A stretch of 64,000 bases of DNA. It comes from Pseudonocardia oceani. GTDB lineage: Bacteria > Actinomycetota > Actinomycetes > Mycobacteriales > Pseudonocardiaceae. How positions within the stretch are numbered: the stretch's first letter is position 1; every line of letters begins with the position of its first letter. The notes under the pieces are model-generated. The model saw nothing but the letters and a program-made list of their open reading frames with translations, made no database searches and was not told the DNA's origin. This document shows positions 1-64,000 of this stretch, in pieces. The DNA lies in NCBI RefSeq assembly GCF_019263585.2, contig NZ_JADQDF010000001.1:1798001-1862000 (forward strand), written 5' to 3'. The position numbers and the translations under genes were made by a program.

Positions 1-997
1 CGGTCCCCGCCGACCCGGCGCCGAGCCCGCGCAGCCGCCCGCCCGCGACGACGAGCGCGGGCACGTCGGCGGCGGGCTGGACGTCGCCGTTGAGGTCGGC
101 CACGTCCTCCCGCGTGAGCTCGGGCTTGCCGCTGATCAGCGGGATCCCGTCGACGAGCAGCCGCACGCGCGCGACGTTGACCTCGCCGAGGGACAGCACG
201 ACCTGCGCGGCGAGCAGGCGGCGGCCGGGCTCGTCGAGGTCGCCGACCCGCGTGAGGTCGACCATGAGCGCGCCGGTCTCGGTGAGCGCCACGTTCGACC
301 GCAGCCGCGCGCCCGCGTCGAGCTGGGAGCCGACCGCGCCCTGCAGCGCCCCCGACGGCCCCGCCAGCAGCAGCTCCATCGCCCGCGAGGCCTGCGCACG
401 GGACGGGAACGCGGGCAGATAGCGCAGGTCGGGGACGACGACGCGGCGGGTGGTGTCGACGAACCAGGTGCGGACGTCCCGGTAGCTCGTGCGGAACTCG
501 TCGAGCGGCAGGACGACGCCGTCGGGAAGCTCGGAGATGCGCCACTGGCCCTCGCGGCGCACGACCGTGACGTCGATCTGCACCGGCGCCTGCTCCGGCT
601 CGAACGACCCCGACGCCGTCACGCGCCCCACCGAGCTGCCGCGGATCCGGATGCGCGTGACGTCCGACGCCGGGTCGGGGGCGCCCGGCGAGGGCACGGT
701 GTCGAACTGGGAGTCCAGGACGGTGAAGCCGGCGCCGGCGTCCCAGTCCTGCGCCTCGGGGGCAAGGAACAGGCGGGCGGCGCCGTGGTCGTCGGCGCTG
801 CTGCCGGAGGCCTCCACGAAGCCGCGGACCAGCCCGCCCGCGTCCGTGCCGTCGACGGGGCCGGGCGGGAGCACCGCGGTCTCGCCGTCGGTGACGCCGC
901 GCAGGATCTGCACCGGCGAGCTGCCGGGCACGCTCGCGCAGCCGGCCACGCCGCTGAGCGCGAGCAGCACGGCCAGCGCGACCGACGCCCGCCTCAC
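1..997 (-). CDS. lpqB: Lipoprotein LpqB (C-terminal part cut by the window edge)
   Basis: This is the first 332 residues of LpqB, the extracytoplasmic lipoprotein partner of the MtrAB two-component system; in mycobacteria it interacts with the MtrB sensor. A signal peptide ends in the lipobox LSGVAGC, so Cys20 should be lipidated. The following region (about residues 35-320) looks like the GerMN-type part of LpqB, with the stretch ELPDGVVLPLDEFRTSYRDV. Homologues are roughly 580 residues, so the C-terminal propeller lies outside the window. The GTG start at 997 overlaps the mtrB stop as GTGA, implying translational coupling in an mtrA-mtrB-lpqB operon. Identity is secure from sequence plus context. 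Confidence 0.95.
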   Translation of the reverse strand, partial: MRRASVALAVLLALSGVAGCASVPGSSPVQILRGVTDGETAVLPPGPVDGTDAGGLVRGFVEASGSSADDHGAARLFLAPEAQDWDAGAGFTVLDSQFDTVPSPGAPDPASDVTRIRIRGSSVGRVTASGSFEPEQAPVQIDVTVVRREGQWRISELPDGVVLPLDEFRTSYRDVRTWFVDTTRRVVVPDLRYLPAFPSRAQASRAMELLLAGPSGALQGAVGSQLDAGARLRSNVALTETGALMVDLTRVGDLDEPGRRLLAAQVVLSLGEVNVARVRLLVDGIPLISGKPELTREDVADLNGDVQPAADVPALVVAGGRLRGLGAGSAGT

Positions 998-2748
998 CGC
1001 TGCTCCCCCGCGAGACCGGCCGCGGGGCGGGCGCCGTCCTCGCGGTCGTCGTCGGGGTCCTCCACGTCGTCGCCGGGCAACCACCGCACGGCCGGCTCGA
1101 CCTGTGCCATCCCGCGCGCGGGCGTGGGCACCGACGTCATCGGTGCCGGCGGGGTGCTCTCGTCGGGGCCGAGCGGGAGCGGGCTGTCGACGAGCACGCC
1201 GCCGGCGACGCGCGGGAGCGTCAACCGGAACGCCGCGCCACGGCCGACCTCGCCCCACGCCTGCAGCCAGCCACCGTGCAGCCGGGCGTCCTCGACGCTG
1301 ATCGACAGCCCCAGGCCGCTGCCGCCGCTGCGCCGCGCGCGGCTCTCCTCGGCGCGCCAGAAGCGGTTGAACACCAGCCCGGCCTCGCCCGGGCGCAGGC
1401 CGACGCCCTGGTCGCGGACCAGCACGGCCACCGCGCGGTCGTCGGCGGCCAGCTGCACCCGCACCGGCCGCCCCTCGCCGTGGTCGACGGCGTTGGCGAC
1501 GAGGTTGCGCACGATCCGCTCGACGCGCCGGTTGTCGATCTCGGCGAGGATCCCCTCGGGGAGGTCGAGGTCGAGTTCGGTGCCCGTCTCGTCGGCGATG
1601 CCGCGGACGGCCTCGACCGCGCGCAGCACGACCGACCGGACGTCGACCCCCTCGGCCACCAGCTCGGCGACGCCCGCGTCGAGCCGGCTGATCTCCAGGA
1701 GGTCGGCGAGCAGCGCCTCGAACCGGTCGAGCTCGGTGACCAGCAGCTCCGAGCTGCGCCGCAGCGCCGGGAGCAGCTCCTCGCGGGAGGCGTAGAGGAC
1801 GTCGGCGGCCATGCGGACCGTCGTGAGCGGGGTGCGCAGCTCGTGGCTGACGTCGGAGGTGAACCGGCGCTGCAGCGCCCCGAACTCCTCGAGCTGCTGG
1901 ATCTGGCTCTGGATGCTCTGCGCCATCTCGTTGTACGACTCGCCCAGCCGCGCGACCTCGTCGTCGCCCTGCACGCGCATGCGCTCGTCGAGGTGGCCGT
2001 CGGCGAAGCGCTCGGCGATCTCGGCGGCCTCGCGGACCGGCCGCACGACCAGCCGCGTGACGATGCTGACGATGCCCGCGAGCAGCAGGAGCAGCAGCAG
2101 CCCGGCGACGATGAGCGTGCTCTGGACCAGCCCGAGGGTGCGCTGCTCGGAGTCGAGCGGGAACAGCATGTAGAACTCGAGCCCGCGCGGGCCCGCGGTG
2201 CGCACCGGCTGCCCGACGATGAGCGTCGGTACCGCCACGCCGTTCTGCGTGATCGTCGCGTACTGCCGGGCCAGTGTGCTCTCCTCGCCGACGTCGCGGC
2301 GCAGCTCGGCCGGGACGTCGTCGACGGGCCCGGCGGAGATCTCCTCGCCGCCGTCGCGGCGCCCGGTCGTCAGCACGGCCCGGAACTCACCGGCCGCGGT
2401 GGCCTCGCCGTCGGAGTCGGCGCTGGTCAGCTGCGCGAGCGCGTTGTTGAGCTCGCCCTCGGCGCCCTCGCGGTCGGGGTCGACGCCGGACAGGTCGCGC
2501 TCCAGCAGCGACACGCCCGCCTCGAAGCGCAGCAGCGTGTCGGCCTCCTTGCCCTGCACGAGGCGCTGCGCGATCTGCGTCTGCAGCACCAGGCCGAGCA
2601 CGAGCACGACGGCCGTCGACAGGGCGAGGGTGCTGACCACCACGCGCAGCTGCAGCGAGCGCCGCCAGACCGCACCCGACGCCTCGGCGACCTCGCCGCC
2701 GAACTGGCGCGCCTGGGCCAGGCCGCGGCGCAGGCGGCCCGGGCTCAC
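994..2748 (-). CDS. mtrB: Sensor histidine kinase MtrB
   Basis: Membrane histidine kinase that phosphorylates MtrA and controls envelope and cell-division genes in actinobacteria. The 584-residue protein has a first membrane segment (about 35-57), an extracytoplasmic sensor region (about 58-208), a second membrane segment (about 211-231), a HAMP domain, the H-box FTSDVSHELRTPL with the phospho-accepting His302, an N-box (NLVANAVDHG) and a G-box (GGSGLGLSI). Length and order match the family. The GTG start lies 22 bases after the mtrA stop, and the 3' end overlaps lpqB by 4 bases. A proline-rich cytoplasmic tail follows the ATPase domain. Confidence 0.97.
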   Translation of the reverse strand: MSPGRLRRGLAQARQFGGEVAEASGAVWRRSLQLRVVVSTLALSTAVVLVLGLVLQTQIAQRLVQGKEADTLLRFEAGVSLLERDLSGVDPDREGAEGELNNALAQLTSADSDGEATAAGEFRAVLTTGRRDGGEEISAGPVDDVPAELRRDVGEESTLARQYATITQNGVAVPTLIVGQPVRTAGPRGLEFYMLFPLDSEQRTLGLVQSTLIVAGLLLLLLLAGIVSIVTRLVVRPVREAAEIAERFADGHLDERMRVQGDDEVARLGESYNEMAQSIQSQIQQLEEFGALQRRFTSDVSHELRTPLTTVRMAADVLYASREELLPALRRSSELLVTELDRFEALLADLLEISRLDAGVAELVAEGVDVRSVVLRAVEAVRGIADETGTELDLDLPEGILAEIDNRRVERIVRNLVANAVDHGEGRPVRVQLAADDRAVAVLVRDQGVGLRPGEAGLVFNRFWRAEESRARRSGGSGLGLSISVEDARLHGGWLQAWGEVGRGAAFRLTLPRVAGGVLVDSPLPLGPDESTPPAPMTSVPTPARGMAQVEPAVRWLPGDDVEDPDDDREDGARPAAGLAGEQR

Positions 2749-2770
2749 TGCGCCGAGGCGCGGCGCCCGC

Positions 2771-3448
2771 TCACGGCGGGCCCGCCTTGTACCCGACGCC
2801 GCGGACGGTCAGCACGACCTCCGGGTGCTCCGGGTCGCGCTCGACCTTCGACCGCAGCCGCTGGACGTGCACGTTGACCAGGCGCGTGTCGGCGGCGTGC
2901 CGGTAGCCCCACACCTGCTCGAGCAGCACCTCGCGGGTGAACACCTGGCGCGGCTTGCGGGCCAGCGCCACCAGCAGGTCGAACTCCAGCGGGGTGAGCG
3001 CGATCTGCTCACCCCCGCGCACGACCTGGTGGGCGGGGACGTCGATGGTGACGTCGCCGATCGCGAGCTGCTCGGCCGGCTCGTTCTCGGTGCGCCGCAC
3101 GCGCGCCCGGATCCGCGCGACGAGCTCCTTGGGCTTGAACGGCTTCACGACGTAGTCGTCGGCGCCGGACTCCAGGCCCAGGACGATGTCGACGGTGTCG
3201 CTCTTGGCCGTCAGCATGACGATCGGCACGCCCGACTCCGAACGGATGGCTCGGCAGACGTCGATGCCGTTCATGCCGGGGAGCATGAGGTCGAGCAGGA
3301 CGACGTCGGGCCGCAGCTCGCGCACGGCGGGCAGCGCCCGCGTGCCGTCGGCGACGACGGCGGTGTCGAAGCCCTCGCCCCGCAGCACGATGGTGAGCAT
3401 CTCGGCCAGGGCCGGGTCGTCGTCGACCACCAGCACGCGCGACTTCAT
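2771..3448 (-). CDS. mtrA: Response regulator MtrA
   Basis: OmpR/PhoB-type response regulator, an essential or near-essential regulator of replication-, division- and wall-related genes in actinobacteria. The receiver domain carries the acidic pair in VVDDD, the phospho-acceptor Asp53 in LLDLMLPG and Lys102 in VKPF. The winged-helix output domain ends in VRGVGYKAGPP, as in mycobacterial MtrA. I chose the ATG at 3448 (MKSRVLVVDDD, 225 residues). An in-frame ATG at 3460 would add MLIR and is equally possible because mtrA follows the tmk stop by only 4 or 16 bases. The gene heads the mtrA-mtrB-lpqB operon, downstream of tmk. Confidence 0.98.
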   Translation of the reverse strand: MKSRVLVVDDDPALAEMLTIVLRGEGFDTAVVADGTRALPAVRELRPDVVLLDLMLPGMNGIDVCRAIRSESGVPIVMLTAKSDTVDIVLGLESGADDYVVKPFKPKELVARIRARVRRTENEPAEQLAIGDVTIDVPAHQVVRGGEQIALTPLEFDLLVALARKPRQVFTREVLLEQVWGYRHAADTRLVNVHVQRLRSKVERDPEHPEVVLTVRGVGYKAGPP

Positions 3449-3464
3449 GCGGATCAGCATCCCA

Positions 3465-4139
3465 CTACCCGTGCGCGGGCCTCGCAGAGCCCGGCTCCTC
3501 GCCGAGCAGACGGGCCGCGAGGGCGTCGGCGTCGACGCCCGCCACACCGTCCAGCACCGTCCACGGCGCCACCCACGACGCGGCCGCGAGCCCGGCGTAG
3601 ACCGCACCGGTGCGCTCCTGGAGGCGGTCGTCGGACTCGTAGGCGTCGCGCTCGCGGCCGGCCTCGGTGCGCTCGCGGTGCGCGGCCCGGTCGGCGGCCA
3701 CGGCGCGCGGCACCGCCAGCAGCAGGTGGTGGTCGGGCACCGGGATCGCGAACCGCCCGAACTCCAGCTCCCGCACCCACTCCACGAACTCCCCCGCCGC
3801 GTCCTGGTGCAGCCGCGCCGCCCCGTAGGCCGCGGCCGAGGCGGCGTAGCGGTCGACGAGGACGACGTCGTGGTCCGCCAGGTCGGCCCGCAGCAGCGGC
3901 CCCGCCGCCCGGCGGTCGAGCGCGAACAGCAGCGTCATGCCGTGGACGGAGCCGGAGAGGTCGCCGAGGCGGCCGTAGAGGGCGTCGCGCACCAGCTCGG
4001 CGTGCACGTCGTCGTCATAGCGGGGGAAGGCCGTGCGGGCCACCCGCGCGCCGCGGGCGGAGAGGGCGGCGGTGAGCCGGTCGGTCAGCGTGCGCTTGCC
4101 CGCGCCGTCGAGGCCCTCGACGACGACCAGTGCTCCCAC
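3465..4139 (-). CDS. tmk: Thymidylate kinase
   Basis: Phosphorylates dTMP to dTDP in the cytoplasm. The N-terminus ALVVVEGLDGAGKRTLTDRL contains the P-loop and the glycine-rich TMPK signature. A DRY motif (VLVDRYAASAAAYG) follows near residue 98, and a charged LID-like region (AHRERTEAGRERDAYES) near 157-173. The length of 224 residues fits the family. I chose GTG 4139 rather than a longer upstream reading because conserved homology begins at GALVVVEG. It is the first gene of the tmk-mtrAB-lpqB run, the same order as in mycobacteria. Transcription probably starts in the 252-base gap at 4140-4391, which holds a repeat element. Confidence 0.93.
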   Translation of the reverse strand: MGALVVVEGLDGAGKRTLTDRLTAALSARGARVARTAFPRYDDDVHAELVRDALYGRLGDLSGSVHGMTLLFALDRRAAGPLLRADLADHDVVLVDRYAASAAAYGAARLHQDAAGEFVEWVRELEFGRFAIPVPDHHLLLAVPRAVAADRAAHRERTEAGRERDAYESDDRLQERTGAVYAGLAAASWVAPWTVLDGVAGVDADALAARLLGEEPGSARPAHG

Positions 4140-4227
4140 GGCGCCGATCCTGCCCCACGGCCCGTCGCGCCGACCACGGCCCTCGCCGCGCACCCCGCAC
4201 CGACACCCGGGCGCACCGGCGCCGGTC

Positions 4228-4299
4228 GGTGATCACCGGAACCGCACCGCCACGGCCCCGCCGACGACCCGCACGTCACACTCCCGGCGATCACCGCGG
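4228..4299. repeat. Intergenic repeat, copy A of a ~72-bp GATC-bounded family
   Basis: This element begins with GGTGATCACCGG and ends with GGCGATCACCGCG about 70 bases later, with ACCGCACCGCCACGG and CCGCCGACGACCC inside. Similar elements lie at 25196, 25279, 40431 and 43123. It sits between the tmk start and the 3' end of the NUDIX gene. Nothing else was recognised in the 4140-4391 gap. A structured mobile repeat or a terminator-like element are both possible. Confidence 0.6.
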
Positions 4300-4391
4300 C
4301 CGCCCGCCGAACTGCGCACCCGATGGTCTCTCGCGCACGTCCGGCCGTACGCAGGACGCCGGAACGTGCGCTGGTCGGGCACGCCCGACCC

Positions 4392-4847
4392 TCAGGCCGC
4401 CATCCTCCGCACCACGTCCCAGGTCGCCGCGAAGCCGGGGTGCAGGGGCAGGCCGCCCAGGCCCTCGGCCGGCACCCACCGCACCTCCAGCGTCTCGGCC
4501 GTCAGCCCCGTGAGCAGCAGGGGTCCGTCGGTGCGGGCGACGACGGTGGTGTAGGTCCAGCCGCCGTGGTCGTCGAGGAACTCCCCCAGCGTCGTGACGG
4601 CCGCCGCGTCGAGCCCGGCCTCCTCCGACGCCTCCCGCAGGGCGGCGTCCTGCGCGCTCTCGCCGCGGTTGCGGGCGCCGCCGAGGATGCCCCAGGTGCC
4701 GCCGTGGTGGCTCCAGTGGGCGCGGTGCTGCAGCAGGACCTGGTCGTCGTGGCGCAGCAGCAGGCCGGCGGCGCCGTAGAGGCCCCAGTGGCGGTGGCCC
4801 TGGTCGCAGTGGGTCCAGCCGTCACCGTCACCCCGAGGGAAGAGCAC
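4392..4847 (-). CDS. NUDIX hydrolase
   Basis: A 151-residue NUDIX pyrophosphatase. The Nudix box is complete: a Gly in LGGARNRGES, then AALREASEEAGL (G-x5-E-x7-REAxEEAGL). The N-terminus has CDQGHRHWGLYGAAGLLL, common in actinobacterial Nudix proteins acting on nucleotide-type substrates. The actual substrate cannot be read from sequence. Start is a GTG with a GGCGGG stretch just upstream. It lies alone between tmk and a decayed gene relic, on the same strand as ahcY and tmk, and is not obviously part of either operon. Confidence 0.85.
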   Translation of the reverse strand: MLFPRGDGDGWTHCDQGHRHWGLYGAAGLLLRHDDQVLLQHRAHWSHHGGTWGILGGARNRGESAQDAALREASEEAGLDAAAVTTLGEFLDDHGGWTYTTVVARTDGPLLLTGLTAETLEVRWVPAEGLGGLPLHPGFAATWDVVRRMAA

Positions 4848-4984
4848 CCCGCCAGCCTAGGCCGACGCGGGACCCGCTGAGGGAACGCGTCGATCGCCAC
4901 CTCACCCTGGACGACGGTCGGCGGGTTCGGGATCCACCCCGCGAGGTCGTCGCCGACGAGCTTCCGTCCCGCCCGCGTCGACTC

Positions 4985-5166
4985 CTCGGATCCGGTCCTC
5001 CGCCACCCGGCCGTCGACGAACCGCAGCACATGACCGGTGATGTCGAAGCTCTTGCCGGTCGGCTCCCTGCCCCAGCGCCGGTCCGGTCATCGTGCCGGT
5101 GGTGATCGGGACGGCCAGGTCGAGATCGCCCCCGCCCCACACCTCCGCGAGCAGGCGTCGCACCGG
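4985..5166 (-). pseudogene. Relic of a SnoaL-like (ester cyclase family) gene
   Basis: Read on the minus strand, the stretch near 5163-5105 encodes RRLLAEVWGGGDLDLAV, like the start of SnoaL-like proteins. From about 5077 a different frame encodes GREPTGKSFDITGHVLRF followed by VDGRVAED, like the C-terminal strands of the same fold. The middle of the roughly 130-residue domain is missing and the two pieces are out of frame, so this looks like a deleted and frameshifted gene. The remainder of 4848-5250 shows no other gene. The call rests on motif memory. Confidence 0.45.
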
Positions 5167-5250
5167 CCATCCGCGGGCCGCCGGACGCGGACACGCCGAC
5201 GGCCGGCGGTGCGGGTGCACCACCGGCCGCGGCGGGGAGGACGGGGAGGA

Positions 5251-6753
<1,503 letters not shown>

Positions 6754-6825
6754 GACGGTGTGACGCCTCCTGAAGGACTTCGGATGACGGCGGCTCGCGG
6801 ACAGCGGTGCGGGCAGCCTCTGTGG

Positions 6826-6906
6826 TCAGAGGCGCCCTTCTCACCATGGCCCGTACAACCCCGAGCGTGGCGGACCGAGTGGTCCGTCGCAGCGCCTCTC
6901 GGGGAA
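6826..6906 (-). promoter_or_regulatory. SAH riboswitch in the ahcY leader
   Basis: On the minus strand the leader reads CCCCGAGAGGCGCTGCGACGG and continues to CCGCCACGCTCGGGG. P1 pairs 6898-6904 with 6859-6865 (7 bp), P2 pairs 6881-6886 with 6871-6876 (6 bp), and the P4 pseudoknot pairs AGAGGCGC (6892-6899) with GCGCCTCT (6828-6835), 8 bp. The conserved GCGCTGCGAC core is present, and the P4 sequence differs on both strands from the usual GAGCGC/GCGCUC form, i.e. it covaries. The 3' strand of P4 contains CGCCTC, which can instead pair with GAGGCG of the ribosome binding site (6764-6769) or form a 7-bp hairpin at 6816-6833. This suggests SAH binding frees the ribosome binding site (inference). 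Confidence 0.88.
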
Positions 6907-7057
6907 CGGCTACGCCAGTGCCCCATCAGCCTGGCCGCGGGCGGTCGGCGCTGTCAACCCGGGGTGAGCAAGGCGACGGCTGCAACGCCGCGGCCGCGCC
7001 ACCGCGTCACAGGAGGGACGGCGCCCGACCCCGGCGCCCCGGCCCCTGGAGCTCCCC

Positions 7058-7420
7058 GTGCCCCCCTCGCCCCGCCGCGTCCTCGCCCCGTCCGTCCTCG
7101 GGATCGCCCTCCTCCTCGCGTGGCCCGCGGCGGCCTCGGCGCAGACGCCGCCCCCGTCGCCGCCGCCGGTGACGGTCGCACCCGTCCCCGCGACGCCCGG
7201 CCCCACCGCGGCGCCCACCGCCGTCCCCGCGGTCCCGGCGGCGGCCCCGGCCGAGGGCGGGCAGGTCGCGGTCGTGCCGCGCGGGGGCGCCGAGACCGGT
7301 GGCGGCGCCCTGGCCGCCGACGACCCCGCCCCGGCGCTGCTGGGCGGCGCACTGCTCGTCGGGCTGGTGGGCGCCGCCGGTGCGGTGGGGGTGGCGCGGA
7401 CCCGTCGCGGGCGCGGATGA
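7058..7420 (+). CDS. Small secreted/membrane-anchored proline-rich protein
   Basis: A 120-residue protein with an N-terminal signal peptide (about 1-28, ending AAASAQ), a Pro/Ala/Val-rich middle (PPPSPPPVTVAPVP) and a C-terminal hydrophobic helix (about 93-111) followed by a basic tail RTRRGRG. That layout resembles sortase substrates and cell-wall anchors, but no LPxTG-type motif is present; DDPAPALLGG precedes the helix. The stop overlaps the start of the sortase gene as ATGA, so the two are surely co-transcribed. It may be a sortase partner or substrate; function otherwise unknown. The 7058 GTG was chosen because the signal peptide begins there; the stretch 6907-7057 holds no gene. Confidence 0.75.
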   Translation: MPPSPRRVLAPSVLGIALLLAWPAAASAQTPPPSPPPVTVAPVPATPGPTAAPTAVPAVPAAAPAEGGQVAVVPRGGAETGGGALAADDPAPALLGGALLVGLVGAAGAVGVARTRRGRG

Positions 7421-7965
7421 CGCGCGCCGCGGCGCTGCTGTGCCTGGCCCTCGCGCTGCTGGCCGGGTGCGCCGCCGGACCCGTCGCCGCGCCGGAGGTC
7501 CCGGCGCCGGCCGCCGCACGACCGGTGGCGCTCGACGTCCCGGTCCTGGGCGTGCACACCCCGCTGCTCTCCCTGGGCCTGCAGCCGGACGGGACGGTCG
7601 AGGTGCCGCCGCTCGACGACGTCGGCACGGCGGGGTGGTACCGCCACTCCCCCGTGCCCGGCGGGGTCGGTCCGGCGGTGCTGCTCGGGCACGTCGACTC
7701 CGCCCGCGACGGGCCCGGCGTCTTCGCCGGGCTCACGCGGCTGCGTCCCGGCGACGCCGTGTCGGTCGTCCTCGACGACGGGACGACCGCGGCGTTCCGC
7801 GTCGACCGGGTGGAGTCCTTCGCCAAGGACGCCTTCCCGACGCAGCAGGTGTACGGCGACCTCGACCACCCCGGCCTGCGGCTCATCACCTGCGGCGGCA
7901 CCTTCGACGAGGAGCGGCGCAGCTACCGCGACAATGTCGTCGTGTTCGCCTCGGGAGCGCCGTGA
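7417..7965 (+). CDS. Class F-type sortase with lipoprotein signal
   Basis: A 182-residue transpeptidase of the sortase superfamily, expected outside the membrane. Catalytic His is in LLGHVDS, Cys in LRLITCGGTFD, and Arg probably in RRSYRDNVVVFA. The ITCGG...YRDN signature is that of the actinobacterial class E/F group. Unusually, the N-terminus MTRAAALLCLALALLAGC is a good lipobox (LLAGC), so the enzyme may be lipid-anchored rather than held by a transmembrane helix. It overlaps its neighbours by 4 bases on both sides (ATGA upstream, GTGA downstream), placing it in a four-gene operon with an ECF sigma factor. The long open frame running through ahcY in the same frame is a shadow. Confidence 0.88.
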   Translation: MTRAAALLCLALALLAGCAAGPVAAPEVPAPAAARPVALDVPVLGVHTPLLSLGLQPDGTVEVPPLDDVGTAGWYRHSPVPGGVGPAVLLGHVDSARDGPGVFAGLTRLRPGDAVSVVLDDGTTAAFRVDRVESFAKDAFPTQQVYGDLDHPGLRLITCGGTFDEERRSYRDNVVVFASGAP

Positions 7966-8474
7966 CCGCCCCGGACCGGGCCGCCTTCGAGGCGTTCGTG
8001 CTGGCCCACGGCCCGGAGCTCGTCGCCTTCGCGCGGCGGCTCACCCTCGACCACCACCGCGCCGAGGACGTCGTGCAGGACGTCCTCGCGCGGATGGCGC
8101 CGACCTGGCCGCCCGACGCCCGCGACCCGCTGGCCTACGTGCACACCGCGGTGCTGCGGCAGTTCCTGTCCTGGCGGCGCCGGTTCTCCTCGCGGGAGCG
8201 CCCGGGCCCCGACGTCGGTGCCGACCTGCCCGCGCACGGCGGCTTCGCCGACGACGTCGTCGAGCGCCGGCGCGTGCACCGCGCGCTCGCCGCGCTGCCG
8301 CCCGCCCAGCGCGCGGTGCTCGTCCTGCGCTACCACCACGACCGGGCCGACGCCGACATCGCCGCCCTCATGGGCTGCCGCGAGTCGACCGTGCGCTCGC
8401 ACGCCCGGCGCGGGATCGCCGCGCTGCGGGCCGCGGGCCTGCTCGACCCGACCAGCGAGGAGACGCTGCGATGA
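7962..8474 (+). CDS. ECF RNA polymerase sigma factor, SigE family (actinobacterial type)
   Basis: A 170-residue extracytoplasmic-function sigma factor. Region 2 spans about residues 8-60 (FARRLTLDHHRAEDVVQDVL, then the WPPDARDPLAYVHTAVLRQF helix). Region 4 spans about 105-160 (LPPAQRAVLVLRYHHDR, and the helix-turn-helix CRESTVRSHARRGIAALR). The size fits the short 'SigE family' sigma factors common in actinobacteria. GTG 7962 overlaps the sortase stop, and the stop codon overlaps the start of a six-codon reading frame before the next gene. Direct coupling to a sortase suggests an envelope-linked regulon (inference). Confidence 0.9.
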   Translation: MTAPDRAAFEAFVLAHGPELVAFARRLTLDHHRAEDVVQDVLARMAPTWPPDARDPLAYVHTAVLRQFLSWRRRFSSRERPGPDVGADLPAHGGFADDVVERRRVHRALAALPPAQRAVLVLRYHHDRADADIAALMGCRESTVRSHARRGIAALRAAGLLDPTSEETLR

Positions 8475-8487
8475 CCGGAGAGCCGCG

Positions 8488-8907
8488 ATGACCGACGACG
8501 ACGCCGTGCGCGACCTGTTGCGCGACCCCGGCCCGGAGCGGCCCGTCTCCGGCACCGCGCTGCTCGCCGGGGTGCGGGTGCGCGAGGAGCGGCTGCGCCG
8601 TCGCCGCCGCACCACCACGGTCGTGGCCGCGGCGCTGGCGGCCGCCGCAGTGGCCGGCGGCAGCGGACTGCTGGCCGCGCGGGACGCGCCCCCGCTGCTG
8701 GTGCCGGCCGGGCGGCCGACGTCCACGATCGCACCGGAGCCCCCGCCCGCACCCGAGGCGCCGGCGGAGACCGTCACCCCGGTCCCGGCCCCCACCCTCA
8801 CCCCGGTCCCGGCGACCGCGGTGCCGCGGGCCGTGCCGGCGGAGCCCCCGCCCCGGTCGCCGACCGTCGCGCCCGTCCCGGCGTCACCCGCCGCGCCGTC
8901 GCCCTGA
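8488..8907 (+). CDS. Single-pass membrane protein, possible anti-sigma factor
   Basis: A 139-residue protein with a short cytoplasmic N-terminus (MTDDDAVRDLLRDP), a basic cluster ERLRRRRR, one membrane helix (about 46-66, TTVVAAALAAAAVAGGSGLL) and a Pro/Thr/Val-rich extracytoplasmic tail. Position directly after an ECF sigma gene and this topology suggest a sigma-interacting protein, but there is no recognisable zinc anti-sigma motif, so this is inference. The ATG at 8488 is preceded by CGGAGAG. A six-codon frame at 8471-8491 overlaps both the sigma stop and this start and could couple translation. It ends 14 bases from a convergent gene. Confidence 0.7.
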   Translation: MTDDDAVRDLLRDPGPERPVSGTALLAGVRVREERLRRRRRTTTVVAAALAAAAVAGGSGLLAARDAPPLLVPAGRPTSTIAPEPPPAPEAPAETVTPVPAPTLTPVPATAVPRAVPAEPPPRSPTVAPVPASPAAPSP

Positions 8908-8921
8908 CGAGCGGTGGGCCG

Positions 8922-10211
8922 TCAGCCCAGCAGGTGGTCGCGCAGCAGCGCCTCGGCGGCGTCGGTGCGGCCGTGGGTGGCGAGCAGACCGGCCGGGGCG
9001 ACGGTGAAGTCGGCGTCGACCACGACCTCCACGTCGCCCAGCGCGGCGGCCAGCACGGGGTCGGCGCACAGCGTGGCGATCACCGAGCCCAGCCCGTTGC
9101 CCGAGGCCCGCTGGCGGAACACCCCGCCGGTGAGCACGACCAGACCCAGCCCGTCGGCCGCGTCGGCCCGGGTGCGCAGGTGCCGGCGCACGGCGACGAC
9201 GGACGCGAGAGCCGCGATCCGCCGGTCCTCCGCGGCGCTGCCCGCGTCGCTGGGCACGAAGGCGACCTCGCTGGCCATCCGCGCGACGGTGGGCGCGAGC
9301 AGGTCGGCCTCCACCGGGTCGACGACGCCCTCGGCCTGCCCCTCGACGAGCACGCTCGCGGCGGCCGCGCGGACCCCGAGGTCGCCCTCGACGGTGCGCA
9401 CCGCGCCCGTCCCGTCGACGGAGTGCACGTCGGTGGTGGCGCACCCGACGTCGACGAGCAGCACCTTGCTCCCCCGGATCCGCGCGAGCTCGGCCGCACC
9501 GCGGCCCACCGCGTCGGGCGTGACGACCCGGACGAGCCGCCGGAAGCGGGGCGCGACGGTGGCGCCGCGGCCGCCGATGGCGTGGCGCTGGTAGAGCTCC
9601 GCGAGCGCGGCCCGCGCGGGCTCCGGCACCACCTCGCCGAGCCTCGGCAGGACGTTCTCGCTGGTCACGACGGCGCGTCCGGTGGCCAGCAGCGTGGCGA
9701 GCGCCTCCGCGCGGCCCTCGGAGTTGCCGGCCAGCAGGATCGGCGGGCGGATCCGGGCGCGGGCGAGGCGGCCCGCGTTGTGCAGCAGCGGGGCGGGGTC
9801 GTCGCCGTCGGAACCGCCGAGCAGCAGCACGACGCCGGGACGGGCGTCGCGCAGCGCGCGGACGTCGGCGGGCTCGAGCGGGCCGGCGTGGACGTGGACG
9901 ACGTGCGCCCCCGCCGAGCACGCGACGCGGTGCCCCGCCTCGGTGGAGGACAGCATGTCCGAGCCGACGACGGCCAGGCGCAGCCCGCCGCCCGCCGAGG
10001 AACAGGCGAGCAGCTCCGGCTCGGCCGCCGACCCGCCCGCCGCCGAGACCGCGCGGACGGTGGCGTCCATGCCCGCGAGGACGTCGCCGGTGGTGGTCGG
10101 GTGCTCGGCGAAACCGGCCAGGCCGCCGTCGGCGCGGACGAGCACCGCCTTGGTCCACGTGGAACCGACGTCGAGGCACACCGCGGCGGTGTCGGGCTGG
10201 ACGGGCGTCAC
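8922..10211 (-). CDS. MutL/GlmL-family ATPase (glutamate mutase accessory protein type)
   Basis: A 429-residue actin/Hsp70-fold ATPase of the MutL/GlmL family. The phosphate-1 loop is CLDVGSTWTKAVLV near the N-terminus, a second phosphate loop is LLVDVGCATTDVHSVDG, and LTGGVFRQ looks like the adenosine motif. Family members reactivate or assist cobalamin-dependent glutamate (or ornithine) mutases and usually sit beside the mutase subunits. No mutase gene is visible here; neighbours are a membrane protein and, divergently, an acyl-CoA ligase. The GTG start at 10211 leaves a 107-base divergent promoter region. Family is fairly sure, the physiological partner unknown. Confidence 0.8.
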   Translation of the reverse strand: MTPVQPDTAAVCLDVGSTWTKAVLVRADGGLAGFAEHPTTTGDVLAGMDATVRAVSAAGGSAAEPELLACSSAGGGLRLAVVGSDMLSSTEAGHRVACSAGAHVVHVHAGPLEPADVRALRDARPGVVLLLGGSDGDDPAPLLHNAGRLARARIRPPILLAGNSEGRAEALATLLATGRAVVTSENVLPRLGEVVPEPARAALAELYQRHAIGGRGATVAPRFRRLVRVVTPDAVGRGAAELARIRGSKVLLVDVGCATTDVHSVDGTGAVRTVEGDLGVRAAAASVLVEGQAEGVVDPVEADLLAPTVARMASEVAFVPSDAGSAAEDRRIAALASVVAVRRHLRTRADAADGLGLVVLTGGVFRQRASGNGLGSVIATLCADPVLAAALGDVEVVVDADFTVAPAGLLATHGRTDAAEALLRDHLLG

Positions 10212-10318
10212 GACGACCGAGCCTAACGGGCCGGGGGCCGGGTCGGCGCGTGGTCAACGCACCGGGCGTCCGGGTACGTTCCGCGGAGACCTGGTCCCAT
10301 CTCGCCGCGGGAGTCCCC

Positions 10319-11959
10319 ATGCTCGGCCTCATGCAGGATCGCCCCCTCACCCTGCCGCACGTGTTCCACCGCGCCGAGCAGTACTTCGCGCGCAAGACCG
10401 TCGTCACCGCGCAGACCGACGGCGAGACCTCGATGACGATCGGCGAGTGGGCCGGGCGCGTCCGCCGTCTCGCCACCGTGCTCGACACCCTCGGCGTGTC
10501 GGCCGACGGGCGCGTCGGCACGTTCTGCTGGAACACCGGCCGCCACCTCGAGCTGTACCTGGCCGCGCCGTGCACCGGGCGGGTGCTGCACACCCTCAAC
10601 ATCCGGCTGTTCCCCGAGCAGCTGGTCTACATCGTCGACCACGCCGAGGACGAGGTCGTCTTCGTCGACCGCTCGCTGATCCCGGTGATCGCGCCCCTGG
10701 CCGACAAGATGGGCACCGTCCGGCGGTTCGTCGTGATCGACGACGGCGCCGACGCCGCGATCCCCGAGGGCTGGCTCGACTACGAGGAGCTCCTCGCCGC
10801 GGCCGAGCCGTTCGGCGGCACGTTCGTCGTCGAGGACGAGAACACCGCCGCGGCCATGTGCTACACCTCCGGCACCACGGGCAACCCGAAGGGCGTGGTC
10901 TACAGCCACCGCTCGGCGGTGCTGCACTCACTGATCACGCTGACGGCCGACGCGTTCGCGCTGTCCGAGCGCGACGTCGTGCTGCCGGTCGTCCCGATGT
11001 TCCACGCCAACTCCTGGGGCCTGCCCTACGGCTGCCTGCTCGCCGGGTCCGACCTCGTCATGCCCGGGCCGAACATGACCCCGCAGGCCATCGCGTCGCT
11101 GCTGGCCCGCCACCGCGTCACCGTCACCGGCGGCGTCCCCACCATCTGGATGGGGATGCTCCCGATGGTCGGCGACCACGACCTGTCGCACCTGCGCATG
11201 ATCGTCTGCGGCGGGTCGGCCGTGCCGCGGTCGCTCTCGGAGTCCTACCGCACGACCGTCGGCATCCCGCTGACGCAGGCGTGGGGCATGACGGAGACCA
11301 GCCCGATCGCCACCATGTCGACGCCACGCAGCCACCACGACGCCCTCACCGAGGACGAGCGCGCCGACATCCGCGCCCGGCAGGGGCAGCCGGTGCCCTT
11401 CGTCGACATGCGGCTCGTCGACCCCGACTCGGGCGAGGTCCAGCCCTGGGACGACGCGGCCACCGGCGAGATCCAGGCCGCCGGCCCGTGGATCGCGAAG
11501 GAGTACTACCGCGGCGAGGGCGGCGGCGCGCAGTACACCGAGGACGGCTGGCTGCGCACCGGCGACGTCGGCACCGGCGACCGCTACGGCTTCGTCCGCC
11601 TCGTCGACCGCACCAAGGACCTCATCAAGTCCGGCGGCGAGTGGATCGGCTCGGTCGAGCTCGAGAACGAGATCATGGCGCACCCGAAGGTCGCGGAGGC
11701 CGCGGTGATCGCCATCCCCAGCGAGAAGTGGGTGGAGCGCCCGCTGGCCTGCGTCGTCGTGAAGCCGGGCGAGACCCTCACCCCCGAGGAGGTCATCGAG
11801 TTCCTCACCCCGCGGGTGGCGAAGTGGTGGCTGCCCGACGCCGTCGAGTTCATCGACGAGGTGCCCAAGACGAGCGTCGGCAAGTTCTCGAAGAAGACGC
11901 TGCGCGAGAAGTTCGGTGGCTACCAGGTGGCCGGCCCGGCCAGCCACGAGCCGGCCTGA
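10319..11959 (+). CDS. Fatty-acid/acyl-CoA ligase (AMP-forming)
   Basis: A 546-residue acyl-activating enzyme that should form acyl-AMP, then acyl-CoA. Motifs in order: P-loop YTSGTTGNPKGVVYS (about residue 180), WGMTETSP, DGWLRTGDVG, the hinge region DRTKDLIKSGGEWIGSVELE and C-terminal VPKTSVGKFSKKTLRE with the catalytic Lys. Resemblance is to medium/long-chain fatty acyl-CoA ligases and DmdB-like ligases; the exact substrate is not readable. I chose ATG 10319 (MLGLMQDRPLTLPHVF), preceded by GCGGGAG, over a longer frame from 10250, because family homology begins at MLGLMQD. Confidence 0.92.
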   Translation: MLGLMQDRPLTLPHVFHRAEQYFARKTVVTAQTDGETSMTIGEWAGRVRRLATVLDTLGVSADGRVGTFCWNTGRHLELYLAAPCTGRVLHTLNIRLFPEQLVYIVDHAEDEVVFVDRSLIPVIAPLADKMGTVRRFVVIDDGADAAIPEGWLDYEELLAAAEPFGGTFVVEDENTAAAMCYTSGTTGNPKGVVYSHRSAVLHSLITLTADAFALSERDVVLPVVPMFHANSWGLPYGCLLAGSDLVMPGPNMTPQAIASLLARHRVTVTGGVPTIWMGMLPMVGDHDLSHLRMIVCGGSAVPRSLSESYRTTVGIPLTQAWGMTETSPIATMSTPRSHHDALTEDERADIRARQGQPVPFVDMRLVDPDSGEVQPWDDAATGEIQAAGPWIAKEYYRGEGGGAQYTEDGWLRTGDVGTGDRYGFVRLVDRTKDLIKSGGEWIGSVELENEIMAHPKVAEAAVIAIPSEKWVERPLACVVVKPGETLTPEEVIEFLTPRVAKWWLPDAVEFIDEVPKTSVGKFSKKTLREKFGGYQVAGPASHEPA

Positions 11960-12110
11960 GCGGGCCCGCCACCCGAGGAGACCGCCCAGCGCGGACCCGC
12001 TCGTCCACCGTCCCCTGCTCGACGGCGGACCTTGCAGCACCGCTCCGGCCTACAGTGAGCGGCCGCGGCAGCCCGCGACGCACGCAGGAGCGCGGAAGGA
12101 GGACGACGCC

Positions 12111-12752
12111 ATGACCCGGGAGTTCCCCGACCCGCACCTCCCCGTCCGCCTGCCCGTCCTCGCGCTCGTCACCTCGGCGGGCGGGCTCGCCGCGCTCACC
12201 GCCGTACTGGCCGGGCTGCCCGCCGACCTCCCCGCCGCGGTGCTCGTCGTGCAGCACCAGGACCCGGAGCGCCGCCAGCCCGACGCCCTGGCCGAGCTCC
12301 TCGACGGGCGCACCGCGCTCGCCGTGCGGGTCGCCCGCGACGGCGACCGCCTGGAACCCGGTGTCGTGCTGGTGGCCCCGCCCGCCACCCACATGCTCGT
12401 GACCTCGACGTCGGAGATCGGGCTGATCGAGTCCGGCGCGCTGCCCCCGGCCCGGCCGTCGGCCGACCTGCTGCTCGCCACCCTCGCCGTGACGTGCGGC
12501 CCGTGCTCGCTGGCCGTCGTCCTCACCGGCAAGGGCCACGACGCGCAGGCCGGCATCCGGGCGATGCACCGCTGCGGCGCGGCGGTGCTGGCGCAGGACG
12601 AGGCGACGGCCGAGCACTTCGGCATGCCCGGCTCGGCCATCGCCACCGGCCTGGTGCAGGCCGTCCACCCGCTGGACGGGCTGGCTGCGGCGATCGTCGA
12701 GCACCTCGACCGCACCGTGGCGCCCGCCGCCGGCTACGGCACCGCCGGGTAG
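12111..12752 (+). CDS. Stand-alone CheB-type methylesterase domain
   Basis: A 213-residue protein consisting only of the CheB C-terminal catalytic fold. The triad positions are recognisable: Ser in VTSAGGLAAL (usually a G-x-S-x-GG motif), His in VVQHQDPERR, and Asp in LTGKGHDAQAGI, where the usual LTGMGxDG is altered. There is no receiver domain, and no che genes are in the window. Stand-alone CheB domains occur in non-motile actinobacteria with unknown substrates. ATG 12111 has a strong GGAAGGAGG site upstream. Its 3' end overlaps the convergent DUF59 gene by 19 bases. The 150-base upstream gap holds nothing recognisable beyond a probable promoter. Confidence 0.85.
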   Translation: MTREFPDPHLPVRLPVLALVTSAGGLAALTAVLAGLPADLPAAVLVVQHQDPERRQPDALAELLDGRTALAVRVARDGDRLEPGVVLVAPPATHMLVTSTSEIGLIESGALPPARPSADLLLATLAVTCGPCSLAVVLTGKGHDAQAGIRAMHRCGAAVLAQDEATAEHFGMPGSAIATGLVQAVHPLDGLAAAIVEHLDRTVAPAAGYGTAG

Positions 12753-13426
12753 CGCTTCGCCAGCAGGCCCGTGCAGTAGGCGGCGTTCGCCTCGATGCCC
12801 ACGCGCTGCAGCCGGGCCCGGCGCAGGTGCAGCGGCACCTGCTCCGCGGTGACGCCGGTGCCGTCGGCGTGCACCAGCAGCGGAGCGCCGTCGCCGTGCG
12901 GCAGGCCCAGCACGGCGCGGCGGTGCCGCATCCGGGCCAGCTCGGCCGACGGCGCGACCCCGCCCAGCACGGTCGCCGCGAGCTCCTCGGGCCCCGCGCC
13001 CGCGTCGACGAGCACCCGGGCCACGCGGTCCTGCCCGGCGAGCGCCGCCTTGCGGAAGAACACCCGGCGCAGTTCGTCGAGCTCGGACGTCGCCTCGCCC
13101 TGGTAGGAGCCCGCGAACGCGTCGACGAACCCCGCCTGCGCCGCCACGCCGCCGTTGATCTCGGCGGAGGCGTGGTGGTCGGCCAGGGTGACGTCGGCGC
13201 GGGTCACGCCGCGCACCGCGGACACGGCGTCGTAGGCGTCGGCGACCATGAGGAACGAGAAGTTCGGCGCGCAGAAGAACGTGGGCAGCCGCAGCACGAC
13301 CGCGGCCACCCCGTCCCCGGACACGGTGCACGACTCGACGAAGCCGAGCCCGGTGACGGGCTCGTCCAGCTCCGGGTCGAGCACCGTGTCCAGTGCGCGC
13401 CACACCGCGGCGCGCAGGTCGCTCAC
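12734..13426 (-). CDS. DUF59/MIP18-family protein (Fe-S maturation type), monooxygenase-accessory variant
   Basis: A 230-residue protein whose N-terminal 100 residues are a DUF59 (PaaD/SufT-like) domain: VLDPELDEPVTGLGFVESC, followed by a Cys-containing LRLPTFFCAPNFSFLM. The C-terminal half (about 110-230) is family-specific and helical. Such DUF59 proteins are known next to an amidohydrolase in propane monooxygenase (prm/mim) clusters of Rhodococcus and Mycobacterium, where they probably help metal-centre assembly. Its GTG start overlaps the amidohydrolase stop as GTGA. No monooxygenase subunits are present in the window, so the target is unknown. Confidence 0.85.
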   Translation of the reverse strand: MSDLRAAVWRALDTVLDPELDEPVTGLGFVESCTVSGDGVAAVVLRLPTFFCAPNFSFLMVADAYDAVSAVRGVTRADVTLADHHASAEINGGVAAQAGFVDAFAGSYQGEATSELDELRRVFFRKAALAGQDRVARVLVDAGAGPEELAATVLGGVAPSAELARMRHRRAVLGLPHGDGAPLLVHADGTGVTAEQVPLHLRRARLQRVGIEANAAYCTGLLAKRYPAVP

Positions 13427-14442
13427 GCCATGGCCCCCGCGGCCGGCTCGAGCGCCAGCTCCGCCGGCACCGGGATGTCGTAGAGGCGCGCGGCGTTGAG
13501 GCCGAGGATCTTCTTCTTCGTGGCGGTGGTGAGCTTCGCGTAGTCGGTGAACGCCTCGTCGTCGGGCATCTGCCAGTCGACCAGGCCCTCGACCTGCCAC
13601 TTCGGCGTCCAGATGTTGTAGTCGCCGCCGAAGAGCATCTTGTCCTCGCCGACCCAGAACAGCAGCTCGCCCATGACCTTCGCGAAGAACTTCGGCCGGG
13701 AGTGCATGAGCCCGCCGGTGACGACCGAGAGCCCGGCGTAGACGTTGGGCTCCTGCACGGCCATGAAGCAGAAGTCCTCGATGCGCGGCAGGCCCACGTG
13801 CTCGACGATGAAGTTGAGCTCCGGGAAGTCGGTCGCGGCGTGGTCGACGTCGGACACGTCGAAGCCGTCCTTGTCCAGCGGCCAGATGGTCGGGCCCTTG
13901 TGGACGTGGATGTTCCTGATGCCCAGCTCCTGCGTCCGCTCCAGGAAGCGGTAGCACTCCGGGTCGGAGAGCTTGTAGCCGCGGGACTCGCCGTTCCACT
14001 CCGCGGTGTAGAGCTTCACGCCCTTGAAGCCGTAGCGCTCGTGGTCCTCGGCGAACTCGGTCCAGCTCGCCTCGCCGTCGCGGGCGTCCCAGCGGCCGTT
14101 GACGATCCACCGGTCGCCGTACTTCTCCAGCAGCGCCGCGTTCTGGGCGACGGTGTTGAAGCCGTCCTTGTACCACTCGCGCAGGTAGGTCGACTGGAAG
14201 ACGGTGTAGTCGACGTGGCCCTCGACGAAGACGTCGCGCTCGAAGTCCTCCGGGGTCGGCTGCAGGAAGCGCTCGTAGTCCCAGTGCGTCTCGGGCGGGC
14301 CGAGCTGGTGGTAGCCGTAGAAGCAGTCGATCCAGCCCTTGGCGTACTGCTCGGCGCCGGGCACCCAGTTCTCCCGCCCGGCGTTCCAGAAGTGGCTGTG
14401 GGAATCGACGACGAAGTACTTCTCGCCGTTCTTCTCGTACAT
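13423..14442 (-). CDS. Amidohydrolase-2 family metal-dependent hydrolase (prm/mim-cluster type)
   Basis: A 339-residue TIM-barrel amidohydrolase. The first metal motif is VVDSHSHFW near the N-terminus. Other candidate ligands are His in NIHVHKGPT and FIVEHVGLPR, and an Asp in MLFGGDYNIW. The beginning MYEKNGEKYFVVDSHSH matches, as I recall, the amidohydrolase encoded beside propane monooxygenase genes. ATG 14442 is preceded by GAGGAGACCCG. It is the first gene of a two-gene operon with the DUF59 protein. Two GntR-type palindromes lie at 14493 and 14547 in its upstream region, so the adjacent regulator probably controls it. Confidence 0.88.
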   Translation of the reverse strand: MYEKNGEKYFVVDSHSHFWNAGRENWVPGAEQYAKGWIDCFYGYHQLGPPETHWDYERFLQPTPEDFERDVFVEGHVDYTVFQSTYLREWYKDGFNTVAQNAALLEKYGDRWIVNGRWDARDGEASWTEFAEDHERYGFKGVKLYTAEWNGESRGYKLSDPECYRFLERTQELGIRNIHVHKGPTIWPLDKDGFDVSDVDHAATDFPELNFIVEHVGLPRIEDFCFMAVQEPNVYAGLSVVTGGLMHSRPKFFAKVMGELLFWVGEDKMLFGGDYNIWTPKWQVEGLVDWQMPDDEAFTDYAKLTTATKKKILGLNAARLYDIPVPAELALEPAAGAMA

Positions 14443-14492
14443 CGGGTCTCCTCGCGTCGGTGGTGGTGCCCGACACACATGACAGGCGCTCC

Positions 14493-14504
14493 TCAGACGT
14501 CTGA
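14493..14504. promoter_or_regulatory. Palindromic operator 1 (GntR candidate)
   Basis: TCAGACGTCTGA is a perfect 12-base palindrome lying 51 bases upstream of the amidohydrolase ATG and downstream of the GntR stop codon. A related palindrome occurs 54 bases away. The shared TCAGA/TCTGA arms suggest one dimeric regulator, most simply the neighbouring FadR-type protein. Confidence 0.6.
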
Positions 14505-14546
14505 CAACCCGTCTTATTCTCACTATGTGTGATAAAGCAGCACGAC

Positions 14547-14560
14547 ATCAGATGTCTGAT
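14547..14560. promoter_or_regulatory. Palindromic operator 2 (GntR candidate)
   Basis: ATCAGATGTCTGAT has perfect 6-base arms ATCAGA/TCTGAT around a TG spacer, and shares the TCAGA/TCTGA arms with operator 1. It lies just after the GntR stop codon, upstream of the amidohydrolase promoter region. The intervening stretch 14505-14546 is unusually A/T-rich for this window and probably contains the promoter. Confidence 0.6.
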
Positions 14561-14565
14561 GACGC

Positions 14566-15285
14566 CTACGTCGTGCGGAACAGCTCGATGATCAGGTCGA
14601 AGTTCTCGATCGTCGCCTTCGCCGCGGCCTCCGGGTCGCGCGCCGCGATGGCGTCGAGGAGGGCTGTGTGCTCGTCGGCGGTGTCCGGCAGCGGTTCCTG
14701 GTCCACGAGCGCGGCGAGGGCGTGCGCGAGCGGCTCGCGGAACTGGTCGAACAGCGCCAGGAGCAGGGAGTTCCCGGTGATCGCGACGACGCAGCGGTGG
14801 AACTCGGTGTCGGCGTCGACGAACGCGGCCGTGTCGCCGCCGACCGAGCGCTGCCGGCGGTCGAGCGCCTGCTCGAGCGCGCGCACGTCGTCGGGGCCCG
14901 CGTTCTCCGCCGCGAGCCGGGCCGCCTCGACCTCCAGCGCCCGGCGCACCTGGTAGACCTCCACGATCCGGGCCCGCCGCACGAGCTGGTCGGTGCCGGC
15001 GTCCCGGTCGCGCGTCAGGCCGGCGGCGTCGGGACGGGGCGGGTCGTCGGCGGCGAAGGTGCCGGCGCCCTGCCGGACGACGAGCAGCCCGTCGCGGCTG
15101 AGCAGCTGGATGGCCTCGCGCAGCGAGGAGCGGCCCACCCCGAGGTCGCGGGCGAGCGCGGCCTCGGACGGCAGCCGCTCCCCCGGGCGCCACCGCCCGT
15201 AGGCGAGGTCGTCGCGCAGGGCGTTCTCGACGCGTTGCACCACGCTCTCGTTCCCGAGGCGGCGCTGCGGGAAGTCGCTGGTCAT
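14566..15285 (-). CDS. FadR-family (GntR) transcriptional regulator
   Basis: A 239-residue regulator with an N-terminal winged helix (RLPSEAALARDLGVGRSSLR, about residues 38-57, then GLLVVRQGAGTF) and a C-terminal all-helical FCD domain. FCD metal/ligand candidates include Asp/His in FVDADTEFHRCVVAITGN and His in DEHTALLDAIAARD. Such regulators usually sense small carboxylates and repress neighbouring catabolic genes. It lies upstream of, and on the same strand as, the amidohydrolase-DUF59 operon, separated by a 123-base region with two matching palindromes. The effector is not readable. Confidence 0.9.
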   Translation of the reverse strand: MTSDFPQRRLGNESVVQRVENALRDDLAYGRWRPGERLPSEAALARDLGVGRSSLREAIQLLSRDGLLVVRQGAGTFAADDPPRPDAAGLTRDRDAGTDQLVRRARIVEVYQVRRALEVEAARLAAENAGPDDVRALEQALDRRQRSVGGDTAAFVDADTEFHRCVVAITGNSLLLALFDQFREPLAHALAALVDQEPLPDTADEHTALLDAIAARDPEAAAKATIENFDLIIELFRTT

Positions 15286-15373
15286 GCGGTTCCTCGGACT
15301 CCCGTGGGGGTGGACGGCGGGCCGTCACAGCGTAGGCGGTCGGTCCGCCGGGGCCGGTGTGCGACGGTGGGGC

Positions 15374-15925
15374 GTGCCGTCCGACCCGCTGCCGAGGCTC
15401 GTCGAGCGGGTCCGGGCGACGCCGCCGCGGTGCGGCGCGACTCGGCTGGTGTGCGTCGACGGGCCGTCGGGGTCGGGCAAGACGACGTTCGCCGGACGGC
15501 TCGGCGACGCCCTCGACGCGCCCGTGCTGCACCTCGACGACCTCTACCCCGGCTGGGACGGGCTGGCCGCGGTCGTGCCGCTGCTGCACGACGGCGTGGT
15601 CGCGCCGCTGTGCGCCGGGGCGCCTGCCGCGTACCGCCGGTGGGACTGGGTGCGCTCCGCGCCCGGCGCGGCCGTCGACGTCGGGCGGCCGCCCGTGCTC
15701 GTCGTCGAGGGGGTGGGCAGCGGGGCGCGCACGATCGCCGCGCACGCGGTGCTGCTCGTGTTCCTCGACGCGCCGGTGGAGCAGCGGTACCGGCGCGGGA
15801 TCACCCGCGACGGCGAGTCCTACCGGCCGCACTGGGAGCGGTGGGCCGCCCAGGAGGACACGCTGTTCGCCGCGGAGGGCACCCGCGCCCGGGCCGACGT
15901 CGTGATCGACACCGGCGACCACTGA
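15374..15925 (+). CDS. P-loop nucleoside/uridine kinase-like protein
   Basis: A 183-residue P-loop kinase-like protein. The Walker A motif is VDGPSGSGKTTFAGRL near residue 28, followed by VLHLDDLYPGWDGL and VLVVEGVGSG, as in uridine kinase/phosphoribulokinase-type small kinases widespread in actinobacteria. The substrate is unknown. GTG 15374 was chosen because the conserved domain begins soon after; an ATG at 15284 in the same frame would add 30 poorly conserved residues and overlap the GntR start. It ends 4 bases from a convergent SRPBCC gene. Confidence 0.8.
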   Translation: MPSDPLPRLVERVRATPPRCGATRLVCVDGPSGSGKTTFAGRLGDALDAPVLHLDDLYPGWDGLAAVVPLLHDGVVAPLCAGAPAAYRRWDWVRSAPGAAVDVGRPPVLVVEGVGSGARTIAAHAVLLVFLDAPVEQRYRRGITRDGESYRPHWERWAAQEDTLFAAEGTRARADVVIDTGDH

Positions 15926-15929
15926 GAGG

Positions 15930-16643
15930 TCAGGCGGGCTGCGCCACCGGGAGCCGGGCGACGAGGGCGGCGACGGCGGCGGGCACCTCGGCCTGCGCGC
16001 GGTCGCGCTCCTGCACGGTGGCGGCGACGCGGACGTGCCGCACGCGGGCGCCGTGGCCCGTGCCCTCCGGCAGCTCCCACCGCCCGTCGAGCCCGGCGAC
16101 GAGCGGCGCGACGACCTCGACCGGGTGCACGAGCTGGCGCTCCAGCGCGACCTCCCACCCGCCGGGCGTCCCGGTGACGACGGGCTCCAGCAGGCCCAGC
16201 GCGTCGACGTACTCCTCGTGCAGCGCGCGGTGGTCGAGGCCCGGGTCCTCGCCGGGCCGGCCGTCGAGGGAGAGGTCCAGCGCGACCAGGGACGCCTGCC
16301 AGCCGGCGGCGAAGCTCGCGGCGCCCGCGCGGTCGTCGAAGGTGTGGGTGAGCAGCAGGACCGAGCCGTCGCCGTCGGGACGCAGCTCGAAGCGCAGGTG
16401 GTCGGTCTCCCAGGTGAACGCGATCAGCCGCGGCGGGTCGAGGTCGGTGACGGTGCCGTCGCCGCCGAACCCGAACTCGACCCTCCCGCCGACGCGCATC
16501 TCGATCGCCGCGCTGCTGGGGAACCACGTCGCGAGGCGCTCGGGTTCGACGAGCGCGGGCCAGACGCGCTCGGGCGGGTGCGCGAGCCGGCGCTCCAGGC
16601 GCAGGACCGAGCGGCCGCCGGAGCTGGTCAGGGTCGGGTTCAC
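15930..16643 (-). CDS. SRPBCC (AHSA1-type) domain protein
   Basis: A 237-residue protein whose first 150 residues form an AHSA1/START-like ligand-binding fold: RLERRLAHPPERVWPALVEP, then LATWFP, then LIAFTWETDHLRFELRP. The C-terminal part (about 160-237) has a second, shorter conserved region. GTG 16643 overlaps the ArsR stop, so the two genes are translationally coupled. ArsR-SRPBCC pairs are frequent in actinobacteria, and the SRPBCC partner's ligand is generally unknown. Confidence 0.85.
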   Translation of the reverse strand: MNPTLTSSGGRSVLRLERRLAHPPERVWPALVEPERLATWFPSSAAIEMRVGGRVEFGFGGDGTVTDLDPPRLIAFTWETDHLRFELRPDGDGSVLLLTHTFDDRAGAASFAAGWQASLVALDLSLDGRPGEDPGLDHRALHEEYVDALGLLEPVVTGTPGGWEVALERQLVHPVEVVAPLVAGLDGRWELPEGTGHGARVRHVRVAATVQERDRAQAEVPAAVAALVARLPVAQPA

Positions 16644-16969
16644 GGCGTCTCCTCGTCGGCTTCGTCGAGCGGGCGTGCGGTGTCGAGGTGTCGCTCGAGC
16701 AGGTCGAGGCGGTCGGCCCACATCCAGCGGTAGGGGGCCAGCCAGGCGTCGATCTCGGCCAGCGGGGCCGGGTCGAGCTCGTAGAAGCGCCGCTGGGCCT
16801 CCGCGCGCACACGGACGAGCCCGGCCTCGCGCAGCACCCGCAGGTGCTTGGACGTGCCGGGCTGGCTCAGCCCGAGGGCCTCGGTCAGCTCGCCGACCGG
16901 GCGCGGGCGCTCCCGGAGCAGGTCCAGGATCCGCCGCCGCACCGGCTCGGCGAGCACGTCGAACGTCAC
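16640..16969 (-). CDS. ArsR/SmtB-family transcriptional regulator
   Basis: A 109-residue winged-helix regulator: TFDVLAEPVRRRILDLLRE, recognition helix region LGLSQPGTSKHLRVLREAGLV, and wing VRVRAEAQRRFYELD. It lacks the cysteine metal-binding box of ArsR (no CVCDLC), as usual for the SdpR-like members paired with SRPBCC proteins. It is the first gene of a two-gene operon, and autoregulation is likely. The upstream gap to the permease stop (16970-17012) contains TCATATACCTGA, unusually AT-rich for this window and probably part of the promoter. Confidence 0.88.
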   Translation of the reverse strand: MTFDVLAEPVRRRILDLLRERPRPVGELTEALGLSQPGTSKHLRVLREAGLVRVRAEAQRRFYELDPAPLAEIDAWLAPYRWMWADRLDLLERHLDTARPLDEADEETP

Positions 16970-17012
16970 CCGTCGAACATACCCTGACGGTCATATACCT
17001 GACAAGGCATGT

Positions 17013-18524
17013 TCAGCCTCTCTCGCCACGGCCGATCCGCTCGGCGAGCCGGGAGTGGTGGCGGCCGTAGACGACGTACACGACCACGCCGACGACCATC
17101 CAGACGATGAACCGCAACCACGTCTCCACCGACAGGTTGAGCATCAGCCACAGGCAGGCGAGCACCGCGAGGATCGGCACCAGCGGCACGAGCGGCGTCC
17201 GGAACGAGCGGGGCAGGTCGGGCCGGGTGCGCCGCAGCACCACGACCCCGACGGAGACGAGCACGAACGCGAACAGGGTGCCGATGTTGACCATCTGCTC
17301 CAGGTCGCCCGCCGGGAAGAACGTCGCCACCGCGGCGACGACGACGCCGACGAGCAGAGTCGCCCGCGCCGGGGTGCCGCGCTCGCCGGTGTGCGAGAGC
17401 GCGCGCGGCAGCAGGCCGTCGCGCGACATCGCGAACAGCACCCGGATCTGGCCGAGCATCAGCACCATGACGACGGTCGTGAGCCCGACGAGCGCGCCGA
17501 TCGCGATGACGGTGGCCGCCCAGTTCACCCCGAGCGAGGCGAACGCGGTGGCGAGCGTGGCGCGCGTGCCGTCGTCGGCGGTCTGCAGCTCGGTGTAGGG
17601 CACCATCCCGGTCAGGACGAGCGAGACACCGACGTAGAGCACCGTGACGATCACCAGCGAGCCGAGGATGCCGCGCGGCAGGGCCTTCTGCGGCTCCTTC
17701 GTCTCCTCGGCGGTGGTGGCCACGACGTCGAAGCCGATGAACGCGAAGAACACCAGCGACGCGGCGGCCAGCAGCCCGTAGATGCCGTAGACGCTGCCGC
17801 CCTCGCCGCCGAACAGCGACAGCAGCGACTGCGTGACCCCGCCCTCGGCCTCGCCGCCCTCCGCCGGCGGCGGCACGAACGGCGAGTAGTTGGCCGGGTT
17901 GACGTACATCAGCCCGACGACGATCACCAGCAGCACGATCAGCACCTTGATCGTGGTGAAGACCAGGCTCACGCGGCTCGACAGCTTCGTGCCCAGCACC
18001 AGCAGCGTCGCGAGGCCGGCGACGAGCAGCAGCGCGGCCCAGTCGAACGTGAGCCAGCCCAGCGAGAAGGACGTCGGCACGTCGAGGCCGAACTGGCCGA
18101 ACACCGTGGCCAGGTACTCCGACCAGCCCTTCGACACCACCGCGGACCCGACGGCGAACTCCAGCACGAGATCCCAGCCGATGATCCAGGCGACGAACTC
18201 GCCGAAGGTCGCATAGGAGAACGTGTAGGCGCTGCCGGCCACCGGCACCGTCGAGGCGAACTCGGCGTAGCAGAGCGCGGCGAGCCCGCAGGCGACCGCG
18301 GCCAGCACGAACGCCAGTGAGACCGAGGGCCCCGCGACGTCGCCCGCCGTGCTCGCGGCGAGGGTGAAGATCCCCGCGCCGACGACGACGGCGACACCGA
18401 AGACGATCAGGTCCCAGGTCCCGAGGTCCTTGCGGAGCTTGGTGTCCGGTTCGTCGGTGTCGGCGATGGACTGCTCCACCGACTTCCTGCGCATGATCCC
18501 GGACTGCCTGTCCCGCACCGCCAT
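17013..18524 (-). CDS. APC-superfamily amino acid permease
   Basis: A 503-residue membrane transporter with about 12 predicted helices, beginning with LGTWDLIVFGVAVVVGAGIF, the typical APC first helix with the GAGIF motif. A conserved FIGFDVVATTAEETKEPQKALPRG region lies near the middle. This places it among cationic amino acid transporter-like (CAT) permeases. A glycine/glutamate-rich loop (PAEGGEAEGGV) separates two helices. I chose ATG 18524 (MAVRDRQSG); MRRKSVEQ at 18494 is an alternative start. A permease also lies just before manA in mycobacteria (Rv3253c), so this may be a conserved neighbour. Confidence 0.92.
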   Translation of the reverse strand: MAVRDRQSGIMRRKSVEQSIADTDEPDTKLRKDLGTWDLIVFGVAVVVGAGIFTLAASTAGDVAGPSVSLAFVLAAVACGLAALCYAEFASTVPVAGSAYTFSYATFGEFVAWIIGWDLVLEFAVGSAVVSKGWSEYLATVFGQFGLDVPTSFSLGWLTFDWAALLLVAGLATLLVLGTKLSSRVSLVFTTIKVLIVLLVIVVGLMYVNPANYSPFVPPPAEGGEAEGGVTQSLLSLFGGEGGSVYGIYGLLAAASLVFFAFIGFDVVATTAEETKEPQKALPRGILGSLVIVTVLYVGVSLVLTGMVPYTELQTADDGTRATLATAFASLGVNWAATVIAIGALVGLTTVVMVLMLGQIRVLFAMSRDGLLPRALSHTGERGTPARATLLVGVVVAAVATFFPAGDLEQMVNIGTLFAFVLVSVGVVVLRRTRPDLPRSFRTPLVPLVPILAVLACLWLMLNLSVETWLRFIVWMVVGVVVYVVYGRHHSRLAERIGRGERG

Positions 18525-18576
18525 GACGGGCAACGTACGGAGCCACGGCCCCGGTGTCACCCGCTGACCCTCGGGG

Positions 18577-19782
18577 TCAGAGACCGTCGCCCGCGAGGAA
18601 CAGCTGGGTGCCCTCGGCGCGCGCCGTCACGGCCACCTCGCCGTCCTCGTCGTCGAGCCAGACCGAGCCGCCGCGCTTGACCGACAGGTCGGTGCCGGCG
18701 CCGCGCACCGACGCCGCGCCCGCCGTGCAGAGCAGGATGCGCGGACCGTCGCCGGGCACACGGACCTCGTCGGGCCCGCCCTCGAAGCGGCGCAGCCGGA
18801 ACTCGTGCGCCGGGGTGTCGTAGCGGACCCACCCGTCGTCGGGCTCGCCGTGCAGGACCGGGCAGACCGGGGCGGTGAAGTCGAGGACCCGCAGCAGCTC
18901 GGGGACGTCGACGTGCTTGGGGGTGAGGCCGCCGCGCAGCACGTTGTCGGAGTTGGCCATCAGCTCGACGGCCGCCCCGGACAGGTAGGCGTGCAGGTTG
19001 CCCGCGGGCAGGTACAGGGCCTCCCCCGGCGCCAGCGTGACGCGGTGCAGCAGCAGCGCGGCGAGCACGCCCGCGTCGCCGGGGTAGCGCTCCGACAGCT
19101 CCAGCACCGTGCGGGCCTCGGCGCTGAACTCCTCCGACGCCCCGGCGAGCCGCACGCAGCCCTCCTGCAGCGCCGGCACGAGGGCGTCGAGCGAGGACTG
19201 CGGCAGCGTGATCCACGTCGTGAACAGCGCGCGCAGGCCGTGGTGGTCGGGCTGGGCGGCGAGGAGCTCGGCGTGCGCGGCGAGGGCGTCGACGTCGAGG
19301 GCGCGCAGCAGTGCGACGGTGGCCGTGGGCTCCCGGAACCCGACGAGCGCGTCGAAGTCGGTCAGCGCGCAGACCAGCTCGGGCTTGTGGTGCGGGTCGC
19401 GGTAGTTGCGGTCGGGGGCGCCGCGGTCCAGGCCCGCCGCGTCCTCGCGGGCGTAGCCCTCCGCCGCCTGCTCCGCGCTCGGGTGCGCCTGCAGCGACAG
19501 CGGTTCGTCGGCGGCGAGCACCTTGAACAGGAACGGCAGCCGCCCGTCCCACCGCTCGGCGCGGTAGGCGCCGAGCCTGCCCTGCGGGTCGGCGGTGATC
19601 GCATCGAGCAGGGAGGTGCGGGTGCCGTCGACGCCGACCAGGTGCGACGGGGCGCCGGGGTGCGCGCCCAGCCACAGCTCGGCCTGCGGGTGCGGGGAGG
19701 GGACCTCCTCGCCCAGAAGGTCGGCGATGACGGTGCGCGAGCCCCACGAGTAGGGCCGCACGGGGTTGTCCAGCAGCTCCAC
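18577..19782 (-). CDS. manA: Mannose-6-phosphate isomerase, class I
   Basis: Interconverts fructose-6-P and mannose-6-P, feeding GDP-mannose for mannolipids and glycans. The 401-residue type I cupin enzyme begins LLDNPVRPYSWGSRTVI, with zinc-site residues in LSLQAHPSAEQAAEG and HKPELVCAL, and the C-terminal LYLPAGNLHAYLSG with the conserved NLHAY. GTG 19782 is preceded by TGGAGC. It follows the SIS-domain gene by 23 bases and belongs to the DUF3499-manB-Trm112-SIS-manA run, as in mycobacteria. Confidence 0.96.
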   Translation of the reverse strand: MELLDNPVRPYSWGSRTVIADLLGEEVPSPHPQAELWLGAHPGAPSHLVGVDGTRTSLLDAITADPQGRLGAYRAERWDGRLPFLFKVLAADEPLSLQAHPSAEQAAEGYAREDAAGLDRGAPDRNYRDPHHKPELVCALTDFDALVGFREPTATVALLRALDVDALAAHAELLAAQPDHHGLRALFTTWITLPQSSLDALVPALQEGCVRLAGASEEFSAEARTVLELSERYPGDAGVLAALLLHRVTLAPGEALYLPAGNLHAYLSGAAVELMANSDNVLRGGLTPKHVDVPELLRVLDFTAPVCPVLHGEPDDGWVRYDTPAHEFRLRRFEGGPDEVRVPGDGPRILLCTAGAASVRGAGTDLSVKRGGSVWLDDEDGEVAVTARAEGTQLFLAGDGL

Positions 19783-19805
19783 GGCGCCGGTGCTCCAGTC
19801 GGTCG

Positions 19806-20900
19806 TCAGGCGGGTTCGATCGTGCGGGTGGCCAGACCGAGGTAGACGGCGGCGACGTCCACGCGCGAGGCCAGCAGCGCCGCCCGCAGCAGCGCGGCGT
19901 GCGGCGTGCCACGGGCGACCTCGTCGACGGGGTGCAGCAGGTCGCCGTCGGGCAGCGGGCGACCGGTGCGGCGCAGCACCGCCTGCACCGGATCGTCCTC
20001 CCCGGTGGCCACCAGCACCAGCCGCGGCGGCGGCGGCTCGCTGCCCTCGGGCGGGTCGTCGAAGGGGTCGTGGAAGACGTCGCGGGCGCCGCCGGTGCGG
20101 TCGAGCGCGCGCAGCAGCCCGGTGGCGGCCACGCCCTCGCCCACGTCCCCGGCGTGCGCGACGACCCCGGCGTGGGTGGCCAGCGAGGCGGCGGCGTGCC
20201 GCGCGACAGCGGCGGCCAGCGGGTCGGTGCCCCACAGCAGCGGGGTGTGCTCGGCCAGGCGCAGCGCGAGCGACTTGGCCGGGTTCATGAACGGCTCGTG
20301 GCCGGGCTGGTTGCGCTCGGCCTCCTCGTCGAGCAGATCCGCGAGGACGTCCATCGCGGGGTCCAGCGGCGCGCCGAGCAGGCCGAGCGCGCGCAGCACC
20401 GCCAGGCCGACGGCGAGCGCGCGCGGCAGGTCGAGGCCGGGCGGGACCGGGATCTGCGGCTCCACCAGCCGCATCCTGCCCGCGCCCGCCGAGGCGACCG
20501 GCCCGTCGCCGGGGGCCGACAGCACGACCTCGGCCCCGCGGCGCACCGAGCGCGCGACCGAGTCGGCCAGCTCGACGTCGGTGGCCTCGTCGGTGTGCGC
20601 GACGACCACGTCGAGCGGCCCGATCCAGCTCGGCACCGAGTCGGCGACGACCACCGGCACCGGGCACGCCGGGCCGAGCAGCGCGGCGAGCAGCGCCGAC
20701 GAGGACGTGGACGCCCCGGGCCTGCGCACCAGCACCAGCGCTCGCGGACGCGTGCCGCCGAGGTCGGCGACACCCGCCTCCTGCGCGCCGTGGGCGGCCG
20801 AGCGCACCTGCGCGCCCGCCGTGGCGGCGGACCGCAGGACCCCGCGCGTGTCGAGCGCCGCCAGGGCCCGCGGATCGGCCAGGAGCGTGTCGTCGAGCAT
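19806..20900 (-). CDS. SIS-domain protein (Rv3256c-like)
   Basis: A 364-residue protein like the conserved product encoded between manB and manA in actinobacteria. It has sugar-isomerase (SIS) features: ALVLVRRPGASTSSSALL and VVVADSVPSWIGPLDVVVAHT in the N-terminal half, and HEPFMNPAKSLALRLAEHTPLLWG in the C-terminal half, reminiscent of bifunctional phosphoglucose/phosphomannose isomerases. Enzyme activity is not certain; a role in mannose-phosphate metabolism is inferred from context. The ATG directly follows the TAG of the upstream Trm112-like gene with no spacer. Confidence 0.85.
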   Translation of the reverse strand: MLDDTLLADPRALAALDTRGVLRSAATAGAQVRSAAHGAQEAGVADLGGTRPRALVLVRRPGASTSSSALLAALLGPACPVPVVVADSVPSWIGPLDVVVAHTDEATDVELADSVARSVRRGAEVVLSAPGDGPVASAGAGRMRLVEPQIPVPPGLDLPRALAVGLAVLRALGLLGAPLDPAMDVLADLLDEEAERNQPGHEPFMNPAKSLALRLAEHTPLLWGTDPLAAAVARHAAASLATHAGVVAHAGDVGEGVAATGLLRALDRTGGARDVFHDPFDDPPEGSEPPPPRLVLVATGEDDPVQAVLRRTGRPLPDGDLLHPVDEVARGTPHAALLRAALLASRVDVAAVYLGLATRTIEPA

Positions 20901-21110
20901 CTAGCCCTGGTTCCCGGAGGCCACCGGTGGGGTGGCCTCCTCCAGGAGCAGGACCGGGATGCCGTCGACGACCGGGTAGCCGCGACCGCACGCCGTGCAG
21001 GTCAGCACGTCCGCCTCCGGGTCGGCCGGCGTGCCCGCGCGCAGCGGCGCGTGGTCGTCGGACGGGCAGGCGAGGATGTCCATCAGCTGGGGGTCGAGCC
21101 GGACGGTCAC
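20901..21110 (-). CDS. Trm112/UPF0434-family small protein
   Basis: A 69-residue protein with the family signature: LDPQLMDILACPSDDHAPL at the start, a second Cys pair in LTCTACGRGYPVVDGIPVLL, and an acidic/hydrophobic end. The Cys residues likely bind zinc. Eukaryotic Trm112 activates methyltransferases; bacterial roles are unclear. It sits between manB and the SIS gene with zero spacing to the latter. Start is GTG 21110 with GGAGGACCACC upstream. The 100-base gap to manB contains nothing recognisable. Confidence 0.88.
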   Translation of the reverse strand: MTVRLDPQLMDILACPSDDHAPLRAGTPADPEADVLTCTACGRGYPVVDGIPVLLLEEATPPVASGNQG

Positions 21111-21210
21111 GGTGGTCCTCCTGGAGGGGTGGTCTCTCTCGACTCTGCCAGTGCGCGGGCGCGGGCGCCGGGGCCGACCGGGTCGATCCCGGTCACCGCG
21201 CGTGCGGGAT

Positions 21211-22584
21211 TCAGGCCCGGACCACGGCCAGCACCTCGTCGCGCAGCCGGGCGACGGCGGCGTGGTCGGCCGCCTCGACGTTGAGCCGCAGCAGCGGCTC
21301 GGTGTTGGACGGGCGCAGGTTGAACCAGGAGCGGTCGGGCAGCCGGACGGTGAGCCCGTCGAGCTCGTCGGTCTCGACGCCCTCGCGCCTGGCGTAGGCG
21401 GCGCGCACGGCCTCGATCCGGCCGGGGACGTCGTCGACGGTCGAGTTGACCTCGCCCGACGCGGCGTAGCGCTCGAAGTCGCGCATGAGCTCCGACGCGG
21501 TGCCACCGGAGGCGCCGAGCTCGGCGAGCACGTGCAGCGCGGCGAGCATGCCGGAGTCGGCCTTCCAGAAGTCGCGGAAGTAGTAGTGCGCGGAGTGCTC
21601 GCCGCCGAACACCGCACCGGTGTCGGCCATCGTCTGCTTGATGAAGGAGTGCCCGACGCGGGTGCGCACCGGCGTGCCGCCGTGCTCGGTGACGATCTCG
21701 GGCACCGCGTTCGAGGTGATGCAGTTGTGGATGACCGTGGCGCCGGGGGTGACGGCCAGCGCGCGCACCGCGACCAGCGCGGTGATCGCGCTGGGACTCA
21801 CCGGCTCGCCGCGCTCGTCGACGACGAAGCAGCGGTCGGCGTCGCCGTCGAAGGCCAGGCCCAGGTCGGCCCCCTCCGCGACGACGGCCTTCTGCAGGTC
21901 GACGAGGTTGGCGGGCTCCAGCGGGTTGGCCTCGTGGTTGGGGAAGCTGCCGTCGAGCTCGAAGTACAGCGGGACGACGTCGATCGGCGCGCCCAGGACG
22001 GCGGGCACCGTGTGCCCGCCCATCCCGTTGCCGGCGTCGACGACCACGCGCAGCGGGCGGCTCCCGGACAGGTCGACGAGCTCGCGCAGGTAGGCGGCGT
22101 AGTCGGCGAGCACGTCGCGGCGGGTCTCCGTGCCGACCGTGATTCCACCCGCCCGCCCACCGTCGGGGACGCCCTGCTCGACGGCCTCGCGGATCACCGC
22201 CAGACCGGTGTCCTGCCCGATCGGCGTCGCGCCCGCGCGGCAGAGCTTGATGCCGTTGTACTTCGCCGGGTTGTGGCTCGCGGTGAACATCGCGCCCGGC
22301 AGGTGCAGCCGGCCCGAGGCGAAGTAGAGCTGGTCGGTGCTGGCCAGACCGATGTGGACGACGTCGAGACCCTGGTCGGTGACGCCGGCGGCGAAGGCGG
22401 CGGCCAGCGACGGCGACGAGTCGCGCATGTCGTGGCCGACGACGAGCGCGCTGGTGGCCGCGTCCTCGGAGCGCAGCAGGCGGGCGAGCGCGGCGCCGAT
22501 CGCGCGGACCGTCGGCTCGTCGACGCCCTCCCCGACCACACCGCGGATGTCGTACGCCTTGATGACGGCGGAGAGGTCCCTCAT
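21211..22584 (-). CDS. manB: Phosphomannomutase/phosphoglucomutase
   Basis: Converts mannose-6-P to mannose-1-P, the precursor of GDP-mannose. The 457-residue alpha-D-phosphohexomutase has all four signature loops: phosphoserine loop MFTASHNPAKYNG, metal loop LAFDGDADRCFVVD, sugar loop GGEHSAHYYFRDFW and phosphate loop RPSNTEPLLRLNVEA. GDGDADR-type metal binding is intact. It lies in the manB-Trm112-SIS-manA group, matching Rv3257c in position. ManC (30062-31141) would use its product. Confidence 0.97.
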   Translation of the reverse strand: MRDLSAVIKAYDIRGVVGEGVDEPTVRAIGAALARLLRSEDAATSALVVGHDMRDSSPSLAAAFAAGVTDQGLDVVHIGLASTDQLYFASGRLHLPGAMFTASHNPAKYNGIKLCRAGATPIGQDTGLAVIREAVEQGVPDGGRAGGITVGTETRRDVLADYAAYLRELVDLSGSRPLRVVVDAGNGMGGHTVPAVLGAPIDVVPLYFELDGSFPNHEANPLEPANLVDLQKAVVAEGADLGLAFDGDADRCFVVDERGEPVSPSAITALVAVRALAVTPGATVIHNCITSNAVPEIVTEHGGTPVRTRVGHSFIKQTMADTGAVFGGEHSAHYYFRDFWKADSGMLAALHVLAELGASGGTASELMRDFERYAASGEVNSTVDDVPGRIEAVRAAYARREGVETDELDGLTVRLPDRSWFNLRPSNTEPLLRLNVEAADHAAVARLRDEVLAVVRA

Positions 22585-22608
22585 GGGGGTGAGCCTATCG
22601 ACGGCCCG

Positions 22609-22965
22609 TCAGGACTCGGACGGCCCCGGCAGGACGCGCAGGTGACCGCGGCGGCCGGTGCCCGTGACCGGCGCGTGCTCGACGGGGCGGTCGGCCCGGC
22701 CGGCCTCGCGGACGGCCTCGGCGAGCGCCGTGAGGTCGTCGCTGGAGTGCTGCGGCGGGGCGAACTCGCCCTCGAAACGCACCACCTCCCAGCCCCGGGG
22801 GGCGGTGAGGCGGTGGGCGTGCCGGTTGCACAGGTCGTAGGAGTGCGGCTCGGCCTGCGTGGCGAGCGGCCCGACGACGGCCGTGGAATCGGCGTAGACG
22901 TAGGTGAGCGTGGCCACCGCGAGCTCGGTGCACCCGGTCCGCGAACACCGCCTCACGCTCAGCAC
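22609..22965 (-). CDS. DUF3499 family protein
   Basis: A 118-residue actinobacterial protein of DUF3499 (Rv3258c-like). The N-terminus SVRRCSRTGCTELAVATLTY and the middle YDLCNRHAHRLTAPRGWEVVR contain two Cys pairs that look like a zinc-binding knuckle. Function is unknown in the family. Start chosen at GTG 22965; GTG 22956 (VRRCSRTGC) is an alternative. It lies 24 bases upstream of manB on the same strand and divergent from the zincin-like gene, matching the mycobacterial order. Confidence 0.88.
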   Translation of the reverse strand: MLSVRRCSRTGCTELAVATLTYVYADSTAVVGPLATQAEPHSYDLCNRHAHRLTAPRGWEVVRFEGEFAPPQHSSDDLTALAEAVREAGRADRPVEHAPVTGTGRRGHLRVLPGPSES

Positions 22966-23066
22966 GTCGACGACGATAGCGCGTGCCCGACCCGCCACCC
23001 CGTTCCGACGCGCGGGCGTCCGCGCGCGGCGCCCCCGGCGAGCCGAGCGGGGATTACGATCCACCG

Positions 23067-23546
23067 ATGACCACCGCACGACGGACGCTGCGCCGGTCCC
23101 CGCGCCGGCGGGACCGCCGGGGGCGCGGCCTGCGGGGGCTGCTCTACCCCACGACCACGCCGGCCGCGCGCACGCGCGCCGAGAAGTTCGACGCGCTGGT
23201 GCTGGAGGCGCTGGAGCCGATCGAGCTGCGCTGGGGGTCGGAGCTGACCGACCTGGACCTCGCCGTCGACGACGTGCCGGAGGTCGAGCGCACCTCGCCG
23301 GACGAGGTCGCCTGGGCCGCGGGCACGCTGGCCGACGCGGGCGTGCCGCTCGCACAGCTGGTGCCGGCCGGGGTCGACCCCGACGGGCTGCCGTCGCGGG
23401 CCCGGATCGTCGTCTACCGGCGCCCGCTGGAGGCCCGCGCCAAGGGCGGGGCCGATCTCGCCGACCTGCTGCACGAGGTGCTCGTGGAGCAGGTGGCGGA
23501 GTACCTCAACATCGAGCCCGACGCCGTGGACGGCGGGGCGGAGTAG
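23067..23546 (+). CDS. Zincin-like 'metallopeptidase family' protein lacking the HExxH motif
   Basis: A 159-residue protein like Rv3259, annotated in the family as metallopeptidase (zincin 1). After a very basic N-terminus (RRTLRRSPRRRDRRGRG) the domain runs from FDALVLEALEPIELRW to the end. Where active family members have HExxHxFG, this protein reads VEQVAEYLNIEPD, i.e. both His are replaced. It therefore should not be a zinc protease of the usual type. The start ATG 23067 was preferred over 22983 because upstream residues are not conserved. Neighbours: DUF3499 divergent, whiB2 convergent. Confidence 0.82.
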   Translation: MTTARRTLRRSPRRRDRRGRGLRGLLYPTTTPAARTRAEKFDALVLEALEPIELRWGSELTDLDLAVDDVPEVERTSPDEVAWAAGTLADAGVPLAQLVPAGVDPDGLPSRARIVVYRRPLEARAKGGADLADLLHEVLVEQVAEYLNIEPDAVDGGAE

Positions 23547-23597
23547 CCCCGTCCGCCCGTGCTGTCCGGGGCGTGCACGCTCCCCCTGGGGAACGTC

Positions 23598-23948
23598 TCA
23601 GATGACGGCGCCGAGCTCGCCGCGGCGCAGCCGACGGCGCTCGCGCTCGGACAGGCCGCCCCAGATCCCGAAGCGCTCGTCGTGGGCGAGCGCGTAGTCC
23701 AGGCACTCGGCCCGCACGTCGCAGCCGCCGCAGATGCGCTTGGCCTCGCGGGTGGAGCCGCCCTTCTCCGGGAAGAAGGCCTCGGGGTCGGTCTGGGCGC
23801 AGAGCGCCCGCTCCTGCCACTCGGGGGCCTCCTCCGCACCGCCGTCGATCACGGTGAACGGCCCGGAGAGACGGTCGGGTAGCAAGCCCACGATCCCGGC
23901 ACCGGCCTCGAACGTTCCCTCGCCCAGGCCCCCTGCAACGATGTTCAT
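23598..23948 (-). CDS. whiB2: WhiB-family Fe-S transcriptional regulator WhiB2
   Basis: A 116-residue Wbl protein. Four cysteines, Cys50, Cys73, Cys76 and Cys82 (ALCAQTDPEAFFPEKGGS; RICGGCDVRAECLDYAL), should bind a 4Fe-4S cluster. The GIWGGLSERERRRLRR turn and basic tail complete the family signature. Position next to the Rv3259-like gene and the DUF3499/manB run identifies it as the WhiB2/WhmD orthologue, which controls septation in mycobacteria and sporulation (WhiB) in Streptomyces. ATG 23948 has GGGGAGG upstream. The N-terminal 40 residues are longer than in M. tuberculosis WhiB2. Possible MtrA-like boxes lie upstream at 23997-24019. Confidence 0.95.
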   Translation of the reverse strand: MNIVAGGLGEGTFEAGAGIVGLLPDRLSGPFTVIDGGAEEAPEWQERALCAQTDPEAFFPEKGGSTREAKRICGGCDVRAECLDYALAHDERFGIWGGLSERERRRLRRGELGAVI

Positions 23949-23996
23949 GCGCCCACCTCCCCGCTACCACCCGGCGTGACCCACGTGCCCCCGCGA

Positions 23997-24019
23997 ATCA
24001 CAGCGATGTAAGTACAGCG
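23997..24019. promoter_or_regulatory. Direct repeat resembling MtrA boxes upstream of whiB2
   Basis: ATCACAGCG (23997-24005) and GTACAGCG (24012-24019) form a direct repeat with 14-base periodicity, about 49 bases upstream of the whiB2 start. Mycobacterial MtrA binds direct repeats related to GTCACAGCG. This is a pattern match only; the region also serves the divergent M50 gene. Confidence 0.35.
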
Positions 24020-24104
24020 CTGTCGGTTGGTGGTTGTCCAGCCGGAGCTGCCATCCGGGTGACGCGGTCCACCCCATCGGTCCCCCGTTCAGCACAATGG
24101 TCCG

Positions 24105-24854
24105 ATGCGCGGAGTGTCGAATCGGGTGAGCCCGTGGTTCCTGGTGCTGGTGGTGGTCACTGTGGGGGGCGGCGTGCTCACGACGCTGGGCCCCGGTGTG
24201 GTCCTCACCACGGGTGTGGTGCTCCTCGTGCTGGGCGGGTGGGCGGTGTCGCTGTGCCTGCACGAGTTCGCCCACGCCTACGTCGCCTACCGCAACGGCG
24301 ACCTCTCCGTCCGCGACAAGGGCTACCTCACCCTCGACATCCGGCGGTACACCGATCCCGTCCTCTCCTTCGGCCTGCCGGTGGTGTTCCTGCTGCTCGG
24401 AGGCATTCCGCTGCCCGGCGGCGCGGTCTGGATCCAGCACGGGGCGATCCGCTCGCGCGCCGCGCGGAGCCTCGTCTCGCTCGCCGGCCCGGCCACGAAC
24501 CTCGTCCTCGGGGCGGCGCTGACGATCACCGTCGCGGCCGTGCCGATGCCGATCGGGCTCGCCGTCGGGCTGTCGTGCCTCGCGCTGATCCAGGTCCTCG
24601 CGTTCGTCCTGAACATCCTCCCGGTGCCCGGGCTCGACGGTTTCGGCATCCTGGAGCCGTTCCTGTCGCTGTCCGCCCGCCGCTTCGCCGCCCGCGTCCG
24701 GCCGTGGGCACCGCTCGCTCTGTTCGTGCTGCTCATCGGCGTGCCGGGCGTCGCGTCGGCGTTCTTCGGCCTGGCCTACACGGCGTTCGGGGCCGTGGGC
24801 GGGGACGGGCGGCTGGCGGCGGCGGGATACGGGGAGCTGCTGTTCTGGCGCTGA
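24105..24854 (+). CDS. Site-2-protease family (M50) membrane metallopeptidase
   Basis: A 249-residue multi-pass membrane protein. The zinc motif HEFAHA (His53-Glu54...His57) lies in the second predicted helix and the third ligand motif NILPVPGLDGFGILEP near residue 175, the hallmarks of the M50B group. There is no PDZ domain, so it is a short Rv-type S2P homologue. The substrate is unknown; S2Ps often cleave anti-sigma factors, but nothing links it to the sigma operon at 8 kb. Start ATG 24105 is in a divergent arrangement with whiB2. Confidence 0.9.
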   Translation: MRGVSNRVSPWFLVLVVVTVGGGVLTTLGPGVVLTTGVVLLVLGGWAVSLCLHEFAHAYVAYRNGDLSVRDKGYLTLDIRRYTDPVLSFGLPVVFLLLGGIPLPGGAVWIQHGAIRSRAARSLVSLAGPATNLVLGAALTITVAAVPMPIGLAVGLSCLALIQVLAFVLNILPVPGLDGFGILEPFLSLSARRFAARVRPWAPLALFVLLIGVPGVASAFFGLAYTAFGAVGGDGRLAAAGYGELLFWR

Positions 24855-25195
24855 TGCTGCGTCACCCGGCACCACTCGTCGAGACCCACTGATCGAGCCC
24901 TTCCGCCACTGAGCGTGACCAGATTCGCGCGCTCTCGCGGGTCCACGCGTCGGAATGATCACCGGGTGCCACGGACCTCGCGCTCGGGCGGCCGGAAGCA
25001 GGGCCGGGAGCCGGTGCGACACGCCCGAACGGCCGCCGGTCGCTACGCCACGTGCCCATGATCACCCGCTCTCGCAACCCCCGCCCCTGAGCCCGGTGAT
25101 CAAGGGCGGATGGTCGCGGTGGGTGATCCACCGGCCGCCGTGCGGCCTTGATCGCTGAGTGTTCGATGTGGGGGCGTGGGACCCGTCCGCCTGGA

Positions 25196-25266
25196 GGTGA
25201 TCGCTGCTCGCCGCACCTCACGGTCGGCGCCGCAGCGTTGGCGTGCGGCGGGTGGCGATCATCGCG
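25196..25266. repeat. ~72-bp GATC-bounded repeat, copy U1
   Basis: Starts GGTGATCGCTGC, has CGCACCTCACGGTC inside and ends GGTGGCGATCATCGCG. It aligns over its length with copy U2, 12 bases further on, and more loosely with copies at 4228 and 43123. Confidence 0.6.
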
Positions 25267-25278
25267 CCGGGGCGCGGC

Positions 25279-25350
25279 CGTGATCGCCGCGCACCGCACC
25301 TCGCGGTCCTCACCGGAGCAGTGGTGTGCGGACGGTGGCGATCACCGCGG
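25279..25350. repeat. ~72-bp GATC-bounded repeat, copy U2
   Basis: Starts CGTGATCGCCGCG, has CGCACCTCGCGGTCC inside and ends GGTGGCGATCACCGCGG. U1 and U2 lie in tandem in the same orientation upstream of the DUF559-type gene. Confidence 0.6.
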
Positions 25351-25417
25351 CGTGTGCGATCGCGACGATCTCGACCCGGAGCGGAACCGGGAGCGCGCCG
25401 GGTCCGTCCATGACCCC

Positions 25418-26266
25418 GTGCTGACCCGACCCTTCCTCGGCTCCGTGGCGATCGCGCGGGGCCTGCTGACGCCCGGGGTGCTCCGCGGGCCGCGCTTCCG
25501 GCGCCTGTTCCCCGACGTCTACGTCCGCGCCGACCTCGAGGTCGACCTCGCGCTGCTGTCGGAGGCCGCGATCGTCCTCACCCGCGGGCGAGGGGTGCTC
25601 GGCGGGTGGTCGGCCGCCGAGGTGCTCGGGGCCTCGTGCGGTCCGCTCGGCGCGCCGGCCGAGATCGTGGTGCCGGGTCGGCGGCGGGCGCGGCCGGGGC
25701 TGGTCGTCCGCGAGGAGGTGCTGCCCGACGAGGAGGTCGTCGAGGTGGACGGGATGCGCTCCACGATCCCGCTCCGCGCGGCCTTCGACCTCGGGCGACG
25801 GCCACCGCTGGTCGAGGCGGTGGCGGCGGTCGACGCACTGGCGCGGGTGGGCCGGTTCGCGCCGCGCGACCTCGTCGCCTTCGGCTCCCGGCACCTCGGC
25901 GCGCCGGGGTCGCGGTTGCTCGCGGCGGCGGTCGCCCGGGCCGACGCGCGGTCGGGCTCACCGATGGAGACGCGCATCCGCCTGGCGCTGCTCGACGGCG
26001 GCCTGCCCGCGCCGGTGCTGCAGCACGTCGTCGGTCCGTACGAGCTCGACCTCGCCTACCCGGAGTTCCTGCTCGCCGTCGAGTACGACGGGCGCGACCA
26101 CCTGACCCAGGAGCGGGCGATGCGGGACCTCGTCCGGCAAGCGCACCTCTCGCGCCTGGGCTGGGACGTGCTCCGCTTCACCGCGGCCGACGTCCTGCTG
26201 CGCCCGCGGTCGGTGGCGGCCCGGGTGCGCTCCGAGCTCGTCCGCCGAGGGGCGCTCGCCGCGTGA
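25418..26266 (+). CDS. DUF559-type endonuclease-fold protein
   Basis: A 282-residue actinobacterial protein with an N-terminal winged-helix/AbiEi-like region (GLLTPGVLRGPRFRRLFPDVYV) and a C-terminal DUF559 very-short-patch-repair-like nuclease fold: ETRIRLALLDGGLPAPVLQ, ELDLAYPEFLLAVEYDGRDH and LGWDVLRFTAADVLLRP. The E...D-x-(E)-x-D pattern of PD-(D/E)XK nucleases is retained. These are numerous in mycobacteria and Pseudonocardiaceae, with unknown function; a toxin/antitoxin or DNA-defence role is only speculation. Start GTG 25418 has no clear ribosome site; GTG 25352 is an alternative. Confidence 0.75.
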   Translation: MLTRPFLGSVAIARGLLTPGVLRGPRFRRLFPDVYVRADLEVDLALLSEAAIVLTRGRGVLGGWSAAEVLGASCGPLGAPAEIVVPGRRRARPGLVVREEVLPDEEVVEVDGMRSTIPLRAAFDLGRRPPLVEAVAAVDALARVGRFAPRDLVAFGSRHLGAPGSRLLAAAVARADARSGSPMETRIRLALLDGGLPAPVLQHVVGPYELDLAYPEFLLAVEYDGRDHLTQERAMRDLVRQAHLSRLGWDVLRFTAADVLLRPRSVAARVRSELVRRGALAA

Positions 26267-26285
26267 GCGCCGGGCGGGCGAGCCG

Positions 26286-26831
26286 TCAGGCCGGCACCAG
26301 CCGCCGCCGGGCCGCCGCCACCATCTCCCGGACCGTGGGGCTGTCGGTGGGGAGGGCGTCGACCTGCCACCACCGCAGGTCGTCGGACTCGTCGCTGATC
26401 CGCTCCACCGCCCCCGCCGGCGCGCGCACCAGGAACCGGACGTCGAGGTGGTGGGTGGGGACGCCCAGCGAGCAGGTGATCGGGTGGACGTCGACGTGCA
26501 GCGGCACCGGGTCGATCGTCAGGCCCTCGATCCCCGACTCCTCGGTGGCCTCCCGCAGCGCCGCGGCGACCAGCGAGTCGTCGCCGGGCTCGCAGTGGCC
26601 GCCGAGCTGGATCCACCTGCCGACGCGCGGGTGCAGCGTCAGCAGGGTGTGCGTGCCGGCGGCGTCGAGCAGCAGCGCCGACGCGGTGAGGTGCCCCGGC
26701 TCGCACGACCGCTCGCACGCGTCGGGGCGGGCGGTGAGGAAGGCGAGCAGGGCGTGCTTGAGGCCGCGCTGGTCGGGGCTCTCGGGCTCCCACCCGCGCA
26801 GCTCCGCGGCGGCCATCGCGGCGGCTACCAC
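26286..26831 (-). CDS. NUDIX hydrolase next to fbiB
   Basis: A 181-residue Nudix protein. The box is [20 protein letters not shown] followed by EATEESGI, matching G-x5-E-x7-RExxEExG with small changes. A His in PLHVDVHPI and the [11 protein letters not shown] stretch resemble a Nudix subfamily common in actinobacteria. GTG 26831 overlaps the fbiB stop by 7 bases and has GGGGAG upstream, so it is probably the last gene of the fbiA-fbiB operon; ATG 26816 is an alternative. The substrate is unknown. Confidence 0.85.
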
Positions 26832-28168
26832 TCGACGAGCTCCCCGTCGCGCGCCGCCCGCGGCTCCAGCGGCTCCAGCGGGTGCCCGACGGCGATCGCG
26901 CCGAGCGGCTGCCAGTCGGGCGGGAGGTCGAGGACGCTGCGCACCACGTCGGGCGCGAAGATCGTCGATCCGACCCAGCAGGTCGCCAACCCCTCCGCCG
27001 CCAGCGCGACGAGCAGCGACTGCACCGCCGCCCCGCCCGCGACGGTGAACATCGTGCGCTCGCCGAGGCGGCGCGCCGAGTCGGGGTAGGTGTGCATGCC
27101 GTCGCCGGTGCGGAAGGCGAGGACGAGCTCGGGGGCGCGGCGCAGCAGGTCGCCGCGCGCCATCCGCCGGGACACCTCCTCATGCGGGCGCCCGTCGGCG
27201 GCGAGGTGCTCGCGCCAGCGGCGGGCCATGGCGTCGAGCAGCGCCTCGCGGCGCCCGCGCACGACCCCGAACCGGAACGGCGTGCTGTGGTGCGGCGCGG
27301 GCGCGGTCTGCGCGACGCCGACCGCGCGGCGCACCGCGGCGAGGTCGACCGGGGTGTCGGCGAAGTCGCGCGTGCTGCGCCGCAACAGCACCGCCTCCGA
27401 CCGCCCGCGGGCGATGGCCTCGTTCGTGCCGAGCCAGAACATGTCGTCGGCGACAGGGCGGACGAGGTCCCGTGCGGTCGACCCGTCGTCGACCGGGCTC
27501 ATCCCCCGCACCACCGCGACGGGGACGCCGCCGAGCTTGCCCTTCGCGAGGTCGGCGGCCGCGGCCAGCTCGTCGGCCATCGCCACCTGCGTGACGAGCA
27601 GCTCGTTGCCCTGGTCGTCGCTCTGCCCGTCGTAGCCGTGCAGCACGGCGATCCCGGCCGAGCCGATGGCGATGTCGGTCTGCCCGATCCGCCACGACCG
27701 CCCCAGGGTGTCGGTGACGACCACGGCCACCTCGACGCCGAGCAGCGCGCGCAGCTCCGACCGCAGCCGCGACGCGCTGGCGTCGGGGTCCGACGGCAGC
27801 AGCGCGAGCTCGTCGCGCCGCACGTTGGAGCCGTCGATCCCGGCCGCGGCCTGCACGATCCCGAGCTTGCCCACGACGATCGACGTCGGGCCGCGGCGCG
27901 CGACCACCCGCTCGGTCTCGGCGTCGATCAGCTCGCGGCGCAGCGCGTCGCGCTCGACCGGATCGGTGGGCGCGGCGACGAGCCGGCCCTCGACCTTGGA
28001 GAACACCTTGCTGGTGACGACGACGACGTCGCCGTCGGTGATCCACGGCGCGGCGGCGGCGAGCGTCGCCGCGAGGTCGTCGCCGGGGCGGAACTCGGGC
28101 AGCCCGCGGACGGGCCGCACGGTGATGCCGTCGTGCGCGGCGTGGTCGGACACCTCGCGCTCAGGCAC
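26825..28168 (-). CDS. fbiB: Bifunctional F420:gamma-L-glutamyl ligase / dehydro-F420 reductase FbiB
   Basis: Completes cofactor F420. The N-terminal half (about 1-245) is the GTP-dependent gamma-glutamyl ligase: [38 protein letters not shown] and [20 protein letters not shown]. The C-terminal half (about 250-447) is an FMN nitroreductase-like domain ([25 protein letters not shown]) that reduces dehydro-F420-0 in mycobacteria. The length of 447 matches M. tuberculosis FbiB. GTG 28168 overlaps the fbiA stop by 8 bases. The deaminated F420 product serves F420-dependent oxidoreductases elsewhere in the cell. Confidence 0.97.
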
Positions 28169-29117
28169 CCGCCAGCTCCACCGCGTCGCGCGCCATCTGC
28201 GCGGTCGCCTCGGTGCTCGACATCAGCAGCGGCACCGACCGGACCTCGACGCCGGGCACGTCGGCCGTCTCGCCGGAGTGCACCAGCCAGCCGTCGAGGA
28301 CGCCGCCGGCCGCGCGGGCGCCGTAGTGGCGGCCGACGGCCTCGGCCGTGGTGTCGACGCCGATCGCGGTCAGGCAGCGGTCGGCCATGCCGCGCAGCGG
28401 GCGGCCGCCGATGATCGGCGAGACGCCGACGACCTTCGCCGGGGACGCCGCCAGCGCCTCCCGGGCCCCGGGCACCTCCAGCAGCGTGCCGATGCTGACG
28501 ACCGGGTTCGACGGCGCCATCAGCACGACGTCGGCGCCGGTGATCGCGTCGCGGGCGGCGGGCAGGATCGTGGCCTCGTCGGCACCGATGCTCGCGAACC
28601 GGTGCGCGGGCAGCTCGCCCTTGTGCCGGATCCACCACTCCTGGAAGTGGATGGCCTTCTGCGCCTTCGGGCCGGTGGCCGGGTCGTCGACGACGACGTG
28701 GGTCTCGACGCGGTCGTCGGTGACCGGCAGCAGCGTGACGCCGGGCTGCCAGCGGTGGCACAGGGCCGCGGTGACGTCGGAGAGCGGGTAGCCCGCGCGC
28801 AGCATCCGCGAGCGGACGAGGTGCGTGGCGGTGTCCTTGTCGCCCAGGCCGAACCAGTCGGGGTCGGCCCCGTAGGCGGCGAGCTCGTCGCGCACCGACC
28901 ACGTCTCCCCCGCGTGCCCCCACCCGCGCTCGGGGTCGATGCCCCCGCCGAGGGTGTACATGCACGTGTCGAGGTCGGGGCAGATGCGCAGCCCGTGCAA
29001 CCAGATGTCGTCGCCGACGTTGACGACGGCGGTGATCTCGGCCTCGGGGTACGCGGCCCGGACCCCGACGAGGAACCGGGCGCCGCCGACCCCGCCGACC
29101 AGCACGGTGACCTTCAC
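28161..29117 (-). CDS. fbiA: Phospho-lactate/enolpyruvyl transferase FbiA (F420 biosynthesis)
   Basis: Transfers the 2-phospho-lactyl or enolpyruvyl moiety to Fo to make (dehydro-)F420-0. The 318-residue CofD-fold enzyme starts [20 protein letters not shown], with [31 protein letters not shown] [17 protein letters not shown], and [18 protein letters not shown] 29117 was chosen because the conserved GGVGG begins there. It is the first gene of fbiA-fbiB-NUDIX. In M. tuberculosis fbiA is divergent from whiB2, whereas here it faces toward it, so the pair is inverted relative to that arrangement. Confidence 0.97.
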
Positions 29118-29157
29118 GCGTCGGAGCCTACAAGCCCCTCGGCGTGCCGCGGCCCCG

Positions 29158-30069
29158 TCACATCGCGCGGTAGTCGCGCGGGGAGAAGCGGGGGCCGAAG
29201 CGGGGGCGGCGGAAACCGCTGACCTCCACGTACCGCACCGCCCGCTGCCGCTGCGGGACGTAGGGCGCGAGGACGTCGAGCATCCCGGCGTCGTCGAGCG
29301 GGCGGCCGAGCAGCGCCCAGCCGACGACGGTGGGGATGTGGAAGTCACCGAAGCTGACGGCGTCGGGGTCGCCCCAGGCGCGCTGGGCCACCTCGGCGGC
29401 GGTCCAGACGCCGATGCCGGGGACGCGGCGCAGCAGCTCGCGGCCCTCGTGCCCGCCGAGCTCCGCGGCCTTCTCCAGGCGGTGGGCGACGGCGGCGCAG
29501 GCCAGGATCGCGCGCCGCCGCGCCGAGTCGACGCCCGCGCGGTGCCACTCCCAGTCGGGCACGGCCCGGATCTGGGCCGGGGTCGGCGGCACGCGCATGC
29601 CGTCGGGGACGGGGCCCGGCGCCGGGTCGCCGAAGCGCCGGCACAGCTCGCGCCACGACCGCCGCGCCTCGGTGCCGGTGACCTTCTGCTCCAGCACCGC
29701 CGGCACCAGCTGGTCCCACACCCGCCGCGAGCTGCCGAACCGCAGCCCGGGCAGGCGCCGGTGGGCGTCGGCGACGAGCGGGTGGTGCGCCACGAACTCC
29801 TCGGGCCGGTCGTCGGCCCCGAGCAGGGCGGGCAGCCCGTCGAGCGCCCACTGCGCCCCCGGGCCCCAGGCCAGCGCGCGCACCGCGCCGTCGGGCAGGC
29901 GGCGCAGGACCGTCGTCGCCGGGCCGTCGGGCGTGGTGCCGACCCGCCAGATCCCCTCGCCGGCCCGCTGGAACGTCGGGTCGCCCGCGCCGCGGCGCAG
30001 CGGGGCGAGGACGCCGGCGAGGTCGAGCGGGAAGTCCGGCGTCCACTCCCTCGCGAGGTGCTCAGGCAT
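29158..30069 (-). CDS. DNA-3-methyladenine glycosylase (AlkA-type, HhH-GPD)
   Basis: A 303-residue HhH-GPD superfamily base-excision glycosylase. The central domain includes VLEQKVTGTEARRSWREL, the helix-hairpin-helix LRRVPGIGVWTAAEVAQRAWG, and the catalytic Asp in SFGDFHIPTVVGW. An N-terminal domain (about 1-95) precedes it. It should excise alkylated bases such as 3-methyladenine. ATG 30069 overlaps the manC stop by 8 bases, so the gene is translated with manC although functionally unrelated. The 40-base gap downstream to the fbiA start has no recognised element. Confidence 0.88.
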   Translation of the reverse strand: MPEHLAREWTPDFPLDLAGVLAPLRRGAGDPTFQRAGEGIWRVGTTPDGPATTVLRRLPDGAVRALAWGPGAQWALDGLPALLGADDRPEEFVAHHPLVADAHRRLPGLRFGSSRRVWDQLVPAVLEQKVTGTEARRSWRELCRRFGDPAPGPVPDGMRVPPTPAQIRAVPDWEWHRAGVDSARRRAILACAAVAHRLEKAAELGGHEGRELLRRVPGIGVWTAAEVAQRAWGDPDAVSFGDFHIPTVVGWALLGRPLDDAGMLDVLAPYVPQRQRAVRYVEVSGFRRPRFGPRFSPRDYRAM

Positions 30070-31141
30070 CCGGGGAGAAGCGGATGCCGCTGACCTGCGC
30101 ATCGGGCCACACCCGGGCCCCTCCGCGCAGCTCGCAGCCGGATGCGACGACCGCGCGGTCACCCAGCACGGTGTCGACGACGACCGCGCCGTCGGCCACG
30201 CACGCGCCGGCCCCGACCACCGAGTCGACGACGACCGCCCCCGCCCCGACGACCGCCCCGTCGAACAGCATCGAGCCCTCGACCGACGCACCGGCGCCGA
30301 CCCGCGCGCCGCGCCCGACGGTGGACCCGCCCGACACCTTCGCCGACGGGTCGACCTGCGCGCCCTCGAGCACCAGCGCGTCGCCGACGGGTCCGGGGAG
30401 CGCGTCGGAGGGGGCGATGCCGCGGACGAGGTCGGCCGAGCCGTGCACCAGGTCGGCGGGGGTGCCCATGTCGCGCCAGTAGGCGGAGTCGACGTGTCCG
30501 GACACCCGGCGCCCCTGCGCGAGCAGCCCGGGGAACGTCTCGCGCTCCACCGACACCGCGCGCCCGGTGGGGATCGAGTCGATGACCTCGCGGCGGAAGA
30601 CGTAGCAGCCGGCGTTGATCTGGTCGGTCGGCGGGTCCTGCGTCTTCTCCAGGAAGGCGGTGACGCGGCCGTCGGCATCGGTCGGGACGCAGCCGAACGC
30701 GCGGGGATCGGGCACGCGCACCAGGTGCAGGGTGACGTCGGCCTCGGTGCGCCGGTGGGTGCCGACGACGGCGGTGAGGTCGGTGCCCGCGAGGACGTCG
30801 CCGTTGAACACCAGCACGTGCTCGGCGCTCAGGTGCCCGGCGACGTTGCGGATGCCGCCGCCGGTGCCCAGCGGCTCGTCCTCGACGACGTAGGTGAGGT
30901 CCAGCCCGAGCGCGGCGCCGTCCCCGAAGTGCTCGGAGAAGGTCTCGGCGAGGTAGCTGGTACCGAGCACGACGTGCCGCACCCCGGACGCGCGGATCCG
31001 CGAGAGCAGGTGCGCGAGGAACGGGACGCCGGCCGTCGGCAGCATGGGCTTGGGCGCGGACAGCGTGAGCGGGCGCAGGCGCGTGCCCTTGCCGCCCACC
31101 AGTACCACGGCCTCGACGTCGTGCATCGGGTCGGAACCCAT
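30062..31141 (-). CDS. manC: Mannose-1-phosphate guanylyltransferase (GDP-mannose pyrophosphorylase)
   Basis: Forms GDP-mannose from GTP and mannose-1-P. The 359-residue protein has an N-terminal nucleotidyltransferase domain (VVLVGGKGTRLRPLTLSAPKP; HVLVFNGDVLAG with the metal Asp; YWRDMGTPADLV) and a C-terminal left-handed hexapeptide repeat helix (about 250-355, VVDSVVGAGACVADGAVVV). It corresponds to Rv3264c. ATG 31141 is preceded by the end of the glycosyltransferase gene with 4 bases between. With ManA and ManB it completes the pathway from fructose-6-P to GDP-mannose inside this window. Confidence 0.95.
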   Translation of the reverse strand: MGSDPMHDVEAVVLVGGKGTRLRPLTLSAPKPMLPTAGVPFLAHLLSRIRASGVRHVVLGTSYLAETFSEHFGDGAALGLDLTYVVEDEPLGTGGGIRNVAGHLSAEHVLVFNGDVLAGTDLTAVVGTHRRTEADVTLHLVRVPDPRAFGCVPTDADGRVTAFLEKTQDPPTDQINAGCYVFRREVIDSIPTGRAVSVERETFPGLLAQGRRVSGHVDSAYWRDMGTPADLVHGSADLVRGIAPSDALPGPVGDALVLEGAQVDPSAKVSGGSTVGRGARVGAGASVEGSMLFDGAVVGAGAVVVDSVVGAGACVADGAVVVDTVLGDRAVVASGCELRGGARVWPDAQVSGIRFSPDA

Positions 31142-31145
31142 TGCG

Positions 31146-31787
31146 CTACCTCCTCCGGTCCTGCGCGTACCGGCGCAGGCCGCGATCGACGGGCTCCAGC
31201 ATGCCGGTCGCCGGACCCGGCCCGACGACGACCTCCGCCCCGGGCACGTGCAGGGACAGCCACCCGGCCCGGGCCAGGCGCGCGCCGAGGTCGACGGCGT
31301 CGAGCGGGCCGAGGTGGCGCGGGTCGAAGCCGTCGACGGACTCGAACGCCGCGCGCCGCAGCAGCACGCACTCCGCGGCCACCCAGCCGACCGGCGCGGT
31401 GTGCCGGGGCGCGCCCGACGGGATCCGGCCCCGCCGCACGTCGGCGGGGGTGGGCAGGGGCCCGGCCGAGGGCAGCACCGCGCCGTCGGCGCCGCGCAGG
31501 AGCGGCCCGACCGCGCCGGCGCGGGGGTGCCGCCCGGCCGCGGCGACCAGGGCGTCGACCGCCTCGGGGCCGGGCACGGCGCGGGGGTCGAGGACCAGCA
31601 CCGCGTCGACGCCGGACGGCAGCGCCGCGACACCGCGGTTCACCGCCGCCGCGCGCGCGAGCTCCTCGCCGACCGCGACGACCCGGGCGCCGGGCGCCTG
31701 CGCCCCGTCCGCGGTGACGACGACGAGCGGCCCGGGGAGCTCCGGGGCGGTGCGGGGCGCTCCCCAGGTGACGACGCCGATCTCCAC
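31146..31787 (-). CDS. GT2-like glycosyltransferase at the wbbL position, shortened N-terminus
   Basis: A 213-residue GT-A glycosyltransferase located where mycobacteria have the rhamnosyltransferase wbbL. Core features: RAAAVNRGVAALPSG, VLVLDPRAVPGPEAVDAL, GWVAAECVLLRRAAFESVDGF and the acidic DAVDLGARLARAGW. It lacks much of the N-terminal nucleotide-binding region (typical GT2 rhamnosyltransferases are ~270-300 residues) and the usual EDVDLC is DAVDLG, so activity is in doubt. GTG 31787 lies 10 bases after a TPR-type gene, and manC follows 4 bases on. It may be a wbbL orthologue or a degenerate paralogue. No rmlD is present nearby. Confidence 0.7.
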   Translation of the reverse strand: MEIGVVTWGAPRTAPELPGPLVVVTADGAQAPGARVVAVGEELARAAAVNRGVAALPSGVDAVLVLDPRAVPGPEAVDALVAAAGRHPRAGAVGPLLRGADGAVLPSAGPLPTPADVRRGRIPSGAPRHTAPVGWVAAECVLLRRAAFESVDGFDPRHLGPLDAVDLGARLARAGWLSLHVPGAEVVVGPGPATGMLEPVDRGLRRYAQDRRR

Positions 31788-31797
31788 GCGGGAGACC

Positions 31798-32640
31798 CTA
31801 GTCGTCGGCCGGATCCAGCCCGTCGAGCTCCGCCAGGGTGTCGGCGGCGACGCGGTCACCGGTGTCGGCGGCGACCTGGAGGAACTCGCGGGCGTCGTCG
31901 GGGCGTCCGACGTCGAGCAGGAAGCGGCCCATCGTGTACGCCCACCCCGGCTCGGAGTGCCGGCGCGCCTCGGCGAACTCGGCCTGCGCGCCGAGCACGT
32001 CACCGCGCTGGGTGAGCAGGAACTGGCCGAACGCCGTGTGCGCCCGCAGCGCCCCCAGCTCCCCCGCCTCCCGGAACAGCACCTCGGCCTCGTCGAGCTC
32101 CGCCTGGGCCGACCGCACCTCGGCCAAGGCCAGGACGGTGTCGGGCCGGGCCGGGTCGAGGTACTGCTCGGCGGCGTCCGCCGCGGCGGGCAGGTCGCCG
32201 GCCTCCAGGTGCAGGGCGACGAGGTTGGCCGGCGCGAGCGGGTCGCCCTCCTCGGCGGCGCGGGCGAGCACGAGGATCCCCTCGGCGAGGCGGCCCTCGT
32301 CGCGCAGCAGGATGCCCAGGTCGTTGGCCGCGGCGACCTCGCCCGAGTGGATCGCCAGCCGCAGCGCGTCCTCGGCCCGCTCCCGGTCGCCGATCTCGCT
32401 GAGCGCCACCCCCAGCGGCCCGGCGAACCGCACGTGCCCCTGCGCCACCAGCGGCGCGAGCCACTCGGCCGCGGCGTGCCAGCTCCCGCTGTCGAGGTAG
32501 GCCCGGACCAGCAGGTCGGGCGCCGACGGCTCCCCCGAGGCGACGGCCTGGCGCAGCACGTCGACGGCCTCCAGCGGGCGGCCGGCCTCCAGCAGCGCGG
32601 CGCCCTCCGCGGCGAGCGGCTCGACCGGGAGCGACGTCAT
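31798..32640 (-). CDS. TPR/Sel1-like repeat protein
   Basis: A 280-residue, almost entirely helical protein made of about eight degenerate tetratricopeptide-type repeats (for example GDRERAEDALRLAIHSGE, EGILVLARAAEEGDPLAPAN, AQAEFAEARRHSEPGWAY). No signal peptide or membrane helix, so cytoplasmic. TPR scaffolds mediate protein contacts; the partner is unknown. It is co-oriented with and 10 bases upstream of the GT2-like gene and manC, suggesting one operon. The ATG at 32640 has GAGGAGG-like GAGGAGGTTCC upstream. Confidence 0.75.
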   Translation of the reverse strand: MTSLPVEPLAAEGAALLEAGRPLEAVDVLRQAVASGEPSAPDLLVRAYLDSGSWHAAAEWLAPLVAQGHVRFAGPLGVALSEIGDRERAEDALRLAIHSGEVAAANDLGILLRDEGRLAEGILVLARAAEEGDPLAPANLVALHLEAGDLPAAADAAEQYLDPARPDTVLALAEVRSAQAELDEAEVLFREAGELGALRAHTAFGQFLLTQRGDVLGAQAEFAEARRHSEPGWAYTMGRFLLDVGRPDDAREFLQVAADTGDRVAADTLAELDGLDPADD

Positions 32641-32689
32641 GGAACCTCCTCGTTGGGGTGGCCCATGCTGTCAGCTCGCGCGGTCGTCG

Positions 32690-33517
32690 TCACCCTCCGT
32701 AGGTAGCGATCACCCTGCGGTAGGCCATTCGGCGGAGCGACTCGGGCACCAGCCGGTACCCGCCGCGTACGACGACGTTGCGGGCGAACTGCCCGCGCGA
32801 GGTGAAGCCGAGCTCCCGGAAGCGTCGCTGCACCGCGAGCTCGGCGCGCAGCTGGCCCAGACCGCCGCGCCGCGCGTAGGCCCCGGCGCCCACCCGGTAC
32901 TTGACGAGCGGCTCGGCCACGTTGGCCACCCGCGCCCCCGCGACGAGCATCTTCGCCCAGAGCAGGTAGTCCTCCATGAGCGCGAAGTCGCTGTAGCCGC
33001 CGACCGCGCGCACGAGGTCGCGCCGGTAGACGACGGTCGGGTGGTTGAACGGGTCGGCGAAGCGGGCGCGGACCGCGATGTCGTGGGCGTCGACGGGCGG
33101 GGTGCGCAACCCGACGATCTCGTCGGGGTCGTCGCCGAACTCCTGCAGGCCCGAGCCGACCAGGTCGACGCCCGACTCGATGATCGGCAGCTGGACGGCG
33201 AACCGGTGCGGCAGCGAGAGGTCGTCGGCGTCCATCCGCGCGACGACGTCGTGCGCGCAGGCCTCGAGCCCGGCGTCGAGCGCGGGGCCCAGGCCGTCGT
33301 TGCGGTCGAGCTCCAGGACGTCGACGGGCACGGGGCTCTCCGCGGCCAGCCGCGTGATCGTCGCCTCCAGCGCCGGCGGCACCGGACCGTCACGCACGAT
33401 GACGACGTGGTCGGGCCGACGGATCTGGTCCTGCACGCTCGACCGGAACGCCTCGGTGAGGAAGTCGGGCCGGTCACCGGCCCAGACCGGCAACAACAGC
33501 GAGAACTGCTCGGCCAC
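32690..33517 (-). CDS. GT2-family glycosyltransferase
   Basis: A 275-residue GT-A enzyme of family 2. N-terminal FSLLLPVWAGDRPDFLTEAF, metal-binding DxD in VVARMDADDLSLPHRFAVQL, and the catalytic-base region SDFALMEDYLLWAKMLVAG are intact; it resembles amylovoran/galactosyl-type glycosyltransferases. Start GTG 33517 has GGAGGAACC upstream; the ATG at 33592 in the same frame is less likely. Acceptor and donor are unknown. A cell-envelope role is inferred from the neighbouring manC, GT2-like and LCP genes. Confidence 0.85.
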   Translation of the reverse strand: MAEQFSLLLPVWAGDRPDFLTEAFRSSVQDQIRRPDHVVIVRDGPVPPALEATITRLAAESPVPVDVLELDRNDGLGPALDAGLEACAHDVVARMDADDLSLPHRFAVQLPIIESGVDLVGSGLQEFGDDPDEIVGLRTPPVDAHDIAVRARFADPFNHPTVVYRRDLVRAVGGYSDFALMEDYLLWAKMLVAGARVANVAEPLVKYRVGAGAYARRGGLGQLRAELAVQRRFRELGFTSRGQFARNVVVRGGYRLVPESLRRMAYRRVIATYGG

Positions 33518-33683
33518 CGCCGGTTCCTCCGCCTCTCCCTGGTGGTCACGTTCGGTAAGTGGGCGGTGCGCGGCCGCGATCACCCGCGACACGCCCGCAG
33601 CCTCCCGCGAGGCCGCGCCCGATGCTGCACCCTAGAGAGCCGGAGACACCGGGCACGCCGTCGGGGATGGAGCGAGGTGGAGC

Positions 33684-35486
33684 ATGGACCCGCGCGATCT
33701 CGGACTCTCGGGCGCCGCACTCCCCGAACCGCCCTGGCTGGCCCGCGCCAACCGCGAGCGTGACGCCCGCGCGGCGGCCCTGCGCACCGGGCTCCGCGCC
33801 GACACCACCCGGGCCCCGGCGCGGCCCGTGCGCACCGCCCCGCCGGTGCGGTCCCCGCGAGCGGGCGGCCCGGCGGTCCGCCGGCCCGCCGCTGACGAGC
33901 CCTGGGCACCACCCGCCCCCCGCCGCTCCTCGGCCGCCCGCGGCCCGACCCGGCCCGCGGCCCCCCGGACGCCGGGCCCCGGTGCCGCCCGCCGCACGTC
34001 GCGCGCCCCGCGGCCGGAGAAGGCGCCCCCTGCGCCCGGCCGGTTCGCGCGCCGGCTGCGCACCGCGACCGTCGTCGCCTCGGTGCTCGTCCTGACGGTG
34101 ACCGGCACGGCGTGGGGCCTCTACCGCGACATCACCGCGGGCATCGTCACCACCGACGTCATCGTGGGCGGCAGCGACGGCGGCGACCAGAACGTCCTGC
34201 TCGTCGGCGTGGACAGCCGCACCGACGCGCAGGGCGACCCGCTGCCGCCGGAGATCCTGCGCGAGCTCAACAGCGGCGCCGACACCGGCGTCCTGAACTC
34301 CGACACGATCATGATGCTGCACCTGCCGGCCGACGGCGGGGCCGCGGCCGCGTTCTCCATCCCCCGCGACGCCTACGTCGACATCCCCGGCTACCGCCGC
34401 GACAAGATCAACGCGGCCTATCCCGCGGTGAAGGCGCTGACGGCCGAGCGGCTGGTGGGCGACGGCATCGGCTCCGCGGCGCAGGTCGAGGCGGAGGCCG
34501 CCCGCGCCGGGCGCAGCGCGCTGATCGGGGCCGTCGAGCGGCTCACCGGCCAGCAGATCGACCACTACGCCGAGCTCAACCTCGTCGGCTTCTACAACCT
34601 GACCCGCGCGATCGGCGGCGTCGACGTCTGCCTCGCCGCGCCCGTCGACGAGCCGCTGTCGGGCGCCCGCTTCGGCGCCGGCCCGCAGACGATCTCCGGC
34701 CGCGACGCGCTCGCGTTCGTCCGCCAGCGCCACGGCCTGCCCGACGGCGACCTCTCCCGCATCCGGCGCCAGCAGGTGTTCCTCGCCGCCGTCGCCGACA
34801 AGGTGCTGTCGGCGGGCACGCTCACCGACCCCGCCGCGCTGGGCGCGCTGATCGAGGTCGTGCAGCAGTCGGTCGTGCTCGACGAGGGCTGGGACCTGCT
34901 CGCCTTCGCCCAGCAGGCCTCCGACATCGCCGCCGGCAACCTCGAGTTCGTGACGATCCCGACCGCCGGCCAGGAGCGCAACGACCGCGGCGACGTGGTG
35001 CTCGTCGACCCCGACGTCGTCAGCGGGTTCGTCGAGGAGCGCATCGAGGCGCAGCGGGTCGCGGCCGAGGCCGCCGCCCAGGTCCGCGCCGCCGAGCCGC
35101 CGCCGCCGGTCACCGTGATCGCCTCGCGCTACATCGTCAACGTCCGCAACGGCTCCGAGGCCGGTGGCCTGGCCGGCGACGTCCGCGGCTACCTCACCGG
35201 GCTCGGGTTCACCGGCGGCACCGTCGACAACACCGACCCCGCCGCGACCAGCGTCGTGCGCTACTCGGGCGCCGACGGCGAGGCGGCGCGGTCGGTGGCC
35301 GACCAGCTCGGCGGGATCGACCTCGAGACCGACGGCACCGTCCCGCAGGGGCACCTGCTCGTGGTCCTGGGCGGCGACTTCGACCCGTCGGTGCTGCCGG
35401 CGCCCGCGCCGGTCGTCGACGCCTCCGCCCCGCCCCCTCCGGTACAGGCCCCGATCACCGCGGCCGGGGTGCCCTGCATCGACTGA
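33684..35486 (+). CDS. LytR-CpsA-Psr (LCP) family ligase
   Basis: Membrane-anchored phosphotransferase that attaches polysaccharide (arabinogalactan in mycobacteria) to peptidoglycan; positional equivalent of Rv3267. The 600-residue protein has a long Pro/Arg/Ala-rich cytoplasmic N-terminus (about 1-125), one membrane helix (about 130-147), the LCP domain with Asp/Arg motifs VLLVGVDSRTDA, LNSDTIMMLHL, SIPRDAYVDIPGYRRDKINAAY and ALAFVRQRHGLPDGDLSRIRRQQ, and a C-terminal LytR_C domain (about 480-575). Divergent from the GT2 gene. ATG 33684 is preceded by GGAGCGAGGTGGAGC. It ends 22 bases before a TIGR03089 gene. Confidence 0.93.
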   Translation: MDPRDLGLSGAALPEPPWLARANRERDARAAALRTGLRADTTRAPARPVRTAPPVRSPRAGGPAVRRPAADEPWAPPAPRRSSAARGPTRPAAPRTPGPGAARRTSRAPRPEKAPPAPGRFARRLRTATVVASVLVLTVTGTAWGLYRDITAGIVTTDVIVGGSDGGDQNVLLVGVDSRTDAQGDPLPPEILRELNSGADTGVLNSDTIMMLHLPADGGAAAAFSIPRDAYVDIPGYRRDKINAAYPAVKALTAERLVGDGIGSAAQVEAEAARAGRSALIGAVERLTGQQIDHYAELNLVGFYNLTRAIGGVDVCLAAPVDEPLSGARFGAGPQTISGRDALAFVRQRHGLPDGDLSRIRRQQVFLAAVADKVLSAGTLTDPAALGALIEVVQQSVVLDEGWDLLAFAQQASDIAAGNLEFVTIPTAGQERNDRGDVVLVDPDVVSGFVEERIEAQRVAAEAAAQVRAAEPPPPVTVIASRYIVNVRNGSEAGGLAGDVRGYLTGLGFTGGTVDNTDPAATSVVRYSGADGEAARSVADQLGGIDLETDGTVPQGHLLVVLGGDFDPSVLPAPAPVVDASAPPPPVQAPITAAGVPCID

Positions 35487-35508
35487 CGCGACCCGGGAGA
35501 CTGGCGCG

Positions 35509-36216
35509 GTGTCCCTCACCGATGCCCTCCTGGACCGCTCCTCGGCCCGCCCCCTGATCACCTTCTACGACGACGCCACCGGCGAGCGGATCGAGCTCTC
35601 CGGCGTGACCACGGCGAACTGGGCCGCGAAGACGGCCAACCTGCTGCGCGACGAGTGCGACGTCGAACCGGGCTCGACGGTCGCGGTGCTGCTGCCCGCG
35701 CACTGGCAGACGGCCGCCGCCCTGCTCGGGGCGTGGTGGTGCGGGGCGGAGGTGGTCGGCGACCCGGTGGGCGCCGACGTCGTCCTGTGCGACGGCGACC
35801 GGATCGACCTCGCCCTGTCGGCCGCGCCGCCGCTGGGGGTCGTGGCGCTCTCGCTCGACGCCTTCGGCAAGGGCCTCACCGGCCTGCCCGACGGGGTCGT
35901 CGACTACGCCACCGAGGTGCGCCTGCACGGCGACGAGTTCGTGCCGTGGGAGCCGGTGCCCGCCACCGCGCCCGCGCTGGACGGGGCATCGGTGGAGCGG
36001 GTGCTCGCCGCCGCCCGCGACCGGGCGGCGGCGCTGGGGCTCTCGGCGTCGGACCGGGCGCTCTCGACGCTGGAGTGGTCGTCCGACGGCCTCACCGACG
36101 GCCTGCTCGCCGTGCTGGCCGCGGGGGCGTCGCTCGTGCAGTGCCGCCACGCCGACCCCGCGGCACTGGAGCGGCGGGCGCAGGCCGAGCGCACCACCGT
36201 CCGGCTGGGCTCCTGA
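35509..36216 (+). CDS. TIGR03089 family protein (truncated acyl-CoA synthetase-like)
   Basis: A 235-residue protein matching the Rv3268-type TIGR03089 family, which resembles only the N-terminal part of AMP-forming acyl-CoA ligases. The start SLTDALLDRSSARPLITFYD and TVAVLLPAHWQTAAALLGAWWCGAEVV are characteristic, while the P-loop, TGD motif and C-terminal lid are absent. It is therefore not a competent ligase by itself, and its function is unknown. GTG 35509 follows the LCP stop closely, as in mycobacteria, so a conserved pair. It converges with the FadE25-like gene 21 bases away. Confidence 0.88.
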   Translation: MSLTDALLDRSSARPLITFYDDATGERIELSGVTTANWAAKTANLLRDECDVEPGSTVAVLLPAHWQTAAALLGAWWCGAEVVGDPVGADVVLCDGDRIDLALSAAPPLGVVALSLDAFGKGLTGLPDGVVDYATEVRLHGDEFVPWEPVPATAPALDGASVERVLAAARDRAAALGLSASDRALSTLEWSSDGLTDGLLAVLAAGASLVQCRHADPAALERRAQAERTTVRLGS

Positions 36217-36237
36217 CCCCCGGGCGCCGATCCCCGG

Positions 36238-37392
36238 TCAGCGCAGCAGCGACCGGGCCATCACCAGGCGCTGCACCTGGTTGGTGCCCTCGTAGATCTG
36301 CGTGATCTTGGCGTCGCGCATCATGCGCTCCACCGGGAAGTCCTTGGTGTAGCCGGCACCGCCGAGCAGCTGCACGGCGTCGGTGGTGACCGACATGGCG
36401 ACGTCGGAGGCCAGGCACTTCGCGGCGCTGGAGATGAAGCCCAGGTTCGCCTCGCCGCGCTCGGCGCGCGAGGTGGCGACGTAGACGAGCTGGCGGGCGG
36501 ACTCCACCTTCATCGCCATGTCGGCGATCATGAACTGGAGGCCCTGGAACTCGGCGAGGTGCTTGCCGAACTGCTTGCGCTCCTTGACGTAGGAGATCGC
36601 CACGTCCAGCGCGCCCTGCGCGATGCCGACGGCCTGCGCGCCGATCGTGGGGCGCGTGTGGTCGAGGGTCTTGAGCGCGGTCTTGAAGCCGGTGCCCTCG
36701 GCGCCGATGATCCGGTCGGCCGGGATCGTGCAGTTCTGGAAGTAGATCTCGCGGGTCGGCGAGCCGTTGATGCCGAGCTTGCGCTCCTTGGGGCCGACCT
36801 CGAAGCCCGGGTCGTCCTTGTGCACGACGAACGCGGAGATGCCGTTGGCCTTCTTCTCCGGGTCGGTGACGGCCATGACCGTGTACCAGGTGGAGACGCC
36901 GGCGTTGGTGATCCAGCACTTGGTGCCGTTGAGCACCCAGCTGTCGCCGTCGCGCACGGCGCGGGTCTTCATCGACGCGGCGTCGGAGCCGGCCTCCCGC
37001 TCGGACAGCGCATAGCTGATCATCGCCTCGCCGGACGCGATCGACGGGAAGACCTGCTGCTTGAGCTCGTCGGAGGCCGACAGCAGGATCGGGGTGAGGC
37101 CCAGGCCGTTGACGCCGGGGATGAGCGACGAGGACGCGCACACCCGCGCGACCTCCTCGATGACGATGCAGCCCGCGAGCTCGTCGGCACCCTCGCCGCC
37201 GAACTGCTCGGGGATCGTGATCGCGTGGAAGCCCGCCTTGGTCAGGGCCTCCTGCGCCTCGATCGGGTAGCGGCCCTGCTCGTCGACCTCCGCGGCGTAC
37301 GGGGCGATCTCCTTCTCGGCCAGCGTGCGCACGGCATCGCGAAGGGCCTCGTGCTCGTCGCTGAGCCGGTAGCTGTCGAAGTCGGAGTTCAT
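36238..37392 (-). CDS. Acyl-CoA dehydrogenase (FadE25-like)
   Basis: A 384-residue FAD enzyme that introduces an alpha,beta double bond in acyl-CoA. Signatures: YALSEREAGSDAASMKTRA and CWITNAGVSTWYTVMAVTD (flavin region), HTRPTIGAQAVGIAQGALD, and the C-terminal QLLGGAGYTKDFPVERMMRD followed by KITQIYEGTNQVQR with the catalytic Glu in YEGTN. It is close to FadE25 (Rv3274c), located beside purE in mycobacteria as here. ATG 37392 was chosen over 37452, which would run across the regulator start. A TetR gene is divergent, 58 bases away. Confidence 0.95.
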   Translation of the reverse strand: MNSDFDSYRLSDEHEALRDAVRTLAEKEIAPYAAEVDEQGRYPIEAQEALTKAGFHAITIPEQFGGEGADELAGCIVIEEVARVCASSSLIPGVNGLGLTPILLSASDELKQQVFPSIASGEAMISYALSEREAGSDAASMKTRAVRDGDSWVLNGTKCWITNAGVSTWYTVMAVTDPEKKANGISAFVVHKDDPGFEVGPKERKLGINGSPTREIYFQNCTIPADRIIGAEGTGFKTALKTLDHTRPTIGAQAVGIAQGALDVAISYVKERKQFGKHLAEFQGLQFMIADMAMKVESARQLVYVATSRAERGEANLGFISSAAKCLASDVAMSVTTDAVQLLGGAGYTKDFPVERMMRDAKITQIYEGTNQVQRLVMARSLLR

Positions 37393-37450
37393 GCGGCGAT
37401 CGTAACGGCACTGCGTGCCATCGGGCAAGCTCGCTGTTACCCTGCGTGCC
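37393..37450. promoter_or_regulatory. Divergent promoter/operator between fadE-like and TetR genes
   Basis: The 58-base gap contains GTAAC (37402-37406) and the inverted GTTAC (37436-37440), plus a direct repeat TGCGTGCCAT at 37412-37421 and 37443-37452, the second reaching into the TetR start codon. This arrangement fits autoregulation and control of the dehydrogenase by the TetR protein. Confidence 0.5.
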
Positions 37451-38125
37451 ATGACGGGCGCGACACGGCGGGGCCGGTCCGCCGAGGGGCGGGCGGAGGT
37501 CCGGCGCGACCTCGTCGCCGCCGCGGTCGCGCTGTTCCGCGACCGGGGCTACGAGGACACGACCGTCGACGACATCGCGGCGGCCGCGGGCGTCGGGCGC
37601 CGCACGTTCTTCCGCTACTTCCGCAGCAAGGAGGACGCGATCTCGCCCGACCACGAGACCGCCCTCGGGCGCATCGCGGAGGTCTTCGCGACCGCGCACC
37701 CCGACGAGCCCGTCACGAGCGTGGTGCTGCGCGCGGGCGAGACCGTGTTCGACCTCTACACCGACGACCCACCGCTCTCGGTCGCCCGCTTCCGGCTCAC
37801 CCACGAGGTGCCCGCGCTGCGCGACCGCGAGTCGGCCAGCGTCGACCACTACCGCCGCCTGTTCACCCGCAACCTGCGCCGTCGCTTCGCCGGGGAGCCC
37901 GACGGCGACCTGCGCGCCGCCGTCACCGGGGCCGCGGTGGTCGCGGCCCACAACCTCGCGCTGCGCGCCTGGCTGCACGACGGCGCCCCGCCCGCGCGGC
38001 TGCACGAGTACCGCGACCGCTTCCGCCGCGTCGCCGGGATGCTCCCCGCCGACGACGGGCTGCGCGGCGTCGCCGAGCGCCTGGAGATCGCGGTCGGGCG
38101 GCTGGAGCGCGGCGCCGCCTCCTGA
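37451..38125 (+). CDS. TetR-family transcriptional regulator
   Basis: A 224-residue regulator with an N-terminal helix-turn-helix: LVAAAVALFRDRGYEDTTVD then IAAAAGVGRRTFFRYFRSKE. The C-terminal ligand domain is Arg/Leu-rich (RRLFTRNLRRRFAGEPDG) and likely all-helical. Divergent from the FadE25-like gene with a short shared promoter, so fatty-acyl metabolism control is probable (inference). ATG 37451 was selected; the frame upstream (37415) would cross the operator. An insertion sequence begins 22 bases downstream of its stop without damaging it. Confidence 0.9.
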   Translation: MTGATRRGRSAEGRAEVRRDLVAAAVALFRDRGYEDTTVDDIAAAAGVGRRTFFRYFRSKEDAISPDHETALGRIAEVFATAHPDEPVTSVVLRAGETVFDLYTDDPPLSVARFRLTHEVPALRDRESASVDHYRRLFTRNLRRRFAGEPDGDLRAAVTGAAVVAAHNLALRAWLHDGAPPARLHEYRDRFRRVAGMLPADDGLRGVAERLEIAVGRLERGAAS

Positions 38126-38147
38126 CCCCCTGACCCCCTGACCCGTC

Positions 38148-38181
38148 GGTAGCGTCCGGCAGCTGAACTTTCGGGATCTTG
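38148..38181 (+). repeat. Left terminal inverted repeat of the IS
   Basis: Begins GGTAGCGTCCGGCAGC and ends GGGATCTTG; matched by the right end with small gaps. Confidence 0.85.
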
Positions 38182-38218
38182 CGGTGGAGGGTGGTGCCCT
38201 TCGTCGTGAGGAACTGCC

Positions 38219-39571
38219 ATGGCTGTGGCTAGTGTCGTGCTCAGTGCTGAGCTGCCGGAGCTCGATGGATCTCTGAGGTGGTCTCAGCTCGAGGCATGGG
38301 CGGTGGCGATGCGTGACGAGGTGCCCGCCGTGGTCCTGGCTGCCGCTCTGGAGCAGGCGCAGGACCGGTTGATCGACCGGGTCTGCGGGCCTCGTTGGCT
38401 CCCGGTGCGTGACCTTCCGGCGCCGTTCGCGTGCCCGGGGTGCGGGGTGATGCAGGACTTCGCGCGCAAGGGCAGACGATCACGCCCACGACGGATCGAT
38501 ATCGCGGTCGGAGTCGTGCGCCTGCATTTGGCGAACGTGGGCTGTCGGGCCTGCGGCCGGGTCTTCGCACCGTTGCTGCTGATGCTGGACCTGTCCGGCC
38601 GCCGCCGCACCGACCGGCTCGCGGTGGACCTGGCCGAGCTGGCCAGCCAGATGTCCTTCGCCCGCGCCGCGCAGGTCGCCCGATCGTTCGGAGCGCCGGC
38701 CTCGACCGGACGCGCTCATCACGCAGTGGCCGACGTGGCACCGCTACTGGACGGGATCGGTGCGGCCGAGCTGATCGACAGCGGGGCCTCAGCCGCGGTG
38801 GTCATCCTGGACGGCACCGGGATGCGCGCCGGGCCGCGGCGGTTGGGGATCGCCTGCAACATCGCGCTGGGGCTGACCGCGCGCAGCGGGCCCCGGCGAC
38901 GCCGTCGCGCCCACACCGTCCTGCTCGGTGTCACCATCGATCAGCCCTGGGCGGCGATGGGTGAGCAGCTGGCCGCGCTGGACGCCCCGGTCATCGTCGT
39001 GGTCGACGGGGAGCCGGCGATCACGCGGCTGGCCGAGACCACCTGGCCCGACACCCCTATCCAGCGCTGCTGGTGGCACCTGCCCCGAGCGCTGCGGTGG
39101 GCGCTCTACGCCGACAAGGCCCCGCATCCCTGGGCGAACGCCAAGCGGGCCGAGCTGGCCGAGTTGCTGCGCCGCACCGCCCGCGAGCACCGCACCCACA
39201 GCCAAGCCCTGCACTCCTACGACACGTTCAGCGCCTCGATCACCGGCGCGCACCACCACGCGGCGACCGAGTTGCTCCTGGGCGCCCGCGACCAGGTCTT
39301 CACCTGTCTGTTGCCCGAGGTCCGAAGGGACCTCGCCTGGCTCGGCGGCCCCGAGCTGGGCAGCGGTGTGCTGGAACGGGTCATGCGCGAACTCAACGCC
39401 CGCACCGACATCGGCGGAAGCCGATGGTCGATCAACGGGCTACGCGACCTCGTCACCGTCCAACTCGCACGGATGACAGACCACCCGGCCTGGCGGACAC
39501 TGCGGCAGAACACCCATCCGTTCAGCACCATCAGCTACAAGATCAGCACACCGAAGTTCAACGCTTGCTGA
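38219..39571 (+). CDS. Transposase (zinc-ribbon plus DDE type)
   Basis: A 450-residue transposase filling the insertion sequence. N-terminal zinc ribbon: FACPGCGVMQDFARKG and NVGCRACGRVFAPLLL. A helix-turn-helix region follows (ELASQMSFARAAQVARSFG). The DDE core candidates are Asp in AVVILDGTGMRAGPRR, Asp in VIVVVDGEPAITRL with the conserved RCWWHLPRALRW, and a Glu near residue 400 (GSGVLERVMRELNART). The mutator-like W-H motif is reminiscent of IS256/ISH6-type enzymes; exact family not assigned. Base use is somewhat less GC-extreme than neighbours. The stop codon lies inside the right terminal repeat. Confidence 0.9.
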   Translation: MAVASVVLSAELPELDGSLRWSQLEAWAVAMRDEVPAVVLAAALEQAQDRLIDRVCGPRWLPVRDLPAPFACPGCGVMQDFARKGRRSRPRRIDIAVGVVRLHLANVGCRACGRVFAPLLLMLDLSGRRRTDRLAVDLAELASQMSFARAAQVARSFGAPASTGRAHHAVADVAPLLDGIGAAELIDSGASAAVVILDGTGMRAGPRRLGIACNIALGLTARSGPRRRRRAHTVLLGVTIDQPWAAMGEQLAALDAPVIVVVDGEPAITRLAETTWPDTPIQRCWWHLPRALRWALYADKAPHPWANAKRAELAELLRRTAREHRTHSQALHSYDTFSASITGAHHHAATELLLGARDQVFTCLLPEVRRDLAWLGGPELGSGVLERVMRELNARTDIGGSRWSINGLRDLVTVQLARMTDHPAWRTLRQNTHPFSTISYKISTPKFNAC

Positions 39572-39578
39572 CGCTACC
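39538..39578 (-). repeat. Right terminal inverted repeat of the IS
   Basis: Read inward it begins GGTAGCGTCAGCAAGCG, then TTGAACTTCGG, then GATCTTG. It contains the transposase stop codon and abuts the right copy of GACCCGTC. Confidence 0.85.
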
Positions 39579-39609
39579 GACCCGTCAGCAGGCCTGGACC
39601 CGCCGGGCG

Positions 39610-40323
39610 TCAGCAGGGCGGGGTGAACGGCAGGTCCGGCACGTGCCGGGCCCACTCCGCGGGCGTGATCGGGACGCCCACCGCGCCGCAGATCGTCCGG
39701 GCCGCCTCGGCGGGGTCGGTGAACCAGACCCGCACCGTGCGGTCGGCCGCGCCGCCGAGCAGGCGGGTGCCGTCGGGCGTCCAGGCGACGGAGAGATCGG
39801 CCGCGGGCACGGCGGGGGCGAACAGCTCCTCGAACTGGTCGACGACGAGCACCGTGCGCACGGCGGGGTCGAGCTCGTCGCGCACCGCCGCGAGCACCTC
39901 CAGCGGGTGCCCGCCGGGCGTCCGCACCAGCGCGGTCGTTCCGGGACGCCCGCAGCGCGGCAACCACCCCGGCCCGCAGCACCGACGACTTCCCCGACCC
40001 CGAGGCGCCGACGACGACCAGGGGGCCGGTCGCGGCGTCGAGGCCGTCGAGCACCGCGGCGGTGAGGGCGGTGCGCCCGTGGAAGCGCTCGGCGTCGCCG
40101 GGCTCGAAGGGCGCGAGGCCGGGGTAGGGCGGCTGGTCCGGGGCCACCCGCCTCCCGCCGTGGCGCAACCGGATCAGCGCCTCGCGCCAGGCGTCGAGGT
40201 CGGTCACGCCGCAGGCGGTGAGCACCAGCTCGTCAGCCCGGCCCGTTCGCGCGTGAGCGTCTGCTCCCGGCCGAGGTCGGCCGGGGACCGGATGCGCGCC
40301 GGGTCCGGCGTCAGGTCGGACAT
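39610..40323 (-). pseudogene. Decayed nSTAND1-WD40 protein gene
   Basis: Three out-of-frame pieces resemble one large protein type. First (from ATG 40323): MSDLTPDPARIRSPADLGRE, typical of the start of XRE-nSTAND-WD40 proteins. Second (about 40230-39955): LIRLRHGG, PPYPGLAPFEPGDAERFHGR and the Walker A GASGSGKSSVLRAG. Third (39955-39610): VLVVDQFEELFAP, directly joined to a last WD40 blade WTPDGTRLLGGAADRTVRVW and the terminal PITPAEWARHVPDLPFTPPC. Hundreds of residues of NTPase and propeller are missing between. At least two frameshifts and two internal deletions make it nonfunctional. It lies beside the insertion sequence. Confidence 0.8.
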
Positions 40324-40808
40324 GGCTCCCCCGCACGTCCAGGTGAGGGGTTCGTCGCGGGCGTCCCCGGCGTCACAGATAGTTGCGCGCCCACACACTT
40401 CGTGAGGACCGGGGAACGGGCCCGGACGTGCGTGATCCCCGGGCCGCACCGTGTGGTGCGCACGCCGAGCTGGACGGGCTCGGGCCCGGGGATCACGGGT
40501 GACTGCCTGGGAGTCGCCGGCACCTACCGGCATTCCACGCGGTCGGAACTACGTCCACAGGTGCTAGCGGACAGCCACCTCACGAGTCCGGTTGCTACTC
40601 AACGCTGGACCACCTCCTCTCACGTGTGACACCACCCTACGACCGGACGGGCGGGGTGCGCCACGTCTAATTCCGGGAGGGTTGCGCGAGCGGGGAGGGG
40701 ATGAGGGAGGGGCCCGCCGACCCCCGACGAACCGACGGACCCCGTCTCCCCCTGCACACGGTCTTCGTACGGGCTCGCCGGGCGGTTGGGGGTCCGATCG
40801 GGTGGTGC
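40324..40808. other. 485-base stretch without genes, contains a large inverted repeat
   Basis: No reading frame here looks coding. The stretch contains the inverted repeat at 40431-40497. Its right half includes runs such as GGGGAGGGGATGAGGGAGGGG (40695-40715) of no recognised function. It probably holds the promoter of the decayed gene and the 3' region of purE. Confidence 0.5.
40431..40497. repeat. 15-bp inverted repeat, diverged member of the GATC-bounded family (copy C)
   Basis: Arms CGTGATCCCCGGGCC (40431-40445) and GGCCCGGGGATCACG (40483-40497) are perfectly complementary. Two smaller hairpins lie between them (GCACC/GGTGC and GAGC/GCTC). Length and end words match the other GTGATC...GATCAC elements. 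It could form a strong cruciform or RNA structure downstream of purE. Confidence 0.7.
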
Positions 40809-41312
40809 TCAGGCGCCGGCGGCGCGCTCGCGCAGCGCGGCGTCCTTGCTGAGGACGAGGTCGTGCAGGTCGGCCTGGAACGCCGTCATCCGCTCCCGCA
40901 GCGCCGCGTCGGAGGCGGCGAGGACGCGGACGGCGAGCAGACCGGCGTTGCGGGCGCCGCCGACCGACACCGTGGCGACCGGGACGCCCGCGGGCATCTG
41001 CACGATCGACAGCAGCGAGTCCAGCCCGTCGAGGTGCGCGAGCGGCACGGGCACGCCGATCACCGGCAGCGGCGTGGCCGAGGCGACCATCCCCGGCAGG
41101 TGCGCGGCCCCGCCCGCCCCGGCGACGATCACGCGCAGGCCGCGGCCGGCGGCGTCGCGGGCGTAGTCGAGCATCCGCTGCGGGGTGCGGTGCGCGGAGT
41201 ACACGCCCACCTCCCACGGCACGTCGAACTCGTCCAGCGCCGTGGTGGTCGCCTCCATGACGCGCCAGTCCGAGTCACTGCCCATGATCACGCCGACGAC
41301 GGGCTCAGGCAT
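40809..41312 (-). CDS. purE: N5-carboxyaminoimidazole ribonucleotide mutase PurE
   Basis: Converts N5-CAIR to CAIR in de novo purine synthesis. The 167-residue class I PurE has [15 protein letters not shown] at the N-terminus, the active-site [12 protein letters not shown], and [15 protein letters not shown], then [19 protein letters not shown]. It lies after purK with an 8-base overlap, so both proteins are made from one message. The same pair follows fadE25 in mycobacteria. Confidence 0.97.
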
Positions 41313-42516
41313 TCGTGGTCTCCTTCTCCGCTTCGGCGCCGTGGATGGACCAGCCGTCGGCCCACTCCGCGGTGGAGAGCCAGTGGGCCGCGAGGGCGGC
41401 GCGGGCGCGGACGGCGGCCATGTCGTCGCCGAGGACCGTGACGTGCCCGACCTTGCGCGCCGGGCGCTCGGCCTTGGCGTAGAGGTGCACCTTGACGTCG
41501 GGGAACCGCGCGAACAGGTGGTGCACCCGCTCGTCGACCGACATGGCGACCGGCCCGTCGGCGCCCAGCACGTTGGCCATGACGACCGCGGGGGCGGTGG
41601 GGGTGGTGGCGCCGAGGGGGTAGTCGAGGACCGCGCGCAGGTGCTGCTCGAACTGCGAGGTGCGCGCGCCCTCGATCGTCCAGTGCCCCGAGTTGTGCGG
41701 GCGCATGGCGAGCTCGTTGACGAGCAGGATCCCGTCGGTCCGCTCGAACAGCTCGACGGCCAGCAGCCCGGTGACGCCGAGCGCGTCGGCCAGCCGCAGG
41801 GCGAGCCGCTGCGCGCCCGCGGCGACCTCCTCGTCGAGTCCGGGGGCGGGCGCGAGGACCTGCACGCACTGCCCGGCCTCCTGCACCGTCTCGACGACCG
41901 GCCACGCCGCCGCCTGGCCGTACGGCGAGCGCGCGACCAGCGCGGCGAGCTCCCGGCGCAGCGGCACGGCCTGCTCGACCATCAGCGGCGTCCCGGCCGC
42001 CAGCAGCTCCTCGACCAGCGCGGGGTCGGCGGCGTCGAGCATCCAGACCCCGCGCCCGTCGTAACCGCCGCGGACGGCCTTGAGCACGACCGGCCAGCCG
42101 TGCTCGGCGCCGAACGCCTCGACGTCGGCCGGGGAGCCGACGGTCGCGAACGGCGGCACCGCGGCCCCCAGCTCCGAGAGCCGGCGGCGCATCACGAGCT
42201 TGTCCTGGGCGAACAGCAGGGCGTCGGGCCCGGGGTGGACGGTGACGCCGTCGGCGACGAGCGCGCGCAGGACGTCCTGCGGCACCTGCTCGTGGTCGAA
42301 CGTGACGGCGGCGCAGCCCGTGGCGAACGCGCGGACCGCGGCGAGGTCGTCGGCGGCCCCCGCCCGGACGTCGGCGCACACCTGCGCGGCGGGCTCACCG
42401 GTGCCGGCGGCGAGCACCCGCAGCGACTGCCCCAGCGCGATCGCGGCCTGGTGGGTCATGCGGGCGAGCTGTCCGGCACCGATCATGCCGACGACGGGGA
42501 GCGAGGACGGGTTCAC
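41305..42516 (-). CDS. purK: N5-carboxyaminoimidazole ribonucleotide synthase PurK
   Basis: ATP-grasp enzyme that carboxylates AIR with bicarbonate, supplying PurE. The 403-residue protein begins [20 protein letters not shown], has [20 protein letters not shown] and [17 protein letters not shown] in the ATP-grasp domain, and [20 protein letters not shown] with metal-binding residues near residue 275. Start at 42516. The 64-base region upstream is shared with the divergent GtrA gene and should hold both promoters. Confidence 0.97.
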
Positions 42517-42580
42517 GGTGCCGGGAGCCTACGCGAGCGCCGCCGTCGGCCCCGGGACGGCATCTGGAAGGATCGGCCGG

Positions 42581-43114
42581 GTGTCCGTCGTCGAGTCGGT
42601 GCTGGCCCAGATCCCCCAGCCGTACCGCTCCGTGGCCATCAAGCACCGCGAGCTGATCAAGTTCGCCATGGTCGGCGGCACCACGTGGATCATCGACACC
42701 GCCGTGTTCCTGCTGCTGAAGAGCACGGTGCTGGTCGAGAAGCCGCTCACCGCGAAGATCATCGCAGTGCTGGTGGCGACCATCGCCTCGTACGTGCTCA
42801 ACCGCGAGTGGTCCTTCCGCACCCGCGGCGGCCGGGAGACCCACCACGAGGCCCTGCTGTTCTTCCTGGTCAGCGGCATCGGGGTGGCCGTCTACACGGC
42901 ACCCTTGGCCGTGTCGCGGTACCTGCTGCACCTGAGCGTGCCCGAGGTCAGCCTGTTCACCCAGGAGGTCGCCGACTTCGTCAGCGGCCAGATCGTCGGC
43001 GTCCTGCTGGGCATGGCGTTCCGGTGGTGGGCCTTCCGCCGCTTCGTCTTCCCGGACGAGGACGTGCGGCGGCAGGTGCCGGAGGCCGACGCGCCGGACC
43101 GCCCGAAGGCCTGA
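42581..43114 (+). CDS. GtrA-family membrane protein
   Basis: A 177-residue protein with four predicted membrane helices: LIKFAMVGGTTWIIDTAVFL, IIAVLVATIASYVLNREWSF, ALLFFLVSGIGVAVYTAP and a C-terminal VGVLLGMAFRWWAFRRFVF. The FxxVGxxxxxxD start and the NREWSFR motif are family hallmarks. GtrA proteins are thought to flip undecaprenyl- or decaprenyl-phosphate-linked sugars; Rv3277 occupies this position. GTG 42581 is preceded by GGAAGG. It converges with a histidine kinase gene; a repeat element lies between. Confidence 0.9.
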   Translation: MSVVESVLAQIPQPYRSVAIKHRELIKFAMVGGTTWIIDTAVFLLLKSTVLVEKPLTAKIIAVLVATIASYVLNREWSFRTRGGRETHHEALLFFLVSGIGVAVYTAPLAVSRYLLHLSVPEVSLFTQEVADFVSGQIVGVLLGMAFRWWAFRRFVFPDEDVRRQVPEADAPDRPKA

Positions 43115-43122
43115 CCGGACCG

Positions 43123-43193
43123 CGTGATCGCCGGGACCGCAGCGTCACGGTCCCGCCGACGACCCTGACGTCAGGTTCCCGGTGATCACCGGG
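43123..43193. repeat. ~72-bp GATC-bounded repeat, copy B
   Basis: Starts GCGTGATCGCCGGGACCGCA, contains CACGGTCCCGCCGACGACCC and ends GGTGATCACCGGG. It shares the inner CCCGCCGACGACCC word with copy A at 4228. It fills the gap between two convergent genes and could act as a bidirectional terminator. Confidence 0.65.
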
Positions 43194-43197
43194 AACC

Positions 43198-44463
43198 TCA
43201 GCGCGGGCTGCTCGGCAACCGCCCCGGCGCCACGACGTCGTCCGCGCGGGCGGCGGGCAGGAAGATCGTGAAGGTCGGGGGGCGGGCGCGGGAGAGCTCC
43301 AGCCGTCCCCCGTCCGCCTCGACCAGCGCCCGGGCCAGGGCCAGGCCGATGCCGGTGGACGACCCGACCGACACCCCGCGTTCGAACACGTGCGCCACGA
43401 GCTCCTCCGGCACGCCGTCGCCGGCGTCGGTCACCTCGATGACCAGGCTCTTCTCGGTGGCCCGCGCCGCCACGACGACGGTGCCGCCGCCGTGGCGCAG
43501 CGCGTTGTCCAGCAGCGCGCCGACCGACTCACGGATGCGGGCGGGCGTCACGCGGGCGAGCAGGCCCTCGGGCACGCGCATCTTCAGCGCCCGCCCGGCC
43601 GCCCTCAGCGCGGGCCGCCACTCCTGCGCGACCGCCTCCAGCCCGGCCCGCAGGTCCACCGGCTCGGCGCCGGCCGCGCGGGCGGCGCGGGCCGCCTCCA
43701 ACAGGTCGTCGAGGACGGCGGACAGCTTCTCGGCCTGCTCCAGCGCGGCGAGGGCCTCGGAGCGGGCGCTGGGGTCGGGGTGGGTGGTGAGCTCGTCGAG
43801 GCGCAGCTGCAGGGCGGTGAGCCGGCTGCGCAGCTGGTGGGAGACGTCCCCGACGAGCTGGCGCTCGCGCTGGACGAGCTCGGCGAGCGCGGCGGCGGAG
43901 GCGTCGAGGACCTCGGACACGGCGTCCAGCTCGGGGATGCCGTGGCGGGCCGGCGCGGAGCGGAAGTCGCCGGCGCCGAGGCGGGCCGCGCGATCGGCGA
44001 CGTCGCCCAGTGGCTCGGCGAGGCGCCGCGCCGTGAGCGTGGCGACGACGGTCCCGACCGCCACCGACAGCACCACGAGCAGCAGCACCACGAGCGTGAC
44101 CTGCACCTGCTGCCCGAGCAGCACCGCCCGCGGCTCCTGCATCGTGGCCGTGCCGCCGGAGCCGAGCGGGAGGGTCTCGGTGACCGGGTCCTCCCCCACG
44201 TCCTCGCCGATCACCAGCGGCGCGCGCCCGGCCTGCTCCAGCACCAGCCGCCCGCCCGCGGGAACGGCCAGCTCCAGCCCGGGGACGTCGACGGCGGCGC
44301 CGGGACCCTCCAGCCGGGTCGCGACCTGCTCGAGCCGGGAGGTCAGCTCGGCGCGGTCGAAGTCGTCGACGAGCTGCCACGTGGTGATCGCCAGCGGCCC
44401 GCCCAGCACCAGCGCGGTGAGGGCGACGACCAGCAGCGTCGACTGCAGGATCCGGCGGCGCAC
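43198..44463 (-). CDS. Sensor histidine kinase
   Basis: A 421-residue two-helix membrane kinase. Helix 1 (about 5-28), a short extracytoplasmic sensor (about 30-115), helix 2 (about 118-142), HAMP, H-box VGDVSHQLRSRLTAL (His near residue 207), N-box LLDNALRHGG and G-box STGIGLALARALVEADGG. Sensor is short, suggesting a membrane or envelope stimulus. It follows its response regulator by 10 bases. No orthologue name is claimed. Confidence 0.92.
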   Translation of the reverse strand: MRRRILQSTLLVVALTALVLGGPLAITTWQLVDDFDRAELTSRLEQVATRLEGPGAAVDVPGLELAVPAGGRLVLEQAGRAPLVIGEDVGEDPVTETLPLGSGGTATMQEPRAVLLGQQVQVTLVVLLLVVLSVAVGTVVATLTARRLAEPLGDVADRAARLGAGDFRSAPARHGIPELDAVSEVLDASAAALAELVQRERQLVGDVSHQLRSRLTALQLRLDELTTHPDPSARSEALAALEQAEKLSAVLDDLLEAARAARAAGAEPVDLRAGLEAVAQEWRPALRAAGRALKMRVPEGLLARVTPARIRESVGALLDNALRHGGGTVVVAARATEKSLVIEVTDAGDGVPEELVAHVFERGVSVGSSTGIGLALARALVEADGGRLELSRARPPTFTIFLPAARADDVVAPGRLPSSPR

Positions 44464-44473
44464 GGCGTCGGCC

Positions 44474-45130
44474 TCAGTCGTGGTTGAAGCGGAAGCCGAC
44501 GCCGCGGACCGTCGCGATCCGCCGCTCCCCGCCGATCTTGCGGCGCAGCCAGGACATGTGCATGTCCAGCGTCTTCGACGTCTTCATCTCCGGGTCGTTC
44601 CACACCTCGCGCAGGATCTCCTCGCGCGTGACGACCTGCCCCGCGCGCAGCAGCAGCACCCGCAGCAGCTCGAACTCCTTGTTCGCGAGCCCGACCTCCT
44701 CGCCGTCGACGAGCACCCGCCGCCCGGACAGCTCCATCCGCACCCCGGCCACCTCCACCGCCTCCGGGGTGAGCCGGCGCAGCAGCGCCCGGACCCGCGC
44801 GAGCAGCTCCGCGAGCCGGAACGGCTTGCCGACGTAGTCGTCGGCCCCCGCGTCGAGCCCCACGACGAAGTCGACCTCGTCGGTGCGCGCGGTGAGCATG
44901 AGCACCGGCAGGTCGGAGTGGTCCAGCCGCACCCGCCGGCAGACCTCCAGCCCGTCCATGCCGGGCAGGCCGAGGTCGAGCACGAGCAGGTCGACGTCGC
45001 CGGCCTGCACACGGTCCAGCGCGGCGAGACCGTCGGTGGCCACCGCGACGGTGTAGCCCTCCCGGGTCAGCGCGCGGGAGAGCGGCTCGGCGATGGCGGC
45101 GTCGTCCTCGGCGAGCAGGACGGTCGTCAT
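44474..45130 (-). CDS. OmpR-family response regulator
   Basis: A 218-residue regulator: receiver with acidic LLAEDDAAIAEPL, phospho-acceptor Asp in LLVLDLGLPGMDG (near residue 51) and Lys in YVGKPFRLAEL, then a winged-helix output domain ending TVRGVGFRFNHD. It is the first gene of the two-gene system with the adjacent kinase. The start (ATG 45130) lies 33 bases from the divergent HisN gene. The regulon is unknown. Confidence 0.93.
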   Translation of the reverse strand: MTTVLLAEDDAAIAEPLSRALTREGYTVAVATDGLAALDRVQAGDVDLLVLDLGLPGMDGLEVCRRVRLDHSDLPVLMLTARTDEVDFVVGLDAGADDYVGKPFRLAELLARVRALLRRLTPEAVEVAGVRMELSGRRVLVDGEEVGLANKEFELLRVLLLRAGQVVTREEILREVWNDPEMKTSKTLDMHMSWLRRKIGGERRIATVRGVGFRFNHD

Positions 45131-45163
45131 GGTGGTCACACTAGGCCGGGCAGACTCACTGCT

Positions 45164-45931
45164 GTGAGCGACTCCGATCTCGACCTCGCCCTCCGCATGG
45201 CCGACGCCGCCGACGCCCTGAGCCTCGATCGGTTCCTGGCCGCCGACCTGCGGGTCGAGCGCAAGCCCGACCGCACGCCGGTCACCGACGCCGACACCGC
45301 CGTCGAGGAGTCCCTGCGCGCGCTGCTGGCGGCCGAGCGGCCCGGCGACGCGGTGCTCGGCGAGGAGGAGGGCGGCACCGTCGACGGGGCGGAGCGCGGC
45401 TGGGTGATCGATCCGATCGACGGCACGAAGAACTTCTCCCGCGGCGTCCCCGTGTGGGCCACGTTGATCGGGCTGACGGCGGCGGGCACCGCGAGCGTCG
45501 GCGTCGTGAGCGCCCCCGCGCTGGGGCGGCGCTGGTGGGCCGCGCCCGGGGAGGGCGCCTGGACCCGCGACTCCCCCACCGCGGCGCCCCGGCGGATCGC
45601 GGTGTCCGGGGTGGCCGACCTCGGCGACGCCTACGCCTCCACCACCGACGCCCGCGGCCTGGGCGAGCGCTGGGCCCGCCTGGGCGCAGCGGTGTGGGAG
45701 ACGCGCGCGTTCGGCGACTTCTGGCAGCACTGCCTCGTCGCCGAGGGCGCGATCGACGTCGCCGTCGACGCCGCCGCCAACCCCTGGGACCTCGCCGCCC
45801 TGGTGCCGATCGTCCGCGAGGCGGGCGGGCGGCTGGGTTCGCTGGACGGGGCCGACGGCTTCGCCGGAGGCGACGGCATCTCCACCAACGGCCTCCTGCA
45901 CGCCGCCGCCCTGGCCGTCCTCACCCCCTGA
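45164..45931 (+). CDS. hisN: Histidinol-phosphatase (inositol monophosphatase fold)
   Basis: A 255-residue Mg-dependent phosphatase of the IMPase fold; actinobacterial members at this similarity level are HisN, acting in histidine synthesis, although inositol- or fructose-bisphosphate substrates cannot be excluded. Motifs: EEEGGTVDG (metal Glu), WVIDPIDGTKNFSRGVPVWA (central metal site) and DAAANPWDLAALVPIVREAGG (third metal Asp). GTG 45164 starts divergently from the response regulator. Confidence 0.85.
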   Translation: MSDSDLDLALRMADAADALSLDRFLAADLRVERKPDRTPVTDADTAVEESLRALLAAERPGDAVLGEEEGGTVDGAERGWVIDPIDGTKNFSRGVPVWATLIGLTAAGTASVGVVSAPALGRRWWAAPGEGAWTRDSPTAAPRRIAVSGVADLGDAYASTTDARGLGERWARLGAAVWETRAFGDFWQHCLVAEGAIDVAVDAAANPWDLAALVPIVREAGGRLGSLDGADGFAGGDGISTNGLLHAAALAVLTP

Positions 45932-45937
45932 CCCTCC

Positions 45938-46110
45938 CCGCCGAGTTTGCCGCGAGACCCGGCGAGTCTGCCGCCGACGCACGCCGTCTTGGCCGATCGC
46001 GCACACGCAGCCGCACCCCATCGGCGAACTCGCGCCGCGAACCGGACGACTCGCCGGGCGGGATCGGACAACTCGCCGGGGGCGTGCGGACAACTCGCGG
46101 GGGTGTCGGG
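45938..46110. repeat. AACTCGC repeat array upstream of prfC
   Basis: Four direct units begin at 46022, 46043, 46065 and 46087 (CGGCGAACTCGC, CGGACGACTCGC, CGGACAACTCGC, CGGACAACTCGC), at 21-22 base spacing. Two inverted relatives, CCGAGTTTGCCG (45940) and GGCGAGTCTGCC (45961), lie before them. The array lies between hisN and prfC and could form extended stems. No protein-coding frame is evident. Confidence 0.7.
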
Positions 46111-46157
46111 GTAGGCGCGAGCTGCTGCCCGCGGGACGGCCGTAACCTGGAGCCACC

Positions 46158-47774
46158 ATGACCGAGCCGCTCACCCGACCCGCCCCCGCCGGCTCCATCG
46201 CCGCCCAGGCGCTGCGCCGGCGCACCTTCGCCGTGATCTCCCACCCCGACGCGGGCAAGTCGACGCTCACCGAGGCGCTCGCCCTGCACGCCGAGGTGAT
46301 CGACTCCGCGGGCGCGGTGCACGGCAAGGCCGGGCGCAAGGGCGTGACCTCGGACTGGATGGAGATGGAGCGCGCCCGCGGCATCTCCATCACCTCCGCG
46401 GTGCTGCAGTTCAGCTACCGCGACCACGTGATCAACCTGCTCGACACCCCCGGCCACGGCGACTTCTCCGAGGACACCTACCGCGTCCTCGCCGCCGTCG
46501 ACGCCGCCGTGATGCTGCTCGACGCGTCGAAGGGCCTCGAGGCCCAGACCCTCAAGCTGTTCGACGTCTGCCGCAGCCGCGGGATCCCGGTGCTCACGTT
46601 CGTCAACAAGTGGGACGTGCCCGGGCGCGAGGCCCTGGAGCTGCTCGACGAGGTGGAGCAGACGATCGGGCTGCGGCCGATGCCCGTCACGTGGCCGGTC
46701 GGCATCGCGGGCGACCTGCGCGGCGTCGTCGAGTGCGCCACCGGCGAGCTGCGCCGCTACGCCCGCACCGCGGGCGGCGCGACGAAGGGCGAGGTCGAGG
46801 TCCTCACGCCGGAGCAGGCCGCCGAGCAGGAGCCGCTCTACACCGAGACCGTGCTCGACGAGCTGGAGCTGCTGCGCGAGATCGGCGCGGAGTTCGACGA
46901 GGACGACTACCTCGCCGGCACCGCGACGCCCGTCCTGTTCGGCGCCGCCCGCCACGGCGTCGGCGTGGGCCGCCTGCTCGACGCCCTCGTCGACCTCGCC
47001 CCGGCCCCCGCCCCGCGCCCCGACGCCGAGGGCGCGCCGCGCGAGCTCGACACCCCGCTGTCGGGCCTGGTGTTCAAGGTGCAGGCCGGCATGGACCGCA
47101 GCCACCGCGACCGCACCGCGTTCCTGCGCATCAACTCCGGCCGCTTCGAGCGCGGCATGGTCCTCACCCACGCCGGCACCGGCCGCCCGTTCGCCACGAA
47201 GTACGCGCAGGCGGTGTTCGGCCAGCAGCGCACCACGCTGGAGGAGGCCTTCCCCGGCGACATCGTGGGCCTGGTCAACGCGGGTGCGCTGCGCCCCGGC
47301 GACACGCTCTACGCCGACGACCCGGTGCAGTTCCCGGCGATCCCGAGCTTCGCCCCCGAGCACTTCGCGGTGGTGCGGGCCAAGGACGCGGGCCGCTACA
47401 AGCAGTTCCGGCGCGGGATCTCCCAGCTCGACTCCGAGGGCGTCATCCAGGTGCTGCGCTCGGACCGCCGCGGCGACCAGGCGCCCGTGCTCGCCGCCGT
47501 CGGCCCGCTGCAGTTCGAGGTGGTCACCGCACGGCTGTCCGACGAGTTCGGCGCGCCGGTGTCGCTGGAGCAGCTGAACTACACCGTCGCCCGCCTCACC
47601 GACGAGGCCGGTGCGCTCGTGCTGAACAAGGAGAGCGAGACCGAGGTGCTGCAGCGCTCGGTCGACGGCGCGCTGCTCGCGGTGTTCGTCAACAAGTGGC
47701 GGATGGAGACGATCCGGCGCAAGCACGAGGGCGTCATGATGGAGCCGCTGCTCGCCGGGGCCGTCGACCGCTGA
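46158..47774 (+). CDS. prfC: Peptide chain release factor 3
   Basis: Translational GTPase that recycles RF1/RF2 from terminating ribosomes. The 538-residue protein has G1 VISHPDAGKSTLTE, switch I/II region RGISITSAVLQF and LLDTPGHGDFSEDTYR, and G4 TFVNKWDVPGRE. The domain III-type C-terminus DEFGAPVSLEQLNYTVARL distinguishes RF3 from EF-G. ATG 46158 is preceded by CTGGAG. RF3 is patchy in actinobacteria and lies outside the conserved block. The AACTCGC repeats precede it. Confidence 0.97.
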   Translation: MTEPLTRPAPAGSIAAQALRRRTFAVISHPDAGKSTLTEALALHAEVIDSAGAVHGKAGRKGVTSDWMEMERARGISITSAVLQFSYRDHVINLLDTPGHGDFSEDTYRVLAAVDAAVMLLDASKGLEAQTLKLFDVCRSRGIPVLTFVNKWDVPGREALELLDEVEQTIGLRPMPVTWPVGIAGDLRGVVECATGELRRYARTAGGATKGEVEVLTPEQAAEQEPLYTETVLDELELLREIGAEFDEDDYLAGTATPVLFGAARHGVGVGRLLDALVDLAPAPAPRPDAEGAPRELDTPLSGLVFKVQAGMDRSHRDRTAFLRINSGRFERGMVLTHAGTGRPFATKYAQAVFGQQRTTLEEAFPGDIVGLVNAGALRPGDTLYADDPVQFPAIPSFAPEHFAVVRAKDAGRYKQFRRGISQLDSEGVIQVLRSDRRGDQAPVLAAVGPLQFEVVTARLSDEFGAPVSLEQLNYTVARLTDEAGALVLNKESETEVLQRSVDGALLAVFVNKWRMETIRRKHEGVMMEPLLAGAVDR

Positions 47775-47820
47775 GCCCTCGCACCGGGGCAACTCTCACG
47801 TAGCCGTAGAGTCGCCGTCC

Positions 47821-49275
47821 GTGACCCGCCCCGCCTGGCTCGCTCCCCGCGTCCTGCGCACCGAGGCCCTCTCCGGACTCGTCGTCGCCCTCGCCCTCAT
47901 CCCCGAGGCCATCGCCTTCTCGATCATCGCGGGGGTCGACCCGCGCGTCGGGCTGTTCGCCTCGGTCACGATGGCGATCACCATCGCCTTCACCGGCGGG
48001 CGGCCCGCGATGATCTCCGCGGCCACCGGGGCGGTGGCGCTCGTCGTCGCCCCGCTGGTCCGCGACCACGGCCTCCAGTACCTCATCGCGGCCGTGCTCC
48101 TGGGCGGCGCGATCCAGATCGCGCTGGGCGTGGCCGGCACGGCGCGGCTGATGCGGTTCGTGCCGCGCAGCGTGATGGTCGGCTTCGTCAACGCGCTGGC
48201 GATCCTGATCTTCGCCTCGCAGCTGCCCTACCTGGTCGGGATCCCGTGGTCGGCGTGGGTGCTGCTCGCGGTGGCGCTCGCCGTGCTCGTGGTGCTGCCC
48301 CGGCTCACCTCCGCCGTGCCGGCCCCGCTGGTGGCGATCGTGGCGCTCACCGCGTTCACCGTGTTCGCGGGCGTCACCGTGCCGACGGTCGGCGACCAGG
48401 GCGAGCTGCCCGACGGCCTCCCCGTCCTCGGCCTGCCCGACGTCCCGCTCACGTTCGGCACGTTGGCGATCATCGCGCCGTACGCGCTCGCGATGGCGGT
48501 GGTCGGGCTGCTGGAGTCGCTCATGACGGCCAAGCTCGTCGACGAGATCACCGACACGCCCTCCGACAAGACGCGCGAGTCGTGGGGCCAGGGCGTCGCC
48601 AACATCGTCACCGGCCTGTTCGGCGGCATGGGCGGCTGCGCGATGATCGGCCAGACGATGATCAACGTGCGGTCCGGCGGGGCCCGCACCCGCGCGTCGA
48701 CGTTCCTCGCGGGCGCGTTCCTGCTCGTGCTGATGCTCGCGCTGGGCGACGTCGTGGGGACGATCCCGATGGTCGCGCTCGTCGCCGTGATGGTGATGGT
48801 CGCGGTCGGCACGTTCGACTGGCACAGCGTCGCCCCCGCCACCCTGCGCCGGATGCCCTACAGCGAGACCGCGGTGACGGTGGCGACGGTCGCGGTCACC
48901 GTGGCCACCCACAACCTCGCCTACGGGGTGGGCGTCGGCGTCGTGGTGGCGTCCGTGCTGTTCGCGCGGCGCGTGGCGCACGTGGTCGACGTGGCGGCCG
49001 AGCGCGACGACGAGAGGGCCGTCTACCGCGTCACCGGCCAGCTGTTCTTCGCCTCCTCCGGCGAGCTCGTCACGGCGTTCGACTACGCGGGCGACCCGCC
49101 GTCGGTCGTCGTCGACCTCTCCGGGGCGCAGGTCTGGGACGCCTCCACCGTCGCCGTCCTCGACACGATCACCGCGAAGTACCGCGCCCGCGGCACCACC
49201 GTGACGATCACCGGGATGGACCCGCGCAGCGCCTCGCGGCACGCGGCCCTGGCGGGGCACCTCGAGGCGGGGTGA
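47821..49275 (+). CDS. SulP-family anion transporter with STAS domain
   Basis: A 484-residue SLC26/SulP transporter. About 10-12 hydrophobic helices include the start TEALSGLVVALALIPEAIAF, the central GLFGGMGGCAMIGQTMIN (family signature with GG-C), and a C-terminal STAS domain (about 400-484: GQLFFASSGELVTAFDYAG, then VVVDLSGAQVWDASTVAVLD). Likely carries sulfate, bicarbonate or another anion; substrate not readable. GTG start at 47821. Its stop overlaps the MaoC-like start as GTGA. Confidence 0.93.
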   Translation: MTRPAWLAPRVLRTEALSGLVVALALIPEAIAFSIIAGVDPRVGLFASVTMAITIAFTGGRPAMISAATGAVALVVAPLVRDHGLQYLIAAVLLGGAIQIALGVAGTARLMRFVPRSVMVGFVNALAILIFASQLPYLVGIPWSAWVLLAVALAVLVVLPRLTSAVPAPLVAIVALTAFTVFAGVTVPTVGDQGELPDGLPVLGLPDVPLTFGTLAIIAPYALAMAVVGLLESLMTAKLVDEITDTPSDKTRESWGQGVANIVTGLFGGMGGCAMIGQTMINVRSGGARTRASTFLAGAFLLVLMLALGDVVGTIPMVALVAVMVMVAVGTFDWHSVAPATLRRMPYSETAVTVATVAVTVATHNLAYGVGVGVVVASVLFARRVAHVVDVAAERDDERAVYRVTGQLFFASSGELVTAFDYAGDPPSVVVDLSGAQVWDASTVAVLDTITAKYRARGTTVTITGMDPRSASRHAALAGHLEAG

Positions 49276-49736
49276 GCGATGATCGCCCGGTGACCGACCT
49301 GGCCTTCGAGGACCTCACCCCCGGCCGTGTGTTCGAGCTGGGCACGACGGTGGTCGACCGCGACGAGATGGTCGCCTTCGCCCGCCGCTTCGACCCCCAG
49401 CCCTTCCACCTCGACGACGAGGCCGCGTCGACCTCGCTGTTCGGCGCACTGGCCGCGTCGGGCTGGTTCACCGCCGGGCTGTGGATGCGGCTCTACGTCG
49501 ACGTGGTCCTCAACAACGCGACGTCGCTGGGCTCCCCCGGCGGCGAGGACATCGCCTGGCCCGCGCCCGTGTTCGCCGGAGACGAGCTGCGCGGCACCAT
49601 GGAGGTCCTCGACGCCCGCCGCTCCCGCAGTCGTCCGGGCCTGGGCCTGGTCACGCTGCGGGCGCAGCTGCACCGGGGCGACACCGAGGTCTTCCGCAGC
49701 ACGTTCACCGGGATGTTCGGCACGCGCGACGCGTGA
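49272..49736 (+). CDS. MaoC/hot-dog domain protein
   Basis: A 154-residue protein with the single hot-dog (R)-hydratase-like fold. FEDLTPGRVFELGTTVVDRD, FARRFDPQPFHLDDEAASTS (catalytic Asp/His of MaoC hydratases) and LFGALAASGWFTAGLWMRL are typical. It may hydrate enoyl thioesters, but many such proteins are uncharacterised. GTG 49272 overlaps the transporter stop; GTG 49290 is an alternative start. It converges with the HMG-CoA lyase gene 22 bases away. Confidence 0.82.
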   Translation: MSDDRPVTDLAFEDLTPGRVFELGTTVVDRDEMVAFARRFDPQPFHLDDEAASTSLFGALAASGWFTAGLWMRLYVDVVLNNATSLGSPGGEDIAWPAPVFAGDELRGTMEVLDARRSRSRPGLGLVTLRAQLHRGDTEVFRSTFTGMFGTRDA

Positions 49737-49758
49737 GGCCGCCGGGAGCCCGCCCGCG

Positions 49759-50694
49759 TCAGCCGGCGAGCGCCCGCACCACCCGCGAGGGCGACGGACG
49801 CCCCAGCTGCCCGGCCATCCACGCGCTGGTGGCCACGAGCGCGTCGAGGTCGACGCCGTGGGCGATGCCCAGCCCGTCGAGCATCCAGACGAGGTCCTCG
49901 GTGGCGAGGTTGCCGGTGGCCGACTCCGCGTAGGGGCAGCCGCCGAGGCCTCCCGCGCTGGCGTCGACGGTGGTGACGCCGCGGCGCAGCGCGGCGAGTG
50001 TGTTGGACAGCGCCTGCCCGTAGGTGTCGTGGAAGTGCACCGCCAGCCGCTCGACGGGGACGCCGCCCGCCACGCAGGCGTCGAGCACGGCGTCGACGTG
50101 GCCGGGGGTGCCGGTGCCGACGGTGTCGCCGAGGGAGAGCTGGTCGCAGCCCATGTCGACGAGCCGGCGCCCGACCGCGGCCACCTGCGCCGGGTCGACG
50201 GCCCCCTCCCACGGGTCGCCGAAGCACATGGAGACGTAGCCGCGCACGCGCAGACCCTCGGCGACCGCGCGCGTGACGACGGCGTCGAACATCGCGAACT
50301 GGGCGTCCAGCGAGCGGTTGAGGTTGCGCTGCGCGAACGTCTCGGTGGCGCTGGCGAACACCGCGACGTGCCCGACGCCCGACTCCAGCGCGCGGTCGAG
50401 GCCGCGCTCGTTGGGCACGAGCACCGGGTAGTCGACGCCGGGCGCGCGCGTGAGCCGGGCGAGCAGGTCGGCGGCGTCGGCGAGCTGGGGCACCCACTTC
50501 GGGTGCACGAAGCTCGTGGCCTCCAGCGTGCGCAGGCCGGTGCCGGCGAGGCGGTCGAGGAACTCCGCCTTGACCTCGACGGGCACGACCGCCTTCTCGT
50601 TCTGCAGGCCGTCGCGGGCCCCGACCTCGTAGATCGTGACGGACGAGGGCAGCCCCCCGGTGGGGACGGCCTGCGGAAGGGCTCGGTCAGACAT
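49759..50694 (-). CDS. Hydroxymethylglutaryl-CoA lyase
   Basis: A 311-residue TIM-barrel lyase of the HMGL family, cleaving HMG-CoA to acetyl-CoA and acetoacetate in leucine catabolism. Signatures: YEVGARDGLQNEKAVVPVEV, the TSFVHPKWVPQ loop, metal ligands in VHFHDTYGQAL, and the catalytic Cys loop GGLGGCPYAESATGNLATED. ATG 50694 overlaps the stop of the PH-domain gene by 8 bases. It belongs with acyl-CoA metabolism genes (accD5 lies downstream). Confidence 0.93.
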   Translation of the reverse strand: MSDRALPQAVPTGGLPSSVTIYEVGARDGLQNEKAVVPVEVKAEFLDRLAGTGLRTLEATSFVHPKWVPQLADAADLLARLTRAPGVDYPVLVPNERGLDRALESGVGHVAVFASATETFAQRNLNRSLDAQFAMFDAVVTRAVAEGLRVRGYVSMCFGDPWEGAVDPAQVAAVGRRLVDMGCDQLSLGDTVGTGTPGHVDAVLDACVAGGVPVERLAVHFHDTYGQALSNTLAALRRGVTTVDASAGGLGGCPYAESATGNLATEDLVWMLDGLGIAHGVDLDALVATSAWMAGQLGRPSPSRVVRALAG

Positions 50695-51172
50695 CGTCGG
50701 CGACCTCCTGGTACAGCAGTGCGTGGACCCGCTCGACCCGCGGGACGTCGGTGAACTCGAGCGGCTCGTCGGACGCCGACTCGATCACCAGGGTGCCGCA
50801 CCCGAGCACCCTCTCGAGCACGGTGTGACGGAACCGGACGCTGTGGATGCGGCTCATCGGGATGTCGATGCCGGTGCGCGCGAGCACGCCCTCGCGGACG
50901 AGCACCCGCCGCGTCGTGACGACGAAGTGCGTGGTGCGCCAGCGGACCACCGGCACGAGCGTGAGCCAGACGGCGAGACCGGCCCCGACGACGCCGAGCG
51001 CGAGCCAGGCCCACGGCGCCCAGGTCTGCTCGCGCACCAGCGCGGCGAGGAACACGCCGACGGCGACGACGAGCAGCAGGTGCAGGACCGGCCCGAGCAG
51101 CATCGTCGCGTGGGGGTGCGTGTGCAGCACGACCCGCTCACCGTCGACGAGCAGGTCATCGGGGTAGGCCAC
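50687..51172 (-). CDS. PH-domain membrane protein (Rv3278c-like)
   Basis: A 161-residue membrane protein with two N-terminal helices (MLLGPVLHLLLVVAVGVFL; WAWLALGVVGAGLAVWLTL) followed by a bPH2/DUF304 domain: RTTHFVVTTRRVLVREGVLA and TGIDIPMSRIHSVRFRHTVL. Function is unknown; it forms a conserved pair with birA. GTG 51172 lies 19 bases after birA and it is followed by overlapping HMG-CoA lyase. Confidence 0.9.
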   Translation of the reverse strand: MAYPDDLLVDGERVVLHTHPHATMLLGPVLHLLLVVAVGVFLAALVREQTWAPWAWLALGVVGAGLAVWLTLVPVVRWRTTHFVVTTRRVLVREGVLARTGIDIPMSRIHSVRFRHTVLERVLGCGTLVIESASDEPLEFTDVPRVERVHALLYQEVADDV

Positions 51173-51191
51173 CGGGCCACCGTAGTTGTGG

Positions 51192-52013
51192 CTACTCCGC
51201 GGGCCGGAGGTGGACGACGTCGCCCGCGGCGACCGCGCGGCGGTGCCCGGCGGCGTCGAGCAGGAGCAGGCGGCCGTCGCCGTCGACGTCCTCGGCGATG
51301 CCGCTCACCGACGTCCCGCCGGGCAGCTCGACGCGCACCGGCGAGCCCAGGCTCAGGCACCCGGCGCGGTAGTCGGCGCGCAGGCGCGTGGACTCGGGGT
51401 CGCCGCGCCCGGTGCGCCACTGCTCCTCGCGGGCCCACAGGCGGGTGAGCAGCTCGACGAGCACGGCCGCGCGGTCGATCTCCCGGTCGCTCTCGGCGGC
51501 GAGCGAGGTGGCACCGGGCTGGTCGGACGGCGCGGAGTCGACGTTGAGGCCGATCCCGACGACGACGGCCGGGCGCGCCGGGTCGGCCACCTCGGCGAGG
51601 ATCCCGGCCACCTTGCGCGGGCCGCCGCGGTCGGCGGAGCCCACGAGGAGGTCGTTGGGCCACTTGAGGCCGGCGGGGGCGTCGGTGACGGTGCGGACGG
51701 TGTCGAGCGCGGCCAGCCCGGCCAGCAGTGGCAGCCAGCTGAACCGCGACGGCGACACCCCGACCGGCCGGAACAGCACGCTCACCGTGAGCCCGGACCC
51801 GGGCGGGGACACCCAGCTGCGGGCCAGCCGGCCCCGCCCGGCCTCCTGGTGCTCGGCCACGAGGACGGTGCGGTCGGGCGCCCCGGCGAGCGCGGCGGCC
51901 ATCAGGTCGGCGTTCGTGGAACCGGTGCGCTCGACGACGTCGAGGCGGTTCCACGGGCCCACGCACGCCGCGCGCAGCGCTCCGGCGTCGAGTGGCTGCG
52001 CGGTGCGGTTCAT
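51192..52013 (-). CDS. birA: Biotin--[acetyl-CoA-carboxylase] ligase
   Basis: Attaches biotin to acyl-CoA carboxylase carrier subunits. The 273-residue protein has the catalytic ERTGSTNADLMA, the biotinyl-AMP loop EHQEAGRGRLARSWVS, LKWPNDLLV and the active-site GIGLNVDSAP. There is no N-terminal helix-turn-helix, so it is a pure ligase of group I, not a repressor. The ATG at 52013 was chosen; MRVMNR at 52022 would be 3 residues longer. It lies close to accD5, whose partner alpha subunit needs biotin. Confidence 0.95.
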   Translation of the reverse strand: MNRTAQPLDAGALRAACVGPWNRLDVVERTGSTNADLMAAALAGAPDRTVLVAEHQEAGRGRLARSWVSPPGSGLTVSVLFRPVGVSPSRFSWLPLLAGLAALDTVRTVTDAPAGLKWPNDLLVGSADRGGPRKVAGILAEVADPARPAVVVGIGLNVDSAPSDQPGATSLAAESDREIDRAAVLVELLTRLWAREEQWRTGRGDPESTRLRADYRAGCLSLGSPVRVELPGGTSVSGIAEDVDGDGRLLLLDAAGHRRAVAAGDVVHLRPAE

Positions 52014-52119
52014 GACCCGCAACGGTACCGGCGGGACCCCCGGACCGCGGAGCGGGAGGCCGCCGCGCGACCGGTGGGCGCCGCGGGTCGCCGGGCGCGC
52101 AGGGCCCGCCGCCGACCGG

Positions 52120-53382
52120 TCAGCCCGCGCCGGGCCCGGTGACCGCCGCGGGGCCGGTCAGCACCTGCTCGCTCGGGGCCGGGATCGCGATGGCCGACGC
52201 CGCCCTCGTCCCGAACCGCCGGGCGATCGGCGGGAACGCCGCCGCCAGGCGCAGGATCCGGACCGGCTCCGGGTCGCCGCGGCGCATCCGGTCGAGACTG
52301 CCCCGCTCGGAGCGGACCTGCGCGCGCTGCTCGCGGTCGGACACAGCCCGGCGGCGCACCTCGAGCTCCCCGCAGGCGGCGTCGATCGTCGTATCGAGGT
52401 CGGCCGGGTCGCCGCCCAGGACCGGCGCCAGGGTGTTGCCGGCGTCGGCCGCGTCGGCGATGGCGATGTTGATGCCGTTGCCGCCCACCGGGGAGATGAC
52501 GTGCGCGGCGTCGCCGATCAGCAGCAGGCCGGGCCGGTACCACGACGGCAGCCGGGTGATCCGGACGTTGAGCAGCGTGAGCTGGGAGAACTCGGTGAGG
52601 CCGTCGAGACGGTCGCCCAGCCACGGCATCCGGTCGCGCGCCAGCGCCACCACCGGCCCGACGCCGGCCTCGCGCGCCTGCGCGACCGTGCCCGTCGGGA
52701 TGATGTGACCGAGTTGCCAGGTCGCGCCCTGCCCGAGCGCGACGACCGCCGCGCCGGGCACCGCGAAGTAGTCCAGGCCCGACAGCGGCGGGTCGTCGTC
52801 GCGGCGCGGCACCTCGAACCACAGGATGTCGAGCCCGGCGCCCAGCTCCTCGGCCTCGAACCCGCCCAGGCGCCGGACCTGCGAGAACCGCCCGTCGGCC
52901 CCGACGACGAGCGGCGCACGGATCTCGCGCACCTCGCCGTCGGCGGCGCGGTACCGCACGCCGCGCACCCGCCCGTCCTCCTCGACGAGCTCGTTGACCC
53001 GCGCCGACATCACCAGCCGGAAGCCCGGCAGCTCCGCGGCGCGCGCGGTGAGCAGCCCGAGGAACTCCGGCTGCGGCACGAGCACGTAGTGCGGGAAGCG
53101 GCGGCTGGCACTGCCGTAGTCGGCGATCCGGTAGGACGCCGTCGGCGTGTGCCAGGTGAACGCGTCGGCCGTGGCGTGCGGGCGGGCCAGGACGTCGTCG
53201 GCCAGGCCGAGGACGTCGAGCCAGTCCATCACCGGCGGGGCGAGCGAGTCGCCCCGGAAGCGGCGGGCGAAGTCCGACCGCGCCTCCAGCAGCGTCACCC
53301 GCCGCCCCGCCCGGGCCAGCAGGTAGGCCAGCACGGCGCCGCCGGGACCGCCCCCGACGACGACGCAGTCGGTCTCGTCCAT
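52120..53382 (-). CDS. FAD-dependent oxidoreductase/monooxygenase (PHBH fold)
   Basis: A 420-residue flavoprotein of the aromatic-hydroxylase type. Rossmann motif VVVGGGPGGAVLAYLLARAG, DG motif LVVGADGRFSQVRR, and GD motif LLLIGDAAHVISPVGGNGINIAIAD are all intact. It lacks an obvious partner and its substrate is unknown; it resembles ring- or antibiotic-type hydroxylases. Start ATG 53382 has GGTGGAGAG upstream and lies 16 bases from a palindrome (53398-53416), which could bind a repressor. The longer ATG at 53409 would overlap that palindrome. Confidence 0.9.
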   Translation of the reverse strand: MDETDCVVVGGGPGGAVLAYLLARAGRRVTLLEARSDFARRFRGDSLAPPVMDWLDVLGLADDVLARPHATADAFTWHTPTASYRIADYGSASRRFPHYVLVPQPEFLGLLTARAAELPGFRLVMSARVNELVEEDGRVRGVRYRAADGEVREIRAPLVVGADGRFSQVRRLGGFEAEELGAGLDILWFEVPRRDDDPPLSGLDYFAVPGAAVVALGQGATWQLGHIIPTGTVAQAREAGVGPVVALARDRMPWLGDRLDGLTEFSQLTLLNVRITRLPSWYRPGLLLIGDAAHVISPVGGNGINIAIADAADAGNTLAPVLGGDPADLDTTIDAACGELEVRRRAVSDREQRAQVRSERGSLDRMRRGDPEPVRILRLAAAFPPIARRFGTRAASAIAIPAPSEQVLTGPAAVTGPGAG

Positions 53383-53397
53383 CTCTCCACCCTCGAA

Positions 53398-53416
53398 TCT
53401 CTCGGCCATCGAGAGA
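53398..53416. promoter_or_regulatory. Palindrome upstream of the FAD oxidoreductase
   Basis: TCTCTCG (53398-53404) and CGAGAGA (53410-53416) are perfect 7-base arms around GCCAT. It lies 16 bases before the chosen start and next to the stop of the upstream gene. It fits an operator of a TetR/PadR-type dimer, though no regulator gene is adjacent. Confidence 0.5.
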
Positions 53417-54478
53417 CTACCGCGGTCGGCCGTTCCGTGCGAAGTACGCCGACGCCGCCGGCCGGAACATGAACCAGATCGCCGCCGCGACGAGGACCAC
53501 CTGGATCGCGGTGGCGACCACGTTGAGGACGCCCAGCGCCCCGAGCGAGAGCATCTGGCCGGCGGAGAAGAACGAGTAGACGCCGCTGAGCAGCGACAGG
53601 ACCCCGAGCACGGTCAGCAGGATGCGGGCCCAGTTGCGGCCGTTGCGCATCGCGAACACCGCGGCCGCCACCAGCGCGAGCAGGACCAGCGACACCACGA
53701 TCCCGCCGATCGCCCCGCCGCGGGCGGCGCCGAGGACCTCGGCCGGTACGTCGCCCGCGGACACCCCGGCGCTCTCCAGGGCGGCCTCGACGAGGGAGTC
53801 GATGAGGAAGAAGGCGACGACCGCGCCGATCACCCCGAGCGCCAGGTCGGCCAGCCACAGGAGGAACGCGGTGCGCACCTCGGGCGGCGCCGACGCGGGG
53901 CCGCCGCTGCGACCGGACTGCTTCTCGAGGCTCGGGCCGTCGTCGTAGCCCTGCTGAGCGCCACCGTAGCCCTGCTGACCACCGGCGTCCGCCCGGCCGT
54001 AGCCGGGGTCCTGCTGGCCCCCGTAGCCGGGCTGGCCGCCGTAGCCGGCCTGTTGGCCGCCGTATCCCTGCTGGCCGCCGTATCCCTGCTGGCCGCCGTA
54101 TCCCTGCTGGCCGCCGTATCCCTGCTGGCCGCCATAGCCCTGCTGGCCGCCATAGCCGGGCTGCTGCCCGTACCCGGGCTGGCCGCCGTACCCGGGCTGC
54201 TGGCCGTACCCGGGCTGCTGGCCGTACCCGGGCTGCTGGCCGTAACCGGGCTGGCCGCCGTAGCCCGGCTGGCCGCCGTAGCCGGGCTGCTGGCCGTAAC
54301 CGGGCGGTGGCCCCTGCCCGGGCGGCGGGCCGTAGCCGGGCTGCTGACCCCCGTGCCCGGGAGGCGGTCCCTGGCCGGGCGGCGGGCCGTCGCCGGGCCG
54401 GCCCTGGCCGGGCCCCTGACCGGGAGGGGGCTCCTGGCCCTGTTGACCCGACTGCGACTCGGACGGTGGCTGCGACAT
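53417..54478 (-). CDS. Membrane protein with a long Gly/Tyr/Gln/Pro repeat domain
   Basis: A 353-residue protein. Residues ~1-165 are a low-complexity repeat of [12 protein letters not shown] and GYGGQQ units (about 15-20 copies). A charged linker ([15 protein letters not shown]) follows, then four membrane helices at about 190-345 (for example [59 protein letters not shown]). Such N-terminal PGQ/YGQ-rich regions with four helices occur in actinobacterial membrane proteins of unknown function. ATG 54478 has GGAGAG upstream. The tail [15 protein letters not shown] is conserved in such proteins. The repeat DNA (54010-54305) invites length variation. Confidence 0.8.
54010..54305. repeat. Tandem minisatellite coding for YGQ/YGG units
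   Basis: 18-bp units such as TATCCCTGCTGGCCGCCG, at least four nearly identical copies between 54058 and 54135, grade into related TAGCC/TACCCGGGCTG units. On the minus strand they encode GYGGQQ and GYGQQP. Expansion or contraction would add or remove six residues. Confidence 0.85.
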
Positions 54479-54646
54479 GCGACTCTCCGCTCTCGTGGAG
54501 TACCTGGCTGTGACCAGCACCACAAGTGCCGTCGAGGGGATCCAAGCCCCAGCGCCCAGGTCGTGCAAGCAGGACGTTCCCTCCGACGGCGGACGTGACC
54601 AGGCACGCACGGACGACGGGTTACCAGCCGGTTAGGCTCCCCGGCC

Positions 54647-56284
54647 ATGACCGCCGCAACGGAGCCGATCGGGGACGCGTCCGGCGCTGCCGCCGACGAG
54701 CCGGACGTCCACACCACCGCCGGCAAGCTCGCCGACCTCTACCGACGTGCCGCCGACGCCGTCGACGCCGGGTCGGGCGCCGAGCGCCAGCACGCCAAGG
54801 GCCGCCAGACCGCCCGCGAGCGCATCGACCAGCTGCTCGACCCGGGCTCGTTCGTCGAGCTCGACGCGCTCACGCGCCACCGGTCGACCAACTTCGGCAT
54901 GGACGCCAAGCGTCCCTTCGGCGACGGGGTCGTCACCGGCACCGGCACCGTCGACGGCCGCCAGGTCGCGGTCTTCAGCCAGGACGCCACCGTGTTCGGC
55001 GGCGCGCTCGGCGAGGTCTACGGCGAGAAGATCGTCAAGGTCATGGACCTGGCGCTCAAGATCGGGTGCCCGATGATCGGTATCAACGACGGCGGTGGCG
55101 CCCGCATCCAGGAGGGCGTGGTCGCGCTCGGGCTCTACGGCGAGATCTTCGTCCGCAACGTCCGCAGCTCCGGGGTCATCCCGCAGATCTCGCTGGTCAT
55201 GGGCCCGTCGGCCGGTGGAGCGGTGTACTCCCCCGCGCTCACCGACTTCATCGTGATGGTCGACGGCACCAGCAACATGTTCATCACCGGCCCCGACGTG
55301 ATCAAGACCGTCACCGGTGAGGACGTCGAGATGGAGGACCTCGGCGGCGGCCGGGCCCACAACACGAAGTCCGGCGTGGCGCACTACCTGGGCAGCGACG
55401 AGGCCGACGCGATCGACTACGTCAAGGAGCTGCTCGGCTACCTGCCCAGCAACAACCTCTCCGAGCCGCCCGCCTACCCGGCCCCGGAGCCGGTGGCGGG
55501 CTCGATCGCCGACGGCCTCACCGACTCCGACCTCGAGCTCGACACGATCGTCCCGGACTCGGCGAACACCCCCTACGACATCCGCGGCGTCATCGAGCGG
55601 GTCGTCGACGAGGGCGAGTTCCTGGAGGTCCACGAGCTGTTCGCGCCGAACATCGTGTGCGGCTACGGGCGCATCGAGGGCCGGTCGGTCGGGATCGTGG
55701 CCAACCAGCCCACCCAGTTCGCGGGCTGCCTCGACATCGACGCGTCGGAGAAGGCCGCGCGGTTCGTGCGCACCTGCGACGCGTTCAACATCCCGGTCGT
55801 CACGTTCGTCGACGTCCCCGGCTTCCTGCCCGGCACCGAGCAGGAGTGGGACGGCATCATCCGCCGCGGCGCGAAGCTGATCTACGCCTACGCCGAGGCG
55901 ACCGTCCCGAAGGTCACCGTGATCACGCGCAAGGCCTACGGCGGCGCGTACGACGTCATGGGGTCCAAGCACCTGGGCGCCGACATCAACGTGGCCTGGC
56001 CGACGGCCCAGATCGCGGTCACGGGCGCCGCGGGCGCGGTGAGCATCCTCTACCGCAAGGAGCTCAACGACCTCGAGGGCGACGAGCTGGCCAACCGTCG
56101 CGCGGAGCTGCAGCAGGAGTACGAGGACACCCTCGCCAACCCCTACATCGCGGCCGACCGCGGCTACATCGACGGCGTCATCCCGCCCTCGCACACCCGG
56201 GGCTACGTCGGCCGGGCGCTGCGGGCGCTGGAGACCAAGCGCGAGGCGGTCCCGGCGCGCAAGCACGGGAACATCCCCCTGTGA
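54647..56284 (+). CDS. accD5: Acyl-CoA (propionyl/acetyl-CoA) carboxylase beta subunit
   Basis: Carboxyltransferase subunit. The 545-residue crotonase-fold protein has [20 protein letters not shown] at the start, [21 protein letters not shown], the oxyanion/biotin region [59 protein letters not shown] and [20 protein letters not shown]. It pairs with the epsilon-like subunit downstream by a GTGA overlap, the AccD5-AccE5 arrangement of mycobacteria. The biotin-carrying alpha subunit is not in the window. birA lies about 2.6 kb upstream. Confidence 0.96.
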
Positions 56285-56613
56285 GCACCGAGGACGCCGC
56301 GAGCACCGAGGACGCCGCGGGCGACGACGACACCGCGAGCGACGACGACACCGCGGGCCCGGACGCCCCGAGCACGGAGGAGACCGCCGAGCCCACCCCG
56401 GAGGAGCGCCGCGCGCTCTTCCGGGTGGTGCGCGGCGAGCCCACCGACGCCGAGCTCGTGGCGCTCACGGTCGTGCTCGCGGCGGCCTCGTCGTCCGGCG
56501 GGGGCGACGCCCCGGTGCGCCGCCGCGACCGCTGGTCGGACCCGGCGGCGCGCCTGCGCGCGCCGCTCACTCCCGGCCCGGGCGCGTGGGCGGGCACCTA
56601 CCTGCCGCGCTGA
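56281..56613 (+). CDS. Acyl-CoA carboxylase epsilon subunit (AccE-type)
   Basis: A 110-residue protein: an acidic, repetitive N-terminus ([20 protein letters not shown]) followed by the short epsilon-subunit motif [20 protein letters not shown] and the C-terminal [20 protein letters not shown]. It should stimulate the AccD5 holo-complex, as AccE5 does. GTG 56281 overlaps the accD5 stop by 4 bases, so translation is coupled. The acidic extension is longer than usual. It is followed by CTGCCGC repeats. Confidence 0.88.
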
Positions 56614-56655
56614 GGGGGACCTGCCGCGCCGAGGGCCTGCCGCACTGAGGGGCCT
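56602..56655. repeat. Triple CTGCCGC repeat at the end of the accE gene
   Basis: CTGCCGCGCTGAGGGGGAC (56602), CTGCCGCGCCGAGGGC (56621) and CTGCCGCACTGAGGGGC (56637) lie in tandem, starting at the last codons of accE. The repeats partly re-create the stop codon context. It may be a small slippage array or a terminator-like region between convergent genes. Confidence 0.4.
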
Positions 56656-56678
56656 GTCTCGCTCAGGTGGCGGGCCGG

Positions 56679-57245
56679 TCAGGTCGGGACGGCGGTCCGG
56701 GCGAGCGCGTGCTGGACCAGCGCGACGAGCGTCGACCGGCCCGACCCGGGGTCGCGGGCGTCCAGCCACACCAGCGGGACGTCCGGGCCCAGGGCGAGCG
56801 CGTCGCGGACGTCCTCGGGCCGGTGCTCGTCGGCGCCGGGGAACCGGTTGACCCCCACGACGAACGGCAGCCGCCGGTTCTCGAAGTAGTCGATCGCCGC
56901 GAAGCAGTCGTCGATCCGGCGCAGGTCGACCAGCACCACCGCACCGACGCTGCCGCGGGCGAGCTCGTCCCACATGAACCAGAACCGCGACTGACCGGGC
57001 GTGCCGAACAGGTACAGGATCAGCGACGAGTCGACCGTGAGCCGGCCGAAGTCCATCGCCACGGTCGTCGTGCTCTTGTCCGGCACGAGGTCGGCGTCGT
57101 CGACGCCCACCGAGGCCGAGGTCATGGCCTGCTCGGTGAGCAGCGGCGGGATCTCCGACAACGTCCGCACCAGCGTCGTCTTGCCCACGCCGAACCCGCC
57201 GGCGACCAGCACCTTGAGCGGGATCAGCTCCTCATCGACCCGCAC
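56679..57245 (-). CDS. cvnD: Conservon GTPase-like protein CvnD
   Basis: A 188-residue ATP/GTP-binding protein, the Ras-like member of the actinobacterial conservon. P-loop: KVLVAGGFGVGKTTLVRTLS; effector-like region EQAMTSASVGVDDADLVP; DxxG-type LFGTPGQSRFWFMWDELARG; NKxD-like VVGVNRFPGADEH. It would hydrolyse GTP and relay the CvnA kinase signal. Start at 57245 overlaps the cvnC stop by 14 bases. It ends the cvnA-B-C-D operon and converges with accE. Confidence 0.93.
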   Translation of the reverse strand: MRVDEELIPLKVLVAGGFGVGKTTLVRTLSEIPPLLTEQAMTSASVGVDDADLVPDKSTTTVAMDFGRLTVDSSLILYLFGTPGQSRFWFMWDELARGSVGAVVLVDLRRIDDCFAAIDYFENRRLPFVVGVNRFPGADEHRPEDVRDALALGPDVPLVWLDARDPGSGRSTLVALVQHALARTAVPT

Positions 57246-57588
57246 GGAGTCCCTCCAGCAGTCGTTCCAGCACGGCGGGCGACGGGCCGTCCTCGCCCGA
57301 GGGCGGCAGGTGGATCACGAGGTGGCCGGCATCGACGAGGTCGCTGACGACGACGCGCGCCACCCCGACCGGCACCCCGAGCGCGGCCCCGACCTCGGCG
57401 ACCGACACCGGCCGCGCGGCCAGCTCCACCGTCGTGCGGTACTCCGGCTCCATCCCGTGCGACGAGGCGTCGGCGGTGGCCGTCACCAGCGCCTCCACGG
57501 GCAGGTCCCGGCCCGGGAGCGAGCGGGTGCGGCCGCGGGTGAGCGCGTAGACCGGCACCACCCGCCCGCCGGAACGGTGCTCGCTCAC
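57232..57588 (-). CDS. cvnC: Conservon DUF742 protein CvnC
   Basis: A 118-residue DUF742 protein of the conservon. A winged-helix-like region (RTTVELAARPVSVAEVGAAL then GVPVGVARVVVSDLVDAGHL) forms its core, with a proline-flanked N-terminus (VVPVYALTRGRTRSLPGRDL). CvnC links CvnB and CvnD in conservon complexes in Streptomyces. GTG 57588 is preceded by GAGGAGGGC. A 90-base gap separates it from cvnB, which contains a GTGAGC/GCTCAC hairpin (57644-57665). Confidence 0.9.
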   Translation of the reverse strand: MSEHRSGGRVVPVYALTRGRTRSLPGRDLPVEALVTATADASSHGMEPEYRTTVELAARPVSVAEVGAALGVPVGVARVVVSDLVDAGHLVIHLPPSGEDGPSPAVLERLLEGLRAGR

Positions 57589-57678
57589 GAGCCCTCCTCG
57601 CTCACGCTCGTCAGCCGCGTTCGCGACCGCTGCTGCGCCCATGGTGAGCTGGCAAGCTCGCTCACGCTTCCCGCCCGC

Positions 57679-58071
57679 TCACGTCGCGGTCGCCGTGCGC
57701 GCGGCCGGTGTCAGCGCGTGGCCGACCCGGGCGGCGAGCAGCGTCATCTCGTAGCCGACCAGCCCGATGTCGCACTGCCGGTCGGCGAACACCGCGAGGG
57801 TGGCACCGTGGCTGATCGCGGTGACGAACAGGTAGCCGCCCGCCATCTCCAGGATCGTCTGCGTGACCGGCCCTGCCGACAGCAGCTGCGCGGTGCCCCG
57901 GGCCAGGCTCACCAGGCCCGACGCCGCCGCGGCGAGCTGGTCGGCCAGCGACGTCCCGACCTGTGACGACGTCGCGAGCCGCAGCCCGTCGCCGGAGACG
58001 ACGACGCCGTGCACGACGCCGGGCGTGCCGCCGACGAACTCCTCCAGCAACCAGTCCAGCCGACCGCTCAC
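57679..58071 (-). CDS. cvnB: Conservon roadblock/LC7 protein CvnB
   Basis: A 130-residue roadblock/LC7 domain protein. LDWLLEEFVGGTPGVVHGVV, then LATSSQVGTSLADQLAAAASG and ILEMAGGYLFVTAISHGATL match the family; roadblock proteins act as GTPase regulators or scaffolds in conservons. GTG 58071 overlaps the end of the kinase frame as GTGA, so it is translationally coupled to the second half of cvnA. Confidence 0.92.
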   Translation of the reverse strand: MSGRLDWLLEEFVGGTPGVVHGVVVSGDGLRLATSSQVGTSLADQLAAAASGLVSLARGTAQLLSAGPVTQTILEMAGGYLFVTAISHGATLAVFADRQCDIGLVGYEMTLLAARVGHALTPAARTATAT

Positions 58072-59222
58072 GTCACTCCCCCGTTGTCGACGGTGTACTG
58101 CGCCGCACTGCGGCTGGCCTGGTAGCGCGACAGCGCGCTCGCGGCCGCGCTGTCGTGCACGGGCGCGGCCGGCTCGGCGCTCACGGGCCCGCGCAGCTCC
58201 GGCGCCAGGTGCGCCTGCGGCACGCGCCGGCGGAGTCCGCCGCGCGCGGGCTGGACCGGCACCGACGGCCCCGTGTCCCCGGGCCGCGGGTCCGGCACCG
58301 CCGGCGCGGAGGCGGGCCACCCGCCGCCGGACGGGGCCGGCGGCGTGGCCGCGAACGGCGCAGACCCGAACGGCGCAGACCCGAACGGCGCGGACCCGAA
58401 CGGCGCGGACCCGAACGGCGCGGACTCGGATGATGCGGGCGGGGCCGCCGCGCGCGGGTCGGCGCCGAACGGGTCGGCGGGCCCGTCCGCCTCCGGGCTC
58501 CACCAGCCGCGCCACTCGCCGTCCTCCGGGCCGGGGGCGGCCGGGGCGAAGGGCGTCGGCCAGGGGGTGGACGTCCCGGAGGCCGCGACCGGTACCCGCT
58601 CCGGGGCAGGAGCAGGAGCCGGGCCGGGCTCCGGGGCGCGCTCGGCCGGCACCGGCCGCACGGGCTCCGGGGACGGGAACGGGGACGGGGACGGGGACGG
58701 GGACGCGCCCAGGGAGTGCCGCGAGGGGGTGAGGTCCCCCGGGGCGCGGCGGGGCAGCGGGACGGCGGGGCCCACCGGGAACAGGGCGGCGGGCAGCGCC
58801 ACGACCGCGGTGACGCCGGAACCGGGCGTGGCCCCGAGCGAGACGCCGACGCCGTGCCGGGCGGCCAGCCGCGCGACCACGTGGAAGCCCAGCCGCTGGG
58901 CGACGGCGAGGTCCACGTCCTGCGGGCGGGCGAGCAGGTCGTTGGCGGCGGCCAGGTCCTCCGGCGGCATCCCCACGCCCCAGTCCTCGACCGTCATCAG
59001 GCACGCGCCCTCGTGGCGGGGGTCGGGGCGGGCGCGGACGGTGACCGTGGTGTCGGGCGGGGAGAAGCGCACGGCGTTCTCGGTCAGCTCGGCGAGCAGG
59101 TGCGTGAGATCGGCGACGACGCGCCCGGAGACGGCACCCACGCGGTCGTCGATCACCGTCGTGACCCGGTCGAGGTCCTCGGTCTCGGCGATGGCGGCCC
59201 GCGCGACGTCGCGCAGCGGCAC
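58068..59222 (-). CDS. cvnA: Conservon kinase CvnA, C-terminal (ATPase plus tail) half after an in-frame TAG
   Basis: The frame continues the N-terminal kinase piece (59244-60107) beyond a TAG at 59244-59246. It holds the HATPase domain (DLTHLLAELTENAVRFSPPD; VEDWGVGMPPEDLAAANDLL; QRLGFHVVARLAARHGVGVS) and a Pro-rich tail of about 230 residues. If made separately it could start at GTG 59222 (PLRDVARAAIAETED), with 384 residues. The tail contains five GSAPF units encoded by a 15-bp minisatellite. Alternatives are readthrough of the TAG, sequencing error, or a pseudogene. Confidence 0.8.
   Translation of the reverse strand: MPLRDVARAAIAETEDLDRVTTVIDDRVGAVSGRVVADLTHLLAELTENAVRFSPPDTTVTVRARPDPRHEGACLMTVEDWGVGMPPEDLAAANDLLARPQDVDLAVAQRLGFHVVARLAARHGVGVSLGATPGSGVTAVVALPAALFPVGPAVPLPRRAPGDLTPSRHSLGASPSPSPSPFPSPEPVRPVPAERAPEPGPAPAPAPERVPVAASGTSTPWPTPFAPAAPGPEDGEWRGWWSPEADGPADPFGADPRAAAPPASSESAPFGSAPFGSAPFGSAPFGSAPFAATPPAPSGGGWPASAPAVPDPRPGDTGPSVPVQPARGGLRRRVPQAHLAPELRGPVSAEPAAPVHDSAAASALSRYQASRSAAQYTVDNGGVT
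58352..58426. repeat. 15-bp minisatellite (five units) in the kinase tail
   Basis: Five units of CGAACGGCGCAGACC or CGAACGGCGCGGACC start at 58352, 58367, 58382, 58397 and 58412 and encode GSAPF repeats. A hexamer GGACGG run at 58672-58703 encodes Ser-Pro repeats in the same protein. Both are prone to copy-number change. Confidence 0.85.
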
Positions 59223-59243
59223 GGGGGCCGACCACGTGCGCGG

Positions 59244-60107
59244 CTACTGCTCGCCGGCCAGCACCAGCAGGCTCTCCGCGTTGCGCCGGACGCGGGTGGC
59301 CAGGTGGTCGAGGGTGAACAGGTCCGCGAGGGCGTCGGGGTCCTGCTCCTTCTCCTCGAGCTGGTTGATGATGTCGAGCTGCCGGTAGAGCATGCTCTGG
59401 TTGCGCCGCGCCAGGTTGACGAGCATGTCCGAGGCGAAGCGGCGCCTGCCGATCTCGGCGTCGGCCGTGACCAGCTGCCTGCCCAGCGCCTCCTTCTCGG
59501 CCTGCTCGTCCTCGGTGATCCGCCAGAAGATCACCATGCCGACGCACGCGGCGAGCACCCCGAGGCCGTGGATCCCCGACCACAGCCACGGGTTCGCCTG
59601 CCCCGCCGGGTGGGCGAAGATCAGGTCGCCGAGCCAGATCGTGCCGATCCCGTGGCTCAGGACGGTGAAGGCCACGTTCCACAGGAACGGCACCCAGTCC
59701 TGGTAGAGCGCGATGAAGCCGATGATGATGAAGAAGTGGAAGTGCGCCTCGATGCTGCCCGAGGTGAGCACGACCAGCGCCGCGGAGCAGAACACCAGCC
59801 CGCCGGTGACGAAGAACGACGCGAGCCGGCGCTGCGTCACCACGACGCCCATCACCAGGCCCAGCACCGGCCCGACCAGGGACGCGCCGATGAGCAGGGG
59901 CGGGTCGCCCAGCGCGAAGCCCAGCAGCGCGAGCGCGGGGAGGTGCAGGGCCAGCGTCCACTGCAGCAGGCGGTGGCGGCGGTGCCAGGCCCGGTCGTCG
60001 AGGGTGTTGCCGCGAGGCAGGTAGTGCCACAGGCGGCCGGCCGTCCCGGGGGCGGGGCCGTCCTCGGTCTCTCCCGCTGCGGGGTCGACGGATGTGTCCA
60101 CGCTCAT
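59244..60107 (-). CDS. cvnA: Conservon kinase CvnA, N-terminal membrane sensor half ending at TAG
   Basis: A 287-residue piece: six membrane helices (about 45-220: LALHLPALALLGFALG; GASLVGPVLGLVMGVVVT; GSIEAHFHFFIIIGFIALYQ; IHGLGVLAACVGMVIFW), with several His (HFHFF) in helices, then the dimerisation region RRFASDMLVNLARRNQSML and LDHLATRVRRNAESLLVLAG. It ends at TAG directly where the ATPase domain should follow. In conservons the parts form a single protein, here 680 codons from 60107 to 58068. ATG 60107. The HFHFF-type membrane sensor suggests a metal or heme-like ligand (inference). Confidence 0.85.
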   Translation of the reverse strand: MSVDTSVDPAAGETEDGPAPGTAGRLWHYLPRGNTLDDRAWHRRHRLLQWTLALHLPALALLGFALGDPPLLIGASLVGPVLGLVMGVVVTQRRLASFFVTGGLVFCSAALVVLTSGSIEAHFHFFIIIGFIALYQDWVPFLWNVAFTVLSHGIGTIWLGDLIFAHPAGQANPWLWSGIHGLGVLAACVGMVIFWRITEDEQAEKEALGRQLVTADAEIGRRRFASDMLVNLARRNQSMLYRQLDIINQLEEKEQDPDALADLFTLDHLATRVRRNAESLLVLAGEQ

Positions 60108-60554
60108 CGCACTGTCCCCTCCGGCGGCCACGGGGCGGACGCCACTGCTCCAGGCCGCGCACCGTACGTGGTCGTCCCGACGCAGCCCGGCACTGCGCGA
60201 GCGCCGCGGACACTTCGGAGCAACCGTTCGGCGCGCAGACGCAGCGAACGGACGTACGACGACGAGCGAACGGCGTACAACGGCGGCGCGGGTCTCGACA
60301 AGCGGGCAGGTACCGCACGTCCGGCGCCGCGGACGGCACGCCGGGCGCCCCGGACACCCCCGGACCGCCTCCCTCCGCGGACCAACGTCCGCTGCTCCAT
60401 TCAGCCCTGTGGATTCCGCTGTCGGTGCGACGAGCACCGCAGGACCGGTACGCCGGGTGCCCGAAGGGCTGCTCACGACCGGCGCCGCGGCGGCCGGACG
60501 GGGGCGGCTGACCCGCCCGGCCGCGACCGCCGCCCGGCCGTAGGGTCCGGCGTC
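60108..60554. other. 447-base gap upstream of the conservon and of maf
   Basis: No gene is evident. An inverted repeat CCGTTCG (60224-60230)/CGAACGG (60244-60250) and a direct repeat GCGAACGGACGTAC (60243-60256) and GCGAACGGCGTAC (60265-60277) lie about 120-170 bases upstream of the kinase start, and are plausible operators for the conservon operon. The rest shows only GC-rich sequence. Confidence 0.5.
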
Positions 60555-61178
60555 GTGCGCGTCGTACTGGCCTCGGCCTCCCCCGCCCGCCTCTCGGTCC
60601 TGCGCGCGGCGGGGCTCGACCCGCTCGTGCACGTGTCCGACGTCGACGAGGACGCGCTGCTCGCGTCGGTCCCCGACGCCACCCCGGCCGAGAAGGTCAC
60701 GACGCTCGCCGGGGCCAAGGCGACCACCGTGGCGCGCCGGATCGACGAGACCGAGACCGAGGCCGTGGTCCTGGGCTGCGACTCGATGCTGCACATCGGC
60801 GGCCACCTGGTCGGCAAGCCCGCCTCCGTCGACGAGGCCCGCGAGCGCTGGCGCGCGATGGCCGGCGGCACGGGCGAGCTCGTCACCGGGCACGCCGTGC
60901 TCCGCGTCGCCGACGGGGAGATCGACCGCGTCGCCGAGGGCCACGCCGTCACCGTCGTCCGCTTCGGGGAACCGACCGGGGAGGAGCTCGACGCCTACCT
61001 GGGCACCGGCGAGCCGCTCGCGGTGGCGGGCGCGTTCACCCTCGACGGGCTCGGGGGCTGGTTCGTGGAGGGCGTCGACGGCGACCCGTCGAACGTCGTC
61101 GGGATCAGCCTGCCGCTCGTGCGACGGCTGCTCGCGGGCGTCGGCGTCCAGGTCACGGACCTGTGGCGACAGGACTAG
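60555..61178 (+). CDS. Maf-family nucleotide pyrophosphatase
   Basis: A 207-residue Maf-like enzyme that hydrolyses modified or pyrimidine nucleoside triphosphates. N-terminal [20 protein letters not shown], the [19 protein letters not shown] motif with the catalytic Asp, and [20 protein letters not shown] match the family. It corresponds to Rv3282, downstream of accE in mycobacteria; here the conservon lies between. GTG 60555 starts 10 bases before the motif. The sseA gene follows 10 bases after its stop. Confidence 0.93.
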
Positions 61179-61188
61179 CCTGGGCGGC

Positions 61189-62097
61189 ATGGCTCTGCAG
61201 AACGACACCGACCCGAAGCTGGCCGAGTACGCGCACCCCGACCGCCTGGTCACCACGGCGTGGCTGGCCGACAACCTGGGCGCCGACGGCCTCGTCGTCG
61301 TCGAGTCCGACGAGGACGTCCTCCTCTACGACACCGGCCACATCCCGGGGGCCGTGAAGGTCGACTGGCACACCGAGCTCAACGACCCGGTCACCCGCGA
61401 CTACGTCGACGGCGCGCGCTTCGCCGAGATCTGCGGCGAGCGCGGCATCACCCGCGACACCACGGTCGTGTTCTACGGCGACCGCAACAACTGGTGGGCC
61501 ACCTACGCCCTGTGGGTGTTCAGCCTCTTCGGCCACGCCGACGTCCGCATCCTCGACGGCGGGCGCGCCAAGTGGGCGGCCGAGGGCCGCGAGATGACCA
61601 CCGAGCAGCCCGAGCCCGAGGCCGTCGCATACCCGGTCGTGGAGCGCGACGACGCCGCGATCCGCGCGTTCAAGGACGACGTGCTCGCGCACCTGGGGCT
61701 CGTGTCGTCTGGCGAGGGGGCCCTGGTCGACGTCCGCAGCCCGGGCGAGTACTCCGGCGAGCTGCTGCACATGCCCGACTACCCCCAGGAGGGCGCCGTC
61801 CGCGGCGGCCACATCCCCGGCGCGGCGAGCGTGCCGTGGGCCCGCGCGGCCGCCGAGGACGCCACGTTCCGCTCCCGCGCGGAGCTCGAGGCGATCTACC
61901 TGGAGGAGCAGGGCCTGAAGGCCGACGACGACGTCGTCGCCTACTGCCGCATCGGCGAGCGCTCCAGCCACACCTGGTTCGTGCTCACGCACCTGCTGGG
62001 CTTCGACAAGGTCCGCAACTACGACGGCAGCTGGACCGAGTGGGGCAACGCCGTGCGCGTGCCGATCGTGCAGGGCAGCGAGCGGGGCTCGGCGTGA
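61189..62097 (+). CDS. sseA: Thiosulfate sulfurtransferase (two rhodanese domains)
   Basis: Transfers sulfane sulfur from thiosulfate or 3-mercaptopyruvate to acceptors. The 302-residue protein has two rhodanese domains: a first with [20 protein letters not shown] and a second catalytic one with Cys in [20 protein letters not shown], plus the [14 protein letters not shown] cleft. The ATG at 61189 follows maf closely. It overlaps sufE by 4 bases (GTGA), an arrangement seen in mycobacteria, linking it with sulfur delivery. Confidence 0.95.
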
Positions 62098-62525
62098 GCC
62101 TGCCTCCGCAGCTGGAGGAGCTCGTCGAGGACTTCTCCGGCGTCGGTCCCAAGGACCGCCTGCAGCTGCTCCTGGAGCTCTCCCGCGAGCTCCCGGAGCT
62201 GCCCGAGCGGTACGCCGACGCGGCCGATTCGATGGAGCAGGTGCACGAGTGCCAGTCGCCGCTGTTCCTCGCCGTCGAGGTCGACGACGACGCCGACCGG
62301 CGCGTGCACCTGTTCTTCTCCGCGCCGCCCGAGGCGCCGACCACGCGCGGGTTCGCCTCGATCATGCACACGGGGATGGACGGGGAGCCGGCGGAAGCCG
62401 TGCTCGCCGTGCCCGACGACTTCTACACCGCGCTCGGGCTCGCCCAGGCCGTGAGCCCGCTGCGGCTGCGCGGCATGGCCGCGATGCTGTCGCGGATCAA
62501 GAAGCAGGTGCGCGCGGCCGTCTGA
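62094..62525 (+). CDS. SufE-family sulfur acceptor protein
   Basis: A 143-residue SufE fold protein, with the acceptor Cys in [19 protein letters not shown] and the C-terminal [20 protein letters not shown]. It should accept persulfide sulfur from a desulfurase and pass it on. It overlaps sseA by GTGA, so sulfur may move between the two. Corresponds to Rv3284. It ends 105 bases before the TIGR04222-type gene. Confidence 0.93.
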
Positions 62526-62630
62526 GGCTCTCCTGCGGCCACCTCAAGTTCTGGTGAAGAACGTTCCCCGGGACGGTGTCCGTCGCAACACTGTGAGGCG
62601 TCTCATGAGGACGTCTTCAGGAGGTGCGCG

Positions 62631-63515
62631 ATGGACACCTGGGGAATCAGCGGCCCCACCTTCCTCACCGGCTACGTGCTCCTGGCCGCGGTGGTGTGGG
62701 TCGCGGTCGCGCGGCAGCGCCGCGCGCTCGCCGAGGGGTCACCTCGTACCGTCCACGACCTGGGCGGACACGAGGTGGCCCACCTCAACGGCGGGCCCGA
62801 ACTGGCCGTCACCTCCGCGCTGACGTCCATGCACCTGCGCGGCACGATCGCGCCGGCCAAGGGCCTGGTCCACGCGGTGGGCCGGCCCGAGCCCGGTGCG
62901 CACCCGCTCGAGCGGGCCATCCACTTCACCTGCGGCAGCCCCGTACCGCGCGCCCGACTGCCGCTGCACCGTCCGGTCCGCACCGCGCTGGACGGCATCC
63001 ACGACCGCCTCGTCGCCCAGGGCCTGCTGCTCCCGGAGCCCCGCCGCCGCGAGATCCGCGCGGCCGGTTGGTGGCTCGGTGCAGTCGCGCTGCTGGGTCT
63101 GCTGCGCCTGCTCGCCGGCGTCGCCGAGAGCCGGCCCGTCGGGCACCTCGTCGCGGTGCTGCTGCTCGTCTGCGTGGTCACGGCCGTGCTGCTGGTCCGG
63201 GCGCCGCGGCGCTCCCGCGCCGGTGACGAGCTCCTGGTGCGCCTGCAGACCGAGCACGACGCGCTGCGGCCGGACTCCCGGCCCGACTGGGTCGCCTACG
63301 GCCCGGCCACCGCCGCGCTCGGCGTCGGCATCTTCGGGGCGAGCGCCGTGTGGGCGTCCGACCCGGCCTTCGCCGAGGAGCTCGCCGTCCAGAAGGTCAC
63401 GTCGTCCGGCGGAGGTGACGGCGGCGCCTCGTCCTCCCTCGGGGGCGGCGACGGCGGCGGTGGGGGCGGCGACGGCGGGGGCGGCGGAGGGTGCGGCGGT
63501 GGCTGCGGCGGCTGA
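62631..63515 (+). CDS. TIGR04222-type membrane protein with Gly/Cys tail
   Basis: A 294-residue protein with an N-terminal helix (about 10-28), two close helices (about 146-188, GWWLGAVALLGLLRLLAGVA; VGHLVAVLLLVCVVTAVLLV), and a C-terminal hydrophobic segment near 225-250, followed by an extraordinary tail of Gly, Asp and Ser ending GGGGGGCGGGCGG (Cys288, Cys292). The N-terminal TIGR04222-type domain (ERAIHFTCGS; LHRPVRTALDGIHDRL) is recognised from memory. A strong AGGAGG site (62619-62624) precedes ATG 62631. The 3' end overlaps a DUF692 gene by 17 bases. The tail may be the substrate for that enzyme (inference). Confidence 0.85.
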   Translation: MDTWGISGPTFLTGYVLLAAVVWVAVARQRRALAEGSPRTVHDLGGHEVAHLNGGPELAVTSALTSMHLRGTIAPAKGLVHAVGRPEPGAHPLERAIHFTCGSPVPRARLPLHRPVRTALDGIHDRLVAQGLLLPEPRRREIRAAGWWLGAVALLGLLRLLAGVAESRPVGHLVAVLLLVCVVTAVLLVRAPRRSRAGDELLVRLQTEHDALRPDSRPDWVAYGPATAALGVGIFGASAVWASDPAFAEELAVQKVTSSGGGDGGASSSLGGGDGGGGGGDGGGGGGCGGGCGG

Positions 63516-64000
63516 CGCCTGCACCGTCCCGGGGCTCGCCGGTCTGGGCATCGGCTGGCGGTCCGGGATCGCCGGCGTGGTGGATGACGTCGACGGCCTC
63601 GGCTTCACCGAGGTCGTCGCCGAGTCCCTCGTTCCCGCAGATCCGCCTCGAGGGGTGGCGGCTCTGCGGGAGCGGGGGGTGACCGTCGTGCCGCACGGGG
63701 TGCGGCTCTCCCTCGGCGGCACCGACCCGCTCGACGCCGCCCGCGTCACGCACCTCGCGGCCTGCGCGGCCGGCGTCGGGGCGCCGCTGGTGAGCGAGCA
63801 CGTCGCGTTCGTCCGGGCGGGCGGGCGCTACGCCGGGCACCTGCTGCCGCTCCCCCGCTCCCGCGACGCGCTCGACGTCCTCGCCGCCAACGTGGCGCGC
63901 ACGCAGGCCGAGCTCGACGTCCCGCTGGCGCTGGAGCCGATCGCCGCCCTGCTCGACTGGCCCGACGACGCGATGACCGAGGGCGAGTTCCTCACCGAGC
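63499..64000 (+). CDS. DUF692/MNIO-family enzyme (cut by the window edge)
   Basis: The first 167 codons of a DUF692 (multinuclear non-heme iron oxidative enzyme family) TIM-barrel protein. After the GTG at 63499 the chain reads LAGLGIGWRSGIAGVVDDVD, then VVPHGVRLSLGG (His65 motif), SEHVAFVRAGGRYAGHLLPL (Glu99-His100) and PLALEPIAALLDWP (Glu145). Family members such as MbnB and TglH bind iron at such His/Glu positions and modify cysteine residues of peptides. The start overlaps the tail of the TIGR04222-type gene by 17 bases in another frame, so the two must be co-translated. The C-terminal half lies outside the window. Confidence 0.9.
   Translation, partial: MAAAADACTVPGLAGLGIGWRSGIAGVVDDVDGLGFTEVVAESLVPADPPRGVAALRERGVTVVPHGVRLSLGGTDPLDAARVTHLAACAAGVGAPLVSEHVAFVRAGGRYAGHLLPLPRSRDALDVLAANVARTQAELDVPLALEPIAALLDWPDDAMTEGEFLTE

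Follow-up and report, generated by a model that had tools for sequence, protein, structure and literature searches.

Among the closest described systems are the bufferins, in which an MNIO enzyme (BufB) and a DUF2063-RRE partner (BufC) go with a cysteine-bearing precursor and thiooxazoles derived from its cysteines (Antoine et al., 2025; PMC12452194). The same survey proposed by computation that subsets of the TIGR04222 proteins are MNIO substrates, and the portions of it available to us report partners termed PME-type 2 in at least 10% of the TIGR04222-MNIO clusters, many clusters that appear without a partner, and an absence of MNIO from a third of the TIGR04222 genomes. A TIGR04222 peptide together with a sulfur transferase is also mentioned, in the accessible part of another report, for a Pseudonocardia bacteriocin cluster (PMC5183585). 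No experiment on the TIGR04222-MNIO family was found in the literature searched, which comprised titles and the beginnings of abstracts and covered few subscription journals. The idea of TIGR04222 proteins as MNIO substrates is already published, and what we add is a constant partner, a co-variation of tail cysteines with MNIO, joint gene losses and a regular cysteine spacing. Because of the constant partner and the co-variation, we consider it likely that MNIO and its partner oxidise the cysteines of the Gly-rich TIGR04222 tail, the three genes forming one set.

The window, that is the whole 64,000-nucleotide stretch of Pseudonocardia oceani DNA that was analysed, carries near its end a forward-strand gene (62631..63515, stop codon 63513-63515) for a membrane protein of 294 residues that scores 141.2 bits against the NCBIfam model TIGR04222, called near_uncomplex (cut-off 43), with AGGAGG (62619..62624) as its ribosome-binding site upstream of the ATG. 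A sequence-only reading of this DNA had described an Asp/Ser/Gly-rich tail carrying Cys288 and Cys292 and a DUF692 gene that begins within the tail's coding sequence, and both observations held when the reading frames were followed and matched to family models. Cysteines stand at residues 101, 181, 288 and 292, the last two (codons 63492..63494 and 63504..63506) within a disordered Gly/Ser/Asp/Cys tail of residues 261-294 (63411..63512; pLDDT 43-52). The MNIO (DUF692) gene, on the same strand, occupies the window from its predicted GTG start at 63499 to 64000 and ends beyond it at 64377 (L002:6500-7378), encoding 292 residues that match PF05114 with 257.6 bits (gathering score 25). With this start the two genes overlap by 17 bases, and a possible MNIO ribosome-binding site, GGAGGG (63486..63491), lies in the tail coding sequence and ends 7 bases 5' of the GTG. 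Directly after MNIO, overlapping it by 4 bases, follows an open reading frame for a partner protein of 139 residues (64374-64793, forward strand; L002:7375-7794).

Two sulfur-related genes on the same strand precede the set: a rhodanese-type sulfurtransferase (61189..62097; Pfam PF00581, 110 bits) and a SufE-like protein (62094..62525; PF02657, 107 bits). Of the 76 TIGR04222-MNIO loci in the family, 6 have the rhodanese gene, all in the genus of the window, and it is probably not part of the cassette. SufE accompanies all 31 named Pseudonocardia loci counted but 6 of the 76 family loci, and is a marker of the syntenic site in Pseudonocardia; these counts suggest that sulfur genes near TIGR04222 reflect synteny. 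Elsewhere in the window, on the reverse strand, positions 56679-60400 hold a row of genes for GTPase, small regulator-like, Roadblock-like and sensor-kinase-like proteins, which, judging from the translations, we take to resemble an actinobacterial conservon.

Eight residues of the MNIO (H66, H101, E146, D179, N182, H210, H226 and E254) are at least 97% conserved among 78 MNIOs and align with residues of 3BWW or MbnB that are presumably metal ligands, and the enzyme is predicted to be iron-dependent and oxidising. It stays below the cut-offs of two named subfamilies, with 184.3 bits where the BufB model requires 310 and with 38 bits, far short of the 325 required by that of MbnB.

In the AlphaFold2 model of the membrane protein (overall pLDDT 83), a folded soluble domain of residues 46-133 (62766..63029; pLDDT 93-98), built as helix-helix-strand-strand and then helices, is followed by helices 136-164 and 171-189 and by the disordered tail. 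The charge pattern puts residues 28-145 inside, and the positive flanking charges suggest that the soluble domain is cytosolic. Three segments of the protein are clearly hydrophobic and a fourth is marginal (mean hydropathy 1.25, 116 homologues). Because a fourth membrane segment is evident in only 45 of the family's 124 proteins, the tail could lie outside or inside, and an outside placement would need the marginal segment. The models of TIGR04222 proteins in PMC12452194, as far as that text was available, place it outside. Among 116 TIGR04222 homologues, weak matches were obtained to the C-terminal domain of DUF2207 (YciQ-like; 79, best 9.5e-5), and also to DUF3040 (44) and DUF6611 (27). Two long frames with weak TIGR04222 matches (L152 and L153), Gly-tailed as TIGR04222 proteins are, we take to be DUF2207 relatives; DUF2207 proteins are longer, and the Gly-rich ends of these two have no cysteine, unlike the window tail. 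The bufferin precursor signature DUF2282 gave no Pfam match in the window protein at E up to 0.1.

Gene order was surveyed in a family set of 150 genomes, where adjacency was scored from the TIGR04222 matches listed. TIGR04222 is present in at least 88 of these genomes (at least 82 over the cut-off) and MNIO in 79, and at least 78 of 93 MNIO matches have a listed TIGR04222 match no more than 2.7 kb upstream in the same orientation, which bears out the frequent adjacency that the sequence-only reading had put forward. These 78 matches represent 76 loci, three of the matches being pieces of one gene. The 15 non-adjacent matches comprise ten MNIOs of other kinds (seven above 300 bits) and five of the window's kind: two at contig breaks (G127, G130), a remnant (G126:C7), one with an unlisted TIGR04222 immediately upstream (G135), and one in G031. 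In this last case (L115, G031:C50) the start of the TIGR04222 gene continues in frame straight into MNIO, with the partner behind, which has the look of a fusion created by deletion of the substrate body. At another locus (L080, G050:C1), in a genome of two contigs, MNIO is spread over three frames, a pseudogene or a sequencing error, and the tail has one cysteine. Arrays of three to four tandem TIGR04222 genes upstream of a single MNIO also occur (L015, L016, L024, L030, L043, L261), some of which (e.g., L016) include one copy that is free of cysteine and ends in a Trp/Asp-rich stretch. A scan of named relatives, some of whose loci belong to the same genomes as the family set, placed MNIO downstream in 73 of the best 80 of 127, with the partner in 70 of these 73; of the three loci without partner, two have a truncated MNIO and one is at a contig end, and the seven relatives without MNIO are four losses and three contig ends. 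Across 394 genomes of the class, 78 carry both TIGR04222 and MNIO, 24 only TIGR04222, 16 only MNIO and 276 neither.

The sequence-only reading had proposed looking beyond position 64000 for a RiPP-recognition or export partner. A conserved partner gene was indeed found there, but no RRE-like part was seen in the structure model of its product. The protein is helical and DUF2063-like although it has no Pfam match of its own: its profile aligns with DUF2063 at 2.2e-4 in hhalign, whereas three controls run with this profile gave 0.23-0.7. Of 120 sequences, 12 match DUF2063 weakly and 11 match GH3_N_vert too. MbnC (7dz9_C) is among its nearest folds, as a weak match; 3dee (NGO1945) and 8hi7 (TglI) were not listed. 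In standing directly after MNIO and in resembling DUF2063 without the Pfam DUF2063 signature, it agrees with PME-type 2. A first profile detected it behind MNIO at 66 of the family's 75 intact TIGR04222-MNIO loci, and a second-round profile, made from the hits of the first, at all 75. It is likewise present at all five special MNIO loci (G135, G127, G130, G126:C7, G031) and at none of the ten loci of other MNIO kinds in the family. In G126:C19, in L249 and in seven Streptomyces-like genomes the partner domain lies in MNIO's own frame.

The tail cysteines vary with MNIO. Taking as Gly-rich those tails in which G, S, D and C make up at least 60% of the last 35 residues, and among the matches listed, at least one cysteine is present in 139 of 141 tails from MNIO-bearing genomes and in 5 of 15 from MNIO-lacking ones; without this filter the figures are 149 of 163 and 10 of 30, again among the matches listed. 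The conservation of tail cysteines that the sequence-only reading had depended on is borne out in the family. The family part of this count comprises 150 listed TIGR04222 matches minus one fragment, plus three; from the class sample come, for those 24 of the 394 genomes that lack MNIO, the full set of 25 TIGR04222 matches at E up to 1e-10, together with 18 chosen copies (15 regions) from MNIO-bearing ones. Two of the chosen copies are in G651, whose sole MNIO, at 366 bits, belongs to the other, high-scoring kind and whose Gly tail has no cysteine; it was counted apart. The five Cys-tailed exceptions in MNIO-lacking genomes are G104, where an MNIO remnant adjoins the gene; G096, an assembly of 480 contigs; G511, where the gene is near a contig end; G475, whose cysteines lie within a VCELAGDC stretch ahead of the Gly run; and G602, whose tail is Ser/Cys-rich without a Gly run. 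Fisher's p for the association is 1e-10, which assumes independent proteins, and these are not. On a tree of 105 sequences, in which each MNIO-bearing family genome is represented by a single copy, the 11 that lack both MNIO and tail cysteine require five changes, and supported branches force two of these; there are too few independent pairs for a formal test, and tree-based tests are underpowered.

An alternative that we regard as unlikely is that TIGR04222 serves the MNIO system as a helper in the membrane or as an exporter, the real substrate being another protein and the tail cysteines plain thiols. It draws on a group (g53) called Streptomyces-like after its gene neighbours, of which seven genomes were viewed (L134-L140), all with MNIO fused to the partner domain in the same frame. 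Five of the seven have a TIGR04222 gene nearby, and beside the fusion the Cys-rich tail is present in L136 and absent in the other four (L137-L140); three of these four genomes carry a second TIGR04222 elsewhere with one cysteine in its Gly-rich end (L149-L151). The remaining two of the seven, G172 and G342, have MNIO but no TIGR04222 match anywhere at E up to 0.001, which slightly lowers our confidence in TIGR04222 as the substrate. These two genomes and the lack of the Cys-rich tail in L137-L140 limit the substrate reading within g53, and Cys-free TIGR04222 paralogues in tandem arrays would also suit a helper. Against a helper stand the overlap of the tail and MNIO genes in the window, with nothing between them, and the Gly tails of MNIO-less genomes, which mostly have no cysteine. 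In L137-L140, hemQ-like genes lie near the fused MNIO-partner gene. The Pfam label of the partner names SCO6045, which we infer to be an MNIO-partner fusion. SCO6045 is given, in the part of the report available, among the genes about 3-fold up in wild-type S. coelicolor with H2O2 (PMC4991794).

Losses within Pseudonocardia bear on a further rival. The fixed order there is SufE, TIGR04222, MNIO, partner and a carboxylase alpha subunit, the last at 27 of 31 loci counted, and at six syntenic loci MNIO and partner have been lost together, wholly or to fragments. The last 40 residues of TIGR04222 at these loci hold no cysteine in P. acidicola, P. nigra and sp. MH-G8, one in MAG 40_S54, and three in P. 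asaccharolytica and MAG-71; the 24 intact loci have 0-5 tail cysteines, 22 of them 2-5, with five in P. dioxanivorans CB1190. Fewer than two occur at two intact loci, in P. spinosispora, where the last copy of a tandem is concerned, and in sp. CNS-139, whose tail looks out of frame. Over all 30 loci, tails at loss loci have fewer cysteines than at intact ones (one-sided Mann-Whitney p 0.017), and the Pseudonocardia tree requires five changes, of which supported branches force one, and permits no formal test. Two of the six loss loci are from MAGs, in which the missing genes may be due to assembly; the MAG-71 locus lies on a contig of 16,584 bases, like that of G104, and its tail is identical. 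If the tail were an unmodified metal-binding or disulfide-forming cysteine array, and MNIO were inherited along with it only indirectly, for instance through shared lineage, the three cysteines retained in P. asaccharolytica and MAG-71 after the loss would be natural, and the low power of the tree-based tests leaves room for it. We find this distinctly improbable: the gene overlap, the presence of the partner at all intact loci examined and the fusions argue for a working enzyme at the locus, and at four of the six losses the tail has 0-1 cysteine while the site is otherwise conserved.

The arrangement of the cysteines is beyond chance. In 141 listed Gly-tailed homologues, 90% of the cysteine spacings in the last 45 residues are C-x(2-8)-C (46% in shuffled tails), cysteines 0-1 residues apart are never observed there (20% in shuffled tails), and glycine follows cysteine in 79% of cases (46% when shuffled). 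These tails have a median of four cysteines in their last 50 residues, x5 is the commonest spacing, and the last cysteine most frequently has its place two residues from the C-terminus, in 66 of 139 cases. It is scarcely credible that the cysteines are functionless low-complexity drift of GGC (Gly) and AGC (Ser) codons to TGC (Cys), since, for all the variable tail length and abundant GGC codons, cysteine spacing and the glycine after cysteine are far from those of shuffled tails and, among the matches listed, the Gly tails from MNIO-lacking relatives are Cys-free in 10 of 15 cases. Separately, the TIGR04222 proteins of L155, L156, L171, L173, L178 and L183, whose source genomes have no TIGR04222-type MNIO, have in common a cysteine pair (LCxFAxxC-like) that immediately precedes a Cys-free Gly tail.

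We thus return to the tail as MNIO substrate. From the sequence-only reading, the enzyme/substrate proposal is supported by gene order, the conserved partner and the co-variation of tail cysteines with MNIO, and the "membrane-displayed" part is uncertain, the last membrane segment being weak. The TIGR04222 protein would be the substrate whose tail cysteines MNIO oxidises together with its partner, which is putatively a helical domain of DUF2063 type and has no RRE for binding a leader; delivery of the tail to MNIO would therefore fall to the folded domain or the membrane part of the substrate itself. The gene overlap may couple synthesis, so that the tail would be modified in the cytosol while being made. 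By analogy with the enzyme family, the product may be a Cys-derived heterocycle such as a thiooxazole, and the modified tail may have a role at the membrane in handling metal, perhaps copper, or in redox processes. More tentatively, and with doubts prevailing, we suggest that MNIO might act on the intact membrane protein with the substrate's soluble domain replacing the RRE, the tail then being a membrane-anchored, metal-binding array of cysteine heterocycles, analogous, across Actinomycetes, to a tethered bufferin. If MNIO does act on these tails, its chemistry reaches beyond small precursors to membrane proteins across Actinomycetes. The locus offers a concrete test system, in that its three genes are short, its tail is defined and strains with natural losses exist within one genus, and the co-variation and the constant partner narrow two points left open in print, namely the identity of the substrates among the TIGR04222 proteins and the existence of partners.

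The locus resembles the bufferin systems in combining an MNIO and a DUF2063-type partner with a Cys-bearing candidate substrate, and differs in that the candidate is a membrane protein of 294 residues and the partner is short, with no RRE-like part in its model. Methanobactin synthesis by MbnB/MbnC likewise pairs an MNIO with a helical partner, whereas the MNIO neighbour here is a membrane protein, with no MbnA-like peptide. Nearest are the clusters of PMC12452194, which as far as described in the text available share the Cys-bearing C-terminal Gly/Ser tail on a membrane protein adjoining MNIO, and the PME-type 2 partners; that text gives no cross-count of tail cysteines against MNIO and no experiment on the TIGR04222 family. 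In that survey, to the same extent, many clusters are without a partner, whereas here the partner is present at every intact family locus examined.
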